Program-made: the position numbers and the translations under genes
Notes under the pieces: generated by a model
Told to the model about the DNA's origin: nothing
The model's input: only the letters and a program-made list of their open reading frames with translations
Databases searched by the model: none
Shown here: positions 1-64,000 of the stretch, piece after piece
Numbering within the stretch: position 1 is the stretch's first letter
Layout: every line of letters starts with the position of its first letter
From: Persicirhabdus sediminis
GTDB taxonomy: Bacteria; Verrucomicrobiota; Verrucomicrobiia; Verrucomicrobiales; Akkermansiaceae
Assembly: GCF_016595495.1 (NCBI RefSeq)
Contig: NZ_JAENIM010000046.1
Coordinates: 1-64,000 of the forward strand
Reading direction: 5' to 3'
DNA: 64,000 bases

Positions 1-640
1 AACCATACTGCACATCTCGCAATGCACAGCGCACAATTCAATCTTTCCTACTCCACTTAGTTGTTTCTTCGCTTCTGAACATGCTAGTCAGAATCGCAAA
101 TTACTTTGCTTCATCTGGCACGCTCCTTGCTTAGAACTAGGAACTAAGTTAAGTACACTCTGTAAAAGAACTAATACGAGGAGATAAAAAACCCGACTGG
201 CTACTGGAGCTCGTCGGCGTTTGCTTCTCTCTCGTGCCCCCTTTCGGCTGGCGGGGCGCAACCTACTCAAAATTCGGATTTGCGCAAGATAAAACTACAG
301 CGAAAGTGACAATTTCTTCACCCACCACCCGCAAAGCCCACAAAATCAACCCTTAGCGATTTTTACAAAAATCCACCACCTCAGCAAACTACCCACACCA
401 CAGCTGGCCAAAATACAATTTTGCCAAATCAACATGCACCACATCCCCAGCAAAATCGCCTAACCGCCAGCCAATTCAGCAAAAAATCCAGCCAGAAACT
501 CCCAGCCAGCCAAGCCTCCCGCCTCACTCAATGTGAATAAGTGGTGAACAACCCCAGCGGGCTGGTCATCAACTGAAATCACCAGCGCACAAAATCTCTT
601 CTCCTGCAAATTTCAGCCAGCTGAGGAGCTGCAGGCAAAA
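1..640. other. gene-free stretch at window start
   Basis: No convincing gene is visible here. A 60-codon minus-strand frame exists (88-270), but its Arg-rich, low-complexity translation and lack of a ribosome-binding site make it unlikely. The 300-540 part is C/A-rich on the plus strand with several CCAGCC/CAGCTGG-type words. A weak five-base-pair hairpin followed by six T lies at about 651-669. Confidence 0.5.
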
Positions 641-685
641 GATCAGTTTCGCTCTTTCAGAGCTTTTTTCTTTAGGGCTCCTTCT

Positions 686-789
686 CCTTGGGTTGCGTTG
701 CCCCTTCGGGGCTGCCTTACCCAAGGCTAGGCTGTTTCACGCCTTCGGCGTAGGCATGCCAGCTGGAACCGAAAGCGGTGCTAAAGCAC
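686..789. repeat. cluster of palindromic elements with UUCG-type loops
   Basis: An outer stem CCTTGGGT/ACCCAAGG (686-726) encloses CCCCTTCGGGG (701-711). It is followed by ACGCCTTCGGCGT (739-751) and GTGCTAAAGCAC (778-789). The last hairpin resembles GCGCTTTAGCGC in the 228-bp repeat at the other end of the window, so both look like members of one interspersed family. The outer stem has the same layout as the GTGGGT...ACCCAC elements near 27.95 and 28.67 kb. The sequence is not coding. Confidence 0.65.
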
Positions 790-859
790 GCACACTCTAA
801 ACACCGCTATGCCAGCAGCTGAGGATCTTAGCTATACTTTCCACTGAAGCGATGTTTAC

Positions 860-879
860 CTTTCCTGCTAGCAGGAAAG
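860..879. repeat. 20-bp perfect palindrome
   Basis: CTTTCCTGC-TA-GCAGGAAAG is a perfect inverted repeat immediately before the 23-bp tandem array. It could be a protein-binding site or part of the repeat element. Nothing in the sequence decides between these. Confidence 0.5.
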
Positions 880-1060
880 CACACCTTTAGCGCAGCGCCC
901 CTTAGACCTTCAGCGCAGCGAACCTTAGACCTTCAGCGCAGCGAACCTTAGACCTTCAGCGCAGCGAACCTTAGACCTTCAGCGCAGCGAACCTTAGACC
1001 TTCAGCGCAGCGGACCCTAGACCTTCAGCGCAGCGAACCTTGCACCTTTAACGCAGCCCG
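878..1060. repeat. 23-bp tandem repeat downstream of ftsH
   Basis: The unit CTTAGACCTTCAGCGCAGCG plus three bases repeats with exact 23-bp spacing from 901, 924, 947, 970, 993 and 1016. Degenerate units flank it at about 878 and 1039. Copies differ by only one or two bases, so the array is recent or actively homogenised. It sits 80 bp beyond the ftsH stop, in the 3' region of that transcript. The period is not a multiple of three and no frame is conserved. Confidence 0.9.
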
Positions 1061-1138
1061 TGCATGCTGCGCAAAAAAGCTCCTCAACGCACTGAGCGAT
1101 GAGAAGCTTGGTAAAATTAAAGTTTATCTTGATTGAGC

Positions 1139-3541
1139 CTAGGCTGGAGCACTGACTACATCACCAGCAACTGGGCCATCATCTTCATCTTCGCCAGACT
1201 TGCGTGGTGGCTCAGGTGCAGATGTTTGATTGCCGTCTGGAGTAGGCGGCGGCGTTGGTGAACTTGGTGGGTTTGACATGGAACCTTTCTCCATGAGGTC
1301 AACAATCTGCTGGCCGTCTAGAGTTTCGTATTCAATCAATGCCTGAGTTACCAGCTCGAGGGTGTCGCGGTTGGCCACGAGCATTTCGGTCGCCTTGACG
1401 TAGGCTTCGTCAACGAGACGCTTGATCTCACTATCGATCGTATTTGCGGTTTCCTCAGAGTAACCACGGCTACCGCCAGCATCTCTAGCGTAAACGACTT
1501 CACCTTGGTCACTACCGTACTGGATCATGCCGAGTTTTTCACTCATGCCCCATTGGGTGACCATTTGGCGGGCAATATTTGTCGCCTGGCGAATATCCCC
1601 CATGGCTCCATTAGTCACATTGCCAAAGATGATTTCTTCCGCAACGCGTCCGCCCATAGCAACGACCAGCTGATCGAGCAGCTCGTTAACGCGGTAGTTG
1701 AAGCGATCTTCTGTTGGCAGGAACATTGCCATACCGAGAGCTGGACCGCGCGGAATGATGGTTACCTTATGAAGTGGATCTGTGTGCTCTAGGAGAACAT
1801 TGAGAATCGCATGGCCAGCTTCGTGGTAAGCGGTATTCTCTTTTTCTTTTTCACTAAGCGCCATACTACGACGTTCACGCCCCCAACGAACTTTATCACG
1901 AGCTTCTTCCAGCTCCTTAATCGTCACCTCTTTGAGGCTACCGCGAGCGGCAAGCAAGGCAGCTTCGTTGATCAAGTTTGCCAGCTCAGCACCAGAGAAA
2001 CCAGGAGTTCCGCGAGCAATGATTTCGAGATTTGTATCCGCAGCTAGCTTGATATTTCTCACGTGCACGTTGAGAATTTCTTCACGTCCTTTGACGTCAG
2101 GAAGACCAACACGAACTTCACGGTCAAAGCGACCCGGACGCAGCAGAGCTGGATCCAGAACATCAGGACGGTTAGTAGCCGCAATGATGATAACACCAGA
2201 TGTGGCATCAAAACCATCCATCTCCACGAGAAGCTGGTTGAGTGTTTGCTCACGCTCATCGTGACCACCACCTACACCGTGTCCACGGTGACGACCGACG
2301 GCATCAATCTCATCGATGAAAATCAGACATGGAGCGCTCTTTTTGCCCTGCTCGAACATATCGCGCACACGGCTAGCACCCACACCCACAAACATCTCAA
2401 CGAAGTCTGAGCCGGAGATAGAATAGAATGGCACATCAGCCTCGCCAGCTACAGCACGCGCAAGCAATGTTTTACCGGTTCCCGGAGGGCCCACCATCAA
2501 TACACCTTTAGGTAACTTGCCTCCGAGCGTTTGGAATTTCTTAGGATCGCGCAGGTAATCAACGATTTCCCACAGCTCTTCTTTGGCCTCTTCAATACCA
2601 GCAACATTTTTGAATGTCACCTTGTTGGTCTCATGATTGAGCAGCTTGGCTTTGGATTTACCAAAACTCATTGCGCCCTTACCAGCGGACTTCATCTGCT
2701 GGCGGAATAAGAAAAAGAGCACTAAGATGATGAGCAAAATTGGCAGCAGATTGAACATCAGCATTTTCAAGTTGCCAGTCTCAATCTGAGTTTTGGCAAT
2801 GCTTGAGATGAAATCTTTTTCGTCTTCTGGGAAACTTGCGTAGTTTAGATCCACTTCAAATGGCGCCAGCTTGATGTCCTTTTCATCAGGATTAGCAATG
2901 CGCTCCACCTTGTTGTAGCGGCCGAGAATATACGCAGAATCGCTACCATTGATAGAAACGATGGATAATGGCTCTTCTTTCGCATTGGCCAATACATCAC
3001 CACGAGCAATACGCTCGCGAAGATCTTTCAATGTGAGAGAATCACGACCTTCAAGAGATGGCACTGCGTCAGCGCTGACGTTTGGCACATTCAGACCTCT
3101 GAGGATCTGATTAACCTCTTTGACGTTGAGCTGCTTGTCGATTGTGACCACAAATGGGAACTCCCCTTTGTTTTCGTATTTAAAGCCGTCATTTTTTGGA
3201 TCGCTATAATAATAGCCTTTGAGTTTAGCAGTAATACCAGCATCCCCCACAGCAATGAGGCGATGTTTGGTATTTGGCTCCACACCTTCAGTTGGATCAG
3301 GCAAATCAGTCTCAACGACAATTTTGCCCTGATCGACCATGGTGCGGAATTCGCTATAATCAAAAACCTTGGCTTTCTCTGAGCTCATGGTCATCGCGGC
3401 AAACAATATCGTACCGCCAACTAGAAGGAGAATTAGTACACGCCAATTCATGCCCCCTGATTGTGGGTTTTTATCATTAGGTCGCACGGGAGGCCGATTT
3501 TCTGGTGGTTTCGGTGATTCGGGTGGTCGTTGATCAGACAT
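1139..3541 (-). CDS. ftsH: ATP-dependent zinc metalloprotease FtsH
   Basis: FtsH is a membrane-anchored AAA+ protease that extracts and degrades misfolded membrane proteins and short-lived regulators. At 800 residues it is longer than the usual ~640-700. Visible in order: a Pro-rich N-terminal cytoplasmic tail (1-30), a membrane helix (about 32-50), an enlarged periplasmic domain (about 55-255), a second helix (about 260-280), Walker A GPPGTGKT (about 351), Walker B LIFIDEID (about 406), the AAA second region of homology ending RPGRFDREV, and the zinc site HEAGH (about 573). The C-terminal 40 residues are Pro/Ser/Asp-rich and probably disordered. It is transcribed alone, divergently from the ABC gene at 3700. 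Confidence 0.97.
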
Positions 3542-3699
3542 TCTGTATCTTATTTTCGGGTAAAATCATTTATCGCACAGCGGCGAGCCAGCATAGCACA
3601 GGAATCCTGAGCAGGCTAATCAAGCAGGTGAGTTGATAGGCCGGATGGCGTGCGCAACGTAACGCAGCTTGAAAAAAAGAAAATCCTTTTTTCAACAGC

Positions 3700-6600
3700 T
3701 TGCGCCGAGCGCCATTTCACGCCACCATCGGTGCCGTGGCAAGCAATCAACACAAAGTCAGCCTAAAAAGTAAGCTTTTAAGTCGATTAGAGACACTTCC
3801 AGGCATTCAACGCATGGTTTCGCGCGAGCCTAGAAGCATGACACATGCTGGCTCGCTGATTGATGTTTTTGCCGCATTTGTCTCGCTGGACAATCAATTT
3901 GCCCAAGGCGAAGCCAACGTGGCGCTAGACTTACTTCGCCATGCCTTCCCCGAGGCCGACCACGGGTGGATTGCCCGCCGACTTCGCCGTGCACTGCGCT
4001 CGCCAAAGTCAATCGACGAAATCAGCGAACAGATCCAAGGGTCGATTCAAGCCGAAGAACTCGTGCACGGCTGCATGCAACTCTACTTGCTCGTAATGAG
4101 CTCGGGATCTCAACAAGTGAGCACCGCAGCTTTCAAGCAACTGCTAGACGCAGTCAATGCGGCTGATTTGGCCGAATCGATCATCACGGAATTTTCCGGC
4201 AAGGCCGATAGCAAAAAGCTGCCCTTTGACAAAATCACCCTAGCCCACCAAGACGCCGATATCCTGCTGCCCGACCACGCCATCGGCTGCGCACTGAATG
4301 CCTACCGCAGCGGCAACATCATCATCATCCGCAACATGGGCGCCGAACGACTATGGTTGAGCGGAACCTCGCTAGCATCAGGCGACTGCCTGCGCATGCG
4401 CAGCCACCAAGTGATCACCATTTCCAGCTGGAGCCTGAACTATGATGACCTGTCATTTTTCCTCAATGCCAAGCGTACAGGCGTTGGCCAGACGCTATTT
4501 TTACATGAAACGGAAAATGGCCTGAGTATCGAACGCGTAAAAAGTAGCCAGAGCTGTTTGAAAGTCACCATTGGCACCAAGGTGGAAGTGGAAGCAATCC
4601 GCGACGCGGCGCTGATCGCGCTGCAGCCGTATGCTCTTGAGCTCAACCAAGCCATCCAGCTAGCGATGAGCGAGAGCCTCAACCTCAGCTCGGGCTCGGC
4701 AATGACCATGGACCAGTTGCGGCTGCAGGCGATGAAAGTTGGTCGTAGATTTAAAATCCAAGCTGGCAAACAACAATGCCGACTCTCTAATGATGCCTCC
4801 GCGCTGAAGCGTGGCGACGTGTTATTATCCCCAGGTCTAGCTAGACGATGCATTCTCGACATTCGCTACAATTCTAACTCAGGAAGTGGTAGTGTTCGGG
4901 TGGTAGAAGCCGAGCGTACTATCATTGTGGATGGCGTGCCAATCAGACATCAGACACGCCTACACGAAGGGTCACTCATCCAGCTGAGCGCCAACCAAGC
5001 AGTACGCTGTCGATTCAAAGACGGCATTCTAGCAGAGGAAAGAAATGTCATCAACGAGCTGTCACTCAACAGCCTAACACACAGTTTTGGTTCTGGGCAA
5101 AAAGCGCTAGATAACGTGGATTTCTCCATCAAGCGCGGTGAGATGCTCTGCATCATTGGTCCCAGTGGCAGTGGTAAAAGCACTCTGCTCTCAGTCATTG
5201 CTGGCCAGCTGCGCCCCGACCGCGGGCAAATCCAGCTGAATAACCACTCACTCTATCACCAGCTCGACCGCCTGCGCCCATTCATTGCCAACATGCCGCA
5301 AGAAGAAGCGCTTAACCCGCAGCTAACGGTACGCGAACACCTCAGACACGCGTCGATGATTAGACGCCCACACCTGTCGCAGCGCGAACACGAAAAGCGC
5401 GTGGACCACGTGCTAGACGAACTTGCTCTACAACCACTCGCCCACCGTCGGGTTGGTACAGCTGGCGACAAGAGTCTATCAGGCGGAGAACGCAGCCGCC
5501 TCAACCTTGGCTTAGACCTCAGTAGCGGTGCCGAAGTTTTCCTATTTGATGAACCTATCTCCGGTCTATCATCCAAAGATTCAGAACACGTGGCTGAGTC
5601 ATTACGCGCGCTGGCTAGAAATAAAATCGTCATTGCCTCATTGCACCGCCCCGGTGCCTCAGTGCTGTCGATGTTTGATAAAGTATTAGTGTTAGACAAT
5701 GGCGGCAAAGTAGCCTTCTACGGATCGCCTAATGAAATGGTGCAATATTTTGCAGATGCCTGTGACGACTATCAAATCACATCAGCCAAACGGCCAGATG
5801 CGCTAGAACACACATTTTCAGCTGGCGCTGACTTTGTCTTCGACGTTCTCGAGACAGAGATGTTTGACAGCGGCGGCATGGGCGGAAATAGACGATTTTC
5901 ATCAACCTTCTGGCAAGAACGCTTCGAGAGTAAAATGCTGATCACGCGGTACAACGAGCCGCAGCAGATGGATACCAAGGAAGCTGATCAACGAAAAGAA
6001 GATGGCGGCATCCCAACTCCCCTACTCAAACGCTACCAGCGCTGGAAAGAATGGCATCGATTGTTCCGCACACATTTTGAGCGATCATTTCTATCAAAGT
6101 TCCGCAACCGCGGCACCATCTATAGCATCATTTTAGAAGCCCCGCTGCTCGCCTTACTCATCGGCCTAACATTACGTGCATCTTCTGAGGGAACTTATGA
6201 ATTCTACACCGGGCTACATATCCCCGTGTATCTATTCCTCACCGTCACTATCGGCATGTTCCTCGGCCTAACCAACAGCGCTAACGAAGTCTTGCGCGAC
6301 ATGCCCGTACTGCGGCGCGAGCGCAATACACGCTTTAACGCCTCCCTCTATCTGCTGGCAAAGTTTTCCTCTTTAAGCATCCTAGCAGGCTTGCAATGTG
6401 CCATCTACACAGTAGTTGGCCATTTCATGCTAGAAATCCATAACATGTGGTTTGATATGTGGTTATGGATGACCATGACGGCATTGTGCGGCACCTGTAT
6501 CGCCCTGTTTGTATCTTCATGGGTCAATAGCGAGCGAGCAGCTCTCAGCTCAGTACCGCTTCTGCTAGTACCCCAGTTATTGTTAGCTGGCGCACTAGTA

Positions 6601-7254
6601 CAGTTCGGCGAGATGAACCGTGGCCTGTTTCGCGGTGCTGAGCACGCACGTGCAGCTGGCGAAGAACCGATGCCAGCTAGATTCATGCCACTGCGCTACG
6701 CGTACGAAGGGATATTAGTCACACAAGCGACAGAAAATCCATTCGAGCAAAACCGCCGCACTCTGCAAGAAGCGATAGATCCACTGAGTGAGCGATCATT
6801 TAAGTTTGAGCAAAACCTCCAGCTGAACGAAAAAGAACGTGAACGACTACGCACGCTAACAAATGCCCTAACCTACCTCATGGGCACAGGTTCTAATTCC
6901 GCAAAAGAAGCCAAAGAGCTCAATAGACAAATCACAGAAATTGGCCTGCATGGCACGACTGATGACTTGGAAAAACTGCAAACCTGGCCGGAAGATGAGC
7001 ATGAAGAAACCCGCGGCAGCATGGAGTTTTTTGTCAACTCACGCACTAACTTGCTAGTCGGCAAAGCAGACATCGAGCGCATCGACTACCGCAAAGAGGA
7101 AGAGAGAAATATCTTCCTAGCTGAATACAAATTTCCAGCTGGGGTAAAAATGCACACAACCAACTACTGCATTGCGGCACTGGCTATGGTTAGCTTCCTC
7201 TCGCTACTGATGAGCCGCTTGGTGCTCGCGCGCAAGATGAAGAAGACAAGCTAA
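3700..7254 (+). CDS. large ABC transporter with TerB-like N-terminal region, ATPase and ABC-2 permease in one chain
   Basis: The ATPase core is clear: Walker A GPSGSGKS (about residue 487), signature LSGGERSRL (about 593), Walker B VFLFDEP (about 613) and H-loop ASLHRPG (about 647). An ABC-2-type membrane domain follows (about 800-990) with a large soluble loop (about 1000-1140) before a last C-terminal helix. This ABCG-like order on one chain is known from bacterial half-transporters. The N-terminal ~480 residues are extra. Residues 50-150 look TerB-like helical (an acidic 'DNQFAQGE' segment), and residues 360-470 look FHA-like beta-rich; both are judgements by eye. The substrate is unknown. 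The start is uncertain: the frame opens with TTG at 3700, with GTG at 3736 and ATG at 3814 as alternatives, and none has a clear Shine-Dalgarno. Confidence 0.8.
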   Translation: MRRAPFHATIGAVASNQHKVSLKSKLLSRLETLPGIQRMVSREPRSMTHAGSLIDVFAAFVSLDNQFAQGEANVALDLLRHAFPEADHGWIARRLRRALRSPKSIDEISEQIQGSIQAEELVHGCMQLYLLVMSSGSQQVSTAAFKQLLDAVNAADLAESIITEFSGKADSKKLPFDKITLAHQDADILLPDHAIGCALNAYRSGNIIIIRNMGAERLWLSGTSLASGDCLRMRSHQVITISSWSLNYDDLSFFLNAKRTGVGQTLFLHETENGLSIERVKSSQSCLKVTIGTKVEVEAIRDAALIALQPYALELNQAIQLAMSESLNLSSGSAMTMDQLRLQAMKVGRRFKIQAGKQQCRLSNDASALKRGDVLLSPGLARRCILDIRYNSNSGSGSVRVVEAERTIIVDGVPIRHQTRLHEGSLIQLSANQAVRCRFKDGILAEERNVINELSLNSLTHSFGSGQKALDNVDFSIKRGEMLCIIGPSGSGKSTLLSVIAGQLRPDRGQIQLNNHSLYHQLDRLRPFIANMPQEEALNPQLTVREHLRHASMIRRPHLSQREHEKRVDHVLDELALQPLAHRRVGTAGDKSLSGGERSRLNLGLDLSSGAEVFLFDEPISGLSSKDSEHVAESLRALARNKIVIASLHRPGASVLSMFDKVLVLDNGGKVAFYGSPNEMVQYFADACDDYQITSAKRPDALEHTFSAGADFVFDVLETEMFDSGGMGGNRRFSSTFWQERFESKMLITRYNEPQQMDTKEADQRKEDGGIPTPLLKRYQRWKEWHRLFRTHFERSFLSKFRNRGTIYSIILEAPLLALLIGLTLRASSEGTYEFYTGLHIPVYLFLTVTIGMFLGLTNSANEVLRDMPVLRRERNTRFNASLYLLAKFSSLSILAGLQCAIYTVVGHFMLEIHNMWFDMWLWMTMTALCGTCIALFVSSWVNSERAALSSVPLLLVPQLLLAGALVQFGEMNRGLFRGAEHARAAGEEPMPARFMPLRYAYEGILVTQATENPFEQNRRTLQEAIDPLSERSFKFEQNLQLNEKERERLRTLTNALTYLMGTGSNSAKEAKELNRQITEIGLHGTTDDLEKLQTWPEDEHEETRGSMEFFVNSRTNLLVGKADIERIDYRKEEERNIFLAEYKFPAGVKMHTTNYCIAALAMVSFLSLLMSRLVLARKMKKTS

Positions 7255-7280
7255 GCCAGCTAGTTAGAAACTAGCTGGCT
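7254..7280. terminator. bidirectional stem-loop between convergent genes
   Basis: AGCCAGCTAGTT/AACTAGCTGGCT is a perfect 12-bp stem with a three-base loop. It begins at the last base of the ABC gene's stop codon and lies 22 bp before the stop of the opposing TPR gene. There is no long T tract. The stem is made of the CCAGCTAG word common in this window. Confidence 0.55.
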
Positions 7281-7301
7281 AGGAAAATTCCAGCTGGCAA
7301 A

Positions 7302-9683
7302 TTAGTCCATTTTAAAATCAGGAAACTCACGCTTGAGGTCGTCTAAATAACGTTGAGCTTCAGCTTGATCACCCTTCTTGCTGAGTGCCTGATAGGATTT
7401 GTACAATGCCTTTGGTTTGAGATCTTTATCATCCACAAAGAGCTGAACAACCACAACATAGTAGCCAGCTGCTTTCTCGTAGTCCTGACGGGCAAAAGCA
7501 ACATCGCCAAGAACCAATCGCAGCTCAGCATTCACGCGGCCTGATGGCTTCATGGCTAATGCCTGGTTAGCAATCTCCTCAGCATCATCCACACGGCTCA
7601 AGCCTAGCAGAGCAATACTTTTATCCAGCAATGCCTCAGCTTTCCAGAATCCATTGTCAGCAACATCAAGGAAATGATCGATAGAAACCAGTGCGGCTTC
7701 AAAGTTCCCATTGCGCACCTGCGACTTACCTAACAATCTCCAAAATGCCTTAGGCGTTTCGCGTGGTTCATCAGGAGTCACACCTAGCGTTAGGAACAAC
7801 TCGGCATCTTTGAGCTCATCTGCTTTTTCACACTGCACGCCTAACCAACGGTAAACTGCCTTAGGTACTTGCTCGCCGAGATCTAACTCACGAACGTCGA
7901 GCACAGCTTCTTTCAGCCCCACTCTATCTTTCAGCGCGTATTCGCACATGACGATCAACATGCCAGCCTGTTTCCCGTAGGTTTGCGGCTGCATTTTCTT
8001 AGCCTGCTGGAGAGCAGGCAATGCGTGCTGGTAATCATCAAGTTTGTATTTTCCCCAGCCAACCCAATAATATGCATTCGCTTTGGTCTCATCTCCCAGT
8101 TCAGGGAAATCGCTGAGCAGGCGCTCGTAACGCAGCACCATTTCATCAAACTTCTGCTCTTCCTTTTTGATACGCGCACTGTTCTGCCATGCCAGCGCAG
8201 CTAGCTTTGACTTAGGGAACTTCTGCACTAACATGTCGAAGTCGCGCAAGGCGGCACCATCTTGGCTGAGATGCTGATAGGCTTCACCACGCTTGGCGAT
8301 AGCCTGTGGTAATCTATCATCTTTAGGAAACTTGTTGATGAAATCGGTGAAGTTTTTCACTGCACCTGAGAAGTCACGCGACTCTGACAAACACCAGCCA
8401 CGTTTGTAGTAGAGGCTCGCTAAGTTTGCCTCACCCACTTTGCTCGCGCGGATCGCATTGTATGAAGCCGCTGCTTGAGTAAACTTGCGCTCTGAGAATA
8501 ATGTCTCAGATTTGAGCAATAGCGCCTTGTGAATCTTCTCGTCGTTAGAGTAGTTGTGAGAATAAATCTCGAGGAAAGCATCTACCTGATCTGGGATATT
8601 AACTCCCTCCATGTTATAGAAACAAAGCAGTCGCATGTAGTTTGCCTCAAAAGCTAACTCACTAGCAGGAAGCTCTTGCTCCACTTTGATGAATGTTCTA
8701 ATCGCTAGATCGTAATTTTTCAGCTGATAGGCACTCTTCGCCGCAATCATTGCCTGGCGAGCGCGCAGTGATGCAGTGCCCTGAAGGTCTCCAGCGGCAT
8801 AAGTTCTCAGCACCTCACTGTAGTTTTTTGATTGGTACTGGCTATTCATCAGCGCCACCTGAGCTTGTGCCATCCACTTAGACTTAGGGAAAAGCATCAC
8901 CATATTGTAATACTTTTGCGCCAGCTCGTCTTGCTTCAGCTTGGAAGCAACGAGGCCAGCGTGCATGGCAGCTTCCACGCGGATATCTGGCTCAACCTGC
9001 ACACCTGTGAGTGCTTCAAATTGCGGCAATGCTAAGTCGTATTTTTTCTGCTCGAGGAAGATATGCCCGAGCGCTAGCTGAGCCGCTTCGCGGTAGGTAA
9101 CTGGCGCTTCAGGATCATCAACGATCTGTTTATTGATACGCTGAGCTTGGCCAACATTGCCGTCAGCACGGTAACAATAAGCCTGCATGTAGAGCGCGCG
9201 GAAACGATCTTTAGCGTCTGCCGCAGTCTTAGCTGGGATATCAAAATACTTCGCTGCAATACCAAATTGCTTTTGCGAATAGGCATCGTAACCAAGGCGA
9301 TAAGCCGCAGCGGCAACAAATCGTCCTTCGCGGTGTTTGCGCACCACGTCAGCGAGAATGCGTTTGGCCTCGTCTGTAAAGTCGATCTGATAATACGACT
9401 CACCTAGATAATACTGAGCCGCTTGAGCATTGGCGTGCTCCGGGAATTGCTCCAGATAGTTTTCAAACATCGGGATGGCACGGCGGTAAAAATCCTGTGC
9501 CTGCGCACGGTTTGAGCTCGCCTTAGCCGCATCATAAAATTGTTTGCAACGATTGAAAAAGTCTTCGCCCGGATTGGCTTGCAAGGGCACCTCGTCTTCC
9601 TCCACTGGCTGAGCAACGGGAGCCTGAGCCATTACTGCTGGAGCGGTGGCTAATAGTAGAAAAATGAGTTGGCGCGTAGTCAT
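7302..9683 (-). CDS. secreted TPR-repeat protein
   Basis: This 793-residue protein has an N-terminal signal peptide (MTTRQLIFLLLATAPAVMAQA). Nearly the whole remainder is TPR-like helical hairpins, seen as repeated A..YL.G..Y, LP.F..L and DY..A...Y patterns, including YYLGESYYQ near 90. It resembles the periplasmic TPR scaffold proteins that often accompany ExbB/ExbD-type energising complexes and TolA/YbgF systems. The ExbB/ExbD genes lie upstream on the same strand but are separated by terminators and ~600 bp, so a shared role is inference. No catalytic domain is visible. Confidence 0.85.
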   Translation of the reverse strand: MTTRQLIFLLLATAPAVMAQAPVAQPVEEDEVPLQANPGEDFFNRCKQFYDAAKASSNRAQAQDFYRRAIPMFENYLEQFPEHANAQAAQYYLGESYYQIDFTDEAKRILADVVRKHREGRFVAAAAYRLGYDAYSQKQFGIAAKYFDIPAKTAADAKDRFRALYMQAYCYRADGNVGQAQRINKQIVDDPEAPVTYREAAQLALGHIFLEQKKYDLALPQFEALTGVQVEPDIRVEAAMHAGLVASKLKQDELAQKYYNMVMLFPKSKWMAQAQVALMNSQYQSKNYSEVLRTYAAGDLQGTASLRARQAMIAAKSAYQLKNYDLAIRTFIKVEQELPASELAFEANYMRLLCFYNMEGVNIPDQVDAFLEIYSHNYSNDEKIHKALLLKSETLFSERKFTQAAASYNAIRASKVGEANLASLYYKRGWCLSESRDFSGAVKNFTDFINKFPKDDRLPQAIAKRGEAYQHLSQDGAALRDFDMLVQKFPKSKLAALAWQNSARIKKEEQKFDEMVLRYERLLSDFPELGDETKANAYYWVGWGKYKLDDYQHALPALQQAKKMQPQTYGKQAGMLIVMCEYALKDRVGLKEAVLDVRELDLGEQVPKAVYRWLGVQCEKADELKDAELFLTLGVTPDEPRETPKAFWRLLGKSQVRNGNFEAALVSIDHFLDVADNGFWKAEALLDKSIALLGLSRVDDAEEIANQALAMKPSGRVNAELRLVLGDVAFARQDYEKAAGYYVVVVQLFVDDKDLKPKALYKSYQALSKKGDQAEAQRYLDDLKREFPDFKMD

Positions 9684-10084
9684 AGAAATTTCAATGCTTT
9701 GAAGCTGCGGCAGTCTACCGACCTATACCAGCTGTGGCAAATGAAACATTCCAAATGCGTGCATTTTGACAAATCTCAAGGATCCAGCCAAGGCATACGC
9801 CATGCTAGCTCGCACTGCCTAGCGATGTAAAAAATCGCCATGATGACAACAAATACCAAATCACCAGCTCGCGGGTCAATTTCCCACCAACGCGTGATAG
9901 TCACTGACGAGCCAGACAAACACGGCTACAAAGACTGTCAAATTAGGCTTCAATGACAAATCGCAGTCGAATAAATGCATTTACCGCAAAGCGATCTCAT
10001 CTTAGCTGAAAATGGCTGAATGTTCGGCCTCCGGACCCCGTATTGATCAGCGTTACTAGTTATAGTTTCGTATGTGTATTCGTT
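9684..10084. other. gene-free stretch, possibly holding a plus-strand small RNA
   Basis: No protein gene is convincing here. A minus-strand frame at 9950-10132 runs through the terminator stem and looks spurious. The stretch ends in a very strong plus-strand intrinsic terminator (10085-10116), although no plus-strand gene lies upstream before 7254. A TTGACA hexamer occurs at 9766-9771, but no good -10 follows at standard spacing. Confidence 0.4.
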
Positions 10085-10116
10085 ATGCGGGGGTGGGTGC
10101 CCCCGCATATTTTTTT
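10085..10116 (+). terminator. strong orphan intrinsic terminator
   Basis: ATGCGGGGG/CCCCCGCAT is a 9-bp GC-rich stem with a six-base loop, followed by A and seven T on the plus strand. The minus-strand sequence beyond the stem has no T run, so the direction is clear. No protein-coding gene uses it. Confidence 0.85.
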
Positions 10117-10174
10117 GCCTAAAATGCACCATCTGTCAGACAGACGACATTGATCACGCTTAAGTGACCATTTT

Positions 10175-10258
10175 CAAAAAATAGATCTAGCTGGAAGCCA
10201 GCTAGACCTAAGAAAAAATATCTAGCTGGCAGGAAAATGTCCCCAGCTAGAGATATGT
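10175..10258 (-). terminator. tandem terminators after the secreted ExbD-like gene
   Basis: Read on the minus strand, two hairpins follow the stop at 10278. The first lies at about 10213-10255 and has a TATC-TAGCTGG-type stem with six T. The second, TCTAGCTGG/CCAGCTAGA (10186-10206), is followed by a T-rich run near 10176-10181. Both stems are built from the same CTAGCTGG word. Confidence 0.7.
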
Positions 10259-10277
10259 TATTCAGCTAGAAATAGGA

Positions 10278-10655
10278 TCACTTTGCCAGCTCGGTCGTGG
10301 CAAAAGTAACATTCCACAGGCCAGCTTTTTGGCAGGCATCAATAGCAACCACCACCTTCTGATACTCAACTTTAGCATCACCAATGATCTTAACCGCTTG
10401 ATTTTTGTTCTCAGCACTTAGCGCTGCTAGAAGTTTAGCCAGCTCCTTCGAGTTCACCTTTTTGCCATCGAGTGCGAACGTGCCGTTAGTATACAAGCGT
10501 AGTTCAGCTGGTTTGGCTTTTCCTGCTTCAACATGCTTTTCAGCATGCTGCTTAGATTTCTCAGCTGGCAACTTAGCGAGCTCATCACCAACAGCGGCAA
10601 AACTTATAGTCACAGAAGATATGATGGCACTGAGTGTTGCTAATTTGTAGATCAT
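10278..10655 (-). CDS. secreted ExbD-like periplasmic domain without the membrane anchor
   Basis: This 125-residue protein begins with a signal peptide (MIYKLATLSAIISSVTISFA). Its last ~45 residues closely copy the C-terminal periplasmic domain of the ExbD encoded just upstream: KNQAV, GDAKVEYQKVV, ID.CQKAG and WNV.FAT are shared. The N-terminal ExbD transmembrane helix with its proton-path Asp is absent. In place of an inner-membrane ExbD it should be exported to the periplasm. It probably arose by duplication of exbD followed by replacement of the 5' end. A terminator stem lies between the two genes, so it may have its own promoter. The function is unknown; a competitor or adaptor of the ExbB/ExbD complex is possible. 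Confidence 0.8.
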   Translation of the reverse strand: MIYKLATLSAIISSVTISFAAVGDELAKLPAEKSKQHAEKHVEAGKAKPAELRLYTNGTFALDGKKVNSKELAKLLAALSAENKNQAVKIIGDAKVEYQKVVVAIDACQKAGLWNVTFATTELAK

Positions 10656-10691
10656 TAATTTAGTATAAAAATTTCTAACTAAAGCGTACAG

Positions 10692-10724
10692 AAAAAAAGA
10701 TCCAGCTGGCAGCCAGCTAGATCT
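10692..10724 (-). terminator. terminator between exbD and its secreted paralogue
   Basis: On the minus strand, AGATCTAGCTGG/CCAGCTGGATCT forms a 12-bp stem (one G-T pair) with a three-base loop, followed by seven T. Confidence 0.75.
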
Positions 10725-10789
10725 AAATAGTCATCCAGCTAGAAACAAAAGCTTCTAGCAAAGATTGAGTTCTATGGAAATCAACTCCC

Positions 10790-11203
10790 TTACGGTTGTT
10801 TCACTGAGGTAGCGAATGAAACATTCCATACGCCAGCTTTTTGGCAGGTATCGATGAGTTCAACCACCTTTTGGTACTCAACTTTGGCGTCACCACGGAT
10901 ACGCACTGCTTGGTTTTTTTCCACCGCGGCAATGCGGCCGAGGCGATCGTAGAGTTCTTCACGAGTATACTCGCGGCGATCAACAATGATCACACCATCT
11001 TCGCGCAGGTTGATGGTGATTTCGCCAGCAGTTTGCGTGGCATCAGCACCTTCTTCAGCTACTGGAACGTCTACATTGAGCTCGCGTTCATTTTGCGAAA
11101 ACTGCCAGCTGACAATGAAAAAGATGAGCAGCAAAAAGACCACGTCAATCATGGGCGCCAGCTGAAACCCTGCTTGCTCTGGTTCTCGTTTCTGAAACTT
11201 CAT
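10790..11203 (-). CDS. exbD: ExbD/TolR-family proton-channel subunit
   Basis: This 137-residue protein has the canonical layout. A short cytoplasmic N-terminus is followed by a single membrane helix starting LAPMIDVVFLLLIFF (about 16-34), which contains the conserved Asp that carries protons. A periplasmic domain follows, ending GDAKVEYQKVVELIDTCQKAG. With ExbB it forms an inner-membrane motor that uses proton-motive force to energise outer-membrane or cell-wall processes. It lies 17 bp downstream of exbB in the same operon. No TonB or TolA is visible in the window, so the machine it serves is unknown. Confidence 0.93.
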   Translation of the reverse strand: MKFQKREPEQAGFQLAPMIDVVFLLLIFFIVSWQFSQNERELNVDVPVAEEGADATQTAGEITINLREDGVIIVDRREYTREELYDRLGRIAAVEKNQAVRIRGDAKVEYQKVVELIDTCQKAGVWNVSFATSVKQP

Positions 11204-11220
11204 AGCTCTAGATAATTAGA

Positions 11221-12042
11221 TTAGAGGTGCAGCTCAGGACGATCATTGACCGGTAGCTCACCTTCAGGAAAATCATCTTCGTGATCTTTATTGCTAGCGT
11301 AGAGCGGGCGCGGAGCAGCGCCTCCTCGGCGGTTGTACTGCGCTGATAGAAGTGCCAGCAAATGTGTTGCAGCGGCTTCCAGCTCAGCGATGTATTTCTG
11401 AACTTGGCCGCGGAATAGTGAGTAAAAAATCGTCGCTGTGATACCAATGACGAGACCAGCAGCTGTAGTTACCAGCGCCTGATAGACACCTTCAGCTAGA
11501 CCCATGTGTTGGACGCCAGCTACTTGACCTTCTGAAATACGCATGAATGACTGAATCATACCAATCACGGTTCCTAACAAACCAACCATAGGTGCAATTG
11601 TTCCCACATCCATCAGGTAGCTGATACGCTGAGTGAGCATGCCAGCTTGGCGGCCACCTTCAGCTTCAGCCACCTCACGCACATCATTGAATGATGCTCC
11701 TGGGTTTTTGGTCATGAAATCCAATGTCTTCTCGGTAACACGCGCGACACTTTGGTTTTCGCGGTTACAATGCGCAACCAATCCGAGATAGTCGCGTTTA
11801 CGAATCAATGCTTCCGCAGCATTCATGAAGTTATTACTAACTACGGCATTGCGACGGATCGTTAGAATGTAAAAGAAAATAAGAATCACAGCCACCACAG
11901 AAAGCATTGCCAAGACATACATGACAAAACCGCCCATCTGCAGGATTTCTAGCAAATCCTTTTGCTGCTCTTGTGTCTCCGCAGCAGATGCGCTGAGCAT
12001 GCCAAGCAGGGAGAATCCTATGGTAAAAAATGCACTTTTCAT
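11221..12042 (-). CDS. exbB: MotA/TolQ/ExbB-family proton-channel protein
   Basis: The protein has 273 residues from the chosen start at 12042, where MKSAFFTIGFSLLGMLSASAAE forms a signal peptide. The frame could open 33 codons earlier, but that extension has no recognisable feature. After cleavage come a membrane helix (about 40-65), a cytoplasmic domain, and two long helices in the region IAPMVGLLGTVIGMIQSF and GVYQALVTTAAGLVIGI, the core of the MotA/TolQ/ExbB channel. A signal peptide before the first helix is common in Verrucomicrobia and Planctomycetes ExbB proteins. It is co-transcribed with exbD and is divergent from uvrC. Confidence 0.93.
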   Translation of the reverse strand: MKSAFFTIGFSLLGMLSASAAETQEQQKDLLEILQMGGFVMYVLAMLSVVAVILIFFYILTIRRNAVVSNNFMNAAEALIRKRDYLGLVAHCNRENQSVARVTEKTLDFMTKNPGASFNDVREVAEAEGGRQAGMLTQRISYLMDVGTIAPMVGLLGTVIGMIQSFMRISEGQVAGVQHMGLAEGVYQALVTTAAGLVIGITATIFYSLFRGQVQKYIAELEAAATHLLALLSAQYNRRGGAAPRPLYASNKDHEDDFPEGELPVNDRPELHL

Positions 12043-12181
12043 TTGATGAGTCGTGAGTGTAACGAGTATTTGCCAATGCGCAAGCGTGGGAAATCCGCAA
12101 ATTAGGATTGTGGTGGACCGGCTTGCAGACTGCTGCTGCATGCACTACGCTGCCCCGCCCCGCAATCTTTCCAGACATATC

Positions 12182-13732
12182 ATGATCGACCTAAAAGCGA
12201 AACTGCGCACCGTGCCCCACCAGCCAGGTGTCTATCTAATGAAAGACCGGCTCGGCGGCATCATCTACGTGGGCAAAGCCAAAGATCTGCGCAAACGCGT
12301 TGGCAATTATTTCATGCCATCACGCAAAATGACGGCCGACGTCAAAACGCGCGCGCTGATAGAAACTATCTGTGATTTCGACCTCCATCTGGTACGCAAC
12401 GAAGAAGAAGCACTGGTGCTGGAAAGCAAGCTGATCAAACAATACCGACCGCGCTACAACATCGCACTGCGAGACGACAAACGCTACTTGATGGTGAAAA
12501 TCAAACTGCACGATCCATTTCCAGCCTTCGAGATTACGCGTTTGAAAAAGGACGATGGCGCGCGCTACTTTGGCCCATTTGTCCACTCGGCGGCATTGCA
12601 GTCGACACTTGAATGGCTCAACCGCGAGTTTGGTTTAAGAACCTGCCGACCGCGCATTCCCACAGAAAAAGACTACCGCCACTGCCACGCTGATATTATT
12701 CGTAAATGCTCGGCACCGTGCATCGGTAGAATTTCCCCTGAAGCCTACCGAGAAAATGTCGCCGATGCGGTGCGAATTCTCGAAGGCAAAGGCAAGCGCG
12801 ACCGCGTCAACCAGCTGAAAGAACAGATGCAATCTGCCGCCGCGAGGATGGATTTTGAAAAAGCCGCCAAGCTGCGCGACATCATCGACAACTTGGAAAA
12901 AACGCTCAACCCAACACGCCAGTTCAACAAAGCGCATTACGTACCGAGCACAGTGAATCCAAAACAAGACGTCAAGGAGCTCCAAGAAGCACTTGGCATG
13001 GACGAACCCATTCACGTAATGGAATGTTTTGATATTTCAAACGTCTCCGACAACCACATCGTTGCCTCAATGGTACGTTTTGTGGATGGCGTACCCAATA
13101 ACCAAGGGTACCGGCGCTACCGCATCAAAACGGTCACCGGACAGAACGATTTTGCCTCCATGGCTGAGGTGGTGCGCCGCCGCTATTCACGCATCTTATT
13201 GGAAAATACCAAAGCCAACCCAGAGGTAGCCGCTGAGACTCAGGAGTCGCCGATAGCCGCATTGCGACGTCTGGCCAAGGAAGGAAAATCGCCCATTCAC
13301 CTGCCAAATTTGGTCATCGTCGATGGAGGTAAAGGCCAACTCAGCGCCGCCTACGATGAGCTCAAACGCCTCGGACTCGCCGAGCTACCCATCGTTGGTC
13401 TGGCTAAACAATTTGAAGAAATATTCAGCCCCGGTGAAAGCGAATCACTGCGGCTCGACCACAATACCGGCGCACTCAAGCTGATGCAGCGCATCCGCGA
13501 TGAAGCCCACCGGTTTGCCAACAACTACAACGAGCTCTTGCTCAGCCGGAGGATGCGCGAGAGCTTGCTCGACGACTGCCCAGGCATGAGCCGCAAACGC
13601 AAAGAGGAGTTACTCAGGCGATTTGGCAGCGTGGCAAAAATCCGCAAAGCCAGCATTCCAGCGCTCAAGGCAGTGCCGGGCATTGGTCCAAAAACAGCCG
13701 AACAAATATATCAATGGTCGCGCGGTAGCTAA
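12182..13732 (+). CDS. uvrC: excinuclease ABC subunit C
   Basis: UvrC makes both incisions in nucleotide-excision repair. From the ATG at 12182 (MIDLKAKLRTVPHQPGVYLM) it has 516 residues, shorter than the usual ~600. Domains in order: GIY-YIG nuclease (about 12-95, GVYLMKD...IIYVGKAKDLRKRV), a Cys cluster (about 150-185), UVR helix pair (about 205-240), RNase H-like nuclease (ECFDISN and VIVDGGKGQ hold the catalytic Asp residues, RDEAHRFA the His), and a C-terminal HhH pair ending VPGIGPKTAEQIYQW. The 43 extra in-frame codons upstream reach into the divergent promoter region and are not family-like. Confidence 0.95.
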   Translation: MIDLKAKLRTVPHQPGVYLMKDRLGGIIYVGKAKDLRKRVGNYFMPSRKMTADVKTRALIETICDFDLHLVRNEEEALVLESKLIKQYRPRYNIALRDDKRYLMVKIKLHDPFPAFEITRLKKDDGARYFGPFVHSAALQSTLEWLNREFGLRTCRPRIPTEKDYRHCHADIIRKCSAPCIGRISPEAYRENVADAVRILEGKGKRDRVNQLKEQMQSAAARMDFEKAAKLRDIIDNLEKTLNPTRQFNKAHYVPSTVNPKQDVKELQEALGMDEPIHVMECFDISNVSDNHIVASMVRFVDGVPNNQGYRRYRIKTVTGQNDFASMAEVVRRRYSRILLENTKANPEVAAETQESPIAALRRLAKEGKSPIHLPNLVIVDGGKGQLSAAYDELKRLGLAELPIVGLAKQFEEIFSPGESESLRLDHNTGALKLMQRIRDEAHRFANNYNELLLSRRMRESLLDDCPGMSRKRKEELLRRFGSVAKIRKASIPALKAVPGIGPKTAEQIYQWSRGS

Positions 13733-13968
13733 TTCCCCCCACTCAAGCCGCCGTGTGGCTGCAAAATCATCTTACCTACAATGCTCATTAGCCCGCTGGT
13801 GAGATAACTACGCAGCTCAGCACAAGGCTATCGACCAGCATGATTTACAGCGGCTGACATTATGTCTGTTAAATGCAATTTTTGCACTTCCCCACACGTA
13901 TTCAAGGTATCACTGTGCGCGCGCGTTCATCACCTGCTCGCCGCCACATCACCACCTACCCGCCTTCA

Positions 13969-15588
13969 ATGATTTCGCGAAATTCCATCGCCCCAATGTG
14001 GGGTCTCATGCTGCTCGTTTTTCTGACTGGATTCCAGCTCGGCTCAGCAGCAATGAAACCAATTCCTATTCGCCAAATTGAGGCCCTACCACGCACCATG
14101 CGGGTGGATATCATGTGGCAAGAATCGCTCGACCAACAAACATGGCAGCTGCCACTGGTCTACGAAATCGAGCGATCAAGTAGCAAAAATGGCAAATTTA
14201 GCAAAATTCACGACGGCTACCTTCAGCTGCCCATGTACTCAGACTACATCGGCAAAGCAAAAAAAACATTCTACTACCGCGTGCGCTCGATCGTGCCCAA
14301 CCGCGGCAAAGCCAAATCCAAATCTAGCTCAAATACCTCAAAATGGAGCAAAGTAGTCAGCGCCACCACAGCGGCGTATAATAAAGAGCAATTTCTCACT
14401 GAAATTCAGGAAGCTGGATTTCGCTACTTTTACCACCACGCACATCCGGTATGCGGACTCGCGCTGGAAGGTGCACCTAACCGCAGCAAAAGCATCGTCG
14501 CCACCGGAGCGAGCTCGATGGGCATGTTCAACATCATCGTTGGCGTGCGCCGTGGGTTTATCACCCGCGAAGAAGGTGCCGCTAGAGTTTTGAAAATTCT
14601 CACCTTCCTCAATGAAAAAGCCGAACGCCACCACGGTGCCTTTTCTCACTGGATGGATGGCACCTCAGGCAAGATCGTGCGCTTCAGCAAAAAAGACGAC
14701 GGTGTCGATCTCGTAGAAACTGCATTTCTAGCGCAATCGTTCATCATGATGCGCGAGGCCTTTTCTGATGACAATCCCACAGAACTAAAAATCCGTGAAA
14801 CCGCAGATAAGCTGTGGCGTGATATCCAATGGGACTTTTTTGTGCAGACAGATAAAAAGTCAGGCAAAAAATACCTCGCCTGGCATTGGTCGCCAACAAC
14901 TGGTTTCGAGCAAACCATGAAAATCACCGGCTTCAACGAAAGCCAGATTGTCTATCTACTGGCAATGGTTTCCCCTACCCACCCAATCTCACACAAAATC
15001 TACAAGTCCGGGTGGCAAGGTGGACGCTACTCAACACCGCGCAAAGTACTCGACGTCGACGTCGAACTCGGAGGGAAAATTGGCGGGCCATTATTCTTTC
15101 TCCATTACTCATACATGGGCTTAGACCCACGCAAGATCAGCCACAACGGCAAATCTTACTTTGACCATTTCACCGCCATCACCCAAGTGCAGAAAAACTA
15201 CGCTCTGAGCATGGCCGACAAATTCAAAGGCTACGATAAAATGTGGGGCATCACCGCCAGCTACGGTCCCGATGGCTACTTTGCTCACGCACCTAACCAT
15301 GGAGATAATGGCACCATCGCTCCAACAGCCGCTCTATCATCCATGCCCTACCTGCCAGACGAAGTGTTCAACTGCGCCATTGAGATGTACCGTAAGGCTG
15401 GCAAACTCTGGGGACCATTCGGCTTCTATGATTCATTCAACCTCGAGCGCAACTGGGTAGCTCCGGGATACCTAGGCATCGACGTCGGGCCAATTGCTCC
15501 GATGATTGAAAATCACCGCACTGGTATGTGTTGGAAAATATTCATGCGTGCGCCAGAGCTCAAAAAACTCAAAGGCCTCACACTCTAA
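13969..15588 (+). CDS. secreted glycoamylase-domain protein (GH144-like)
   Basis: From ATG 13969 the protein is 539 residues and starts with a signal peptide (MISRNSIAPMWGLMLLVFLTGF...SAA). A fibronectin-III-like segment follows (about 40-125: ALPRTMRVDIMW...FYYRVRSI). The rest matches the 'Glycoamylase' (pfam10091) fold: FRYFYHHAHPVCGLALE, ATGASSMGMFNIIVGV, FLAQSFIMMREAF, GGPLFFLHYSYMGLDPR, WGITASYGPDGYFAHAPNHGDNGTIAPTAALSSM and FYDSFNLE...WVAPGYLGIDVGPIAPMIENHRTG. Characterised members of GH144 are endo-beta-1,2-glucanases. The exact substrate here is inference. It converges on the SGNH hydrolase gene. Confidence 0.85.
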   Translation: MISRNSIAPMWGLMLLVFLTGFQLGSAAMKPIPIRQIEALPRTMRVDIMWQESLDQQTWQLPLVYEIERSSSKNGKFSKIHDGYLQLPMYSDYIGKAKKTFYYRVRSIVPNRGKAKSKSSSNTSKWSKVVSATTAAYNKEQFLTEIQEAGFRYFYHHAHPVCGLALEGAPNRSKSIVATGASSMGMFNIIVGVRRGFITREEGAARVLKILTFLNEKAERHHGAFSHWMDGTSGKIVRFSKKDDGVDLVETAFLAQSFIMMREAFSDDNPTELKIRETADKLWRDIQWDFFVQTDKKSGKKYLAWHWSPTTGFEQTMKITGFNESQIVYLLAMVSPTHPISHKIYKSGWQGGRYSTPRKVLDVDVELGGKIGGPLFFLHYSYMGLDPRKISHNGKSYFDHFTAITQVQKNYALSMADKFKGYDKMWGITASYGPDGYFAHAPNHGDNGTIAPTAALSSMPYLPDEVFNCAIEMYRKAGKLWGPFGFYDSFNLERNWVAPGYLGIDVGPIAPMIENHRTGMCWKIFMRAPELKKLKGLTL

Positions 15589-15618
15589 CGCTCGCAGATA
15601 ACAATCATTTCTAGCTAA

Positions 15619-16389
15619 CTAATCAGCTAGAACCTGTTTGATTACCTTGGCCACTTGCTCAGCCTGAGCGCGCTGCCCTTTGCTATTGTAGTGTACGTCA
15701 GTTGGAGCCTTGGCCCACTCACTCTGATGCGGCTTGCTCAGCGCATACAAATCATTGACCACAATCTCAGGGTAATCTTTCAGAACCTCAAGAGCCGCTT
15801 GGTTGTATTTCTTGGCGTCACCAGCAATGCGACCGCGAGAATTCTCTGGCACAGGAGTGGTGGTCGCAAAGATGATTTTCGCCTTCGGGTTATTCTTTTT
15901 CACGTCGTCGAAGATTTTGCGCAGATTCGCTTGGTAATCTTCTATCGATCTAACTTGCTTGCCGTCCTCAACGGTATAGTTGCCTTTTGCATCGAGGTAT
16001 TTCATATCGTGCAGGCCAAAGTTCAGCTGGATCACCTGCCAATCAAAATCCCAGTGACCCTCTAACTTAGGATCACGCATCACTTCATTTAGAATCGGCA
16101 TGCGCTCAAAATAGCGGCCAGTATCACCACCGTTACAATACATGCGATAGACATTAGCCACACCATCTAACTCTTCACGTAGCGGCTTCATGTAATGCAT
16201 CGAAATCGAGTCACCGTAAATGAACACGTTAGGGAGCTTCTCGTTGCGCTGCGGATACGCGAATTCACTGCGTCGCATCATTTTTTTTGTCACTAACTTT
16301 GCCCATGCATCTTTCGCATCGTCAGCAGCTAGATTTCCAGAACAGACACAAACAGCAGCCATCGCTAAGGCTAATAATCTAAACTTCAT
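15619..16389 (-). CDS. secreted SGNH/GDSL-type hydrolase
   Basis: The 256-residue protein has a signal peptide (MKFRLLALAMAAVCVCSGNLAA). SGNH blocks are visible: FIYGDSIS (nucleophile Ser near 61), NGGDTG (block II), a block III reading NFGLHD, where the usual Asn is replaced, and a C-terminal PTDVHYNSKG with the Asp and His of the triad. Such enzymes are usually esterases acting on lipids or acetylated glycans. Next to the glycoamylase-type gene, a carbohydrate de-acetylase is plausible but unproven. Confidence 0.85.
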   Translation of the reverse strand: MKFRLLALAMAAVCVCSGNLAADDAKDAWAKLVTKKMMRRSEFAYPQRNEKLPNVFIYGDSISMHYMKPLREELDGVANVYRMYCNGGDTGRYFERMPILNEVMRDPKLEGHWDFDWQVIQLNFGLHDMKYLDAKGNYTVEDGKQVRSIEDYQANLRKIFDDVKKNNPKAKIIFATTTPVPENSRGRIAGDAKKYNQAALEVLKDYPEIVVNDLYALSKPHQSEWAKAPTDVHYNSKGQRAQAEQVAKVIKQVLAD

Positions 16390-16588
16390 GATGTTATTAA
16401 TAACATCAAAACTAACTAAACAAGCCTGAATCTAGTTTCCGTCCAGTCAACCTGCCACACAGAAGCGGCATGCAACATACAGACAAAGAAAAGAAACCTT
16501 TGAGGAATAACCAATCTATGGTTTACTCTAATAGCTGAGTTTATTGGAAAATTCACTAAACCACTGACAAACAAACAAAATAACAACT

Positions 16589-16759
16589 ATGAAAAAATTC
16601 GCAAAATGCCTCTCCATCGCCTCGCTATTCGCAGCTTCAGCATTTGCTATGAGCTCATGCGCCTCTAAGACTGAGTCATGCCCAGCTGGCTGCTCTAAGC
16701 CATGCTGCGCACAATCATGCTCAGCCAGCTGCACGAAGTCATGCTGCTCAGTTAAATAA
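16589..16759 (+). CDS. cysteine-rich micro-lipoprotein
   Basis: This 56-residue gene has an N-terminal signal MKKFAKCLSIASLFAASAFA and a lipobox MSSC. A mature part of ~33 residues follows with nine Cys (C, CxxxC, CxxxCC, CxxxC, CxxxCC) and a C-terminal Lys. The paired-Cys spacing suggests metal binding or disulfide bonds. A strong terminator follows 22 bp after the stop, supporting a real transcription unit. It shares the 'MKxxK...A..SSC...K' layout with three micro-lipoproteins at 53.7-54.4 kb. The function is unknown. Confidence 0.75.
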   Translation: MKKFAKCLSIASLFAASAFAMSSCASKTESCPAGCSKPCCAQSCSASCTKSCCSVK

Positions 16760-16780
16760 TTTCTTACACCGAGCATTTCA

Positions 16781-16814
16781 TCCCAGCTGGCCGATGTCAG
16801 CTGGGAATTTTTTT
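16781..16814 (+). terminator. terminator of the Cys-rich lipoprotein gene
   Basis: TCCCAGCTG/CAGCTGGGA is a perfect 9-bp stem with an eight-base loop, followed by AT-rich sequence with seven T. The stem carries the CCAGCTGG word on both arms. Confidence 0.85.
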
Positions 16815-16863
16815 GCTCATTTCCAGCCAGCTGGCGCTGAGCTGGAATATTCAGCAAATGGTA

Positions 16864-19416
16864 TTACTTCGCATCGTGAATGAGAATATCGCGAGGTTTG
16901 GCACCATCTTGAGGTCCGATAATACCACGCTGCTCGAGAATATCCATCATGCGAGCGGCACGTGTATAACCTAATCTTAGGCGGCGCTGCAGCAGCGAGG
17001 TTGAAGCCTTCTGCTCTTGATAGATGACCTCGAGGCATTTCTTAATTGTTTCCTCGTCGGCGTCAGAAACGGCATTCTCTTCGTCGTCGCTACCGCCACC
17101 ACTTTCGATGCTTTCTTGCACAGCTTTCTCGAATTTCTGATCCACTTGATTAGAGCAGAAATCAACAATGCGCTCGACTTCTTCGTCGGAAACAAAGGCG
17201 CCCTGAGCTCGTTCTAACTTCGCAGAGCCAGGCGGCAGGTAAAGCATGTCCCCCTTACCAACCAGCTTATCAGCACCGCCGACGTCGAGGATTACTCGGC
17301 TATCTAACTTGGATGAAACCTGGAAGGCAATTCGCGAAGGAATGTTAGCTTTGATGATACCAGTGACCACATCAGCACGCGGCGTCTGCGTAGCCACAAT
17401 CAAGTGAATACCAGCTGCACGAGCCTTCTGCGCGATACGCGCGATGTTCATTTCAACATCAGCTGGCGCGGTCTGCATGAGATCAGCTAGCTCATCAATG
17501 ATGATAACGATGTATGGAATGCGGTCAGGAATCTCGAGCGCAAATTCATCAAACTCTGGATCCACAGCCTCAGGACCTAACTCGCCATCAGTGAGCGCGC
17601 TAACAATAGAGTCAATGTGCTCCATGTCTGGCTCCTCTTCAGGTTCAGCTGGAGTTTCCACCTCTTCAGGTTCTGGCTCTTTTTCAATCGGTCGCTTATT
17701 GAAGCTATCGAAGTTGCGCACGCCAACTTTAGCAAAGATCTTGTAGCGGTTTTCCATCTCGTTGACCACCCAGCGCAGGGCAGCGACAACTTTCGCTGGA
17801 TCGGTAACCACTGGCACCGCTAGGTGAGGCAGTGAATTGTACATCTGCATCTCTACCACCTTAGGGTCAACCATGATGAAACGTAGTTCGTCAGGGCTAA
17901 ATTTATAGAGAATACTTGTGATGATAGAGTTGATGCAAACCGACTTACCTGAACCAGTAGCACCGGCGACTAACAAGTGAGGCATAGCAGCTAGATCGCC
18001 AATCACAGTATTGCCGTAGACATCTTTACCCAGCGCTAGAGGAATGCGATTCTTCGCGCTAGCAAATGATTTGTCCTGCAGCAACTCGTGCAGCGGAACA
18101 GCCACAGCCTTATTGTTAGCAATTTCAATCCCAACAGTATCCTTACCTGGAATCGGCGCGAGGATGTTGATGCGCTCAGCACAGGTTGCACGAGCAATGT
18201 CTGCTTCTAGCTGGGTAATGCGGCTAACACGCAAGCCAAGGCTCGGGTAAACTTCGTAACGAGTAATCGTTGGGCCACGGGTAATATCCCCCGGGCTCAC
18301 CTCCACACCAAAGGCTTTGAGCGTTTCGACAATCTTCGACTGCACGGCTAACAGCTCACCTTTATCAGCTTCTGGCTCTTCTTCTTCGACATCGTCAATG
18401 TTGAGCAAGTCAAAACCTGGCAGCTCGTATCCTTCGTAACCGTCGGTATTCAAACCGCCAACAGCTGGCTTTTTATCAAATAGTTTATCCCCCGGCTTGG
18501 CGGCTGGCGTTTTCTTGCGCTGTGAGGCGTCGATGATCTGCGGTGGCGGAGTCGTTTTCAGCGGCAGCTCTGGCTGCGGTGACTCATCAGCTGATGTCTC
18601 AGCCGGCTTAGTTTTCGCTTTTTTCCGAGAGGCGCGTTTTTTCTTCGGTTTTTCTTCCGCGCTAATGTCGAGTTCTAGCGAATCAGAGTTGTTGCCTTCT
18701 CGCTGGCGCTCGCGCTTAAGTTTTTCTTTTTCACGCTCTCTTCTGCGTGCTTCATGACGTTCTTTAGCGCGCTTAACTTGCTCTTCAGATCTTTGCTTCC
18801 ACCATGCTTTGAGTGAGCGAATGCAATGGCTAATAAAGGTCATCGGGTGAATGCCAGTCACAAGAATGAGGCTCACCAGATAGATGCATAACAGAACGAT
18901 GATAGCGCCCGCTTTGTTGAGCAGGGCGACTAAGACCTTTTGACCTAGCAAATCACCTAGCAATCCCCCGGGACCGATGATGATCATTTTATCAGCCCAA
19001 TCGGTAAGGATCCAATCCTGTACACCGAGAAATGCCGCCGCGCTGATAACAAAGATTCCACCGCCCAGCCAGTTCCTCCAGCTGGTCGCTTGTTCTTGGA
19101 AAATTTTAGCAAACCCCAACAGCAATAAAACTGGCGGGACCAAATACGCCGCTGCGCCACAAATTTGTAGCGTAGATAAACCTAAGATGGCACCCACGGG
19201 TCCAATCCAGTTAGTGCGAGGCAGATGCGGTTCCGCATCGGTCGCAAAGTTAGCAAACCACTTCCAATCAGTAAGTGGTAGGTCGCGTGGTGAATAGGAT
19301 AACAGCGAGAGCATCAACAATGCCCCAAACCCTAGCAGGATGATTCCCTGCACCTCATTAGCCCAGGGGGGAGCTTCCTTTTGCTCTGATTTTTTCTGAT
19401 TCTTTGCTGTCGCCAT
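16864..19416 (-). CDS. ftsK: DNA translocase FtsK
   Basis: FtsK pumps chromosomal DNA through the division septum and aids dimer resolution. From ATG 19416 (MATAKNQKK, with GGAGGT seven bases upstream) it has 850 residues. It shows four or more membrane helices in the first ~200 residues and a Lys/Glu/Pro-rich linker (about 210-330). The motor follows, with Walker A GATGSGKS (about 485) and Walker B IIIIDELADLM (about 630). An acidic insert (about 570-600) separates motor elements. A C-terminal winged-helix gamma domain (STSLLQRRLRLGYTRAARMM) reads polar DNA motifs. A longer frame to 19482 exists but lacks this ribosome-binding site. Confidence 0.96.
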   Translation of the reverse strand: MATAKNQKKSEQKEAPPWANEVQGIILLGFGALLMLSLLSYSPRDLPLTDWKWFANFATDAEPHLPRTNWIGPVGAILGLSTLQICGAAAYLVPPVLLLLGFAKIFQEQATSWRNWLGGGIFVISAAAFLGVQDWILTDWADKMIIIGPGGLLGDLLGQKVLVALLNKAGAIIVLLCIYLVSLILVTGIHPMTFISHCIRSLKAWWKQRSEEQVKRAKERHEARRREREKEKLKRERQREGNNSDSLELDISAEEKPKKKRASRKKAKTKPAETSADESPQPELPLKTTPPPQIIDASQRKKTPAAKPGDKLFDKKPAVGGLNTDGYEGYELPGFDLLNIDDVEEEEPEADKGELLAVQSKIVETLKAFGVEVSPGDITRGPTITRYEVYPSLGLRVSRITQLEADIARATCAERINILAPIPGKDTVGIEIANNKAVAVPLHELLQDKSFASAKNRIPLALGKDVYGNTVIGDLAAMPHLLVAGATGSGKSVCINSIITSILYKFSPDELRFIMVDPKVVEMQMYNSLPHLAVPVVTDPAKVVAALRWVVNEMENRYKIFAKVGVRNFDSFNKRPIEKEPEPEEVETPAEPEEEPDMEHIDSIVSALTDGELGPEAVDPEFDEFALEIPDRIPYIVIIIDELADLMQTAPADVEMNIARIAQKARAAGIHLIVATQTPRADVVTGIIKANIPSRIAFQVSSKLDSRVILDVGGADKLVGKGDMLYLPPGSAKLERAQGAFVSDEEVERIVDFCSNQVDQKFEKAVQESIESGGGSDDEENAVSDADEETIKKCLEVIYQEQKASTSLLQRRLRLGYTRAARMMDILEQRGIIGPQDGAKPRDILIHDAK

Positions 19417-19429
19417 AATGACCTCCGTC
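19409..19429 (-). promoter_or_regulatory. ribosome-binding site fixing the ftsK start
   Basis: On the minus strand, ACGGAGGTCATTATGG places GGAGGT seven bases before the ATG at 19416. Strong Shine-Dalgarno sequences are scarce in this window, so this one is decisive. Confidence 0.8.
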
Positions 19430-19605
19430 TTTGCTAGCCGCAGCCAATCAAAATGCTGCGCCTTCGCTAATAGGTAACGCAACGCGCCTATAATTTCAAT
19501 AACGCATTATATTACGCCACGCTTAAGTGACTAGACTACTAGACAACAAAGCCTTAGCAAGCAAGATTGCCGCAGTCTAATCAGCGGAGGTCGACGATGG
19601 GTCAA

Positions 19606-20487
19606 CTATGGTGTCATGCCCGGCACCAGCTCAGGCGTGACATCTAACTCCACCAGCTGGGTCCCACGAAGAACTTTGAACTTCACGGCCTCACCGGAGA
19701 CGAGATAATAAAATGCGTCGACGACGTCGGCGTAATCAGAAGTTTGGCGGTCGCCTACGCTGATGATGACATCACCTTTAACGATGCCAGCTTTGCGCGC
19801 AGGAGACGCTGGTCTGACACCAACAACCACTGGCGCTTCGTTTTGCAACTCCATTGCAATACCAATCCAACAACGAGCAACTCGCCCTTGATCTTGGCTG
19901 ACATCAATGGCGCGCATGAGCACCTCGATAGGTAGAGCATAAGTGCAGCCTTCTACATCGTAAGCTGGCTGGTGAACGAGTGCGACCATGTCGCCAGCTT
20001 CGTTATAAATCGGGCTTCCAGCTACGGGAAGTTCACCGTCGTGGTTCACTCGATAGAGTGCTAGAGGAAGGACTTTTCCCTGAAATCGTTTATCTTTGCT
20101 GACCAAGCGGCTGACTTTATTTTGATCATCATGATCGAGATAGAGAGCCTGCGCAGGTTCTAGCATACTACCATTGCCAAACTTCACTTTGTCCGCGGAC
20201 TTGAGTGATTCTGGCAGCTCGTAGAGAGCGATGCGGCTAACATCATCAAAGGCTAGCAATTTGAGATCTTTGTTACCATCAGCTAGTACCAACTGCGCTT
20301 TGCTAGGATCAGATCCAACAATAGCCACACTGGCTAGAATACCTCTGCTAGGCACGGGCAGCGCCATGGCTGATAGTGCCTGATCTTTAGCTTGAGGGTT
20401 TGCTAGTTCGATAGCTACGGAGTCGGCCAGCGCTGAGCTAACCATCATTGCGCTAGCCATCACAGCAGCCGAGATAGAAAATTTCAT
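19606..20487 (-). CDS. secreted HtrA-like protein with PDZ domain, catalytically degenerate
   Basis: The 293-residue protein has a signal peptide (MKFSISAAVMASAMMVSSALA). It has a trypsin-like beta region (about 25-195) and a PDZ domain (about 205-285: WIGIAMELQNEAPVVVGVRPASPARKAGIVKGDVIISVGDR). The segment that should hold the catalytic Ser reads VAGSPIYNEAGDMVALV rather than GNSGGPL, and the His/Asp sites are not recognisable, so it is probably a non-proteolytic sensor or chaperone. It is the third gene of the ECF sigma cassette, 61 bp after the anti-sigma gene. Confidence 0.8.
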   Translation of the reverse strand: MKFSISAAVMASAMMVSSALADSVAIELANPQAKDQALSAMALPVPSRGILASVAIVGSDPSKAQLVLADGNKDLKLLAFDDVSRIALYELPESLKSADKVKFGNGSMLEPAQALYLDHDDQNKVSRLVSKDKRFQGKVLPLALYRVNHDGELPVAGSPIYNEAGDMVALVHQPAYDVEGCTYALPIEVLMRAIDVSQDQGRVARCWIGIAMELQNEAPVVVGVRPASPARKAGIVKGDVIISVGDRQTSDYADVVDAFYYLVSGEAVKFKVLRGTQLVELDVTPELVPGMTP

Positions 20488-20548
20488 ATTAAATCAATTA
20501 ACAAGGAATGGGCGATTCTGCCAATGACAGAAATGGAAAAAATGATTT

Positions 20549-20944
20549 CTAGAAAACTTGCAGTTCCCCAACAGGCATCGCCTGTGGGCGTAGATCCACT
20601 ACCTGCATGTGCTCCATCGGCTCGTAGCTATTGGCATTGCTAGCTGGCTGAACAACCAGACGGTTTGTTGGAACCTGTTGGTCATCTGGCTGCAGCGTGA
20701 ATAGCAGAGCGATAGCGGCAAAAGCAGCGCCGCCAGCGTAGGCCCATTTGACACGACCAAGACATGAAAACCAAGTAGCTAGACGCTCGATGAATAATTC
20801 ATGGGCTGATTGCTGCAGCATTTCCTGGCGCTGGCGCTCGCGGAATTCTGCATGAAATTGGTCAAAGAATTCATCACTAGGTTGCTCGTATTTTTTAAGA
20901 GCAATCAGCTTGGAGATTTCTGAGGTATGATCCTGTTTGTCCAT
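20549..20944 (-). CDS. probable membrane anti-sigma factor
   Basis: The protein has 131 residues. A cytoplasmic N-terminal region (about 1-65, charged, helical) is followed by one membrane helix (about 69-88, WAYAGGAAFAAIALLFTL) and a short periplasmic tail. It starts 11 bp after the sigma-factor stop. Gene order, size and topology match anti-sigma factors that hold ECF sigma factors at the membrane, although no zinc-binding HxxxCxxC motif is present. The assignment rests on context. Confidence 0.7.
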   Translation of the reverse strand: MDKQDHTSEISKLIALKKYEQPSDEFFDQFHAEFRERQRQEMLQQSAHELFIERLATWFSCLGRVKWAYAGGAAFAAIALLFTLQPDDQQVPTNRLVVQPASNANSYEPMEHMQVVDLRPQAMPVGELQVF

Positions 20945-20955
20945 GATGTGTTATT

Positions 20956-21564
20956 CTATTGCTTGTCGTGTTCCACAAACTCCTTGAGGTGACCTTGGAG
21001 CAGTTGGTGGGCGTAGTGAAGTCTAGATCTCACCGTACCTACCGATACGGATAAAATCTTACTAATTTGCGCGTGTGGCATCCCCTGAATGTCAAACATG
21101 GTCACCACGGCTCTATGATCGTCAGACAACATTTGCATCGCCTCGTTCAATCTTTTTTGCAATTCACCTATATTTGCTTGCCTGCGCGGGTTGGAAAAGT
21201 GTTTTTGATCAATAAATGCAGGGTCATGTTGCAGCCCTGATGAAATGTCATCATAGCTGTAGCTGGCGCGGCGCTTACGTTTTTTGAGAAAGTTGAGTGT
21301 CATGTTCACCGCAATCGCGTAGATCCATGTGTAAAAGCTGGATTTTCCCTTGAACCGCTTCAGCGATCGATAGGCTTTGGCAAAAATATCCTGCAGCAGA
21401 TCACTGGTATCCTCGTTGTTTGAGGTCATGTTATAAACTAGCCCATAGAGCCGGCGAGAATACCGCTGCACCAGCACGTCAAATGCCTTGAGATCACCAG
21501 CTTGGGCTCTCGTGACTAATTCTGCATCATCACTTGCGGATTCTGTTTCTAATTCTGGCTCCAT
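20956..21564 (-). CDS. ECF-type RNA polymerase sigma factor
   Basis: The 202-residue protein contains sigma region 2 (about 28-95: FDVLVQRYSRRLYGLVYNMTSNNEDTSDLLQDIFAKAY...FYTWIYAIAVN) and region 4 (about 140-195: DDHRAVVTMFDIQGMPHAQISKILSVSVGTVRSRLHYA). It lacks regions 1 and 3, as ECF factors do, and is closest in appearance to the RpoE/SigW type. It heads a three-gene unit with an anti-sigma factor and an HtrA-like PDZ protein, an arrangement typical of envelope-stress control. The target promoters are unknown. Confidence 0.92.
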   Translation of the reverse strand: MEPELETESASDDAELVTRAQAGDLKAFDVLVQRYSRRLYGLVYNMTSNNEDTSDLLQDIFAKAYRSLKRFKGKSSFYTWIYAIAVNMTLNFLKKRKRRASYSYDDISSGLQHDPAFIDQKHFSNPRRQANIGELQKRLNEAMQMLSDDHRAVVTMFDIQGMPHAQISKILSVSVGTVRSRLHYAHQLLQGHLKEFVEHDKQ

Positions 21565-21705
21565 GCCTTGGGCATCTAGTTGCTAACTACGATCAATTCA
21601 TTAGCTAGCTGATCAATCTAGCGGGGTATTGGCTGATATCTTATATATACCAACTCATCATGCACAGACAAACGACATCAGCGCGCGTTCAAATATTTCT
21701 ACCAG

Positions 21706-22065
21706 TTAGCAAGAAACTCGCTCGCGCTTGATGCGCACACCGACAAACTCGGTATCCGGCAAGATGAATTTATGCAATTCCAGCTCAACGGATAAAAGGT
21801 CAAATTCCGCCAACGCCATGGTCACCACATCGTGAGCAAATGTCTCAATCAGCTGGCGAGGTTTTTCCCCAGCTAGCTGGTGAATCCGCTGAGTCAGCTG
21901 GAAATAATCCACAGTTTTGGCGATATCATCGTCCAGCTGGTCGAAGGTATTGCTAGGCTGCAGCCACAAGCTGAGCTCGAGCACCTGCGGCATAGCACGT
22001 TCTTCAGCCGGCACACCGATGTGTGTGGAAATACGTAAATTTTTGATAATGATTTGATCACTCAC
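21706..22065 (-). CDS. folB: dihydroneopterin aldolase
   Basis: The 119-residue protein has the family start DQIIIKNLRISTHIGVPAEERAMPQ and a conserved DYFQLTQRIHQLAGEKPRQLIETFA segment. FolB converts 7,8-dihydroneopterin to 6-hydroxymethyl-dihydropterin plus glycolaldehyde in folate synthesis. It is the last gene of a minus-strand operon and overlaps the preceding HAD gene by four bases (ATGA type). Confidence 0.9.
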   Translation of the reverse strand: MSDQIIIKNLRISTHIGVPAEERAMPQVLELSLWLQPSNTFDQLDDDIAKTVDYFQLTQRIHQLAGEKPRQLIETFAHDVVTMALAEFDLLSVELELHKFILPDTEFVGVRIKRERVSC

Positions 22066-22682
22066 GACGAGATGAGCTTCTGCAATAATCCGAGATCACG
22101 CAAGATCATATCTGGCTCAGCTTCAGCCAAAGGCACCGCATGGTTGTAGCCAGTCAAAAGCGCAATCGAGCTGATGCCGCCAAATTTAGCCGTCTCCACA
22201 TCATGATGCATGTCGCCGACAAATACGGTATCAGATTTTTCTAGCTGGTGGGTGTCCAGCAGCTGAGAAATGCAGTCGCGTTTATCAACAATGCCCGCGT
22301 AGATGTGCTCGAAAAATGGCCTCACCCCCAGCTGGCTAGCATTCAGGTGAAACGCATCTTCACCAATGGAGCTGAGAATAAACATGCGGAATCCTTTGCC
22401 GTGAGCAAATTGCAAAAACTCCAGCGCATGCGGCAACAAGGGAGCCTCGGTATTTGATTTGGCAAATCCCTCGCGGAAAACTGGCTCCAGCTCGTCGAGG
22501 TCCACACCAGGTAAATATTTTTCGTAAAACCCAGTATAAGGTAGCTGGAATTGACGGCGAAAAGTTTCGCGATCCATTTCCTCCACACCAAAATGGCGAA
22601 ATACGTAGTTAGTAGCATCAATCACCAATGCCAAGTCGTCCACTAAGGTGCCTGACCAGTCGAAAATCCAATTTTTATACAT
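22062..22682 (-). CDS. HAD-family phosphatase, phosphoglycolate-phosphatase-like
   Basis: The protein has 206 residues. HAD motif I is FDWSGTLVDD (nucleophile Asp near 8), a helical cap follows (about 15-85), motif II is FILSS, and motif IV is VFVGDMHHDVETAK. The Gph-like fold removes phosphate from small metabolites. The substrate here is unknown; glycolaldehyde-derived phosphoglycolate clean-up next to folB would be only a guess. It starts two bases after the DUF721 gene's stop. Confidence 0.85.
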   Translation of the reverse strand: MYKNWIFDWSGTLVDDLALVIDATNYVFRHFGVEEMDRETFRRQFQLPYTGFYEKYLPGVDLDELEPVFREGFAKSNTEAPLLPHALEFLQFAHGKGFRMFILSSIGEDAFHLNASQLGVRPFFEHIYAGIVDKRDCISQLLDTHQLEKSDTVFVGDMHHDVETAKFGGISSIALLTGYNHAVPLAEAEPDMILRDLGLLQKLISS

Positions 22683-22684
22683 GC

Positions 22685-23086
22685 TTAACCAATTTTGAAG
22701 CGGATCTGGCGCACCACATTTTTGCCGAGATCGCGCTGCAGGTTTCTGAGCAAGCGGCCACTTTGTTGTTGCAGCTCAAAACGCATCGTCGGCTGCACGA
22801 CGTGTAATACCAAGATGCCGTGCTTGAGCGACTCAGGTCGCGCGTGTTTGGCGACAAATTCGCCAGCTACTGACTGCCAGACAGATTCAAGTTTCTGTTG
22901 ATCAAATCCTTGATCAATGCCGGCATTTTTTAAAAGCGATTCCACATACTCCTTTGGGGTATGCAGATTGCGGCGCGGGTCTGGTCTCTCCCAGACGCCA
23001 CGCCATTCACTAAGAACTTTCGCCCGAATCTTTAATGACTCGGGCAATTTTTTAGTTCTTCGAGAAGTTGACCGTTTAGGCTCCAT
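22685..23086 (-). CDS. DUF721 protein (DciA-like)
   Basis: From ATG 23086 (MEPKRSTSRRTKKLPESLK) the protein has 133 residues. The C-terminal ~85 residues match DUF721 (DciA): WQSVAGEFVAKHARPESLKHGILVLHV...MRFELQQQSGRLLRNL. DciA proteins help load the replicative helicase in bacteria without DnaC. The basic N-terminus is consistent with DNA binding. A longer frame to 23197 would run through the ferredoxin gene and is not used. It overlaps the ferredoxin 3' end by 11 bases. Confidence 0.8.
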   Translation of the reverse strand: MEPKRSTSRRTKKLPESLKIRAKVLSEWRGVWERPDPRRNLHTPKEYVESLLKNAGIDQGFDQQKLESVWQSVAGEFVAKHARPESLKHGILVLHVVQPTMRFELQQQSGRLLRNLQRDLGKNVVRQIRFKIG

Positions 23087-23309
23087 CGTCACCAATGGCC
23101 TCAACTGGGCAACCTTCCATAGCCTCAACGCAGAGCTCACGCTCTTCATCGTTTTCTGGCTGTTTGAAGATGTATGAATAGCCTTCATCTTCTTCACGCT
23201 TGAAGTTGTCAGGTGCGGTCTCGCGACAAAGGTCGCAGTCGATGCACTGGCTATCTACATAAAACTCTCCATCAACATTCTCTGAATTACGATCTTCTTT
23301 ATCTGCCAT
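23076..23309 (-). CDS. small single-cluster ferredoxin
   Basis: The 77-residue acidic protein has CIDCDLC (Cys 22, 25, 28) and a distant GCPVEAI (Cys 67), the ligand set of a single [4Fe-4S] ferredoxin. An additional Cys at 60 is not a standard ligand. Its redox partner is unknown. It is the first gene of the ferredoxin-DUF721-HAD-folB operon. Confidence 0.9.
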   Translation of the reverse strand: MADKEDRNSENVDGEFYVDSQCIDCDLCRETAPDNFKREEDEGYSYIFKQPENDEERELCVEAMEGCPVEAIGDDGA

Positions 23310-23523
23310 AATATTTAAAACTAGGTGGATTGCTAATTCGCCTAAATTGCCATAGCTAGCAATCTAAAATTGCAGCAATCGCTATATTTGCCGAAAAAGC
23401 AACAATACGTGCGTAGAACTAGCACAGAATACGACTTGCGGATAGTTATTTCTGGCCATCGCACTCATCTCGTATTAAATCATCTTAGGCCTATCACTAA
23501 TCATCCAATTTCTTCAATCTGAC

Positions 23524-24552
23524 ATGCACAACGAGTCCCAAAATTCACCTGACCCACATCCTGCACCTGAAAATCATACTCATGATGACTTCTGGGCACT
23601 CGATGACGGACTCGACAAAGCGAGCAGCATCCCTGGTGCAAAAACACCACTAGCAGATTATCAACCGCTAGATACTGACGCGCTGGAGGAAGTAGCCGCC
23701 GCAGAGATAGATGAAGTCGCCGCCATCGCCCCAGCTACTACAGATTATCCAGCTGCCAATGCTGCTAGCCCGCGTATCGAAAAAACCGCGCCGGTTGACA
23801 CGCTTCTACCAAAAGACGATCTCACGCTGGATGATGATTTTTTCGAAGACGACCCAACAGATGCGCTGGCTGAGAAATTCACCCCATCGTCACAAAGCAT
23901 CCCATCACCTGCATCCGCCCAACAAGCCGCAGATCCAGCTGCCGCAGACAAACTTGTGCTAGAACTTCCAGCTGAAGAGCCAGAAGTGAAGGCTCAGCCA
24001 AAAAAATCAATTTCCGGGCTGGAGAAAATCTGCCTAGCAGGATTTGCAGTCGTGCTCGTTTCCTGCATCAGCTACGGCGCGATGGCAATCAAAGATCAAA
24101 TCCCTAGCAAAGTAGTCTTACCATACACACCAGCACTTCCGCTAGAGGGAAAATTAGCTGTAATTACTGAGGTAGAAAGCTACTGGGTAGATCCATCTGT
24201 CGCCACAGCAGTAAACCTAAACACCGTGCATGCACCTGCAGTTAGCATCGAGCTAGACAGTGCTGCTAGCAAATCAGGCGCCCTGCGCGTCTTCTTCTAC
24301 GACAGCAAAGATAACAAAGTGGGAGATACCAAAACCGTTGCTTTCACCAATGGCCAATTCCCCAACAACAGCAACAAAGCACTCATCGTGGGCTCCAACG
24401 GATTCCACTCACAATCTGAGTTCGACGCCTACAGGCTCGACACCAACGAAGTCTGGAGCGTGAGAATTTTTGAAGCGCCTAGCCGTGATTCACGCGGTGC
24501 AGAATTCCAAGAGCTCACCCGTATCCAGCTCACCAAATATTCCAAGGAATAG
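23524..24552 (+). CDS. unknown single-pass membrane protein with acidic N-terminus
   Basis: The 342-residue protein is not recognised as a known family. Residues 1-155 are acidic, Pro/Ala-rich and probably disordered. One membrane helix follows (about 165-187, ICLAGFAVVLVSCISYGAMAI), then a ~150-residue extracytoplasmic domain rich in beta-like segments (EGKLAVITEVESYWVD, ALRVFFYDSKDNKVGD). The orientation suggests a cytoplasmic tail and an outer sensor or assembly domain. The next gene follows after 30 bp. Confidence 0.75.
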   Translation: MHNESQNSPDPHPAPENHTHDDFWALDDGLDKASSIPGAKTPLADYQPLDTDALEEVAAAEIDEVAAIAPATTDYPAANAASPRIEKTAPVDTLLPKDDLTLDDDFFEDDPTDALAEKFTPSSQSIPSPASAQQAADPAAADKLVLELPAEEPEVKAQPKKSISGLEKICLAGFAVVLVSCISYGAMAIKDQIPSKVVLPYTPALPLEGKLAVITEVESYWVDPSVATAVNLNTVHAPAVSIELDSAASKSGALRVFFYDSKDNKVGDTKTVAFTNGQFPNNSNKALIVGSNGFHSQSEFDAYRLDTNEVWSVRIFEAPSRDSRGAEFQELTRIQLTKYSKE

Positions 24553-24582
24553 CCACCCGCTATTTCCAGCCACTTCTAAACA

Positions 24583-25182
24583 TTGAACTTTCTCGCCCAC
24601 CTGCTCTTAGCGGACCAATCTGACGCTGGTCGTATTGGTAATTTTCTGGGCGATTTTGTGCGCGGTCGTATCGACTCGCTCGACGGCCAATGGCCAGCTC
24701 AGGTGATAGATGGCATCGCCCTGCACCGCAGCATCGACCAGTTCACTGATTCACACACCGATTTCCGTGCCTGCCGCCAGCTCCTCGCTCCTGAGCGCCG
24801 TCGCTTTGCCGGCATTATCGTCGATATCTACTTCGACCACTTCATTGCTTCCAACTGGCACCGCTATCACACCGAGCCGCTAGATGACTTCATTGCGCAA
24901 TTCTATCAAAGCTTGCTAGATAATCCGGCATGGCTCACGCCCATGCTCCAGCAAATCATGCCGCGAATGATAGAAGAAAACTGGCTAGGTTCTTACGGCT
25001 CGCTAGACGACCTGCGTCTCACCTTTGAACGCGTATCGTGGAGGTCACCACGCATCTCTATCATTCGCCATGCCGTTGATGATCTCGAAGCCAACTACCA
25101 GCCACTGCAGCAGCACTTCGAGTCATTCTACCCACAGCTAGAAACACACGTCGCCAGCTGGAAAAACCAGGCAAAGGGATAA
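24583..25182 (+). CDS. acyl carrier protein phosphodiesterase-like protein
   Basis: The 199-residue protein starts at a TTG (MNFLAHLLLADQ), the characteristic N-terminus of the AcpH family. Conserved features include GNFLGDFVRG, IALHRSID.FTDSH, and IIVDIYFDHFIA with HD-type metal ligands. AcpH removes 4'-phosphopantetheine from holo-ACP. The absence of an in-frame ATG upstream and the family-conserved N-terminus support the TTG start. Confidence 0.88.
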   Translation: MNFLAHLLLADQSDAGRIGNFLGDFVRGRIDSLDGQWPAQVIDGIALHRSIDQFTDSHTDFRACRQLLAPERRRFAGIIVDIYFDHFIASNWHRYHTEPLDDFIAQFYQSLLDNPAWLTPMLQQIMPRMIEENWLGSYGSLDDLRLTFERVSWRSPRISIIRHAVDDLEANYQPLQQHFESFYPQLETHVASWKNQAKG

Positions 25183-25203
25183 AGTTCACAAGCTAACAAC
25201 CAT

Positions 25204-25246
25204 AAAAAAAGCAAGCCAGCTAGAATCAGCTGGCTTGCTTGTTTTG
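25204..25246. terminator. bidirectional terminator between convergent genes
   Basis: AAGCAAGCCAGCT/AGCTGGCTTGCTT is a 13-bp stem with a six-base loop. Seven A lie on the left, serving the minus-strand proA, and GTTTTG on the right, serving the plus-strand acpH-like gene. The stem centre carries the CCAGCT word. Confidence 0.85.
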
Positions 25247-25262
25247 AAAAATAGTTAGTCGA

Positions 25263-26531
25263 CTACGACTTAGTCTGACCATTACCACGCACGCGGTACT
25301 GGTAGGATGTCAGCTCGCGCAGCGCCATTGGCCCACGCGCATGCAACTTATCGGTAGAGATACCTATCTCAGCGCCGAAGCCATATTCTTCACCGTCGCT
25401 GAAGCGAGTAGATACGTTATGATAGACACAGGCACTATCAACGGTTCTGAGGAAACGCTCAGCGTTCTCTTCGTTAGTTGTCACAATACAATCACTGTGC
25501 TGCGAACCGTAAGTATTGATGTGAGCAACGGCAGCGTCTTGGTCAGCCACTACTTTTACTGATAGAATGTAGTCGAGGTACTCAGTGCTCCAGTCTTCTT
25601 CAGTAGCCGCTACCACTTTGTCGCCAAGAATCTGCTGGGTGCGATCATCGCCACGCAGCTCCACATTCTTTGCCCATAGCGCTTCAGCTACCTTTGGTAG
25701 AAATTCGTCAGCAATCTTCTCTTCCACTAACAATGTCTCCAGAGCATTACACACACTTGGTTTCTGTGTTTTGGCATCCACGGTGATTTTCACCGCCATT
25801 TCTTGGTCAGCTTCAGCTTCTACAAAAGTATGGCAGATGCCGTCGTAATGTTTGATCACTGGCATTCTTGCTAGAGACACAACAGTCTCGATGAGCCCTT
25901 TACCACCGCGTGGAATGATGAGGTCTAGCCATTTGTCCATACCTGCTAGAACAGCCACACTCTCGCGGTCAGTGAATGGAATCAGCTGGATCGCATTGGC
26001 TGGAAGTCCAGCTGGCTCGCCACCAGCTTGCAGAGCATCTGCAATCGCGCGGTTAGAATGGATAGCCTCAGAGCCACCACGAAGAATCGTTGCATTGCCA
26101 GACTTCAGGCATAACACAGCCGCATCGCTAGTGACGTTAGGACGGCTTTCATAAATAATGCCAATCACGCCGATAGGCACACGCACCTGTTGGATCTCCA
26201 TGCCATTGCCCATGACTTTTTTATCCAGCTCTTCGCCTACTGGATCAGCCAGCTCAGCTACCTGCTCGATGCCACCAGCAATCGCGTCGATACGATCGGC
26301 ATCGAGACGCAAGCGGTCCAGCATTGCAGATGTCAGGCCGCGTGCTTCGCCAGCGGCAATGTCCTTGGCATTCGCTTCGAGAATCTCACCACTGCGAGAT
26401 CTCAATCCTGCTGCCATCGCACGCAAAATGTCATTTTTCTTCTCAGCGCTAAGCACTGCGAGCGCATGAGCCGCTGCATTTGCCTGTTGGCCCATTTGGT
26501 AAATAGTATCGTGGATTTCCTGAGAATTCAT
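25263..26531 (-). CDS. proA: gamma-glutamyl phosphate reductase
   Basis: The 422-residue protein matches full-length ProA. It reduces gamma-glutamyl phosphate to glutamate semialdehyde with NADPH in proline synthesis. Visible features are the aldehyde-dehydrogenase-like NAD(P) region (GVIGIIYESRPNVTSDAAVLCLKSGNATILRGG), IPRGGKGLI, the catalytic Cys in KPSVCNALETLLV, and the C-terminal DGEEYGFGAEIGISTDKLHARGPM. It is a single gene; proB is not nearby. Confidence 0.96.
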   Translation of the reverse strand: MNSQEIHDTIYQMGQQANAAAHALAVLSAEKKNDILRAMAAGLRSRSGEILEANAKDIAAGEARGLTSAMLDRLRLDADRIDAIAGGIEQVAELADPVGEELDKKVMGNGMEIQQVRVPIGVIGIIYESRPNVTSDAAVLCLKSGNATILRGGSEAIHSNRAIADALQAGGEPAGLPANAIQLIPFTDRESVAVLAGMDKWLDLIIPRGGKGLIETVVSLARMPVIKHYDGICHTFVEAEADQEMAVKITVDAKTQKPSVCNALETLLVEEKIADEFLPKVAEALWAKNVELRGDDRTQQILGDKVVAATEEDWSTEYLDYILSVKVVADQDAAVAHINTYGSQHSDCIVTTNEENAERFLRTVDSACVYHNVSTRFSDGEEYGFGAEIGISTDKLHARGPMALRELTSYQYRVRGNGQTKS

Positions 26532-26679
26532 GCCGCCAAGGTTGAGGAATTTTGGAAAGGTGCAAGTGTAAAAACCAATTCATCGCCACCAGCTAGGAAA
26601 TTTCACCCAAATATCGAGTGAAATATTTCCCACGATCTATAATCGCCAGCTGGCCACAGATTGATTAATTTACCACATC

Positions 26680-27315
26680 ATGCCCAACGAACTTGTCCCA
26701 GCCGACCAATACAACGACCAATCCGCGCTTGTGGTGCGGGCGATTCGTGAGTTTGCCGCTCATATTCCCAAATCCGACGAACCCATCGCCATCCACCCAG
26801 ACGAGCGCGCTCGTGAAATCGTCAACCGCGCGTGCATCAAAACCGCAGGAATCGCCGGCACACTGGCCATTCCTCCCGGTCCAGCTGGCATGGCTCTCAT
26901 CATCCCAGATCTCGTCGCCGTGTGGAAAACTCAGCAACAAATGGTCTCCGACGTCGCCGCCTGCTACGGCAAAACTTCTACGCTAAACTCCCAGCTGATG
27001 ATCTACTGCCTATTCAGACACGGCGCCGCAGTAGTCACGCGCGACATCGCCATCCGCGTCGGCGAGCGCCTGCTCATCAAACATGCCAGCCTCAAAACCA
27101 TGCAGAATATTTTGGCCAAACTCGGCATCAGCGTCAGCCAGAAACTTATCGGTAAATCTATTAGCCGCTGGGTCCCACTCGTCGGCCCCGCCGTCATGAG
27201 CGGCTATTCGTATCTCGATACCAAACGAGTCGGCAAAACCGCCATCGAATCATTCCAAGGCCCCATCGAAATGATAGATGCCAACACCGAGCAGCTAGAA
27301 ACCCCAGTCAGCTAG
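26680..27315 (+). CDS. EcsC-family protein
   Basis: The 211-residue protein has Gly/Ala-rich hydrophobic segments (GIAGTLAIPPGPAGMALIIPDLVAVWKTQQQMV, VPLVGPAVMSGYSYLDTKRVGK) typical of EcsC-family proteins, whose role is poorly defined. Its last seven codons (QLETPVS) and stop are read from the first copy of the adjacent 17-bp tandem repeat, so the present C-terminus is repeat-derived. Confidence 0.75.
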   Translation: MPNELVPADQYNDQSALVVRAIREFAAHIPKSDEPIAIHPDERAREIVNRACIKTAGIAGTLAIPPGPAGMALIIPDLVAVWKTQQQMVSDVAACYGKTSTLNSQLMIYCLFRHGAAVVTRDIAIRVGERLLIKHASLKTMQNILAKLGISVSQKLIGKSISRWVPLVGPAVMSGYSYLDTKRVGKTAIESFQGPIEMIDANTEQLETPVS

Positions 27316-27462
27316 AAATCTCAACCAGCTAGAAACCCCAGTCAGCTAGAAACCCCGGTCAGCTAGAAACCCCGGTCAGCTAGAAACCCCGGTCAGCTAG
27401 AAAACCCCGGTCAGCTAGAAACCCCAGTCAGCTAGAAATCTCAACCAGCTAGAAATCCCAGC
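27298..27462. repeat. 17-bp tandem repeat array
   Basis: About nine units of CAGCTAGAAACCCCGGT and variants (ACCCCAGT, ATCTCAAC) lie head to tail, with one unit carrying an extra A. The first unit encodes the end of the EcsC-like protein and its TAG stop. The core CAGCTAGAAA is the word that recurs throughout the intergenic regions. Confidence 0.92.
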
Positions 27463-29100
27463 TGGGCCGAAGGTCCCAAAGAACAAAGCCCAGGGCTTCA
27501 GCCCTAGGATAAGTCCCTCCACAATGCCAGCCTGCTGAAAGTAGGCCAGAACCGCCAAGTTGAGCCATTCCAGCCAGCTAGAAATCCCAGCTGGGCCGAA
27601 GGTCCCAAAGAACAAAGCCCAGGGCTTCAGCCCTGGGATACCTCGCCCACGTGATAAGCCTGCTGAAAGTAGGCCAGAACCGCCAAGTTGAGCCATTCCA
27701 GCCAGCTAGAAATTCCAGCCAGCTGGCTAGCCCGGAGGGCTATAGGACTTTAGCCGCGGGTAAGCGAGCTCAGCGAGCGCAACCCGTGGATAGCCGCCCC
27801 AAAGACAAAATTTCCCGAAGGGAAAAGGGAAAACGCAGCACACCAAAATTGATAACCCTGCTAAAAACATGCGACTAGCCAGAATCTATCGCCTCAACAC
27901 CATTCCATTCTGCCTCCGGCAGACCATCTAAATCCAAGCTTCCGTGGGTGGCACTCGCTGAGCTCGCTTACCCACGGCTAAAATCTTTAAAGCCTCCGGC
28001 TTTGGAAGGCTGTATTTCGAAAAGAAGCCATTGGTCTCTCAGCTAGCCCCAGAGCAGATAGAAATAACCAGCCCGTTAGCATCCCTACCAGCTAGAAACC
28101 CCAATCTGCTAGAAACCCCAACCAGATAGAAACCCCAATCTGCTAGACCAACCCAGCCCGTTTGCATCCCTATCAGCCAGAAACACCAGCTGGGCCGAAG
28201 GTCCAACAGAACAAAGCCTAGGGCTTCAGCCCTGAGATACCTCCCCCACATGATAAGCCTGCTGACAGTAGGCCAGAACCGCCAAGTTGAGCCATTCCAG
28301 TCAGCTAGAATTTCCAGCTGGGCCGAAGGTCCAAAAGAACAAAGCCTAGGGCTTCAGCCCTAGGATACCTCGCCCTCATGATCAGCCTGCTGAAAGTAGG
28401 CCAGAACCGCCAAGTTGAGCCGTTCCAGTCAGCTAGAAACCCCAGCCAGCTGGCTAGCCCGGAGGGCTATAGGACTTTAGCCGCGGGTAAGCGAGCTCAG
28501 CGAGCGCAACCCGTGGATAGCCGCGCCAAAGACAATATTTCCCGAAGGGAAAATGGAAAACGCAGCACACCAAAATTGATAGCGCTGATAGAACTATGCC
28601 AATAGCCAGAATCTATAACCTCACCTCCATTCCATTCTGCCTCCGGCAGACGATCTACATCCAAGCTTCCGTGGGTGGCACTCGCTGAGCTCGCTTACCC
28701 ACGGCTAAAATCTTTAAAGCCTCCGGCTTTGGAAGGCTGTATTTCGAAAAGAAGCCATTGGTCTCTCAGCTAGCCCCCAAGCAGATAGAAATAACCAGCC
28801 CGTTTGCATCCCAACCAGCTGGAAACCCCAATCTGCTAGACCAACCCAGCCCGTTTGCATCCCAACCAGCTAGAAATTCCAACTGGGCCGAAGGTCCAAC
28901 AGAACAAAGCCCAGGGCTTCAGCCCTGAGATACCTCCCCCACATGATAAGCCTGCTGACAGTAGGCCAGAACCGCCAAGTTGAGCCATTCCAGTCAGCTA
29001 GAATTTCCAGCTGGGCCGAAGGTCCAAAAGAACAAAGCCTAGGGCTTCAGCCCTAGGATACCTCGCCCTCATGATCAGCCTGCTGAAAGTAGGCCAGAAA
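27463..29100. repeat. tandemly duplicated ~0.73-kb non-coding repeat block
   Basis: Two near-identical units share landmarks about 727 bp apart. GCCCGGAGGGC...GCCGCGGG is at about 27730 and 28457; the GTGGGT...ACCCAC hairpin is at about 27943 and 28669. A third partial unit ends at about 29095. The sub-element CTGGGCCGAAGGTCC followed by AGGGCTTCAGCCCT occurs six times (about 27471, 27591, 28190, 28318, 28883, 29011). Most sub-elements are short hairpins with three-base loops, for example TTTCCC-GAA-GGGAAA and AAAGCC-TCC-GGCTTT. Short frames inside (27651-27878, 28378-28605) are translations of the repeat, not genes. Confidence 0.9.
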
Positions 29101-29145
29101 GCAAGGCCTCGGCATCCAACTGCCCAGCTGAGCCCAATAATTCAG

Positions 29146-29182
29146 CAAAAAAATCAGCCAGCTAGAATTTCCAGCTGGCTGA
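29146..29182 (-). terminator. terminator of gdhA
   Basis: On the minus strand, TCAGCCAGCT/AGCTGGCTGA is a 10-bp stem followed by seven T. It lies 24 bp beyond the gdhA stop. Confidence 0.8.
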
Positions 29183-29205
29183 GGTGAGTGAAATAACAAA
29201 CCAAG

Positions 29206-30582
29206 TTAGACGGCACCGTAACCACACATGGCATCAGCCACCTTGATGAAGCCGGCGACGTTAGCGCCGGTTTTGTAGTCGACTGAGCGGCCAGGTCGCT
29301 GGCCATGGACGATGCATTTGTCGTGGATTTCTTTCATAATCCCCTGCAGTCGTCCCTCAAGCTCTTCGCGTGACCAGCTGATGCGCAGTGAGTTTTGGCT
29401 CTGCTCTAGGCCCGAGACAGCCACACCGCCAGCATTGGCTGCTTTAGCTGGCCCAAACAGAACATCCTTCTCGAGGAAATAATGCATGGCCTCAGCTGAG
29501 GTTGGCATGTTAGCACCTTCAGAAATTGCTAACAGACCATTTTTGACCAGCTCTTTGGCGTCATTGAGGTCTAGCTCATTTTGCGTAGCACACGGCAGGG
29601 CGATGTCACATGGCACTGACCATGGATTTTCTCCAGCGCGGTATTCGGCACCAAATTGCTCGGCGTACTCGGAGATACGACCGCGGCGCTTTTCTTTCAG
29701 ATCTATCAACCAAGCTAGTTTATCTCTATCAATACCATCTCTATCATAGATGGTGCCGCCAGAATCTGAGGCGGTGTGCACGGTGGCTCCTAGATCTAAT
29801 AATTTCTCAATCGCATAAAGCGCTACATTGCCAGATCCTGATACGCTGGCTTTTTTTCCAGCTAGATCAATGCCGGCGTGCTCTAGCATGTTTTGCACAA
29901 AATACACGGCACCGTAGCCAGTGGCTTCTTTGCGCACCAGGCTACCACCGTAGGAAAGCCCTTTGCCGGTGAGCGCACCGTGCCAGCGATTTTCTAGCCG
30001 CTTGTATTGGCCAAACAAATAACTAATTTCACGCGCGCCCACACCAATATCACCAGCTGGAATGTCGCGATCTGGGCCGATGTGACGGTGCAGCTCTATC
30101 ATCAGCGAGTGACAAAAGCGCATCACTTCGCGGTCAGACTTGCCTTTTGGGTTAAAATTACTGCCACCTTTAGCTCCCCCCATCGGCAGCCCCGTCAGGC
30201 TATTTTTAAAAACTTGCTCAAATCCGAGAAACTTCAGAATGCTCTGATCCACGGATGGATGGAAACGCAGACCACCTTTATATGGCCCTATCGAGTTGTT
30301 AAATTGCACACGCCACGCACGGTTGGCACGCAGGTGGCCTTGATCATCTTCCCAGGTGACACGGAAAATAATAATGCGATCAGGCTCAGTCATGCGCTCT
30401 AGAATGTATTGATCACGATACAGTTGGTGCTCAGAGAGAAATGGAATCACACTCTCAGCAAACTCGCGTACCGCCTGGTGAAAAACCACTTCACCTTCAT
30501 TCCGGCGGATCAGACCATGCATAAAACGCTCGATCTCGTTGTCAAAATAGCCCGTTGGCTTGGCAATCCATGATTCACTCAT
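29206..30582 (-). CDS. gdhA: NADP-type glutamate dehydrogenase
   Basis: The 458-residue hexameric-type enzyme interconverts glutamate with 2-oxoglutarate and ammonia. The substrate-binding region GPYKGGLRFHPSVDQSILKFLGFEQ, the catalytic-Lys segment PMGGAKGGSNFNPKGKSDREVMRFC, the DIGVGAREI motif and the NAD(P) segment VSGSGNVALYA are all present. The Ser/Thr-rich sequence after the dinucleotide motif is compatible with NADPH use (inference). It is a single gene with its own terminator. Confidence 0.96.
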   Translation of the reverse strand: MSESWIAKPTGYFDNEIERFMHGLIRRNEGEVVFHQAVREFAESVIPFLSEHQLYRDQYILERMTEPDRIIIFRVTWEDDQGHLRANRAWRVQFNNSIGPYKGGLRFHPSVDQSILKFLGFEQVFKNSLTGLPMGGAKGGSNFNPKGKSDREVMRFCHSLMIELHRHIGPDRDIPAGDIGVGAREISYLFGQYKRLENRWHGALTGKGLSYGGSLVRKEATGYGAVYFVQNMLEHAGIDLAGKKASVSGSGNVALYAIEKLLDLGATVHTASDSGGTIYDRDGIDRDKLAWLIDLKEKRRGRISEYAEQFGAEYRAGENPWSVPCDIALPCATQNELDLNDAKELVKNGLLAISEGANMPTSAEAMHYFLEKDVLFGPAKAANAGGVAVSGLEQSQNSLRISWSREELEGRLQGIMKEIHDKCIVHGQRPGRSVDYKTGANVAGFIKVADAMCGYGAV

Positions 30583-30938
30583 AATCCATATTATTTCACA
30601 TATTAGTACATTTCACAAATCCGCAATGCATAAAACTATCAGTAGAGGGGGTATCATTTGTCATCGCTTGTTACTGAAAATGAAGTTTTTCCAATGCAAA
30701 GCTTGTGCTTAACTCAAATCTGTGCACATTTGCGTTCGTAAGTCGCAGCTCAATAGAGACAGTAGCCGTGCAGCCACCCTTTGATTCATCGGCTGGATAT
30801 TTCAACTAACTAACCCAACGTAAGCCTACCCCGCAGCTGTCCTCGGTGTACCTTACTAATATCAACACCCAACAACCGAATTCACGATGGTGATACAGAA
30901 TTTGGTCCTTCAATTTTCACCACAGAAAGAAAAACAAT
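30583..30938. promoter_or_regulatory. divergent gdhA/cspA intergenic region
   Basis: This 356-bp gap lies between divergent starts and must carry both promoters. The cspA side is long enough for a structured cold-shock leader, as is common for cspA, but no conserved element could be assigned by eye. No ORF or tRNA is present. Confidence 0.4.
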
Positions 30939-31145
30939 ATGAGTAAAGGTACAGTTAAGTGGTTCAACGCTGAAAAAGGATACGGTTTCATTTGTCCTGA
31001 TGACGGCGGTAAAGATTTGTTCGTTCACCATTCAGAGATCCAATCTGGTGGCGGATACGCAAGTCTCGACGAAGGCCAGAACGTTGAATTTGAAATTGGC
31101 CAAGGCCAAAAAGGCCCATGCGCCACTGAGGTTAAGCCTCTCTAA
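30939..31145 (+). CDS. cspA: cold-shock-domain protein
   Basis: This is a 68-residue single cold-shock domain. [18 protein letters not shown] contains the RNP-1 motif, and DLFVHHSEI the RNP-2 motif. Such proteins bind single-stranded RNA/DNA and act as RNA chaperones. Its own terminator follows at once, so it is monocistronic. The upstream sequence AGAAAGAAAAACAAT gives only a weak ribosome-binding site. Confidence 0.96.
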
Positions 31146-31176
31146 TAGATTTCCGAGTAATACTATTTTATAGAAA

Positions 31177-31208
31177 GGCGACAGTGTTTACACTGTCGTC
31201 TTTTTTTG
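31177..31208 (+). terminator. terminator of cspA
   Basis: A GCGACAGTG/CACTGTCGT stem with a short loop is followed by seven T, 32 bp after the stop. Confidence 0.9.
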
Positions 31209-31586
31209 TTTTAAATTCGCTAGCAAAAAACTAAATCCACATAGCTGCAGTAAGCTTATTTTAACATCAACAATGCTCACTCAATGGTGTATCTCCCCCA
31301 AGTAGATTTTATTCCTTATCACATGCCATTAGCAATGGGTGCAATAAACTCGCTAAGCTAAGTCACTTCGGAGAAATCCACAGCAACAACAATCAATACA
31401 ACTAATCAACCATCAAACGCTTGCCAGATACTCCGCACCGCCTGATAATAGGTCATTAAAAGACTATTTCCCCTCAACTCACACCTCATAGCCAACTAAA
31501 CGGCCCAAGAATTTCATCCAGACACTGAAATATCAGCCGTATTCAAGTTGTATCTCACATCAACATTCTTATCTCATCTTATCCTT
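31209..31586. other. gene-free stretch before the Bat operon
   Basis: No gene is seen. The stretch is A/C-rich and should contain the promoter of the moxR-bat operon. No clear -35/-10 pair, riboswitch or strong inverted repeat was identified. Confidence 0.4.
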
Positions 31587-32561
31587 ATGCAAAAACAAAT
31601 AGAAGACGCTCAAGCAAAGCTAACTGCTGTACGTAACCGCCTCGGAGAAGTCGTCGTTGGCCAAGAAGTGCTTGTTGAACGTCTCATGTTAGCTCTCATC
31701 TGTGGCGGCCACGTGCTCATTGAAGGTGCTCCCGGCCTAGCAAAGACACTCACCGTAAATACGCTCTCCCAAGCATTAGACGCCAATTTCAGCCGCGTAC
31801 AATTTACCCCAGACCTTCTACCAAGCGATCTTACCGGTACACTCGTCTACGATCCAAAGGCGCATACATTCACCGCAGAAAAAGGCCCGATCTTCGCTAA
31901 CATCGTTCTTGCAGATGAAATCAACCGCGCGCCAGCCAAGGTGCAGAGTTCACTACTCGAGGCCATGCAAGAAAAGCAGGTTACCCTTGGCAAAGAAACT
32001 TTCCCGCTGCCTCAGCCATTTTTAGTTCTCGCTACACAAAACCCAATCGAACAAGAAGGTACCTACTCGCTGCCAGAAGCACAGGTAGACCGCTTCATGT
32101 TCAAGCTCAGAGTCGACTACCCAACTCTGGAAGAAGAACTGGAAGTCATGCGCCGCATGGGACGCCCAAATCCAACTCTCGACGTGAAGGCTGTGATGAC
32201 ACTTGACGACATCGTCGACATCCGCGACCTCGTTGGCCAAATCCACCTCGACGAGCAAATCGAGCTCTACATCATCCGCCTCATCGATGCCACCCGTAAC
32301 CCAGAAAAATACGGCATGGATACCAGCAAGTACGTCCGCTTTGGCGCTTCACCTCGTGCTTCTATCAATCTATCACTCGCGGTACGCGCGCACGCACTCA
32401 TGCAAAACCGCGACTACGTGGTACCTCAAGATGTCAAAGACGTCGCTCCAGACGTGCTTCGCCACCGCCTAGCCATCACTTACCGCGCAGAAGCTGAAGG
32501 CCTCATCTCAGACGACCTCATCAAAGACCTGCTCAATAACGTCCCAGTGACTCAATCATGA
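31587..32561 (+). CDS. MoxR-family AAA+ ATPase
   Basis: From ATG 31587 (MQKQIEDAQAKLTAVRNRLGEVVVGQ) the protein has 324 residues. Walker A GAPGLAKTLTV, Walker B VLADEINRAPAKVQSSLLEAMQEKQVTLG and the sensor region VLATQNPIEQEGTYSLPEAQVDRFMF are all typical of MoxR chaperone ATPases that act with VWA-domain proteins. An upstream TTG (31548) would add 13 residues without family support. Neither start has a Shine-Dalgarno. It overlaps the DUF58 gene by four bases and opens the Bat operon. Confidence 0.93.
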   Translation: MQKQIEDAQAKLTAVRNRLGEVVVGQEVLVERLMLALICGGHVLIEGAPGLAKTLTVNTLSQALDANFSRVQFTPDLLPSDLTGTLVYDPKAHTFTAEKGPIFANIVLADEINRAPAKVQSSLLEAMQEKQVTLGKETFPLPQPFLVLATQNPIEQEGTYSLPEAQVDRFMFKLRVDYPTLEEELEVMRRMGRPNPTLDVKAVMTLDDIVDIRDLVGQIHLDEQIELYIIRLIDATRNPEKYGMDTSKYVRFGASPRASINLSLAVRAHALMQNRDYVVPQDVKDVAPDVLRHRLAITYRAEAEGLISDDLIKDLLNNVPVTQS

Positions 32562-33427
32562 TCGAGGGAAATGACAGCGCACTCCACTTGTTGGAGTTGA
32601 AATGCAGACGTCCAGTCGAGCACCTACTCTCTGGTGAATACCGCAGTGTATTCAAAGGTAAAGGCATTGAATTTGAAGATGTTCGTCCCTATCAGCCAGG
32701 TGATGATGTTCGCACCATGGACTGGCGCGTCACTGCAAAAACCGGCACGCCGCACATCAAAAGGTTCATCGAGGAACGCGAACAGCACTTCTACCTGCTC
32801 GTCGATATCTCAGCCTCCATGCTGTGTGATGCTACTGGAAAAAAACGCGATACCCTCGCTCAGTTAGGATCATTGCTCACACTCACAGCCGCCAAGAATA
32901 ATGACCGCGTCGGCCTCACGCTGTACTCAGATGAAGTCGAGCTCATGATTCGCCCTAGCAAAGGCCGCCAACATGCCCTGCGCATCATTGATACCTTGAT
33001 GAATGTCGAGCCCAAGGGCACAGGATCTAACCTAGCGGAAGCAATTGCTAACCTTGGTCATGTCGTTGGTAAGCGCTCAGTCATTTTCATCCTATCAGAT
33101 TTCTTCTGCGAAGGCTATCAAGACGAGCTACAAGCACTCGCCCATAAGCACGATCTTATCGCCGTCAACCTTATTGATCCACAAGAAGTCACCCCTCCTA
33201 ACTGTGGCCTCGTCAGAATTTCTGACTCCGAAACTGGAGCCCAAGCCACCGTGGACCTCAGCCAAGTCAAAGAAAACCATCGTCAGCGATTAGAAAAAAT
33301 CAGGAACGAAATGATGGAATCTGGCGTCGACCTCATGGAGGTCATGCACGGTGAAGATTGTGTCAAAGCACTGATCTCATTTTTCAATTCTCGCCAGCGC
33401 CGCGTCGCTGATGAAACCGGAGGTTAA
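32558..33427 (+). CDS. DUF58 protein with VWA-like domain
   Basis: The 289-residue protein has the DUF58 signature EYRSVFKGKGIEFEDVRPYQPGDDVRTMDWRVTAKTG and a degenerate VWA fold with a MIDAS-like DISASM and ILSDFFCEG. It is the usual partner of MoxR, proposed to present metal-binding or membrane targets. It is translationally coupled to moxR by the overlap ATGA. Confidence 0.92.
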   Translation: MIEGNDSALHLLELKCRRPVEHLLSGEYRSVFKGKGIEFEDVRPYQPGDDVRTMDWRVTAKTGTPHIKRFIEEREQHFYLLVDISASMLCDATGKKRDTLAQLGSLLTLTAAKNNDRVGLTLYSDEVELMIRPSKGRQHALRIIDTLMNVEPKGTGSNLAEAIANLGHVVGKRSVIFILSDFFCEGYQDELQALAHKHDLIAVNLIDPQEVTPPNCGLVRISDSETGAQATVDLSQVKENHRQRLEKIRNEMMESGVDLMEVMHGEDCVKALISFFNSRQRRVADETGG

Positions 33428-33434
33428 TCCAATG
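33418..33434 (+). promoter_or_regulatory. ribosome-binding site fixing the next start
   Basis: CGGAGGTTAATCCAATG places GGAGGT seven bases before the ATG at 33432 and overlaps the DUF58 stop. This favours 33432 over the in-frame ATG at 33411. Confidence 0.75.
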
Positions 33435-34199
33435 TCTCTCACATATAAAAAATACTACTCCTGGCTGCTAGCCTGCGTGCTTTTGTGCTTCCAACTGCAA
33501 GCCGCAGATGTCGACAACATCGAACTCTCCGTCTCTCCCTCTGAAATTAAGCCTGGCGATGTCATCGAACTAACGGCAAGCTTCACTAGCCATGATTACT
33601 GCAAATTTACCATGCAGTTCAGTCGACCTAACGAGCTCATCGCTATTGGCAGACAAAAACGCCCAGTCACACTAACCGACGACAATAAATTCGTCCACAG
33701 TGAAGTCTACACCATGCAGGCTGCTGCACCTGGTTCATGGCCGCTAGAAAACCTAGCTGCCGTCATCCAACACCCCGATGGCTACGAGACCACAATCAAA
33801 ATCGTACCCGTCCACATCGAGGTATCTCCCGTTGCCCTGCTAGAAAATGCAGGAGGCCCCGAGCCTCTCCCCGAGATAGCTGATAAAGCTGCCGAAAAAT
33901 CCCAGCTAAGCATCATCATAGCAATCGTCGCCGCCGTCCTTCTCATTGCCACCGTGGTCATTTTAATCGAGCGCAAGCAAACTGACAATGACGGCGAAGA
34001 CAATAATGATGCAGTCGATCAAGCGCTGCAATCACTCAAAAAAGGCGAAATTCCAACATCACTTTTACACAGCCTGCTAGAACCATCATCCAGCCGCCTT
34101 AGTGATGGCAGTAAAAGCCAGCTGGAACACGCAATATTCAGCGGTAAACCATCCGCTGATGCGATCATTAAAATTCTAACGAAAGAGGTACAATCATGA
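33432..34199 (+). CDS. secreted/anchored Bat-operon protein of unknown family
   Basis: From ATG 33432 the protein has 255 residues. It shows a signal peptide (MSLTYKKYYSWLLACVLLCFQLQAA), a beta-rich periplasmic domain (about 28-140, SPSEIKPGDVIELTASFTSH resembling BatD-type segments), one membrane helix (about 160-182) and a short acidic cytoplasmic tail. The layout of a periplasmic Ig-like domain plus helix fits a small BatD-like partner. The gene overlaps batA by four bases. Confidence 0.75.
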   Translation: MSLTYKKYYSWLLACVLLCFQLQAADVDNIELSVSPSEIKPGDVIELTASFTSHDYCKFTMQFSRPNELIAIGRQKRPVTLTDDNKFVHSEVYTMQAAAPGSWPLENLAAVIQHPDGYETTIKIVPVHIEVSPVALLENAGGPEPLPEIADKAAEKSQLSIIIAIVAAVLLIATVVILIERKQTDNDGEDNNDAVDQALQSLKKGEIPTSLLHSLLEPSSSRLSDGSKSQLEHAIFSGKPSADAIIKILTKEVQS

Positions 34200-35257
34200 A
34201 TTCATGGATCCAACTACCTGACGACCTCACACTCGTCTACCCTTGGCTGCTTGTCCTCATCCTAGTCATTGGCTGGTTCTGCCTGCGCAAGGAAAACAAA
34301 CCTAGCCTAACTATTGCAGCCACCGAGCTTTGGAGTGATCTCGATCAAGGCAGAGCAAAATACCTACCATGGCTAACCGCATTCAAAGCATTAGGGCTAA
34401 TTGCCTTAATCACCGCCATTGCTAGGCCTCAAGCTATTGTTGACCAATCATACCAAAGCAATGAAGGCATCGCCATTCAAATGCTTGTCGACATTTCTAG
34501 CAGCATGGAAGCGGAAGTCACCCTCGTGGATGGCCCAGCGCAAACACGCATGGAAGCATCCAAAGAGATCGTCGAGCGCTTCATTGCTGGTGATGGAAAC
34601 GAACTCAATGGCAGACCTAACGATCTTATTGGCCTCATCACTTTCGCCCGCTATGCGGACACCCGCAGCCCTCTAACATTTGGTCACTCAGCGCTGGTAG
34701 AAATCGTGCGTAGCATCGAATCACAGAATCGTCCTAACGAAGATGGCACCGCCTACGGTGATGCACTGGCACTCGCTGCAGCGCGCCTCCACCAGCTAGA
34801 CCAACCATTAGCTGACGGCAGCGCCAACCAATACGCGCACATTACCAGCCGCATTGTTGTTCTCCTCACCGATGGTGAAAACAACTCTGGTAGCCACGAA
34901 CCTCTAGCAGCAGCTAGCTTGGCTAAAGAATGGGGATGCAAGGTTTACATCATCAGCTTAGGCGACGAACCCTACTACGGCAAAAACCGACCAGTTGATA
35001 AAGAAGACGTGCTCACTCCAGCTGAGCAAGTGCTAGAAAGAATCTCTAAAGAGACAGGCGGTATTTATCGCAAAGCCACCGACTACGAATCATTGCTCTC
35101 AGTTTACGAGGAAATCGACCAACTGGAAAAAAGCAAGATTGCCACCAAGAGCTACAAAATTACTGAAGAGATCTTCTGGCTGCCCTTGGCATTTGCCTTC
35201 CTCTTCTTGCTCTTAGTTCTCGCCCTGAAGTCAACCGTTCTGCGCATTGCTCCATAA
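34196..35257 (+). CDS. batA: BatA-like VWA membrane protein
   Basis: The 353-residue protein has an N-terminal membrane anchor (WLLVLILVIGWFCLR), a second helix (about 55-78), a von Willebrand A domain (about 95-310) with an intact MIDAS DISSSM, and a C-terminal helix (LPLAFAFLFLLLVLAL). BatA/BatB proteins are linked with oxygen tolerance in Bacteroides. The start has AAAGAGGT six bases upstream. Confidence 0.92.
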   Translation: MNSWIQLPDDLTLVYPWLLVLILVIGWFCLRKENKPSLTIAATELWSDLDQGRAKYLPWLTAFKALGLIALITAIARPQAIVDQSYQSNEGIAIQMLVDISSSMEAEVTLVDGPAQTRMEASKEIVERFIAGDGNELNGRPNDLIGLITFARYADTRSPLTFGHSALVEIVRSIESQNRPNEDGTAYGDALALAAARLHQLDQPLADGSANQYAHITSRIVVLLTDGENNSGSHEPLAAASLAKEWGCKVYIISLGDEPYYGKNRPVDKEDVLTPAEQVLERISKETGGIYRKATDYESLLSVYEEIDQLEKSKIATKSYKITEEIFWLPLAFAFLFLLLVLALKSTVLRIAP

Positions 35258-35270
35258 GCACCATTTTCCC

Positions 35271-37466
35271 ATGATTCCCGAAATCACATTTCAAAATCCT
35301 AACGCGCTCTATCTGCTCGTCCTGCTCTTGCCACTCGCGTGGTTGATGGCCAGAGCGCGTAAGCTCAACAAAGAGGTGCGCGACCAACTCAATGGCTCAT
35401 CACCTAACCGCCCAGCTTGGCGTGACCATGTGCGCATTCTAGCTGCAGCCATCATTGCGCTCTGCTTAGCCAAGCCTGGATATAATCCAGTTCCTAGCCA
35501 GCTAGCCAGCGCAGGCCGCGACGTCGTCTTCATTCTCGATGTTTCCCGCAGTATGTTAGCTGAAGACGTTCAGCCTAACCGCCTAGAATCAGCTAAACAA
35601 GCCATCCGCGATACCGTCGAAGGTTTCACCAGCCAGCGAGTCGGCCTTGTTCTCTATGCAGGAAGCACATCTATCGCTTGCCCACTAACAAGTGACTACG
35701 ATTTCCTTCGCTACATGCTAGACCAAGCTTCACCATGGGCAGTTGAATTTGGTGGCACAATGCTCAACGACGGGGTGGAAAAAACTCTCGAGCAAGTCTT
35801 CACCGACGACCGCGTCGGTTTCCAAGACATCATCCTCATCACTGACGGTGAAGATCACGGCCCCGATATGCAAAAAGTCGCAGCTCGCATCAGCGAAGCT
35901 CAAGTAGGGCTGTTAGCGATCGGTCTAGGTGACGCCGAGAACGGTGCCAAAATCCCGGAAGAGTTAGAAGATGGCACAATGTCCTTTGTGCAATACAAGG
36001 ATGAAGATGTGATTACCAAGCTAGATAACCAGTCATTAGAAACGCTCTGCTCAGCTAGCGAGAATTTCACCTATTTCAGTGCTGGCACTCGCCCATTCTA
36101 CCTAGCTGACACCTATCAGGACTTTGCAAAAAATAAACAGCAACAGCTCAGCGTCGGCAATGATACCTTCATGATCTACAAAGAAGCCTCGTTCTTCCTC
36201 ATGCCATTGGCCCTCATCTTACTTGTCATTCCTCACCTGCGCATCAAAACAAATTCTATCGCCGTGATTCTTGTGGTGATGGCGGCAATGCCAAACAGCT
36301 CAGTCTATGCGCAATCCAAACAATTTGTTAGCAAGTACGACATGGCTATCGATCACATGAAGCTCGAGCAAATGGAAGAAGCTCAAGCACTTCTCATCGA
36401 GTTGCGCAGTAAACCTTCTGACATTCCTTCAGTCGATGCTGCAGTCTTGCTCAACCTTGGCATTTGTACCGACGGCCTAGCTAAGGAAATGCCGACCCCG
36501 CAGGAGCAGCTAGACCTAGCAATGAGTGCTCAGCAATACTACCTGCGTGCCGCTCGTATGCAGCCAGGATACCATCGTGCGGCGCACCAACTGCAAGTAC
36601 TCCACGGCAATATCCTCGCGCTGCGAGAGCAAATTGCTAACGAAGCCGATGATAGCCAAGACATGAACCAATCGATGCAAAAACTCATCGAGGACTTGGA
36701 AGAGCTCAAAGACAAGCTGATTTCAGCTAGAGAGAAAGTCCAACAGGTAAATCCTCCAGCTCCGCGCAGAAATAGAAGACACAATGATCCACCACCACCA
36801 GCGGCACCAGAACACGCTGCCGCGGCTCTAGCCAATTTGAAGACTCAGTCTAACGAACTCAAAACCAGCGCCGATCAAATTCATGAGGACATGAAAGAAC
36901 TTCACGAAGTGATGTACGCGATGCTTAGAGAATCAGCAGGCCTCAGTGTGCTCGATCCATCAGAGTTAGATGACTCAGTCGACCTCAACGCTCCTGTGGA
37001 TAATGCTAAGATTGGTGAACATGTCGAAGTGGATGAGCTCGAAACAATCTTTGAGGAACCTCTCAAAATCATGCCAAAAGTACCTGAGCAAATCACTGTG
37101 GGCAGCAACCAACTCAACCAGTGGAATACGGCATTTCACTCTCTCAGACACTATAACATCGCCGCCGAGCACGTTCAGGAAATCCTCGACCTACTCGCCA
37201 ATAGTAACAGCTCACAAGATTCTGATAGCGAGGAATCTGAAATGGATGAATGGGACGACTACGAATATGATGAAAGCGATGGCGAATCCCAAATGATGTC
37301 CATGGCTATGGAGGGTGACTTCAACTCTAGCGAAAGCATGCAACAGCTGCCGCCGCCTAACTTCTCACCGGAAGATATTCTCCAAGAAGAAATGGCTAGC
37401 CAGCAATTCCGCCAAAAACAACAGTCAAAATCAAAAGCGGCTTCAGCTGTAGAAAAAGATTGGTAA
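35271..37466 (+). CDS. BatB-BatC fusion: VWA domain plus TPR and charged C-terminal region
   Basis: From ATG 35271 the protein has 731 residues. It has an N-terminal helix pair, a VWA domain with MIDAS DVSRSM (about 85-290) and another helix pair (about 305-350, the second like a signal peptide ending VYAQSK). A TPR-like region follows (about 350-460), then a coiled-coil, Pro-rich and acidic tail rich in Asp/Glu/Ser/Gln. In many bacteria BatB and the TPR protein BatC are separate genes; here they are joined. A TTG at 35247 would overlap batA but lacks family-like residues. Confidence 0.88.
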   Translation: MIPEITFQNPNALYLLVLLLPLAWLMARARKLNKEVRDQLNGSSPNRPAWRDHVRILAAAIIALCLAKPGYNPVPSQLASAGRDVVFILDVSRSMLAEDVQPNRLESAKQAIRDTVEGFTSQRVGLVLYAGSTSIACPLTSDYDFLRYMLDQASPWAVEFGGTMLNDGVEKTLEQVFTDDRVGFQDIILITDGEDHGPDMQKVAARISEAQVGLLAIGLGDAENGAKIPEELEDGTMSFVQYKDEDVITKLDNQSLETLCSASENFTYFSAGTRPFYLADTYQDFAKNKQQQLSVGNDTFMIYKEASFFLMPLALILLVIPHLRIKTNSIAVILVVMAAMPNSSVYAQSKQFVSKYDMAIDHMKLEQMEEAQALLIELRSKPSDIPSVDAAVLLNLGICTDGLAKEMPTPQEQLDLAMSAQQYYLRAARMQPGYHRAAHQLQVLHGNILALREQIANEADDSQDMNQSMQKLIEDLEELKDKLISAREKVQQVNPPAPRRNRRHNDPPPPAAPEHAAAALANLKTQSNELKTSADQIHEDMKELHEVMYAMLRESAGLSVLDPSELDDSVDLNAPVDNAKIGEHVEVDELETIFEEPLKIMPKVPEQITVGSNQLNQWNTAFHSLRHYNIAAEHVQEILDLLANSNSSQDSDSEESEMDEWDDYEYDESDGESQMMSMAMEGDFNSSESMQQLPPPNFSPEDILQEEMASQQFRQKQQSKSKAASAVEKDW

Positions 37467-37470
37467 TATC

Positions 37471-40092
37471 ATGCATCTAAAATTTTACATTCCCGCGCTG
37501 ATCTGCAGCCTGAGCCCATTGATGGCCCAATCTCCAGCTGACGCAGATAGCTCCCAACAGCAACCAGCTGGCACCTTCGTGCCGTCTACCACAGACAGCG
37601 CTGCAGTTGATGACGTCGTGGCAAATCACCCGCCGCTAGATGAAGAGGAGCCTGAAATCATCGTCGAGCCAGAAACTCCCGAGCTGAATTTCAGAGATCG
37701 CAGTATCTTTGTCAATGAAGCGACCATGCTCATCTATCGCTTCAAGTCAGAAGTAGAGCCTGAGTTAGAACTGCCAGCTTCAACTGAAAACCTAGCATTC
37801 CTCAATGTTAGTTTTGAAAAACTGAAGAAGAGCCAAGGCTTCAACTACGCAGCATACGTCTACATCGTACCTCGCACTACAGGCCTAATCACCCTGCCAT
37901 CACTGCCATTCACCGTTGGTGAGGTCGACTGTAAATCCGCCATCACCCAATTCACCGCCGGTCAGATCAAGCAGGATTCGTCCATGCGCCTCACCTACAC
38001 ACCGGCAAAAACTCAGGTCTACGTCGGTGAGCCGGTGAAAGTTGATGTCCACTGGCGTAGCCCGTACTCAATGAGTGCGCTCCGTCAGCTCAATGTGACT
38101 CCAGCATTTTTCACTAATCCTAACATCACCTCAGTCGTGCCTCGTCCGCAGTTTCCAGAGGAACAGCAAATCGGCCTACCATTTGGCGGACGTCGTGTCA
38201 TTGCTCATAATACCAGTAATGAAAATGACCCGCTAGGTGACGTTAGATTCACCATCTACCTGAGCTTTGACAAAGTGGGCAGCTACCAACTTGAGCCGAC
38301 TCGCCTACAAGTTCAGCGTCTGCTAGGTAAGGTTTCACACTATCGTAGATACGCCGCCTACTTCGACAACAGCTTCTTCGAGCCAGCTGAAAACAACCAA
38401 CTATTTGAGCGTCTTTATGTGGACTCAAATACGATGGACTTCGAAGTACTGCCGCTGCCAGCTGATGATTCAGCACCAGTTTTCAGCGGCCTGTTTGAGC
38501 CCGTTGATATCGAGCTCAGCCTGAACCCACACGAAACGCAAGTGGGCCAACTGATGGAAGCCACCGTTAAGGTGAAAAGTGAAGTCGACCCACAATTCCT
38601 CACCATTCCCCCATTAAATACTCAAAAATCACTACGCAATCGTTTCTGGACTAACGAAAACCAGGCTCGTTTGTGGCAGCCAGACGGTCGCCAGTTCACC
38701 ATGCGCATGCGCCCATTGAGCGCCGACCTCAATACCCTGCCACCGCTACAGTTCAAAACCTTCGATCCAGCTGTTGGAGAATATAAAACCTACACTACCG
38801 AAGCGATCCCAATCAAAATTACACCAGATGGCGATGAACGCTTCTTCGACATCAGCAAACTACCAAATACAACCATCTCTATTGAAAGCAACGCCGCAGG
38901 AGTGTGGCACAACCAACCCAACAAGCCCATGGACAACCTCGTCAACACCATCGTCAATAGCCTTGCTAGCCAATTCTGGATCTGGCTCATCATTGGCCCG
39001 CTGGGCTACTTCATCATTGGCCCAATCCTGCGCCGCAAGTATCTGCTCGCTACTAACGAGAGCTTTAGACTGCGCTACGAGGCGTGGATGAAACTTCGTA
39101 AGCAGCCAACTAACGAACAGGCATTTGAGGACTATCTGGCTACCGCGCTTGATATGGCTCCAGGTTCACTAACAACAAAAGACCTTACCACGGAATTGCA
39201 AAAAAATGGTGCTAGCGAAGACCTAATTGCAAACGTCAACGACTACTTCAAACAGCGCAATGCCAGCCAGTTTGCAGCGAGCAAACCAGCTAGCGATCAC
39301 GCACCACTCGTCCAGCTAGCCACAAGTATCCAGAAGGCAATGAACCGTAGTTTGTTAGCGATTCTCGGGTTCGCCCTCATCAGTCTAGCAAGCGTAGTGG
39401 ATGTTCAGGCTGATACTTTTGCTGATGCTGAAACACGTTTTGCCAATGCCCTAACCAGCACCGACTTTACTGCTGACTCACAGTTTGCCACCGCTGCTTT
39501 GCTATTTGAAAAGGCAGCTGAAGAAGATCACAATCCAGGCATCGCCTACTACAATGCAGGTAATGCATGGACCAAAGCGGGTGAAATCGGACGAGCCATC
39601 GCAGCCTACAAACAAGCTCTACCGTACCGCCTTCACGATGCTAAGCTACGCGAAAGTCTCGACGCAGTCAGAGGTCTCCGCAAAGACAAAGAGCTACAAA
39701 ACTTAGATCCAGCATGGTGGCAATGGCCGCTGCAGTGGGATCTAGCAGCTCTGATTATTGCTTGGTTAGTATTCTGGCTACTGATCACATTAAGAATACG
39801 CTTCCGCAATCAAAAGCTAAACTTCACCGCCTATGCCGTTGGAGTGATCACACTTTTGCTAGCCATTGCCAGCGTAGCAAAGTTCAGCCAGCAAAGCGAA
39901 CAAGGCGTGATTATCTTAGATGAAGTGCAAGGACTGAAAGGCCCAGCCGCCTCATACTCACCGGCATTTCACGGTGCCCTGCACAACGGCCTCGAGTTCA
40001 AAGTCGTCAAAACAGAAAATGACTGGTTGTATATCCAGCTGGCAGACAAACGTAACTGTTGGATTCCAGCAAGCTCTTGCAGTATTTTCTAA
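37471..40092 (+). CDS. BatD-BatE fusion: oxygen-tolerance protein plus TPR and SH3-like domain
   Basis: The 873-residue protein starts with a signal peptide (MHLKFYIPALICSLSPLMA). A BatD beta-rich periplasmic domain follows (about 60-480: AKTQVYVGEPVKVDVHW, ELSLNPHETQVGQLMEATVKV), then a membrane helix (about 490-512). A second signal-like helix (about 626-650, MNRSLLAILGFALISLASVVDVQA) precedes TPR repeats (about 655-735), two more helices, and an SH3-like C-terminal domain (about 820-873). Everything from the second signal onward equals a BatE protein, so an ancestral gene pair has been joined and the BatE signal retained as an internal helix. Confidence 0.88.
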   Translation: MHLKFYIPALICSLSPLMAQSPADADSSQQQPAGTFVPSTTDSAAVDDVVANHPPLDEEEPEIIVEPETPELNFRDRSIFVNEATMLIYRFKSEVEPELELPASTENLAFLNVSFEKLKKSQGFNYAAYVYIVPRTTGLITLPSLPFTVGEVDCKSAITQFTAGQIKQDSSMRLTYTPAKTQVYVGEPVKVDVHWRSPYSMSALRQLNVTPAFFTNPNITSVVPRPQFPEEQQIGLPFGGRRVIAHNTSNENDPLGDVRFTIYLSFDKVGSYQLEPTRLQVQRLLGKVSHYRRYAAYFDNSFFEPAENNQLFERLYVDSNTMDFEVLPLPADDSAPVFSGLFEPVDIELSLNPHETQVGQLMEATVKVKSEVDPQFLTIPPLNTQKSLRNRFWTNENQARLWQPDGRQFTMRMRPLSADLNTLPPLQFKTFDPAVGEYKTYTTEAIPIKITPDGDERFFDISKLPNTTISIESNAAGVWHNQPNKPMDNLVNTIVNSLASQFWIWLIIGPLGYFIIGPILRRKYLLATNESFRLRYEAWMKLRKQPTNEQAFEDYLATALDMAPGSLTTKDLTTELQKNGASEDLIANVNDYFKQRNASQFAASKPASDHAPLVQLATSIQKAMNRSLLAILGFALISLASVVDVQADTFADAETRFANALTSTDFTADSQFATAALLFEKAAEEDHNPGIAYYNAGNAWTKAGEIGRAIAAYKQALPYRLHDAKLRESLDAVRGLRKDKELQNLDPAWWQWPLQWDLAALIIAWLVFWLLITLRIRFRNQKLNFTAYAVGVITLLLAIASVAKFSQQSEQGVIILDEVQGLKGPAASYSPAFHGALHNGLEFKVVKTENDWLYIQLADKRNCWIPASSCSIF

Positions 40093-40124
40093 AACAAATT
40101 AGAAACTTCTATCTACATCTAATG

Positions 40125-40156
40125 AAAGCCGTTCACCTGAGTGAACGGCTTTTTTC
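40125..40156 (+). terminator. terminator of the Bat operon
   Basis: AAAGCCGTTCAC/GTGAACGGCTTT is a perfect 12-bp stem with a four-base loop, ending in six T. Confidence 0.93.
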
Positions 40157-40282
40157 GTTTAATCATTCAACAGCGAAGATAAGCAAAAATAACAACTCTC
40201 AATCACTATCGTTAAACCGCACGTTGGCATGAAATTTTTATCCCTATGGATGGGTAATTAAATCAGACAATCAATTTATAAA

Positions 40283-41734
40283 ATGAGTTCATCACGAAGA
40301 CAATTCATCAAACTACTGAGCGGGCTGGGAGCAGCTGTTGGCTCAGCCAACATACTCAACGCACAAAACAAAGCAGCAGAAGCGCCAGCGCCAGCAGCTG
40401 GGAGCATCTATATGGGTGACTTCGCAGCCCCTAAGCTATCTACCATTAAAGTAGCCATCATCGGCTGTGGTGCTCGCGCCAGCCTACATTGCCGCACACT
40501 AGCTAGCTATCAGGGCACAGAAATCGTTGGTGTTTGTGACATCTATCCGGATCTGGTAGAGAAAAGATTAGAACTCATCAAAAAGTCAGCTAAGGACGAC
40601 AGCAGACATAGCAACATCAAGGTTTATCACGGTGATAAGCATGCTTACAAAAAGATGTTAGCTGAGACCAAACCAGATCTCGTTTACATCATTACTCCAT
40701 GGCAATGGCACGCACCAATGGCCATCGACGCGATGAATGCTGGTGCCCATGCTTGTGTTGAAGTCCCTCTCTGCACCACGATTGAAGAAGCTTGGCGCAT
40801 CATCGACACCTCTGAGAAAACTCAGCGTCACTGCATGATGCTAGAAAACTGCAACTACGGTCGCGAGGAACTCATGTACCTCAATTTGTGCCGTCAGGGC
40901 GTGCTTGGCCAACTTCTCCACGGTGAGGCAGCTTACATTCACGATCTCCGTCACCAGATGGCATCCATTGATAGAGGACGCGGCACTGGTTTCTGGCGCA
41001 CTCCAGAGTGGGCAAGCAAGAGCGGTAACCTCTATCCAACACATGGGCTGGGACCAGTAGCCCAGTACATGAACTTGGCTCGCGGCGAAGATAACTTCCG
41101 CAGGCTCGTATCCTATTCATCACCTGGCCTGAACCACGAACTTTACGTCAAGGAACGATTCCCAGCTGAAAGCAAGCTCAACCAGATAGACTTCACCCCT
41201 AGTGGCGATATCAATACCTCTATCATCAAAACTGAGCTGGGAAGAACCGTCATGGTGCAGTGGGATGAATCCAGCCCACGCCCGTACAGCCGCCACAATC
41301 TCATTCAAGGAACTCGCGGCACTGCAGCTGGATACCCTAGCCGCATCGCCCTAGACTACGGTGAAGGCGAAGGACTAGCTGAGAAAATATTCAACATGTT
41401 GCCGAAAAAGCGCAACCGCACTAACTTCCACAGCTGGTGCACCGACATCAATGCCTTCTACGAAGTCTACGATCACCCGCTGTATAAGCGTACGCTGCAC
41501 CACGCCAAAGAAATGGGCGGTCACGGTGGCATGGACGCGATCATGAACTTCCGCGTCGTCGAATGTCTGCTTAACGGTGAGCCGTTAGATCAGAACGTTT
41601 ACGAAGGCTGTTACTGGTCTGCTGTCGCCCCACTATCTATCAAGTCAGTGAAAGAAGACGGCATGCCTCAGGATTTCCCAGACTTCACACGCGGACGCTG
41701 GAAAGAAACAAAACCTCTCGGCATCGTTTCATAA
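40283..41734 (+). CDS. TAT-exported Gfo/Idh/MocA-family glycosidase (GH109-like)
   Basis: The 483-residue protein has a twin-arginine signal (SSSRRQFIKLLSGLGAAVG). The Rossmann motif VAIIGCGARASLHC binds NAD. Segments such as LENCNYGREELM, SGNLYPTHGLGPVAQYMN and GGHGGMDAIMNFR are those of GH109 enzymes, which remove alpha-N-acetylgalactosamine by an NAD-dependent redox mechanism. This family is well represented in mucin-using Verrucomicrobia. The subfamily assignment is by motif recognition only. Confidence 0.85.
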   Translation: MSSSRRQFIKLLSGLGAAVGSANILNAQNKAAEAPAPAAGSIYMGDFAAPKLSTIKVAIIGCGARASLHCRTLASYQGTEIVGVCDIYPDLVEKRLELIKKSAKDDSRHSNIKVYHGDKHAYKKMLAETKPDLVYIITPWQWHAPMAIDAMNAGAHACVEVPLCTTIEEAWRIIDTSEKTQRHCMMLENCNYGREELMYLNLCRQGVLGQLLHGEAAYIHDLRHQMASIDRGRGTGFWRTPEWASKSGNLYPTHGLGPVAQYMNLARGEDNFRRLVSYSSPGLNHELYVKERFPAESKLNQIDFTPSGDINTSIIKTELGRTVMVQWDESSPRPYSRHNLIQGTRGTAAGYPSRIALDYGEGEGLAEKIFNMLPKKRNRTNFHSWCTDINAFYEVYDHPLYKRTLHHAKEMGGHGGMDAIMNFRVVECLLNGEPLDQNVYEGCYWSAVAPLSIKSVKEDGMPQDFPDFTRGRWKETKPLGIVS

Positions 41735-41759
41735 ATTAATCGCTTCATCATTCATTACA

Positions 41760-41795
41760 GATCCATCCAGCTGCCGCTGGATGGATTTTTTTTTG
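41760..41795 (+). terminator. terminator of the GH109-like gene
   Basis: ATCCATCCAGC/GCTGGATGGAT forms an 11-bp stem with a four-base loop, followed by nine T. It carries the CCAGC word. Confidence 0.92.
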
Positions 41796-42033
41796 CCCAC
41801 TACCGCTAGCCCCCTGCGAAATCACGCTGCGCCCGCCGATGTTGAATTATCAGTCATTCTGGCGCAGCTCAGCAATTTTGTAAAAATTAACAAACCACAA
41901 CATATTGATGTCAACGTTTTATCATACTACTTCATGTAGATATTTTCCCGTTGACCAAAACTCCAAAACAGCATTTAAATTCATCTCACCTCGCGGCCGG
42001 TTAGGTAGCGAACAACATGCCCCATTGCAAGAT

Positions 42034-42507
42034 ATGAACTTCAGCTACCCACAAATTGTTATGCAGGAAATTCCAGGCGAAATCACCCTCGCTCTGTCGA
42101 TTTCTGGCTGCCCGCTCAAATGCCCTGGCTGCCACTCAGCATTCACATGGGATGGCAATTTTGGCCAAAAACTGAATAAAAGCTCATTGATTCAACTTCT
42201 AGATAAATACGAAGGTTTGCTGAGTTGTGTCTTATTTTATGGCGGCGAATGGGAAGCTGACACCTTGCTAGACCTGTTGGCTATCGTACGCGAAAGGGGC
42301 ATGCTAACAGCGCTTTTTAGCGGGCTCGAATCACTGCCCGAGAGCATCACCTCACAGCTGGATTTTGTAAAATTGGGACCGTGGAAACGAGAGCTTGGCG
42401 GGCTGGATTCTGCGATCACTAACCAACGACTCTACGACCTACGCAGCGGGGAATGCCTGAATCATCACTTTGTTAAAAAAGACTCCTCAGTCGAACTTAC
42501 TTTCTAA
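42034..42507 (+). CDS. nrdG: anaerobic ribonucleotide reductase activating protein
   Basis: From ATG 42034 (MNFSYPQIVMQEIPGEITLALSISGC) the protein has 157 residues. Cys 26, 30 and 33 (CPLKCPGC) form the radical-SAM CxxxCxxC cluster site. NrdG uses S-adenosylmethionine to put the glycyl radical on NrdD. A 43-codon upstream extension to 41905 is possible but is not family-like. It sits 20 bp before nrdD. Confidence 0.92.
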   Translation: MNFSYPQIVMQEIPGEITLALSISGCPLKCPGCHSAFTWDGNFGQKLNKSSLIQLLDKYEGLLSCVLFYGGEWEADTLLDLLAIVRERGMLTALFSGLESLPESITSQLDFVKLGPWKRELGGLDSAITNQRLYDLRSGECLNHHFVKKDSSVELTF

Positions 42508-42527
42508 TTATACCTAACTCTATCAAT

Positions 42528-44309
42528 ATGCTTACCGACGCACAGATCTCCCAGAAGCAAAACTTTATCCGCAACTACATCAGCGCAGACAATGCCGCTG
42601 ACGGCTCACAGCAAGACCCTAACGCCAACGTCACTCAAAAGAACATCGCGACGCTGGAAAACGAGCTCTTCAAAGATTACTTCCGCCAGATCAACCGCCG
42701 CATGATGTACGACCGCATCGGCGAAATGTTTGACTCCGAGCTGGCTGACGAATACCTACGCCAGCTGGATACTCACGAGATCTATGCTCACGACGAAACC
42801 AGCATCAAACCTTACTGCGCATCTATCACTCTCTATCCATTCTTGCTAGATGGGCTGACAAAAATTGGTGGTGAATCCAAGGCACCAAAACATCTAGATA
42901 GCTTCTGCGGAAGTTTCATTAACCTCATCTTTGCGGTTTCTAGCCAGTTTGCGGGCGCTCTCGCCACGGTTGAGTTTTTGATGTATTTTGACCATTTCGC
43001 CCAGCGCGAGTTTGGCGACGAATACCTCGAGACTCAGCGTGAACTGATCAACAGCCACCTGCAACACGTCGTTTACTCAATCAACCAGCCAGCTGCCAGC
43101 CGTGGCTATCAGAGTGTGTTTTGGAATATTTCCGTCTACGACGAGCACTACTTCGAAGCTATCTTTGGTGACTTCGTTTTCCCTAACGGCGACAAACCTA
43201 ACTACGATCGTCTAGCTAAGCTACAATCGCATTTCCTCAGCTGGTTCAACCACGAGCGCACCCGCTCAGTACTCACCTTCCCAGTCGTTACCGCAGCTCT
43301 GCTCAACGAGGGAAATCAAGCTAAGGATAGAGAATTCTCCGCGCTACTGGCCAAGGAAATGAGCGAGGGCAATAGCTTCTTCATCTATCAATCTAGCAGT
43401 GCCGACAGTCTTTCATCATGCTGTCGCCTGCGCAACGAGATCTCAGATACCAGCTTTTCCTACAGCCTAGGTGCTGGCGGCGTCAGCACTGGCTCGCTCA
43501 ATGTGATCACGCTGAACATGAACCGCCTTGTGCAAGACGGTCGCGATCTGGCTACTGAGATTGATAAAATTCACCGCTATCAAGTGGCCTATCACAGCCT
43601 GCTTGGCGATATGAAATCTCAGAACATGCTGCCAGTCTATGATGCTGGATTCATCACCATGGAAAAGCAGTTCCTAACGATCGGCATTAACGGATTGATA
43701 GAATCAGCTGAATTCCTTGGCATAGCTGCAGAAAATGACGCCAGCTACATCAGCTACCTGCAAAAACAGCTGGGAACGATTTACGATCTCAACCGAGCTG
43801 CTAGTAAGAAGTATGGCTGTAAATTTAATACCGAGCTAATTCCAGCTGAGTCACTTGGCGTTCGCAATGCACAGTGGGACCGTGAAGATGGCTACCAAGT
43901 GCAACGCGATTGTTATAACAGCTACTTCTACCGCGTAGAAGACGAGCAGCTGAGCATGCTCGATAAGATGATTTTACACGGCAAGCAGGTAGTCGATTAC
44001 CTCGATGGCGGCAGCGCACTTCACCTCAATTTGCACGAACAACCGAGCAAAGAATCATTAGTCAAGCTGATCGACGCGGCTGCCAGACTGGGCACTAACT
44101 ATTGGTGCATCAACGTCAAGTGCACGATCTGCGACGACTGTGGCTACATCGACAAAAAAACCTGCGTCAAATGCTCTAGCTGCGGGTCAACTAACATCGC
44201 CTACGCTACCCGTATCATCGGCTACCTGAAACGCATCGATCACTTCAGTAGTCCACGACAAAAAGAGGCCGCCGTGCGCCATTATACTCGCCAGCCAGTT
44301 TCCAGCTAG
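42528..44309 (+). CDS. nrdD: anaerobic (class III) ribonucleoside-triphosphate reductase
   Basis: The 593-residue protein makes deoxynucleotides without oxygen by glycyl-radical chemistry. Landmarks: FCGSFINLIFAVSSQFAGALATVEFL near 125, SSCCRLRNE near 300, a C-terminal zinc site (CTICDDCGYIDKKTCVKCSSCGS), and the glycyl-radical segment ATRIIGYLKRID, where families usually read RV.GYL. No N-terminal ATP-cone is visible, so the allosteric activity switch appears to be absent. Confidence 0.93.
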   Translation: MLTDAQISQKQNFIRNYISADNAADGSQQDPNANVTQKNIATLENELFKDYFRQINRRMMYDRIGEMFDSELADEYLRQLDTHEIYAHDETSIKPYCASITLYPFLLDGLTKIGGESKAPKHLDSFCGSFINLIFAVSSQFAGALATVEFLMYFDHFAQREFGDEYLETQRELINSHLQHVVYSINQPAASRGYQSVFWNISVYDEHYFEAIFGDFVFPNGDKPNYDRLAKLQSHFLSWFNHERTRSVLTFPVVTAALLNEGNQAKDREFSALLAKEMSEGNSFFIYQSSSADSLSSCCRLRNEISDTSFSYSLGAGGVSTGSLNVITLNMNRLVQDGRDLATEIDKIHRYQVAYHSLLGDMKSQNMLPVYDAGFITMEKQFLTIGINGLIESAEFLGIAAENDASYISYLQKQLGTIYDLNRAASKKYGCKFNTELIPAESLGVRNAQWDREDGYQVQRDCYNSYFYRVEDEQLSMLDKMILHGKQVVDYLDGGSALHLNLHEQPSKESLVKLIDAAARLGTNYWCINVKCTICDDCGYIDKKTCVKCSSCGSTNIAYATRIIGYLKRIDHFSSPRQKEAAVRHYTRQPVSS

Positions 44310-44335
44310 AAACTAACTGCGATCATCCATTTACC

Positions 44336-44369
44336 ATGCCAGCTGGGAATTCCAGCTGGCATTTTTTTA
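44336..44369. terminator. terminator between nrdD and the opposing membrane gene
   Basis: ATGCCAGCTGG/CCAGCTGGCAT is a perfect 11-bp stem with a five-base loop, followed by seven T on the plus strand. It contains the CCAGCTGG word twice. Confidence 0.92.
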
Positions 44370-44735
44370 TCATTCATCCAACGACGCCGCAGCTGAAGGC
44401 AGCATCATAGCAATCGAGCAGCTGGCAAAACCAATGAAACAAGCGAGCATCACCCCCGCTAGAGGGAATAATAGGCCAGCCCAATTGTAGGGAGACGAAA
44501 TCCCTGATAACATAAACTTCCAATAATCAAAGTAGCCATAAATGCAACAGGCAGCCAGCCCTAACGACCCAATGGCAAACTGGCCCATCACACCACAGAA
44601 AATCATTTTGCGGCGACGCTTAACAAGAACTAGTACAGCTATCATTGAGCTCAGCACTATAGCTAACCAGCCAATCCACCCCATGAAACTCAGAAGCTCC
44701 ATAATTAGCGTAAGATTTGATTTTTCTATCATCAT
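44370..44735 (-). CDS. unknown small membrane protein
   Basis: The 121-residue protein is not recognised. Three membrane helices are evident (about 15-36, 44-66 and 85-108), with a Lys/Arg-rich loop after the first (LVLVKRRRKM). There is no signal-peptide cleavage site or catalytic motif. It ends directly at the nrdD terminator. The coding frame is intact and hydrophobic throughout, which supports a real gene. Confidence 0.65.
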   Translation of the reverse strand: MMIEKSNLTLIMELLSFMGWIGWLAIVLSSMIAVLVLVKRRRKMIFCGVMGQFAIGSLGLAACCIYGYFDYWKFMLSGISSPYNWAGLLFPLAGVMLACFIGFASCSIAMMLPSAAASLDE

Positions 44736-44961
44736 TTCTAATCACAAAACTAATCTCTCAATCTAACTAAGCCAAGACATTTGGCTCACAAATAAAGAAG
44801 CAGACCAGCGCTATACCTAACTAGTTAAAGAATCCAGCTAGCTGGCATGGTTCCATTTCTAGCTAGCTCGAGCTGGCATATTTACAAGCGCTTGTGGGAG
44901 GCAAAACAATCACTGCAAATCGCTTGCTATTGGTCGAAAGCTCGTAGACGCTCGCGGAGTT

Positions 44962-45360
44962 ATGAGAATCATTTCTATTAAAGACGCGGTTTACGCAAAG
45001 ATCGAAGAGACACTTGGTGAGAACCAAGACGCCACTGAGCTAGAGAACATTGCTGGTATCGACTGTGATGAAGACGACATCGCGCTGCAGCGTGAGCTTG
45101 GCTCTGAAGACCCAGCTGTAGCTATCGAGCTGATCGTGCAGTGGCACGAAGAGTTCCAGGAAGGCATCCTCGACTGGTTCTATCTTCCAGAATCACAAGC
45201 GGACTCAGACAAACCTGACATCATGCACGGCGGCGCACTGCTAGCCTTCAACTACAAGGACTCTAAGCTCGACTTCGACAAACTCATCGAAGAAGCGATT
45301 CCTGCGCTCAACGAAGCCTGCGAATGGGCTGAGTTTGAACTCGACGAAGACGGCGAGTAA
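44962..45360 (+). CDS. small acidic protein of unknown function
   Basis: The 132-residue, strongly acidic cytoplasmic protein has many Asp/Glu and ends CEWAEFELDEDGE. A conserved family is not recognised. Predicted mixed helices (IVQWHEEFQEGILDWFYLP) and the lack of any signal or helix suggest a soluble adaptor or DNA-mimic-like protein; that is only a description of its charge. It is followed after 24 bp by the HI0933-type flavoprotein and may be co-transcribed with it. Confidence 0.7.
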   Translation: MRIISIKDAVYAKIEETLGENQDATELENIAGIDCDEDDIALQRELGSEDPAVAIELIVQWHEEFQEGILDWFYLPESQADSDKPDIMHGGALLAFNYKDSKLDFDKLIEEAIPALNEACEWAEFELDEDGE

Positions 45361-45384
45361 GCAACTAACAAATCGAAACTCATT

Positions 45385-46638
45385 GTGACTCACACAGACG
45401 AAAACCACTGGGACCTCATCGTCATTGGCGGTGGTGCAGCTGGCTACTTTTCCGCGATCTCCGCGGCTGAAGCAGGCTGCCAGCGGGTTCTTATTCTAGA
45501 GAAATCGCCCCAGGTTCTGGGCAAAGTAAAAGTCTCTGGTGGTGGCCGCTGCAACGTGACTCACAATTGTCTCGATCCTAAAGCCTTGGTGAAATTCTAT
45601 CCACGAGGCGAAAAATCACTCATTGGCCCGCTCCATCGCTGGGGCGCGGCTGATACGATAGAGTGGTTTGAAAGCCGTGGTGTAGAGCTGAAAACTGAGG
45701 CTGACGGGCGCATATTTCCCGTTACTGATAGTTCACAAACCATCATCGACTGCCTGCAAACCGCTGCTCGCGATGCTGGCGTGATGCTGCGCACACGCTG
45801 TGGTGTAGAGTCTATCAAAAAGATTCCAGCTGGCGAAATGGCTGAAGTTTTCCAGCTAGCTGTGGCCGACGGCGAAAGACTAACAGCTACAAATATTTTG
45901 CTAGCGACTGGCGGCACACGCCTCGCAGCTGGCGCAAAGTTAGCGGCAGAATTTGGTCACAAGTTAGAACCGCCAGTTCCGTCACTATTCACCTTCAATA
46001 TCAAGTCACCACTGCTCGCTGAGCTGCCAGGCTTAAGTGTACCCAAGGCAATCATTAGCTCGCCTAAGGTCAAAGGATTAAAAACCGAAGGCCCCTTGCT
46101 GATTACCCATTGGGGACTAAGTGGACCAGCTGCACTGAAGTTCTCCGCATGGGGAGCGCGCGTGCTGCACGACTGTGGCTATCAGTTTAAGTTAGAAGTA
46201 AACTGGCTAGCTGGCATTGATACACTGGCACGCTTTAGCGAGCTGCGCAACGAATGGGGCAAACGCACCATTTGCAAACGCTCACCATTTTCAGAAATCC
46301 CCAAACGACTGTGGGAACGCATGGTGGAAGTCAGCGGAATTTCAGGTGAAATGATTTGGTCGCAGCTACCCAAGCAACAAGCTCAGGCACTTGCGCAAAC
46401 GATCAATCACAGCCAATTTCAAGCTCAGGGCAAGAGCATCAACAAAGATGAATTTGTCACCTGCGGCGGGGTAAAACTGCCCGAGGTAAACCTCAAAACC
46501 ATGCAGAGCAAACTCTGCCCAGGCCTTTATTTTGCAGGGGAAATCCTCAATATCGACGGACTCACCGGCGGGTTTAATTTCCAAAATGCATGGACCACTG
46601 GCTACCTCGCTGGCATCGCCATTGCGGACGCGAGCTAG
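45385..46638 (+). CDS. HI0933-family flavoprotein (YhiN-like)
   Basis: The 417-residue protein has an FAD-binding N-terminus (DLIVIGGGAAGYFSAISAAEAGCQRVLILEKSPQVLGKVKVSGGGRCNVTH) and the family C-terminus GLYFAGEILNIDGLTGGFNFQNAWTTGYLAG. The start is GTG at 45385. The catalytic role of this family is unresolved; it is a predicted NAD(P)/FAD-dependent oxidoreductase. Confidence 0.9.
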   Translation: MTHTDENHWDLIVIGGGAAGYFSAISAAEAGCQRVLILEKSPQVLGKVKVSGGGRCNVTHNCLDPKALVKFYPRGEKSLIGPLHRWGAADTIEWFESRGVELKTEADGRIFPVTDSSQTIIDCLQTAARDAGVMLRTRCGVESIKKIPAGEMAEVFQLAVADGERLTATNILLATGGTRLAAGAKLAAEFGHKLEPPVPSLFTFNIKSPLLAELPGLSVPKAIISSPKVKGLKTEGPLLITHWGLSGPAALKFSAWGARVLHDCGYQFKLEVNWLAGIDTLARFSELRNEWGKRTICKRSPFSEIPKRLWERMVEVSGISGEMIWSQLPKQQAQALAQTINHSQFQAQGKSINKDEFVTCGGVKLPEVNLKTMQSKLCPGLYFAGEILNIDGLTGGFNFQNAWTTGYLAGIAIADAS

Positions 46639-46728
46639 TGCCAGCAAAAGGATGTGCTCGATCTTTGCGGCGATATACGCGGCTAATAATCTTTGCATAG
46701 TCAGCGAGGCTGGATTAAAAATATCAAC

Positions 46729-47709
46729 ATGAAGCCGCACAATCATCTCGAGCGCGCTCGCTCGGTTTTCGCTATGGAAATTGAGGAGTTGCAAAATGTC
46801 TACCAGTCACTCGACGAGCAATTCAACCAAGCCGTCGACATCTGCCTTGAGACCCTGAATACACGCGGCAAAATCGTGGTCATTGGTATCGGCAAATCTG
46901 GCAACATTGGCCATAAAATAGCCGCCACGCTCAACTCCACCGGCTCCACCGCCGTGGTGCTCAACTCACAAAATGCACTGCACGGTGACCTCGGCCTCGT
47001 TTCCGATGGCGATACCGTTATTGCCCTGTCCTATTCTGGCGAAACTGCTGAGCTGCTAGACCTGCTGCCATTCATCAAGCGCTTCGACGTTGGCCTCATC
47101 GCCATGACCGGCAAGCGCGGCTCTACCCTCAGCCAGCACGCTGAGGCCACTCTCTACTCAGAAGTCACTCGCGAAGCCTGCCCGCTCAACCTTGCGCCGA
47201 CCTCTAGCTCAACTGCGATGTTAGTGATGGGCGATGCCCTCGCCATGGCGCTGCTAGATGCCCGCGGGTTCACCGAAGACGACTTTTCTAAATTCCATCC
47301 AGGTGGCTCACTTGGCCGCGCTCTGCTCACCACCGTGCGCGACATCATGCGCAGTGGCGACCAGCTAGCTACTGTTAGCCCGCAGAGCTCTGTCTACGAC
47401 GCGCTAGATGCCATGACTCGTACGCGCACTGGCGCCTGCGTAGTAACCAAAGAAGACGGCAGCCTAGCTGGCATCTTCACTCATGGTGACTTCGCCCGCT
47501 GCTCACGCGAGAATGATAACATCGGCCAGAGCACCGTGAGCCAGCACATGACGGAATCACCTATCACCGTACCAGCTGACTCACTAGCAGCCGAAGCCGT
47601 CAAGGCTATCGGCCACCACCGCATCGATGATATTATCGTCGTCGACGCAGACGGCCTACCCGTCGGCCTCGTCGACACCCAGGATTTCGCTAGACTCAAA
47701 CTCGTGTAA
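46729..47709 (+). CDS. kdsD: arabinose-5-phosphate isomerase (KdsD/KpsF type)
   Basis: From ATG 46729 (MKPHNHLERARSVFAMEIEEL) the protein has 326 residues. It has an N-terminal SIS domain (GIGKSGNIGHKIAATLNSTG, ALSYSGETAELLDLLP, APTSSSTAMLVMGDALA) and two C-terminal CBS domains (about 200-326). It converts ribulose-5-phosphate to arabinose-5-phosphate, the first step towards Kdo for lipopolysaccharide, implying a Gram-negative envelope. Confidence 0.95.
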   Translation: MKPHNHLERARSVFAMEIEELQNVYQSLDEQFNQAVDICLETLNTRGKIVVIGIGKSGNIGHKIAATLNSTGSTAVVLNSQNALHGDLGLVSDGDTVIALSYSGETAELLDLLPFIKRFDVGLIAMTGKRGSTLSQHAEATLYSEVTREACPLNLAPTSSSTAMLVMGDALAMALLDARGFTEDDFSKFHPGGSLGRALLTTVRDIMRSGDQLATVSPQSSVYDALDAMTRTRTGACVVTKEDGSLAGIFTHGDFARCSRENDNIGQSTVSQHMTESPITVPADSLAAEAVKAIGHHRIDDIIVVDADGLPVGLVDTQDFARLKLV

Positions 47710-47738
47710 TTCCCGCCTGCAGGTAGAAAAAAATACTC

Positions 47739-47937
47739 TCCGCTTAGCAGCTCAGGCGCAGCCTTTGGACTGCGGCGATCCTTCGCCGCTTTTACCTCAA
47801 TGCTGCGAATTCCCTCAAACAGCCGATCTGCTCTAGCCGGTCATCTCTACCCCACCCAGCTGGAAGAGAAAAAACCTCTCCGCTTAGCAGCTCAGGCGAA
47901 GCCTTTGGACTGCGGCGATCCTTCGCCGCTTTTACCT
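47739..47937 (-). repeat. two REP-like elements upstream side of the RAYT gene (inverted orientation)
   Basis: Two copies of a ~60-bp element carry the 18-bp palindrome GCGGCGATCCTTCGCCGC at 47772-47789 and 47912-47929. The palindrome is preceded by GCAGCTCAGGCG...AGCCTTTGGACT. They are the reverse complement of the elements at 48.66-49.23 kb, so the RAYT gene is bracketed by REP arrays pointing in opposite directions. Confidence 0.85.
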
Positions 47938-47970
47938 AAAAATCCCGCACTCACCCCAAGCCATCAGCAG

Positions 47971-48513
47971 CTAAAAATCATCAGCAATACTGATCCTATC
48001 AGTTTTATAACTACTCACAGTTTTCACCATTGCGGAGCTGGAGTTTTTACTGAACCAGCGAGCTGAACACCAATCATATTGCTCAGCATGACTGACTAGC
48101 CCGTGATGAACTGGGTTTTCGTGAACATACTTCAATCTAGCAAAATATGACGCGGTATAAGTTATCTGTGAATCCCAGTAGTTATGCCAAACTTTTCTAC
48201 CAGCCACACCGTCTAGCTTGTTGACAAAAATCGCTGATTCGCGGTGGATTTGGCTCAACATCTCAGCCAGCCGTTGCGTGCCATCTTTTGGTGATAGCCC
48301 AACAAAGTGATAATGGTTTGATAGAGCTGCCCAGGCCTGTGGCCGCCAGCCATATTGCTCCATTAGATCTAGCATCAGATTGCATAAAAACCGCAACCTC
48401 TTGCGGCTAGCAAAGTAGTGCTCCTTTTGGTAAGTCCCAGCTGTAACCATATAGGCACCACTAACGCCTCGATAATGAGGCGGAGCATGAGGCCATTTTA
48501 TTTCTGCCCCCAT
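47971..48513 (-). CDS. REP-associated tyrosine transposase (RAYT, Y1/HUH family)
   Basis: The 180-residue protein has the Y1-transposase signature: the HUH motif in SNHYHFVG, a downstream region YWDSQITYTASYFARLKYVHENPVHHGLV that holds the candidate catalytic Tyr and the NPV..GLV motif, and the N-terminal RGVSGAYMVTAGTY. RAYTs cut and join single-stranded DNA at REP palindromes and are usually single-copy, domesticated genes rather than selfish transposons. REP-like arrays on both sides here support this. The frame is intact. Confidence 0.9.
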   Translation of the reverse strand: MGAEIKWPHAPPHYRGVSGAYMVTAGTYQKEHYFASRKRLRFLCNLMLDLMEQYGWRPQAWAALSNHYHFVGLSPKDGTQRLAEMLSQIHRESAIFVNKLDGVAGRKVWHNYWDSQITYTASYFARLKYVHENPVHHGLVSHAEQYDWCSARWFSKNSSSAMVKTVSSYKTDRISIADDF

Positions 48514-49296
48514 ACAGTGATTTTAGCACAAGCAGCTTAGTTAAATCTAGCTCGATCTTTTTTGACCTTAACATGAGTGATTGTGGCACTCGTTAGCTGA
48601 ATACTTATTAGGGAAAGTAGCTTGAGAAGTAGCTGAATACTTAGGGTGTAGCTAGCTTGAACGGTGAAATCGGCGAAGGATCGCCGCACTCCAAAGCCTT
48701 CGGCAGAGCTGCCTAGCTGGCGGCAAAAGCAGCGTAGCTAGCTGGAGCAATTCTCTGGGTTCTAGCTAGATGTGGGCGGATAGAAATAATGGGATGGTTA
48801 GGAGAAATCGGAGCGTTGCGGTAAAAGCGGCGAAGGATCGCCGCACTCCGAAAGCCTTCGGCAGAGCTGCCTAGCTGGCGGCAAAAGGATCGTAGCTGGC
48901 GGCAAAAGCAGCGTAGCTAGCTGGAGCAATTCTCTGGGTTCTAGCTAGATGTGGGCGGATAGAAATAATGGGATGGTTAGGAGAAATCGGAGCGTTGAGG
49001 CTAAAGCGGCGAAGGATCGCCGCGCTCCAAAGCCTTCGGCAGAGCTGCCTAGCTGGCGGCAAAAGGAGCGTAGCTGGCGGCAAAAGGAGCGTAGCTGGCT
49101 GGCTGCGTATTCAGCAAGTTGGAGGTATTCTCTGGGTTCTAGCTAGATGTGGGCGGCTAGAAATATTGGGATGGTTAGGAGAAATCGGAGCGTTGAGGCA
49201 AAAGCGGCGAAGGATCGCCGCACTCCAAAGCCTTCGGCTGAACTACCTAGCTGACAGCAAAAGCTGCGTAGCTGGCGGTAAAACGCGTAGCTAGCT
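48514..49296 (+). repeat. REP array: four palindromic elements with linker repeats
   Basis: The palindrome (G)CGGCGAAGGATCGCCGC occurs at 48671-48687, 48827-48844, 49006-49023 and 49204-49221. Each copy is followed by (A/G)CTCC..AAAGCCTTCGG and one or more GTAGCTGGCGGCAAAAG units. Between copies lies a second conserved block (TTCTCTGGGTTCTAGCTAGA then GTGGGCGG) at about 48752, 48930 and 49130. The spacing varies from 156 to 198 bp through different numbers of the GCTGGCGGCAAAAG sub-repeat. No gene is present. Confidence 0.9.
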
Positions 49297-49302
49297 AGAC
49301 AT

Positions 49303-49334
49303 GAAAAAGCCGCTCGGGGATTCCGAGCGGCTTT
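49303..49334 (-). terminator. terminator of the chaperone operon
   Basis: On the minus strand, AAGCCGCTCGG/CCGAGCGGCTT is an 11-bp stem with a four-base loop, followed by five T. It lies 44 bp after the groEL stop. Confidence 0.9.
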
Positions 49335-49377
49335 GATTTTAAAAACTAATTAGAATAAGTTAGCTAGGAGCAGATGA

Positions 49378-51045
<1,668 letters not shown>

Positions 51046-51062
51046 TTAGTGTCTTTTTAAAA

Positions 51063-51353
51063 TTAGCCAACGATGCCGAGGATGTCGGACTCGTTAAGGA
51101 GGAGGTAATCTTCACCGTCGATTTTCACTTCAGTACCACCGTACTTAGAAATGAGAACCAGATCGTTCACGGCTACTGAAAATGCAAAGTCGTTGCCATT
51201 TTCATCTTTGCCGCCTGTGCCAAGTGCTACGACTTTGGCTTCCTGTGGTTTTTCCTGAGCTGTATCTGGAAGAACGATGCCGCCTGCGCTGATTGCTTCT
51301 GCTGCGATGCGCTGAACGAGAACGCGCTGTCCGAGTGGTTTGATATTAGCCAT
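51063..51353 (-). CDS. groES: co-chaperonin GroES
   Basis: The 96-residue protein includes [13 protein letters not shown] and a mobile-loop region with [26 protein letters not shown]. It caps the GroEL chamber. AAGGAACATAAC upstream provides a ribosome-binding site. Its position directly after dnaK, rather than in a separate groESL operon, is a feature of Verrucomicrobiae such as Akkermansia (from memory, not checked). Confidence 0.98.
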
Positions 51354-51386
51354 ATTGTTATGTTCCTTGTATTTTACGTTTTGAAT

Positions 51387-51419
51387 AAGCCCTCTACCAA
51401 ATTCATGATAGAGGGCTTG
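51387..51419 (-). promoter_or_regulatory. stem-loop between dnaK and groES
   Basis: AAGCCCTCTA/TAGAGGGCTT brackets a 13-base loop. The T tract that should follow on the minus strand is interrupted, so the structure may attenuate or mark a processing site rather than fully terminate. No separate CIRCE element (TTAGCACTC type) is visible before groES. Confidence 0.6.
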
Positions 51420-51432
51420 AATAGATTTCTAA

Positions 51433-53364
51433 TTACTTGTCGTCTTCTACGACCTCAGCGTCGACTACCTTGCCTTTAGCTGCACGTGGCTCGCTAGATT
51501 CTGGTGCTTCAGCTTCTGGTGCTGCGCCTGGAGCGGCTCCTGCACCAGCGGCTGCTTGTGCTTGCTGAGCTGCTTGAGCGAGCTCTTGCATGGAGTTTTG
51601 CAGTTCGTCAGAAGCGGCTTTGATCGCGTCGATGTCGTCGCCTTCGAGAGCAGTTTTCACAGCAGCTACTTTGGCTTCGATGCCAGATTTGATTTCAGCT
51701 GGCAGCTGGTCGCCAAGTTCTTCGAGTTGTTTTTCAACTTGGTTAGCTAGGTTCTCAGCACCGTTTTTAGTTTCCACGGCTTCAGCACGCTTCTTATCTT
51801 CCTCGGCGTGCTCTTCAGCGTCGCGCTTGGCTTTTTCGATCTCGTCGTCTGAGAGACCGCTAGACCCTTCGATAGAGATCTTCTGCTCTTTGCCAGAATT
51901 CTTGTCCTTAGCGGAAACGTGGAGAATACCGTTGGCGTCGATGTCGAATGTTACTTCGATCTGTGGCTCACCGCGGCGAGCTGGCTCGATGCCTGAGAGC
52001 TGGAAGTTACCAAGCAGTTTGTTATCACCAAACATCTTACGCTCACCCTGACAGATGCGGATGTCTACAGCAGGCTGGTTGTCAGCAGCTGTGGAGAATG
52101 TTTGAGACTTCTTCGCTGGGATGGTTGTATTACGCTCAATCATTGGAGTCGCAACGCTGCCCATAGTTTCGATAGAAAGTGTGAGAGGAGTCACGTCGAG
52201 CAGGAGCACGTCGTTAACATCACCCTGAAGAACACCACCTTGGATAGAAGCACCGATAGCTACTACTTCGTCTGGGTTCACACCTTTGTGCGGCTCTTGT
52301 CCAGCCAGCTCGTGAGCTGTTTCCTGAACTTTAGGCATACGAGTCATGCCACCAACAAGAACGAGCTCGTCGATTTCGCTAGCGCTAACACCAGCTTCTG
52401 AGAGACAGTCGAGAACTGGCTTCTTAGTACGGGCGAAGAGTGAATCAGTGATCTGCTCGAGCTTAGCACGAGAAATGCTCAGCTGGATGTGCTTAGGACC
52501 TGTAGCGTCTGCTGTGATGAACGGCAGGTTGAGGTCGTAGTTCTGTGAAGAACTCAGCGCGATCTTCGCTTTCTCAGCTTCTTCTTTAATACGCTGCAGT
52601 GCGTCTGGCTGGCCGCTGAGGTCGATGCCTTCAGCTGACTTGAATTCCGCTACAACGTAGTTGATGAGCGCCTTGTCCCAGTCGTCACCACCCAGCTGGG
52701 TGTCACCGTCAGTAGCGAGTACTTCAAATACACCGTCACCGATTTCCAGAACGGAGATATCGAATGTACCACCACCAAGGTCATACACGGCGATTTTTTC
52801 GTCAGACTTCTTGTCGAGACCGTAAGCAAGCGCAGCTGCTGTTGGCTCGTTGATGATGCGGCGCACTTTAAGTCCAGCGATCTCACCAGCTGCCTTAGTA
52901 GCGTTACGCTGTGAATCGTTGAAGTAAGCTGGCACAGTGATCACGGCTTCAGTGATGGTGCTGCCGATCTTAGCTTCTGCATCAGACTTGAGCTTAGCCA
53001 GGATCATCGCTGAAATTTCCTGTGGTGAGTATGTTTTCTCTTCACCGCCAACTTCCACTTTGATGTGCGCGTCGCCGTTGTCAGCTTCTACCACTTCGTA
53101 TGGCAGTTGCTTGTCGTCAGCTGAAAGCTCAGCAAACTTGCGGCCAATCAGGCGCTTCGCTGAGAAAATGGTGTTTTTTGGGTTGGTCACCGCTTGGCGC
53201 TTGGCTGCTTGGCCGACCAGACGCTCACCAGACTTGGTGAATGCTACTACTGATGGAGTAGTACGTGCGCCTTCTGAGTTCTCAAGCACGGTAGCTTCGC
53301 CACCTTCCATGACAGCCATGCATGAGTTTGTTGTTCCTAAATCAATTCCGAGGATCTTAGACAT
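51433..53364 (-). CDS. dnaK: Hsp70 chaperone DnaK
   Basis: The 643-residue protein has the ATPase domain ([17 protein letters not shown] at the start; [32 protein letters not shown]), linker [13 protein letters not shown], substrate-binding domain, and a C-terminal lid with an Ala/Gly/Pro-rich tail ending [15 protein letters not shown] upstream is a fair ribosome-binding site. It is the first gene of a dnaK-groES-groEL cluster; grpE and dnaJ are not here. Confidence 0.98.
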
Positions 53365-53438
53365 AATAATTTACCTTTCTTATTTTAGATTAATTGCATG
53401 CAAACCAACGTGGTCGCATTCATTCATGCCAATCCTTT

Positions 53439-53456
53439 ATGCAGGTATCATGCCAA
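53439..53456 (-). promoter_or_regulatory. sigma-54-like -24/-12 promoter before dnaK
   Basis: On the minus strand the sequence reads TTGGCATGATACCTGCAT. The GG and GC dinucleotides are exactly 10 bases apart, and the match to TTGGCACG-N4-TTGCA has two mismatches. A start near 53430 would give a leader of about 65 bases. No CIRCE element or obvious sigma-32-type promoter is present. Confidence 0.5.
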
Positions 53457-53532
53457 GAATACCCCAGTAGACCTCAACCCCTTTAAAACCAAGGAAAAAG
53501 AATAATCACCCGAACAAAACAACCATCATAAA

Positions 53533-53600
53533 GTGACAAAATGTCGCGATTCAAAGCTCACTCAAGGTGACAACATGTCCCACAGTGACACTTTGTCCAC
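53533..53600. promoter_or_regulatory. three GTGACA-N3-TGTC palindromes upstream of dnaK
   Basis: GTGACAAAATGTCGC (53533), GTGACAACATGTCCC (53567) and GTGACACTTTGTCCA (53585) share the imperfect palindrome GTGACA-N3-TGTC. They lie roughly 80-145 bp upstream of the sigma-54-like promoter, where enhancer-binding activators usually sit, and outside the terminator of the next gene. Confidence 0.6.
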
Positions 53601-53652
53601 ACCAACTGGCCAAGCTGGCCCAGCATGCCAGCACGGCCAAAATCATAGCTGG

Positions 53653-53691
53653 AAAAAAAATAGCCCCGGAGCGCTGAGCTCCGAGGCTATT
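53653..53691 (-). terminator. terminator of micro-lipoprotein gene 1
   Basis: On the minus strand, AATAGCC..GGAGC/GCTCC..GGCTATT (with a 2-nt internal mismatch) is followed by eight T. It lies 25 bp after the stop. Confidence 0.88.
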
Positions 53692-53716
53692 GGAAAAATT
53701 GTGAATCAATTGATGA

Positions 53717-53878
53717 TTACTTGCTAGGCTCCACGTAAGCAGGAGCAGGAACATCATTAAACTGAGAAAGCTTACGAAGTTTAGGTGGGCGTTCCTCACC
53801 AGTACAACATCCGCATGAGCTCAATACCATGCTACCGGCAACGGCAGCCATCAGAGATAGAATTTTAACTGTTTTCAT
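53717..53878 (-). CDS. micro-lipoprotein with C-terminal lysine (1)
   Basis: From ATG 53878 (MKTVKILSLMAAVAGSMVLSSC) the protein has 53 residues, with another ATG at 53881. The lipobox LSSC is followed by GCC, a short basic segment (RPPKLRKL) and a tail ending PAPAYVEPSK. Signal, size and tail resemble the next two genes, so these are tandem paralogues. The function is unknown. Confidence 0.72.
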   Translation of the reverse strand: MKTVKILSLMAAVAGSMVLSSCGCCTGEERPPKLRKLSQFNDVPAPAYVEPSK

Positions 53879-53934
53879 CATCAATATTAATTTGAACGCA
53901 CTGTTAATCGCTAAAATAACATCACCTGACAAGA

Positions 53935-53966
53935 TAAAAAAAGCGAACCGATTACTCGGTTCGCTA
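53935..53966 (-). terminator. terminator of micro-lipoprotein gene 2
   Basis: AGCGAACCGA/TCGGTTCGCT is a perfect 10-bp stem with a four-base loop, followed on the minus strand by seven T. Confidence 0.92.
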
Positions 53967-54004
53967 TTAAGCCTTAACTAAAAGGATAATATATAATCAG
54001 AGAC

Positions 54005-54127
54005 TTACTTCTGAATGATTACGTCCGGCTGAGGAGCTGGCGCTGGATCTGGCTTAGAGCATGATGTGGCACTAAGTGCGATGCCTGCTGCTGCGGCCAA
54101 AATTGAAGCTACTTTTACAAATTTCAT
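54005..54127 (-). CDS. micro-lipoprotein with C-terminal lysine (2)
   Basis: From ATG 54127 the protein has 40 residues: signal MKFVKVASILAAAAGIALS, lipobox region SATSC, then a 17-residue mature part rich in Pro (SKPDPAPAPQPDVIIQK). An in-frame upstream extension carries no signal features. The gene is too short for usual gene callers but has a dedicated strong terminator. Its AAAAG..S..SCSK.....PAP pattern matches gene 3. Confidence 0.68.
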   Translation of the reverse strand: MKFVKVASILAAAAGIALSATSCSKPDPAPAPQPDVIIQK

Positions 54128-54195
54128 CAGATAAATTATATTGTTTAGATTATGCGTTTCACTAGAAAAATAATTTCTAGCAATCTGCGTTAGAA

Positions 54196-54257
54196 ACAAA
54201 AAAAAGGCAGACTTACACCTTCTAACTATAACTAGCTAGAGTGATGTAAGCCTGCCC
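54196..54257 (-). terminator. terminator of micro-lipoprotein gene 3
   Basis: GGCAG-CTTACA pairs with TGTAAG-CTGCC across a ~28-base loop with a one-base mismatch. On the minus strand a run of T follows. Confidence 0.72.
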
Positions 54258-54265
54258 GATAATAA

Positions 54266-54382
54266 TTACTTAGCAGGTGCTACGTAAGGAGCTGGTTCTG
54301 GAGCTGACTTGCTGCAGCAAGAAGCACTTACCATTACGCCGCAAGCTGCGGCTGCGAGAGCGATCATTTTAACGAGTTTCAT
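54266..54382 (-). CDS. micro-lipoprotein with C-terminal lysine (3)
   Basis: The 38-residue protein has signal MKLVKMIALAAAACGVMVS, then ASCCSKSAPEPAPYVAPAK. The Cys near 22 is the likely lipidation site, leaving a 17-residue mature peptide. It shares PAP.YV.P.K with gene 1 and SCSK/PAP with gene 2. A 10-bp inverted repeat lies in its leader (54406-54436). Confidence 0.65.
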   Translation of the reverse strand: MKLVKMIALAAAACGVMVSASCCSKSAPEPAPYVAPAK

Positions 54383-54405
54383 ATAATAATTGATATTGGA
54401 GTTCT

Positions 54406-54436
54406 AACTTCAGCAATAGGGATTACTGCTGGAGTT
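54406..54436 (-). promoter_or_regulatory. inverted repeat in the leader of micro-lipoprotein gene 3
   Basis: AACTTCAGCA (54406-54415) pairs with TGCTGGAGTT (54427-54436) with one wobble. A further GGAGTT at 54398 could form an alternative pairing. It lies 23 bases before the ATG, so it could be an operator or a leader hairpin. Confidence 0.45.
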
Positions 54437-54673
54437 AAGGTTAATTCTAATTTGCCTTTTAATTAGTGCAAGCTGGAATATCTAAGAATTTAACATCTAC
54501 GAACCATTAATTCCCCTAACTCTAGTCATTAGAAATTAACAATAAAACCCAAATCACTAATCTACAACAGATTAACAAAATCTATCTAGCTGAGAATTGG
54601 CGCATTATTAGCTACAAAGCCAGCAAGATTCTAGCTCAGGCTGGCTTCAAAAATGGCCTATCTACCAGCCAGC

Positions 54674-56146
54674 TTAGTGCTCCTCAGTAACACTTGAGCT
54701 ACTAGGACGCTTTTCAATAGCCACTAGTGTGATGTCGTCTAGCTGCGGTTTATCACCAGCAAAACTTTCTACCTCGCGGCGGATAGTGCTAACAACTTCT
54801 TCAGCGCCTAGCGGTGCCGCACGCATAAATGCCTGCTTCATGCGCTCTTCACCAAATTGCTCACCATTTTCATCTTCTGCCTCACAAACACCATCGGTAT
54901 ATAATAACAGACAGTCGGCTGACTCTAGCTGAATCTCTAAATCCGAGGTGACGCGGTCAAATACATCTCCCTCGTCAATTCCTAACGCAAGACCCGGTGG
55001 CTTCACTTCTACCACCTCTTCTGTAAGAGCTTTATAATGCAGCGGCGCATCGTGGCCAGCTCGCGACAAACTAACGCGTCCTGAGTTAAATTCTAGCACA
55101 AGGTAGGCTAGACTAATGAACATGTCTTCCCTGATATCAGGAAACAACAGTCTGTTAGCAGCCGAGAGAACTTCAGTTGGGCTGTATCGCCCACCAGCCT
55201 TCGAGCGCAGAACAGAACGGCACATAGCCATCAACAATCCAGCTGGCACCCCTTTGCCTGTAACATCAGCAATCACCACTCCGTGGTAACCTGGCGCTAC
55301 TGGAAAAAAATCAAAGTAATCACCACTAATCAGCTGAGCTGGTAGATTGATTCCAGAAATACGATAGCCGGGAACTTGTGGCTGGCTTTGTGGCAGCAGA
55401 ACTCGCTGCACTTCCTGTGCCGTGCGTAGCTCAGCCTCGATTTTTCTCTTCTGTGAGGCTTCGGCATGCATCATCGCATTACCCATGGCAAATGATGATT
55501 GCTCAGTAACAAAACTGAAAACCATTCTATCATTATAAGTAAATGCCCCTTTTGAGTGTGGTTTTGCCACAGCTAACACACCAAGGTCACGGCCACTATG
55601 TTTCAGCGGCGCGAGCAATGCACTCACGTTCCCCTCGTATTTTACAAAGGCATCGCGAAACGACGGGTGGTTTTTAATATCTTCTACCAGAATGCATTCA
55701 TCAGCAGCCAAGCAAGCGCCTAACACTCCGCCTGAACTACTCTGTTTCGCCAAGCGAACGTGACTAGCAATCACCCTATCATTTTTCTCCGCGCGTTTGA
55801 GGACTTCAACGGGCAAACCTACCAGCGGAGGACAATCCTTGCTGATATATTTAGGCACCAGCACATCTCTATCAATATCGAGTAGATACATCGCGCCGCC
55901 ATCAGCTTCTAGCACTTCTGCTACGCCATCAACAATCTTGCGATACAGCTGGCCAGTGGTTTCGATTTCCTCAATCGCTACCCCTAGGTGGTGGAGAAAG
56001 TTAAGCATGCGCTTTTCCTCTCCCTCAATCTTGTCTCGCTCACTACGCGTGCGCTGCAGGTTGCGGCGCGTTTTCTCAAGGATGATTAAAGTAATCGCGA
56101 GCAAGCCAAATCCAGCTGCGAAAAATAAATATAGATGATTGCTCAC
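54674..56146 (-). CDS. membrane-anchored GAF-PP2C (SpoIIE-type) phosphatase
   Basis: The 490-residue protein has an N-terminal membrane helix (LYLFFAAGFGLLAITLIILE), a coiled coil (about 27-50), a GAF domain (about 65-225) and a SpoIIE/RsbU PP2C domain (about 245-480). ISGDYFDFFPV, IADVTGKGVPAGLLMAM, LLLYTDGVCEAED and QLDDITLVAI carry the metal-binding Asp residues. Such enzymes dephosphorylate STAS anti-anti-sigma proteins. The STAS gene lies 82 bp upstream on the same strand. Confidence 0.93.
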   Translation of the reverse strand: MSNHLYLFFAAGFGLLAITLIILEKTRRNLQRTRSERDKIEGEEKRMLNFLHHLGVAIEEIETTGQLYRKIVDGVAEVLEADGGAMYLLDIDRDVLVPKYISKDCPPLVGLPVEVLKRAEKNDRVIASHVRLAKQSSSGGVLGACLAADECILVEDIKNHPSFRDAFVKYEGNVSALLAPLKHSGRDLGVLAVAKPHSKGAFTYNDRMVFSFVTEQSSFAMGNAMMHAEASQKRKIEAELRTAQEVQRVLLPQSQPQVPGYRISGINLPAQLISGDYFDFFPVAPGYHGVVIADVTGKGVPAGLLMAMCRSVLRSKAGGRYSPTEVLSAANRLLFPDIREDMFISLAYLVLEFNSGRVSLSRAGHDAPLHYKALTEEVVEVKPPGLALGIDEGDVFDRVTSDLEIQLESADCLLLYTDGVCEAEDENGEQFGEERMKQAFMRAAPLGAEEVVSTIRREVESFAGDKPQLDDITLVAIEKRPSSSSVTEEH

Positions 56147-56228
56147 GTAGATATTGATGACTTAACTTTTTAATAGAGATTCAAGCGAGTCACTCCATCA
56201 GGAAAAATGAATCTTAGCTGGGAAAGCA

Positions 56229-56744
56229 TTAGAATCGATCTTGGGAAGAAGCCTCCCCTTCTAGCACGTCTAGTACGGTCTTAAACTTCACTGAATTCTC
56301 TTCGTTCAGATCACTAAGTCTGCGGTGAGCCTCCAACACATGAGATGGACGGTTAGCGTCTTGTCCACTTCCTGATTGATACTCACGCAAGCGCTCTCTT
56401 ACCTCTGCAGTGCTACCACCCCAGAGACTCTCAGCGGGTTCGATGTCTATAATAACACCAAGCCCGAGATCTTCGAGTGACTTGCGGTTAGCCGTTCCAG
56501 GTTCTGCAATTTGCAGCACACCTTCCGGCAGTTTAGCTAGGCGCAATGCCAAGCCTGCTAAGGTTCCCATGAATGTGGAATCCATGCCTGTGCATGCCTG
56601 CAAATCCACGACTAGAGTTCTCACTCCAGCGTCTATGCGGCTAGCAGCTAGTTCCTTCAGAATTGGGCTATTCTGAAAAGAACACTTTCCCTCACAACGA
56701 ATCCAATCGAATCCGTCTTCTTGGCTAGTTAAGATAGAGCTCAT
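56229..56744 (-). CDS. STAS-domain anti-sigma antagonist-like protein
   Basis: From ATG 56744 the protein has 171 residues. A STAS domain (about 8-105) contains LVVDLQACTGMDSTFMGTLAGL, where the Ser/Thr after MD is the expected phosphorylation site. A C-terminal extension of ~60 charged residues (REYQSGSGQDANRPSHVLEAHRRL...) is unusual for the family. GGTGA upstream of ATG 56744 supports that start over 56765. It is probably the substrate of the adjacent PP2C enzyme. No HATPase_c kinase partner is present. Confidence 0.85.
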   Translation of the reverse strand: MSSILTSQEDGFDWIRCEGKCSFQNSPILKELAASRIDAGVRTLVVDLQACTGMDSTFMGTLAGLALRLAKLPEGVLQIAEPGTANRKSLEDLGLGVIIDIEPAESLWGGSTAEVRERLREYQSGSGQDANRPSHVLEAHRRLSDLNEENSVKFKTVLDVLEGEASSQDRF

Positions 56745-56907
56745 TATTTCACCGTCTGCGTACACTCACCACACCTGTGGCTAGTGATATGAAACTATGC
56801 CGAACTTTGCTTCTGGTCAATGCTACAGAAGTGTAAAATGAATATATTCACACATTCATGACAAATTTTCAGCTAGATCACTCGCTGGATCCCTTGCACC
56901 TAAGCAA

Positions 56908-57381
56908 CTACTGCCACAAATACGAATGCTCCATCGACAATTTTTTCCCGCCTCGAAATAACTCAGCTTTCCACGCCAGTATCCGTCCGCCCTCGCGATG
57001 AGCCTCACCAATGATATCAAACTCGGCTTTGCCGCTAGTTGTGCTAGCAGGAAATGTCTCGCTCATAACATGTTGTTTGGAAGCCGTGGATGACTGCAAG
57101 TAGGTGAAGACAATTTTCACCTCGCCCATGGCAACCTGCTCATCTTCCCAGTTGACGGCAAAATACTCACCGAGCCGGTCGCGACGTTCCTCTTTAGTTA
57201 CCGCACCGTACAATTTGCTATTCTGCTCACCGCGCAGCATCATTTGATCACGGCTAACTACATTAGTCGTTTTCAGGTGAAGATGCTTCACCACAATAGG
57301 ATTTGCCTCACTCTTCTCATTTGTGCTACATGCCGATACAGCTAGGGAAATTACTAGCAACACCTTGGACGATACGTTCAT
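56908..57381 (-). CDS. lipoprotein of unknown function
   Basis: The 157-residue protein has an N-terminal signal MNVSSKVLLVISLAVSAC with a lipobox-like VSAC. The mature part is beta-rich (EVKIVFTYLQSSTASKQH, AEFDIIGEAHREGGRILAWKAELFRGGKKLS), consistent with an outer-membrane or periplasmic lipoprotein. No family is recognised. It is transcribed away from the fur-family gene. Confidence 0.7.
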   Translation of the reverse strand: MNVSSKVLLVISLAVSACSTNEKSEANPIVVKHLHLKTTNVVSRDQMMLRGEQNSKLYGAVTKEERRDRLGEYFAVNWEDEQVAMGEVKIVFTYLQSSTASKQHVMSETFPASTTSGKAEFDIIGEAHREGGRILAWKAELFRGGKKLSMEHSYLWQ

Positions 57382-57558
57382 GCACGCAGCATTTCATATC
57401 CTCAAGTTCTGCCAATGCTAAAAATACATTTTCAACCAGCTGGAGAAATCCGCCAATCGGCCAGCTGTCTATCAAATCAAGCGGCCGACTCATGCAAGTT
57501 GTGCTCAACAAATATTTAACATTGGATTTTCACCACAAGCTCACTAGCATCACCGTAT

Positions 57559-58047
57559 ATGGATAGCCGCATCGAAGAACGCCTTTCAGAATTTATCCGC
57601 AGCAAAGGTCTAAGAAATACACCTCAGCGCAATGCTGTCGTCGATGCCATCTTCAGTGAAGATGAACATTTCACCGCTGATGAGCTCTGGGAGCGCATTC
57701 GTAAAACATCTCTAAAAGCATCGCGGGCAACTGTCTATCGTACTATCAGCCTGCTGGTAGAAGCTGGCTTGCTGCACGAGATTGATCTCGGTGGGGATCA
57801 AAAAACATACGACCCTAACTTCCTCGATAGCCCTAGCCACAACCACCTTATCTGCATCGACTGCGGTGAAGTGGTTGAGTTTGAAGATAGCCACATCGAG
57901 CTCCTAACTGACTGCATCACCCGCCGCCTCGGCTACCGACCACAAAAACAATCACTGCGCATTGAAGCCTGCTGCGACAAACTCAGAAATAATGGCTCGT
58001 GCCCGAACCTGCTGAAAAAACGCCTCGCGGCAAAACGCATCCACTAG
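57559..58047 (+). CDS. fur: Fur-family metal-dependent repressor
   Basis: The 162-residue protein has a winged-helix N-terminus (NTPQRNAVVDAIFSEDEHFTADELWERI...SRATVYRTISLLVEAGLLHEI) and a dimer/metal domain with HNHLICIDCGEVVEFED and CCDKLRNNGSCPN; the Cys pairs form a structural zinc site. Members bind Fe, Zn or respond to peroxide (PerR). Which type this is cannot be told from these motifs. Confidence 0.92.
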   Translation: MDSRIEERLSEFIRSKGLRNTPQRNAVVDAIFSEDEHFTADELWERIRKTSLKASRATVYRTISLLVEAGLLHEIDLGGDQKTYDPNFLDSPSHNHLICIDCGEVVEFEDSHIELLTDCITRRLGYRPQKQSLRIEACCDKLRNNGSCPNLLKKRLAAKRIH

Positions 58048-58120
58048 CCACAGCTAGCAATTTCCCCCCAGCATGCGAAAACACTTGTAACCCAGCCCAC
58101 TCCACTCGACACTCGCGCGC

Positions 58121-59473
58121 ATGTGGAAAGGACGTTTTCAAAAAGCAACCGCCGACCTCGTACAACAATTTGGGGAATCTATCTCCTACGACTGGCGTCT
58201 CTATAAACACGACATCGCGGGCTCCATCGCCCATGCTAGAGCTCAGCTCACCGCTGGGCTACTAACCCAACAAGAATTCGACGATATCGAAAAGGGCCTT
58301 CGTGAAATCGAAGCTGATATCGACGCAGGAAACTTCGAGTTCTCTATCGCCCTCGAAGATATCCACATGAATATCGAATCCGAGCTGACCAAACGCATTG
58401 GCGCAGCTGGAGGAAAACTGCATACTGCTAGATCTCGTAACGATCAGGTAGCTACCGATACTCGCCTCTACTGCCGCGAGCAAGTTGGCAATATCATCGA
58501 ACTCATCACTCAGCTTCAGACTGTCTTATTAAATAAAGCTGAGCAGTACGCCGAAGCCGTCGTACCCGGATACACTCACCTACAGCGCGGCCAGCCAGTT
58601 ACCATTGGTCACCATTTGTTAGCTTACGTGGAAATGTTCCAGCGCGACAAGTCACGCCTTCACGGATGTCGCAAGCGCCTCAACGTTTGCCCACTCGGCT
58701 CAGGTGCTCTAGCTGGCTCCACTATCAACTTGGACCGCCACGCCATCGCCGCTGAGTTAGAATTTTCAGATGTCACCCATAACAGCATGGATGCCATCTC
58801 TGATCGCGACTACATCGCCGAGATGTTATTTATCTTCTCACTCTGCGGTGCTCACCTTTCCCGCCTCAGTGAAGACCTCATCCTCTGGTGTTCTAGCGAG
58901 TTTGGTTTTGCCACTCTCAGCGACGCCCACACCACTGGCTCATCATTGATGCCGCAGAAGAAAAACCCAGACGTTTGTGAGATCACTCGCGGCAAAACTG
59001 GACGCCTCTACGGCAACCTCACAGCTATTCTCACAGCTATTAAAGGTCTACCTCTAACGTACAACCGCGACCTACAGGAAGATAAAGAGCCACTGTTTGA
59101 TTCCATCGACACCATCGACCTCACCTTGCGTGTGAATACCGAGATGATTGCAGACATGGAAATCAACGTCGACACCTGCCTAGCAGCTGCCTCAGACCCA
59201 CTTCTACTTGCTACTGACCTCGCCGATTACTTGGTGAAAAATGGCGTACCATTCCGCCAAGCTCACGAGCTGGTAGGTCTCGCCGTTGCAGAGTCAGCCA
59301 AGTCAGGCATTCCTCTCGACCAGCTAGATCTCAGTAAAGTTTCTAGCGAATACAAACCGGATGCCAAAGACGTTTTCAGTCTAGCAACAGCGCTGAAAGC
59401 ACGTACTAACCCAGGCGCTCCATCGCCAGAAAACGTACGTAAGGAGATCCAACGTTTACGTGAGAAAATCTAA
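58121..59473 (+). CDS. argH: argininosuccinate lyase
   Basis: The 450-residue protein cleaves argininosuccinate to arginine and fumarate. MWKGRF at the start, RSRNDQVATDTRLY, PGYTHLQRGQPVTIGHHLLAY and the superfamily signature GSSLMPQKKNPD (about 273) are complete. It lies 73 bp after the fur-family gene on the same strand; co-transcription is possible. Confidence 0.97.
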   Translation: MWKGRFQKATADLVQQFGESISYDWRLYKHDIAGSIAHARAQLTAGLLTQQEFDDIEKGLREIEADIDAGNFEFSIALEDIHMNIESELTKRIGAAGGKLHTARSRNDQVATDTRLYCREQVGNIIELITQLQTVLLNKAEQYAEAVVPGYTHLQRGQPVTIGHHLLAYVEMFQRDKSRLHGCRKRLNVCPLGSGALAGSTINLDRHAIAAELEFSDVTHNSMDAISDRDYIAEMLFIFSLCGAHLSRLSEDLILWCSSEFGFATLSDAHTTGSSLMPQKKNPDVCEITRGKTGRLYGNLTAILTAIKGLPLTYNRDLQEDKEPLFDSIDTIDLTLRVNTEMIADMEINVDTCLAAASDPLLLATDLADYLVKNGVPFRQAHELVGLAVAESAKSGIPLDQLDLSKVSSEYKPDAKDVFSLATALKARTNPGAPSPENVRKEIQRLREKI

Positions 59474-59638
59474 TAGACGCCTGTAAAACCCCCAGCACAG
59501 CTCATTGAAAAACAGTCAGCTAGCAATTTGAATCATCCATAAATGCACCGTGCTCCCATTCTGTTGCAACTTTTAGATTGTAGTAACAGGGTGCATGGTC
59601 GTAGTGTATCTTATTAATACGCGTTGCGGTTTCATAAT

Positions 59639-60721
59639 ATGTCAGAATCATCTCAAACACCTATCTTTTCCACTCCAAACATTCTCACTGGAAAATTATA
59701 CGAGACCCTTAAAAGGCACCCAAAGCGAATAGTATTTGCTGATGGTGAAGACGAACGAGTCATTCGTGTCGCCTCCCGTATGGTAGAGATGGAAATCGGT
59801 ATTCCTATTTTGCTAGGCAACCGTGACCGCATTCGCCAAATGGCTGCCGATCTAGATGCTAGCCTGCTTTTTGTTAATGTGCTGCAGCCAGATCTATCTA
59901 GCGAGCTGCCATTGTTCATCAAGCGTCTGAAGAAATCTGAGCGCTACCGTGGCCGCAACATCCTCAATCCTGAAGACGTCGTTACCCGCCCGCACAACTT
60001 TGCCGCTTTGATGATTCAATACGGTCACGCCGATGCTATGGTGGCTGGTAATAACTCCATCCCAGCGTCCGTTTTCCGTGCTGCTTTCAGCATGATCAAA
60101 CCTGACGCTAAGGTGGAAAAAGTCTTTGGTGCTAACATCCTCGTTGCCCAACACCTCACTAACTTCGGCCGCGACAACATTCTTTTCCTCGCCGACTGCG
60201 GTGTGATCCCTGAGCCTAACATCAAAGACCTAGCAACCATCGCTACCGTCACAGGTCAGTTTGCTCACCATTTCCTCGGCCGCATGCCTCGCGTCTCACT
60301 ACTGAGCCACTCGACTAAAGGCATCTCACAAACACCATCAGCCAAGAAAGTAGCCGCCGCCACCGAGCTCGCTACCCAAATGGTCACAGATGCTAGACTC
60401 GATATCAAAATCCGTGGTGAAATCCAAGCTGACGTTGCTCTGGACCCAGCCGCTGCTGAGGTAAAACTCGAAGATAGCGACATCAACAACCCCTCAGACG
60501 TGCTCGTCTTCCCTAACTTAGACGCCGGCCACATGGCGCTCAAGCTACTGCAGCACGTTGCCGGAGCACAGAACTACGGCCAGTTTGTTCTCGGTCTAGA
60601 AAAACCTGTTGTGCAGGTTCCGCGTACCGCCACTGAAGAAACATTGCTAGGCTCAGCTGCCATTGCAGGTGTGCAGGCGATCCGCTTCAACGACATCTAC
60701 ATCGAAAGCCTGAAAGGTTAA
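59639..60721 (+). CDS. pta: phosphate acetyltransferase
   Basis: From ATG 59639 (MSESSQTPIFSTPNILTGKLYETLKRHPKRIVFADGEDERVIRVAS) the protein has 360 residues, the short single-domain Pta type. It interconverts acetyl-CoA and acetyl phosphate. Family segments DAMVAGNNSIPASVFRAAF, FLADCGVIPEPN, LSHSTKGI, GEIQADVALDP and NLDAGHMALKLLQ are clear. ackA is not adjacent. Confidence 0.94.
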   Translation: MSESSQTPIFSTPNILTGKLYETLKRHPKRIVFADGEDERVIRVASRMVEMEIGIPILLGNRDRIRQMAADLDASLLFVNVLQPDLSSELPLFIKRLKKSERYRGRNILNPEDVVTRPHNFAALMIQYGHADAMVAGNNSIPASVFRAAFSMIKPDAKVEKVFGANILVAQHLTNFGRDNILFLADCGVIPEPNIKDLATIATVTGQFAHHFLGRMPRVSLLSHSTKGISQTPSAKKVAAATELATQMVTDARLDIKIRGEIQADVALDPAAAEVKLEDSDINNPSDVLVFPNLDAGHMALKLLQHVAGAQNYGQFVLGLEKPVVQVPRTATEETLLGSAAIAGVQAIRFNDIYIESLKG

Positions 60722-60744
60722 TTCATTTCCATAACAACAAAAAT

Positions 60745-60780
60745 AACGAGTAAAGGTATCTGGCCTTTGCTCGTTTTTTT
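60745..60780 (+). terminator. terminator of pta
   Basis: An AACGAGTAAAGG/CCTTTGCTCGTT stem with a seven-base loop (one mismatch) ends in seven T. Confidence 0.88.
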
Positions 60781-60828
60781 GTGCCTGGAAAATCAGCCCC
60801 ACTGAACTAACAACTCACCAGCTGGCAA

Positions 60829-60880
60829 TCTAGCTGGATCAACTAGCTGGATCAACTAGCTGGATCAACTAGCTGGATCA
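60829..60880. repeat. 13-bp tandem repeat at the end of the hydrolase gene
   Basis: Four copies of TAGCTGGATCAAC lie head to tail. On the minus strand, the last codons of the alpha/beta-hydrolase (DPAS) and its TGA stop are read from one repeat unit. This is another expansion of the CTAGCTGG word. Confidence 0.9.
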
Positions 60881-61764
60881 ATAACAACTGGTAGCGTGCG
60901 GTCTAACCATTCATCCAGAGCGGCAAATACCAAATGCGACCGCTCGTCGGCAAATGGCTCGTGCAACAACCCATCCAGCTCAAAATACTCAGCGCGCTCA
61001 GAGTCTAGGCTTTTAATGAATGCTTGAGCTTTTTCAGCTGGGCAAACTTCGTCGGCACTTCCCTGTGTTAGCAAGATAGGCAGCGACTTGGGCACCTCTG
61101 CCACACAGGCTTGCACCTTAGCGGCAAACTCCACTAACAACACAGCCCAGCCGATAGAAATTCTCGAATGTCCCAGCTGGCTATGTTTTGCTCCAGATCG
61201 CTGATCCACCTCCTCGCGGCTGCGGTCAGCCTGTGAGGAAACCGGCACCACCATGCGGCACATTTCCTCTTCCACGTGGGTATCTATCGTCAGCTCAGGG
61301 ACTAGGCTGGCTAACCACCGCACCCCTCTGACAAACCACTTTGGTCTATCTTGTATAGGATCTAGCAGCGGCGAGCTCAGCCACATCATCTGCGGCCGCC
61401 TCAGCTTGCCTGCTAGAGATTGCTCAAGATGCCTGAGCGCTAACAACCCGCCCATAGAATGACCCGCCACTACCAGCGGCAACTCTTCCAGGCCCTCCAT
61501 GCAGCTGGCGATAATCCTATCTAGCAAATCTTCATCGCTAATGTGCCCACGTCTTCCTGGGCTCCAGCCGTGTCCCGGCAAATCCATCACCACACACATG
61601 CCACCACGCTCGGTGAATGGATGCAGCACTTCCTGATAGCGGTCCGCATGGTCGCCCTGACCGTGATAAAACATCACCGCAAAACGCACCTCACCCACTG
61701 GCATCAAAGTAAGCTGATGCAGCAAATGGCCTTCCACGGAGACGCGTTTTGAACTCGAAATCAT
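60865..61764 (-). CDS. alpha/beta-hydrolase, lysophospholipase/monoacylglycerol-lipase type
   Basis: The 299-residue protein has the nucleophile elbow VVAGHSMGGLLALRHL, catalytic Asp in LTQGSADEVCP and His in GLLHEPFADE. The region VMDLPGHGWSPGRRGHI is typical of the monoacylglycerol lipase / PldB group. No signal peptide is seen, so a cytoplasmic lipid or ester substrate is likely. Its stop lies inside a 13-bp tandem repeat. Confidence 0.88.
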   Translation of the reverse strand: MISSSKRVSVEGHLLHQLTLMPVGEVRFAVMFYHGQGDHADRYQEVLHPFTERGGMCVVMDLPGHGWSPGRRGHISDEDLLDRIIASCMEGLEELPLVVAGHSMGGLLALRHLEQSLAGKLRRPQMMWLSSPLLDPIQDRPKWFVRGVRWLASLVPELTIDTHVEEEMCRMVVPVSSQADRSREEVDQRSGAKHSQLGHSRISIGWAVLLVEFAAKVQACVAEVPKSLPILLTQGSADEVCPAEKAQAFIKSLDSERAEYFELDGLLHEPFADERSHLVFAALDEWLDRTLPVVIDPAS

Positions 61765-61993
61765 ACCGACAAACTAGGCGCGATCCAGCCATTAGGCAAA
61801 GCCTGAATCCCCACATAAGCATACATTTTTCTCAGTTCTCTAGCCAAACTCAGCCGAGACACATTCATCCAGCCAAGATCTCACCATTTCCCACAGAAAT
61901 GCCTAGCTAGAAATAGCTAGCCAGTTCCCCAGCTGATCCAGCTCTGCAGCTTCATCCACCCAGATCCTCTCAGCTAGCATCAACCGATTTCAG

Positions 61994-62881
61994 CTACTCA
62001 CCCTTCTCGCCCTTGGCATCACCAGCGTGCGCATCCTCGCCTACACCATCTAGGCTGCGGCGTAGCTCGCGGAACAATGCCGCATCTTCATCCAGATTTT
62101 TTGCCGCGTAACTATGCTCCAGCTCGTGCACCACACGCAGCAGAATTTCACCTAACGGACAGGCATGAGAAGCCGCATCTTTGGCATAAGGGGAAATCTC
62201 TGGGTGCTTGCGCAATAGCTCAGCCACCTCAAATTTCCGCCCACTATGAAAACAATCTACCAAGAACGCCTTGCCGTCCACATCCATGCGCGCCAGAAAG
62301 TGCCCTGGGTAGTTACACCCCTCCACATTCAGCTGGAAACGTCGCGCTAACAGCATGAACAAACACGCCAGACTCGTAGGATTTCCCTCGCCACTCTCTA
62401 TCACGCCGCACAGATCGTAATGATGCACCGCATCCACCTGCTTAGCTGCCCCCTTATAGCGCTTTTTGGCAAATAACCACTTGCGCATTTCATCCGCCGT
62501 TGGGTTCGCATTCACCTCGCGCAGCTCGTCAGCTAGCAAATCAAGCTCGTCTGGCAGTGACGGGCGCAGATCCACACCATCGTGGAAAAAATCAGCCAGC
62601 ACACCTAGCAAATCTTCAAATCGCTCCCAGTCGTCACACAGCTCACGGCCTCCACCAGTAGGCACCTGCCACTCGTCGCGCAAGCGGCGGCGGCGACCAT
62701 GCACCAGCAGACCAGATAAATAATTCTTCACCTCATCAGACATCCTAATGCCCAGCGCCGCCACGTCATCGCTGATGTCACCATCATAATCTTTAAACGC
62801 AGACTCCACAGCTGGACGCACCTGTGGGTCGGCGTCATCCAGCAAATGCAGCAAATGCGGTAAATCCTTTATAGAGGTCAT
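61994..62881 (-). CDS. SirB1/transglutaminase-like-fold protein
   Basis: The 295-residue protein has a core resembling the SirB1 family: GEGNPTSLACLFMLLARRFQLNVEGCNYPGHFLARMDVDGKAFLVDCFHSGR. The His (PGHFLAR) and Asp residues follow the transglutaminase-like pattern, but Cys is not at the expected nucleophile position (NPTSL). The N-terminal ~90 residues look like helical repeats. The function of this family is uncertain; a non-catalytic fold is possible. Confidence 0.8.
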   Translation of the reverse strand: MTSIKDLPHLLHLLDDADPQVRPAVESAFKDYDGDISDDVAALGIRMSDEVKNYLSGLLVHGRRRRLRDEWQVPTGGGRELCDDWERFEDLLGVLADFFHDGVDLRPSLPDELDLLADELREVNANPTADEMRKWLFAKKRYKGAAKQVDAVHHYDLCGVIESGEGNPTSLACLFMLLARRFQLNVEGCNYPGHFLARMDVDGKAFLVDCFHSGRKFEVAELLRKHPEISPYAKDAASHACPLGEILLRVVHELEHSYAAKNLDEDAALFRELRRSLDGVGEDAHAGDAKGEKGE

Positions 62882-63366
62882 ATCGTTATTCTAGAAGCCA
62901 TCCGCCATTTGCCAAACTAGAATTCTGTCTTATACGAAATTTCATCCACTACTAACGCTCCAATTCCCTATCAATACAGCCATAAGAGACCAAACAGCAG
63001 TTCGATCATTTTTCCTTAGCGGCTTAGAGATCAGCAAAATGCAAAAGTTTACACCATCATCCACCCGCCAAGCTACACACAGCAATGGCAATCTCCACTC
63101 ACCCAACACCGCAACACATTCGCTCACCCCATAGCAAAAACTGCTAGCCACCGCGCCAGCCAGCCAGCTGGAAAATATCCCATCACCCATTCACACCACA
63201 TTTTCTGGCTAACTCATTCACACTTACTCAGAAAAACCACTCCCTCCACCACACCCACCAGCTAGCTAGAAATAAAAATCCCACTTCATACAAAAAAATA
63301 CTTGCATCAAAGCGCCCATCCAGACTAGCTTTCGCCGCCCTCGCAAGAGGCCAACAGCAAATGAAA
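62882..63366. other. gene-free stretch before tRNA-Val
   Basis: No convincing gene is seen. An 82-codon minus-strand frame (62942-63190) has no ribosome-binding site or family features. The sequence is A/C-rich on the plus strand with scattered CCAGCTGG and CAGCTAGCTAGAAA words. A candidate tRNA promoter lies at its right end. Confidence 0.5.
63302..63331 (+). promoter_or_regulatory. candidate promoter of tRNA-Val
   Basis: TTGCAT (63302-63307) and TAGCTT (63326-63331) are separated by 18 bases and preceded by an A-rich run, about 35 bases before the mature tRNA. The -10 match is weak. Confidence 0.35.
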
Positions 63367-63441
63367 GCTCGGTTAGCTCAGCGGTAGAGCGCTACCTTGA
63401 CATGGTAGATGTCACAAGTTCAAATCTTGTACCGAGCACCA
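63367..63441 (+). tRNA. tRNA-Val (anticodon GAC)
   Basis: The full cloverleaf can be drawn: acceptor GCTCGGT/ACCGAGC, D-arm GCTC/GAGC, anticodon arm CTACC-TTGACAT-GGTAG giving anticodon GAC, variable ATGTC, T-arm ACAAG-TTCAAAT-CTTGT, and an encoded CCA end. It is 75 nucleotides including CCA. Confidence 0.97.
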
Positions 63442-63451
63442 TTTGAAAATA

Positions 63452-63485
63452 AAGGACTTAGCAGCAAATGCTAAGTCCTTTTTTT
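63452..63485 (+). terminator. terminator of tRNA-Val
   Basis: AAGGACTTAGCA/TGCTAAGTCCTT is a 12-bp perfect stem with a five-base loop, with a T run after it. Confidence 0.93.
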
Positions 63486-63495
63486 GCGCCTTATT

Positions 63496-64000
63496 GAGAA
63501 GCTAGCAAAAGCACGGCCAGAGGCCTAAGGTGCGCAACGCTGCAAAAAATGCACAGAGAGTATAGTAAAAGCCCAGCAATCTAGCTAGCCGCGTCCTATC
63601 TCGCAGGCACTCACTCATCTCTCTTCTCCACTCACTATTCAATCCCGCAGGGATTGCAGGCATCTAGACTGCGTGCGCTTTAGCGCCGCTCTCAGCTTCC
63701 AGCCACACGATAAAGTATTTGTGGAGAAGCTAGCAAAAGCCCGGCCAGAGGCCTAAGGTGCGCAACGCTGCAAAAAATGCACAGAGAGTATAGTAAAAGC
63801 CCAGCAATCTAGCTAGCCCCGTCCTATCTCGCAGGCACTCACTCATCTCTCTTCTCCACTCTCTATTCAATCCCGCAGGGATTGCAGGCATCTAGACTGC
63901 GTGCGCTTTAGCGCCGCTCTCAGCTTCTAGCCACACGATAAGGTATTTGTTGAGAAGCTAGCAAAAGCCCGGCCAGAGGCCTAAGGTGCGCAACGCTGCA
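63496..64000. repeat. 228-bp tandem repeat continuing past the window end
   Basis: Units begin (GAGAAGCTAGCAAAAGC) at 63496, 63724 and 63952, exactly 228 bp apart, and differ at only a few positions. Each unit contains hairpins: CCCGCAGGG (three-base loop), GCGCTTTAGCGC and GGCCAGAGGCC. No open frame is maintained. The array starts directly after the tRNA terminator and is cut by the window edge. Confidence 0.92.

Follow-up and report, generated by a model that had tools for sequence, protein, structure and literature searches.

What lets a RAYT pick out its own REPs, and why these nearly always carry a GTAG tag, are open questions. Both are raised by a locus in the window, the whole 64,000-nucleotide stretch of Persicirhabdus sediminis DNA analysed here, in which the initial annotation had seen an intact Y1/HUH transposase gene between REP arrays of opposite orientation. 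We read this locus as a REPtron (probability about 0.85), in which a single-copy RAYT (TnpAREP) gene is flanked by inverted REP hairpins that would be its DNA substrates; cutting and movement of the hairpins are inferred. At the level of sequence, our comparisons establish the gene, the hairpins, their inverted architecture, their genome-wide dispersal, the conservation of the RAYT-REP pairing across phyla, a GAGT/GACT (GAST) foot instead of GTAG, and substituted guide-contact residues. The REPtron is a known kind of system, and its GAGT/GACT guide is apparently undescribed.

The RAYT gene and its flanking hairpins

The annotated transposase was confirmed as an intact 180-aa frame on the minus strand, and the reported hairpin count also held: to the left of the frame are two plus-strand copies, and to its right are four minus-strand copies. 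The features are as follows.

47716-47940, plus strand: tandem array left of the gene, with two ~85-nt repeats that are 91% alike and lie 140 nt apart
47767-47792, plus strand: REP-1 copy, GGACT foot and 7-bp stem, TCCT loop and TTT
47907-47932, plus strand: REP-1 copy, GGACT foot
47971-48513, minus strand: RAYT-1, 180 aa, predicted Y1/HUH transposase-like single-strand nuclease with HYH, Y129 and the YVHENP motif
48127-48129, minus strand: Y129 codon (catalytic tyrosine), a residue that does not vary among the 48 homologs aligned
48307-48315, minus strand: HYH codons (residues 67-69, the metal-binding HUH motif), likewise without variation in the 48 homologs
48667-49283, minus strand: tandem array right of the gene, made up of four units (157-198 nt) that include 21-nt TAGCTGGCGGCAAAAG sub-repeats
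48667-48692, minus strand: REP-1 copy, GGAGT foot, final stem base altered
48824-48849, minus strand: REP-1 copy, GGAGT foot
49003-49028, minus strand: REP-1 copy, GGAGC foot
49201-49226, minus strand: REP-1 copy, GGAGT foot

RAYT-1 carries its HUH motif as H67-Y68-H69, and Y129 opens the stretch YVHENP, the class 2 Y...NP signature; both are invariant or nearly so across homologs. A Pfam search with RAYT-1 gave no match. The NCBIfam profile NF047646 (REP_Tyr_transpos) matched it with an E value of 4.5e-21 and 75.3 bits, below the curated cut-off of 80, and RAYT-2, a second RAYT of this genome, likewise scored under the cut-off. This cut-off is strict, because among 14 controls (searched at E<=1e-15) E. 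coli alone passed. A sequence search with RAYT-1 matched E. coli TnpAREP at an E value of 0.0023. The AlphaFold model, built from an alignment of 48 homologs, reached a pLDDT of 88.5, and its top PDB match in Foldseek was 4ER8, TnpAREP with a REP hairpin (E 5.9e-10, TM 0.61-0.65), followed by the IS608 and ISDra2 transposases. The annotated combination of a RAYT with inverted flanking REPs is upheld by this family profile and fold, by the genome-wide REP copies and by the conservation of the architecture in relatives.

The REP-1 hairpin, GCGGCGATCCTTCGCCGC, lies on the plus strand at 47772 and 47912 and on the minus strand at 48670 (last base altered), 48827, 49006 and 49204. Its six feet are GACT in two copies, GAGT in three and GAGC in one. 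The variable spacing had been ascribed to sub-repeats, and this was correct in part: unit lengths in the right array are 157, 179 and 198 nt, and the step from 157 to 179 nt is one extra copy of the 21-nt sub-repeat, while the 198-nt unit has a different insertion. An Rfam scan of the locus returned nothing above threshold and one sub-threshold match, unrelated to REPs. Elsewhere in the window, positions 27275-29235 hold nested tandem and inverted repeats unlike REP-1 and REP-2 (the hairpin family of RAYT-2), with units of 17 nt (CAGCTAGAAACCCC) and of 128 nt, and an inverted pair of 59 nt (CCGCGGGTAAGCGAGCTCAGCGAGCG...).

Dispersal of REP-1 and its pairing with the RAYT

An absence of other REP copies had been named beforehand as evidence against a RAYT/REP system. 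Searching the genome with the 18-nt REP-1 hairpin at <=2 mismatches gave 85 matches, against 0 for a reversed-pattern control, a number well above chance. The stretches of the genome examined in detail hold at least 88 copies, grouped in 36 clusters with 1 to 10 members each. Long ORFs make up 70% of the stretches checked for coding overlap, but just 4 of 71 copies fell inside them. Stem variants keep their pairing around a constant TCCT loop (GCGGCGA/TCGCCGC, GCGGAGA/TCTCCGC, GCGGTGA/TCACCGC and GCGCCGA/TCGGCGC). When pairing was not required in the search, 60 of 70 copies were still fully paired at the four tested positions and the other 10 had one mismatch. What different clusters have in common is limited to about -25 to +21 nt relative to the start of the hairpin (~45 nt), whereas within one cluster flanks of 100 nt and more are also common. 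The simplest reading of this pattern is insertion followed by local tandem amplification. REP clusters reiterated together with flanking DNA were described by Di Nocera et al. (PMC3733652), and the array form itself is already known.

Of 260 genomes in the family (Akkermansiaceae), 46 yielded homologs, and 62 loci came from named records, which covered Verrucomicrobiota, Planctomycetota, Lentisphaerota, Kiritimatiellota, Armatimonadota, Acidobacteriota, Chloroflexota, Ignavibacteria and others. A tagged hairpin lay within 400 nt of the RAYT at 78 of 89 homologous loci, mostly of the PVC superphylum, and on both flanks at 68 of the 89. The commonest hairpin order was + - gene + -, equivalent to two REPIN-like pairs. 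In the aligned hairpins all seven pairs had two-sided changes, with a covariation score of 0.755 against 0.160 for shuffled sequences, although these hairpins had been preselected as paired. A fairer test for that reason is one without preselection of the stem, in which a 3' arm able to pair was present at 234 of 345 TGGAST sites near RAYTs, where 24 were expected.

Hairpins also follow their RAYT. Over 14 positions, the two flanks of one locus differed by 0.68 mismatches and different loci by 5.9, and REP distance tracked RAYT protein distance (Mantel r 0.35, p 0.0005). RAYT-positive genomes held a median of 9.5 GAST REPs above control and RAYT-negative genomes 0 (p 1e-8, uncorrected for kinship below genus). 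The association of RAYT with REP count was also found within genera g8 (p 0.003) and g9 (p 0.006). Thirteen relatives had at least 10 REPs above control but no RAYT match at the threshold used.

These data bear on three other explanations of the locus. In the first, replication slippage and gene conversion spread passive tandem repeats beside a relic RAYT. This would fit the local homogenisation of the REP-1 arrays, and the window does have other tandem arrays that lack the REP-1 hairpin. However, slippage fails to account for a 45-nt element that recurs at 36 unrelated places, or for the co-variation of REP with RAYT. In addition, most RAYT homologs within the family have open frames, and purifying selection in relatives is indicated by dN/dS values in close homolog pairs of mostly 0.03-0.15 and at most 0.34. 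We regard this explanation as unlikely, while slippage may well be the step by which arrays grow.

A self-mobile IS200/IS605-like insertion sequence with the hairpins as its ends is very unlikely. It would share the Y1/HUH fold and the inverted hairpins at both ends, but IS200/IS605 elements are autonomous and occur in several near-identical copies, whereas RAYT-1 is single-copy in the genome (its one relative of comparable length shares 59% identity with it) and at least 88 hairpins stand without the gene. Moreover, the class 2 Y...NP signature found here contrasts with Y..Q in IS200 (PMC6006769). TIRtrons (TIRYT, subclass 2.1) also differ, having a long protein with an extra C-terminal HTH and long TIRs unlike REPs, compared with 180 aa and hairpin REPs here.

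The genome also encodes longer RAYT-like proteins (frames of 353-445 aa), which were considered as REP partners and rejected, as inverted REP flanks were found at none of the 12 loci examined. A multi-copy family of ~410-aa RAYT-like proteins (loci L069-L081, on contigs C34, C45, C41, C29, C32, C31, C12 and C43 of genome G000) lacks flanking REPs and has several copies at contig ends. It may represent an IS-like element that is active and interrupts the assembly.

Very unlikely, too, is that the hairpins are intrinsic terminators or RNA elements that lie near the RAYT by chance. A GC-rich stem followed by TTTT has the look of a terminator, and three of the six REP-1 copies at the locus pass a terminator scan, a number close to the shuffled mean. 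Yet terminators need neither a conserved 5' GGAST nor 10-unit tandem arrays, nor an inverted arrangement around one gene family in many phyla. REPs may have been co-opted as terminators.

The hairpin foot and the guide-contact residues

A GTAG-type tetranucleotide at each hairpin had been suggested, and here the locus departed from the suggestion: its feet are GACT, GAGT or GAGC, and the GTAG of the TAGCTGGCGGCAAAAG sub-repeat lies away from the foot. Across all 88 REP-1 copies the feet were GAGT in 44, GACT in 35, GAGC in 8, TAGC in 1 and GTAG in 0, and the triplet after the stem was TTT in 85. The same foot recurs in relatives. A motif-free census at 86 homologous loci, comparing near with distant flanks, found GAGT at 48 versus 4, GACT at 34 versus 6 and GTAG at 4 versus 1. 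GGASTGC was present at 74 of 86 loci in near flanks and at 11 of 86 in far flanks (Fisher 2e-23). Among perfect 7-4-7 hairpins at homologous loci, the foot was GAGT at 23, GACT at 13 and GTAG at 0. Conservation runs from about TTTG ahead of GAST through the TTT past the stem. In L167, L171, L174 and L175 (Chloroflexota) and L178 and L179 (Ignavibacteria), a GGAGT foot precedes stems that do not begin with GC (GGAGTC.., GGAGTGCATC..), which shows that conservation of the foot is separate from that of the stem.

In E. coli TnpAREP, residues W94, Q95, E100, H101 and R104 are involved in GTAG contact (PMC6006769). Among 89 RAYTs of the GAST clade, the position of Q95 is H, Y or F in 82 (mostly H), that of H101 is T or S in 80, and that of R104 is T or S in 85. 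Canonical Verrucomicrobiota RAYTs, in contrast, keep Q95 in 24 of 25, have H or R at H101 in 25 of 25 and keep R104 in 24 of 25; at their loci GTAG feet were found at 12 of 27 and GAGT at 0 of 27. The GAST and canonical RAYTs form separate clades with support of 100/100. The residue at R104 is not a strict predictor of the tag, because L174 keeps R there and yet has GAST feet. A basal Armatimonadetes homolog, L181 (34% identical), has GTAG-like REP feet (at 3531-3930 and also upstream of 2995) and Arg at the R104 position. This one long-branched sequence hints at a possible pre-switch state and at a guide switch inside the clade.

An ordinary GTAG-type RAYT/REP system would be identical in kind in protein superfamily and inverted architecture, and GTAG does occur in the 21-nt sub-repeat, but with no GTAG foot in any REP-1 hairpin or perfect 7-4-7 hairpin, and with R104, H101 and Q95 replaced, it is the least probable account of the locus.

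The REPtron reading was compared with the systems described so far. The E. coli TnpAREP with its GTAG REPs (RAYT group 2, subclass 2.2; 4ER8; PMC8266576, PMC6006769) is alike in the Y1/HUH fold, the Y...NP signature, a fixed 5' hairpin foot, inverted flanking REPs and dispersed, extragenic REPs. It differs in that its foot is GTAG rather than GAGT/GACT, in that WHN-[YF]x[DE][TS]x[LI]T here replaces its WQPRFWEHAIR, and in that the REP-1 stem is a perfect 7 bp without a bulge. TnpAY1 subclass 2.8 (PMC6006769), matched to its published description only, resembles our proteins in NHYH, W[YH], Y...NP and a proline-rich N-terminus (WPHAPPH), but was reported in Cyanobacteria with GT[AG]G REPs, whereas the present clade is mainly from PVC phyla and has GAST REPs. 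When plasmid records were searched for a cyanobacterial member of subclass 2.8, only two distant matches came up. Class 3 TnpAY1 (PMC6006769) is likewise found in Planctomycetes and Acidobacteria with REP-like structures and a non-GTAG foot, but that foot is CnGA and its Y-motif ends in Q, in contrast to GAST and Y...NP.

Apart from this CnGA foot, the described REP superfamilies are GTAG and CGTC (PMC3733652). REP-1 shares with both the tagged hairpins, compensatory stem variants, HH dimers and clusters with tandem-reiterated flanks (Di Nocera 2013, PMC3733652). It differs from the GTAG superfamily, of which Opitutus terrae (Verrucomicrobia) is a listed carrier (PMC3733652), in a foot that is neither GTAG nor GTGG in any of 88 copies. 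It differs from the CGTC superfamily, which has a CGTC end and no associated transposase, in its GAST foot and associated RAYT. Literature searches of open-access papers found no description of a GAST tag, and a search for GGAGTGCGG with palindromes returned nothing relevant.

A second RAYT/REP pair and the proposed mechanism

RAYT-2 lies on the same contig, 43 kb from RAYT-1 (G000:C46:90594-91121), and is its 59% identical relative; the two are sisters in the tree with support of 100/94. It stands between inverted arrays of five and four copies of its own hairpin, GAGTGCGCGTGCTTTAGCACCGC, unlike REP-1. The REP-2 family numbers ~43 copies genome-wide, including a subfamily with a compensated stem, GACTGCGTGCGCTTTAGCGCCGC. 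Judged by sequence, the genome has two RAYT/REP pairs, of which RAYT-2 is the sister copy with diverged REPs. Three REP-2 copies fall in the window.

772-799, minus strand: solitary REP-2 copy, GAGT foot
63665-63692, plus strand: REP-2 subfamily copy, GACT foot, stem GCGC..GCGC replacing GTGC..GCAC, first of a 5-copy array that extends past the window end
63893-63920, plus strand: second REP-2 subfamily copy of that array

The solitary copy adjoins a 23-nt tandem repeat, ACCTTCAGCGCAGCGAACCTTAG, of ~7 copies at 837-1080. The other two belong to a tandem array of 228-nt units directly after a tRNA-Val gene (63491-64000 in the window, continuing to ~64600 of contig C46), every unit of which contains one REP-2 subfamily hairpin with the compensated stem.

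By analogy with TnpAREP biochemistry (PMC8266576), the RAYT would bind the foot and hairpin of a single-stranded REP. It would then cut beside the hairpin through Tyr129, forming a 5'-phosphotyrosine link, and transfer the strand, so that REPs would move in trans. From the conservation of the flanks, the cut sites would lie near TTTG|GAST and GC|TTT. The copy pattern suggests that a REP of ~45 nt lands in an intergenic site, where it may then be amplified in tandem with 100-160 nt of local DNA, giving arrays of up to 10 units.

Taken further, it is reasonably probable that the GAST REPs are a third tagged REP superfamily with a RAYT clade of its own in PVC bacteria and their neighbours, that the switch from GTAG to GAGT/GACT accompanied substitution of Q95, H101 and R104, so that guide recognition would be a readable protein code, and that RAYT duplication in one genome led to two REP families. 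Here an entire clade uses a different tag, and the residues known to touch the tag have changed to match, while canonical GTAG RAYTs occur in the same phylum. The link between residue and tag is now directly testable by residue swaps and oligonucleotide cutting assays. Our findings also greatly widen the range of REPtrons among PVC bacteria, and from the arrays one can see how tandem growth at a site may start from a single REP.
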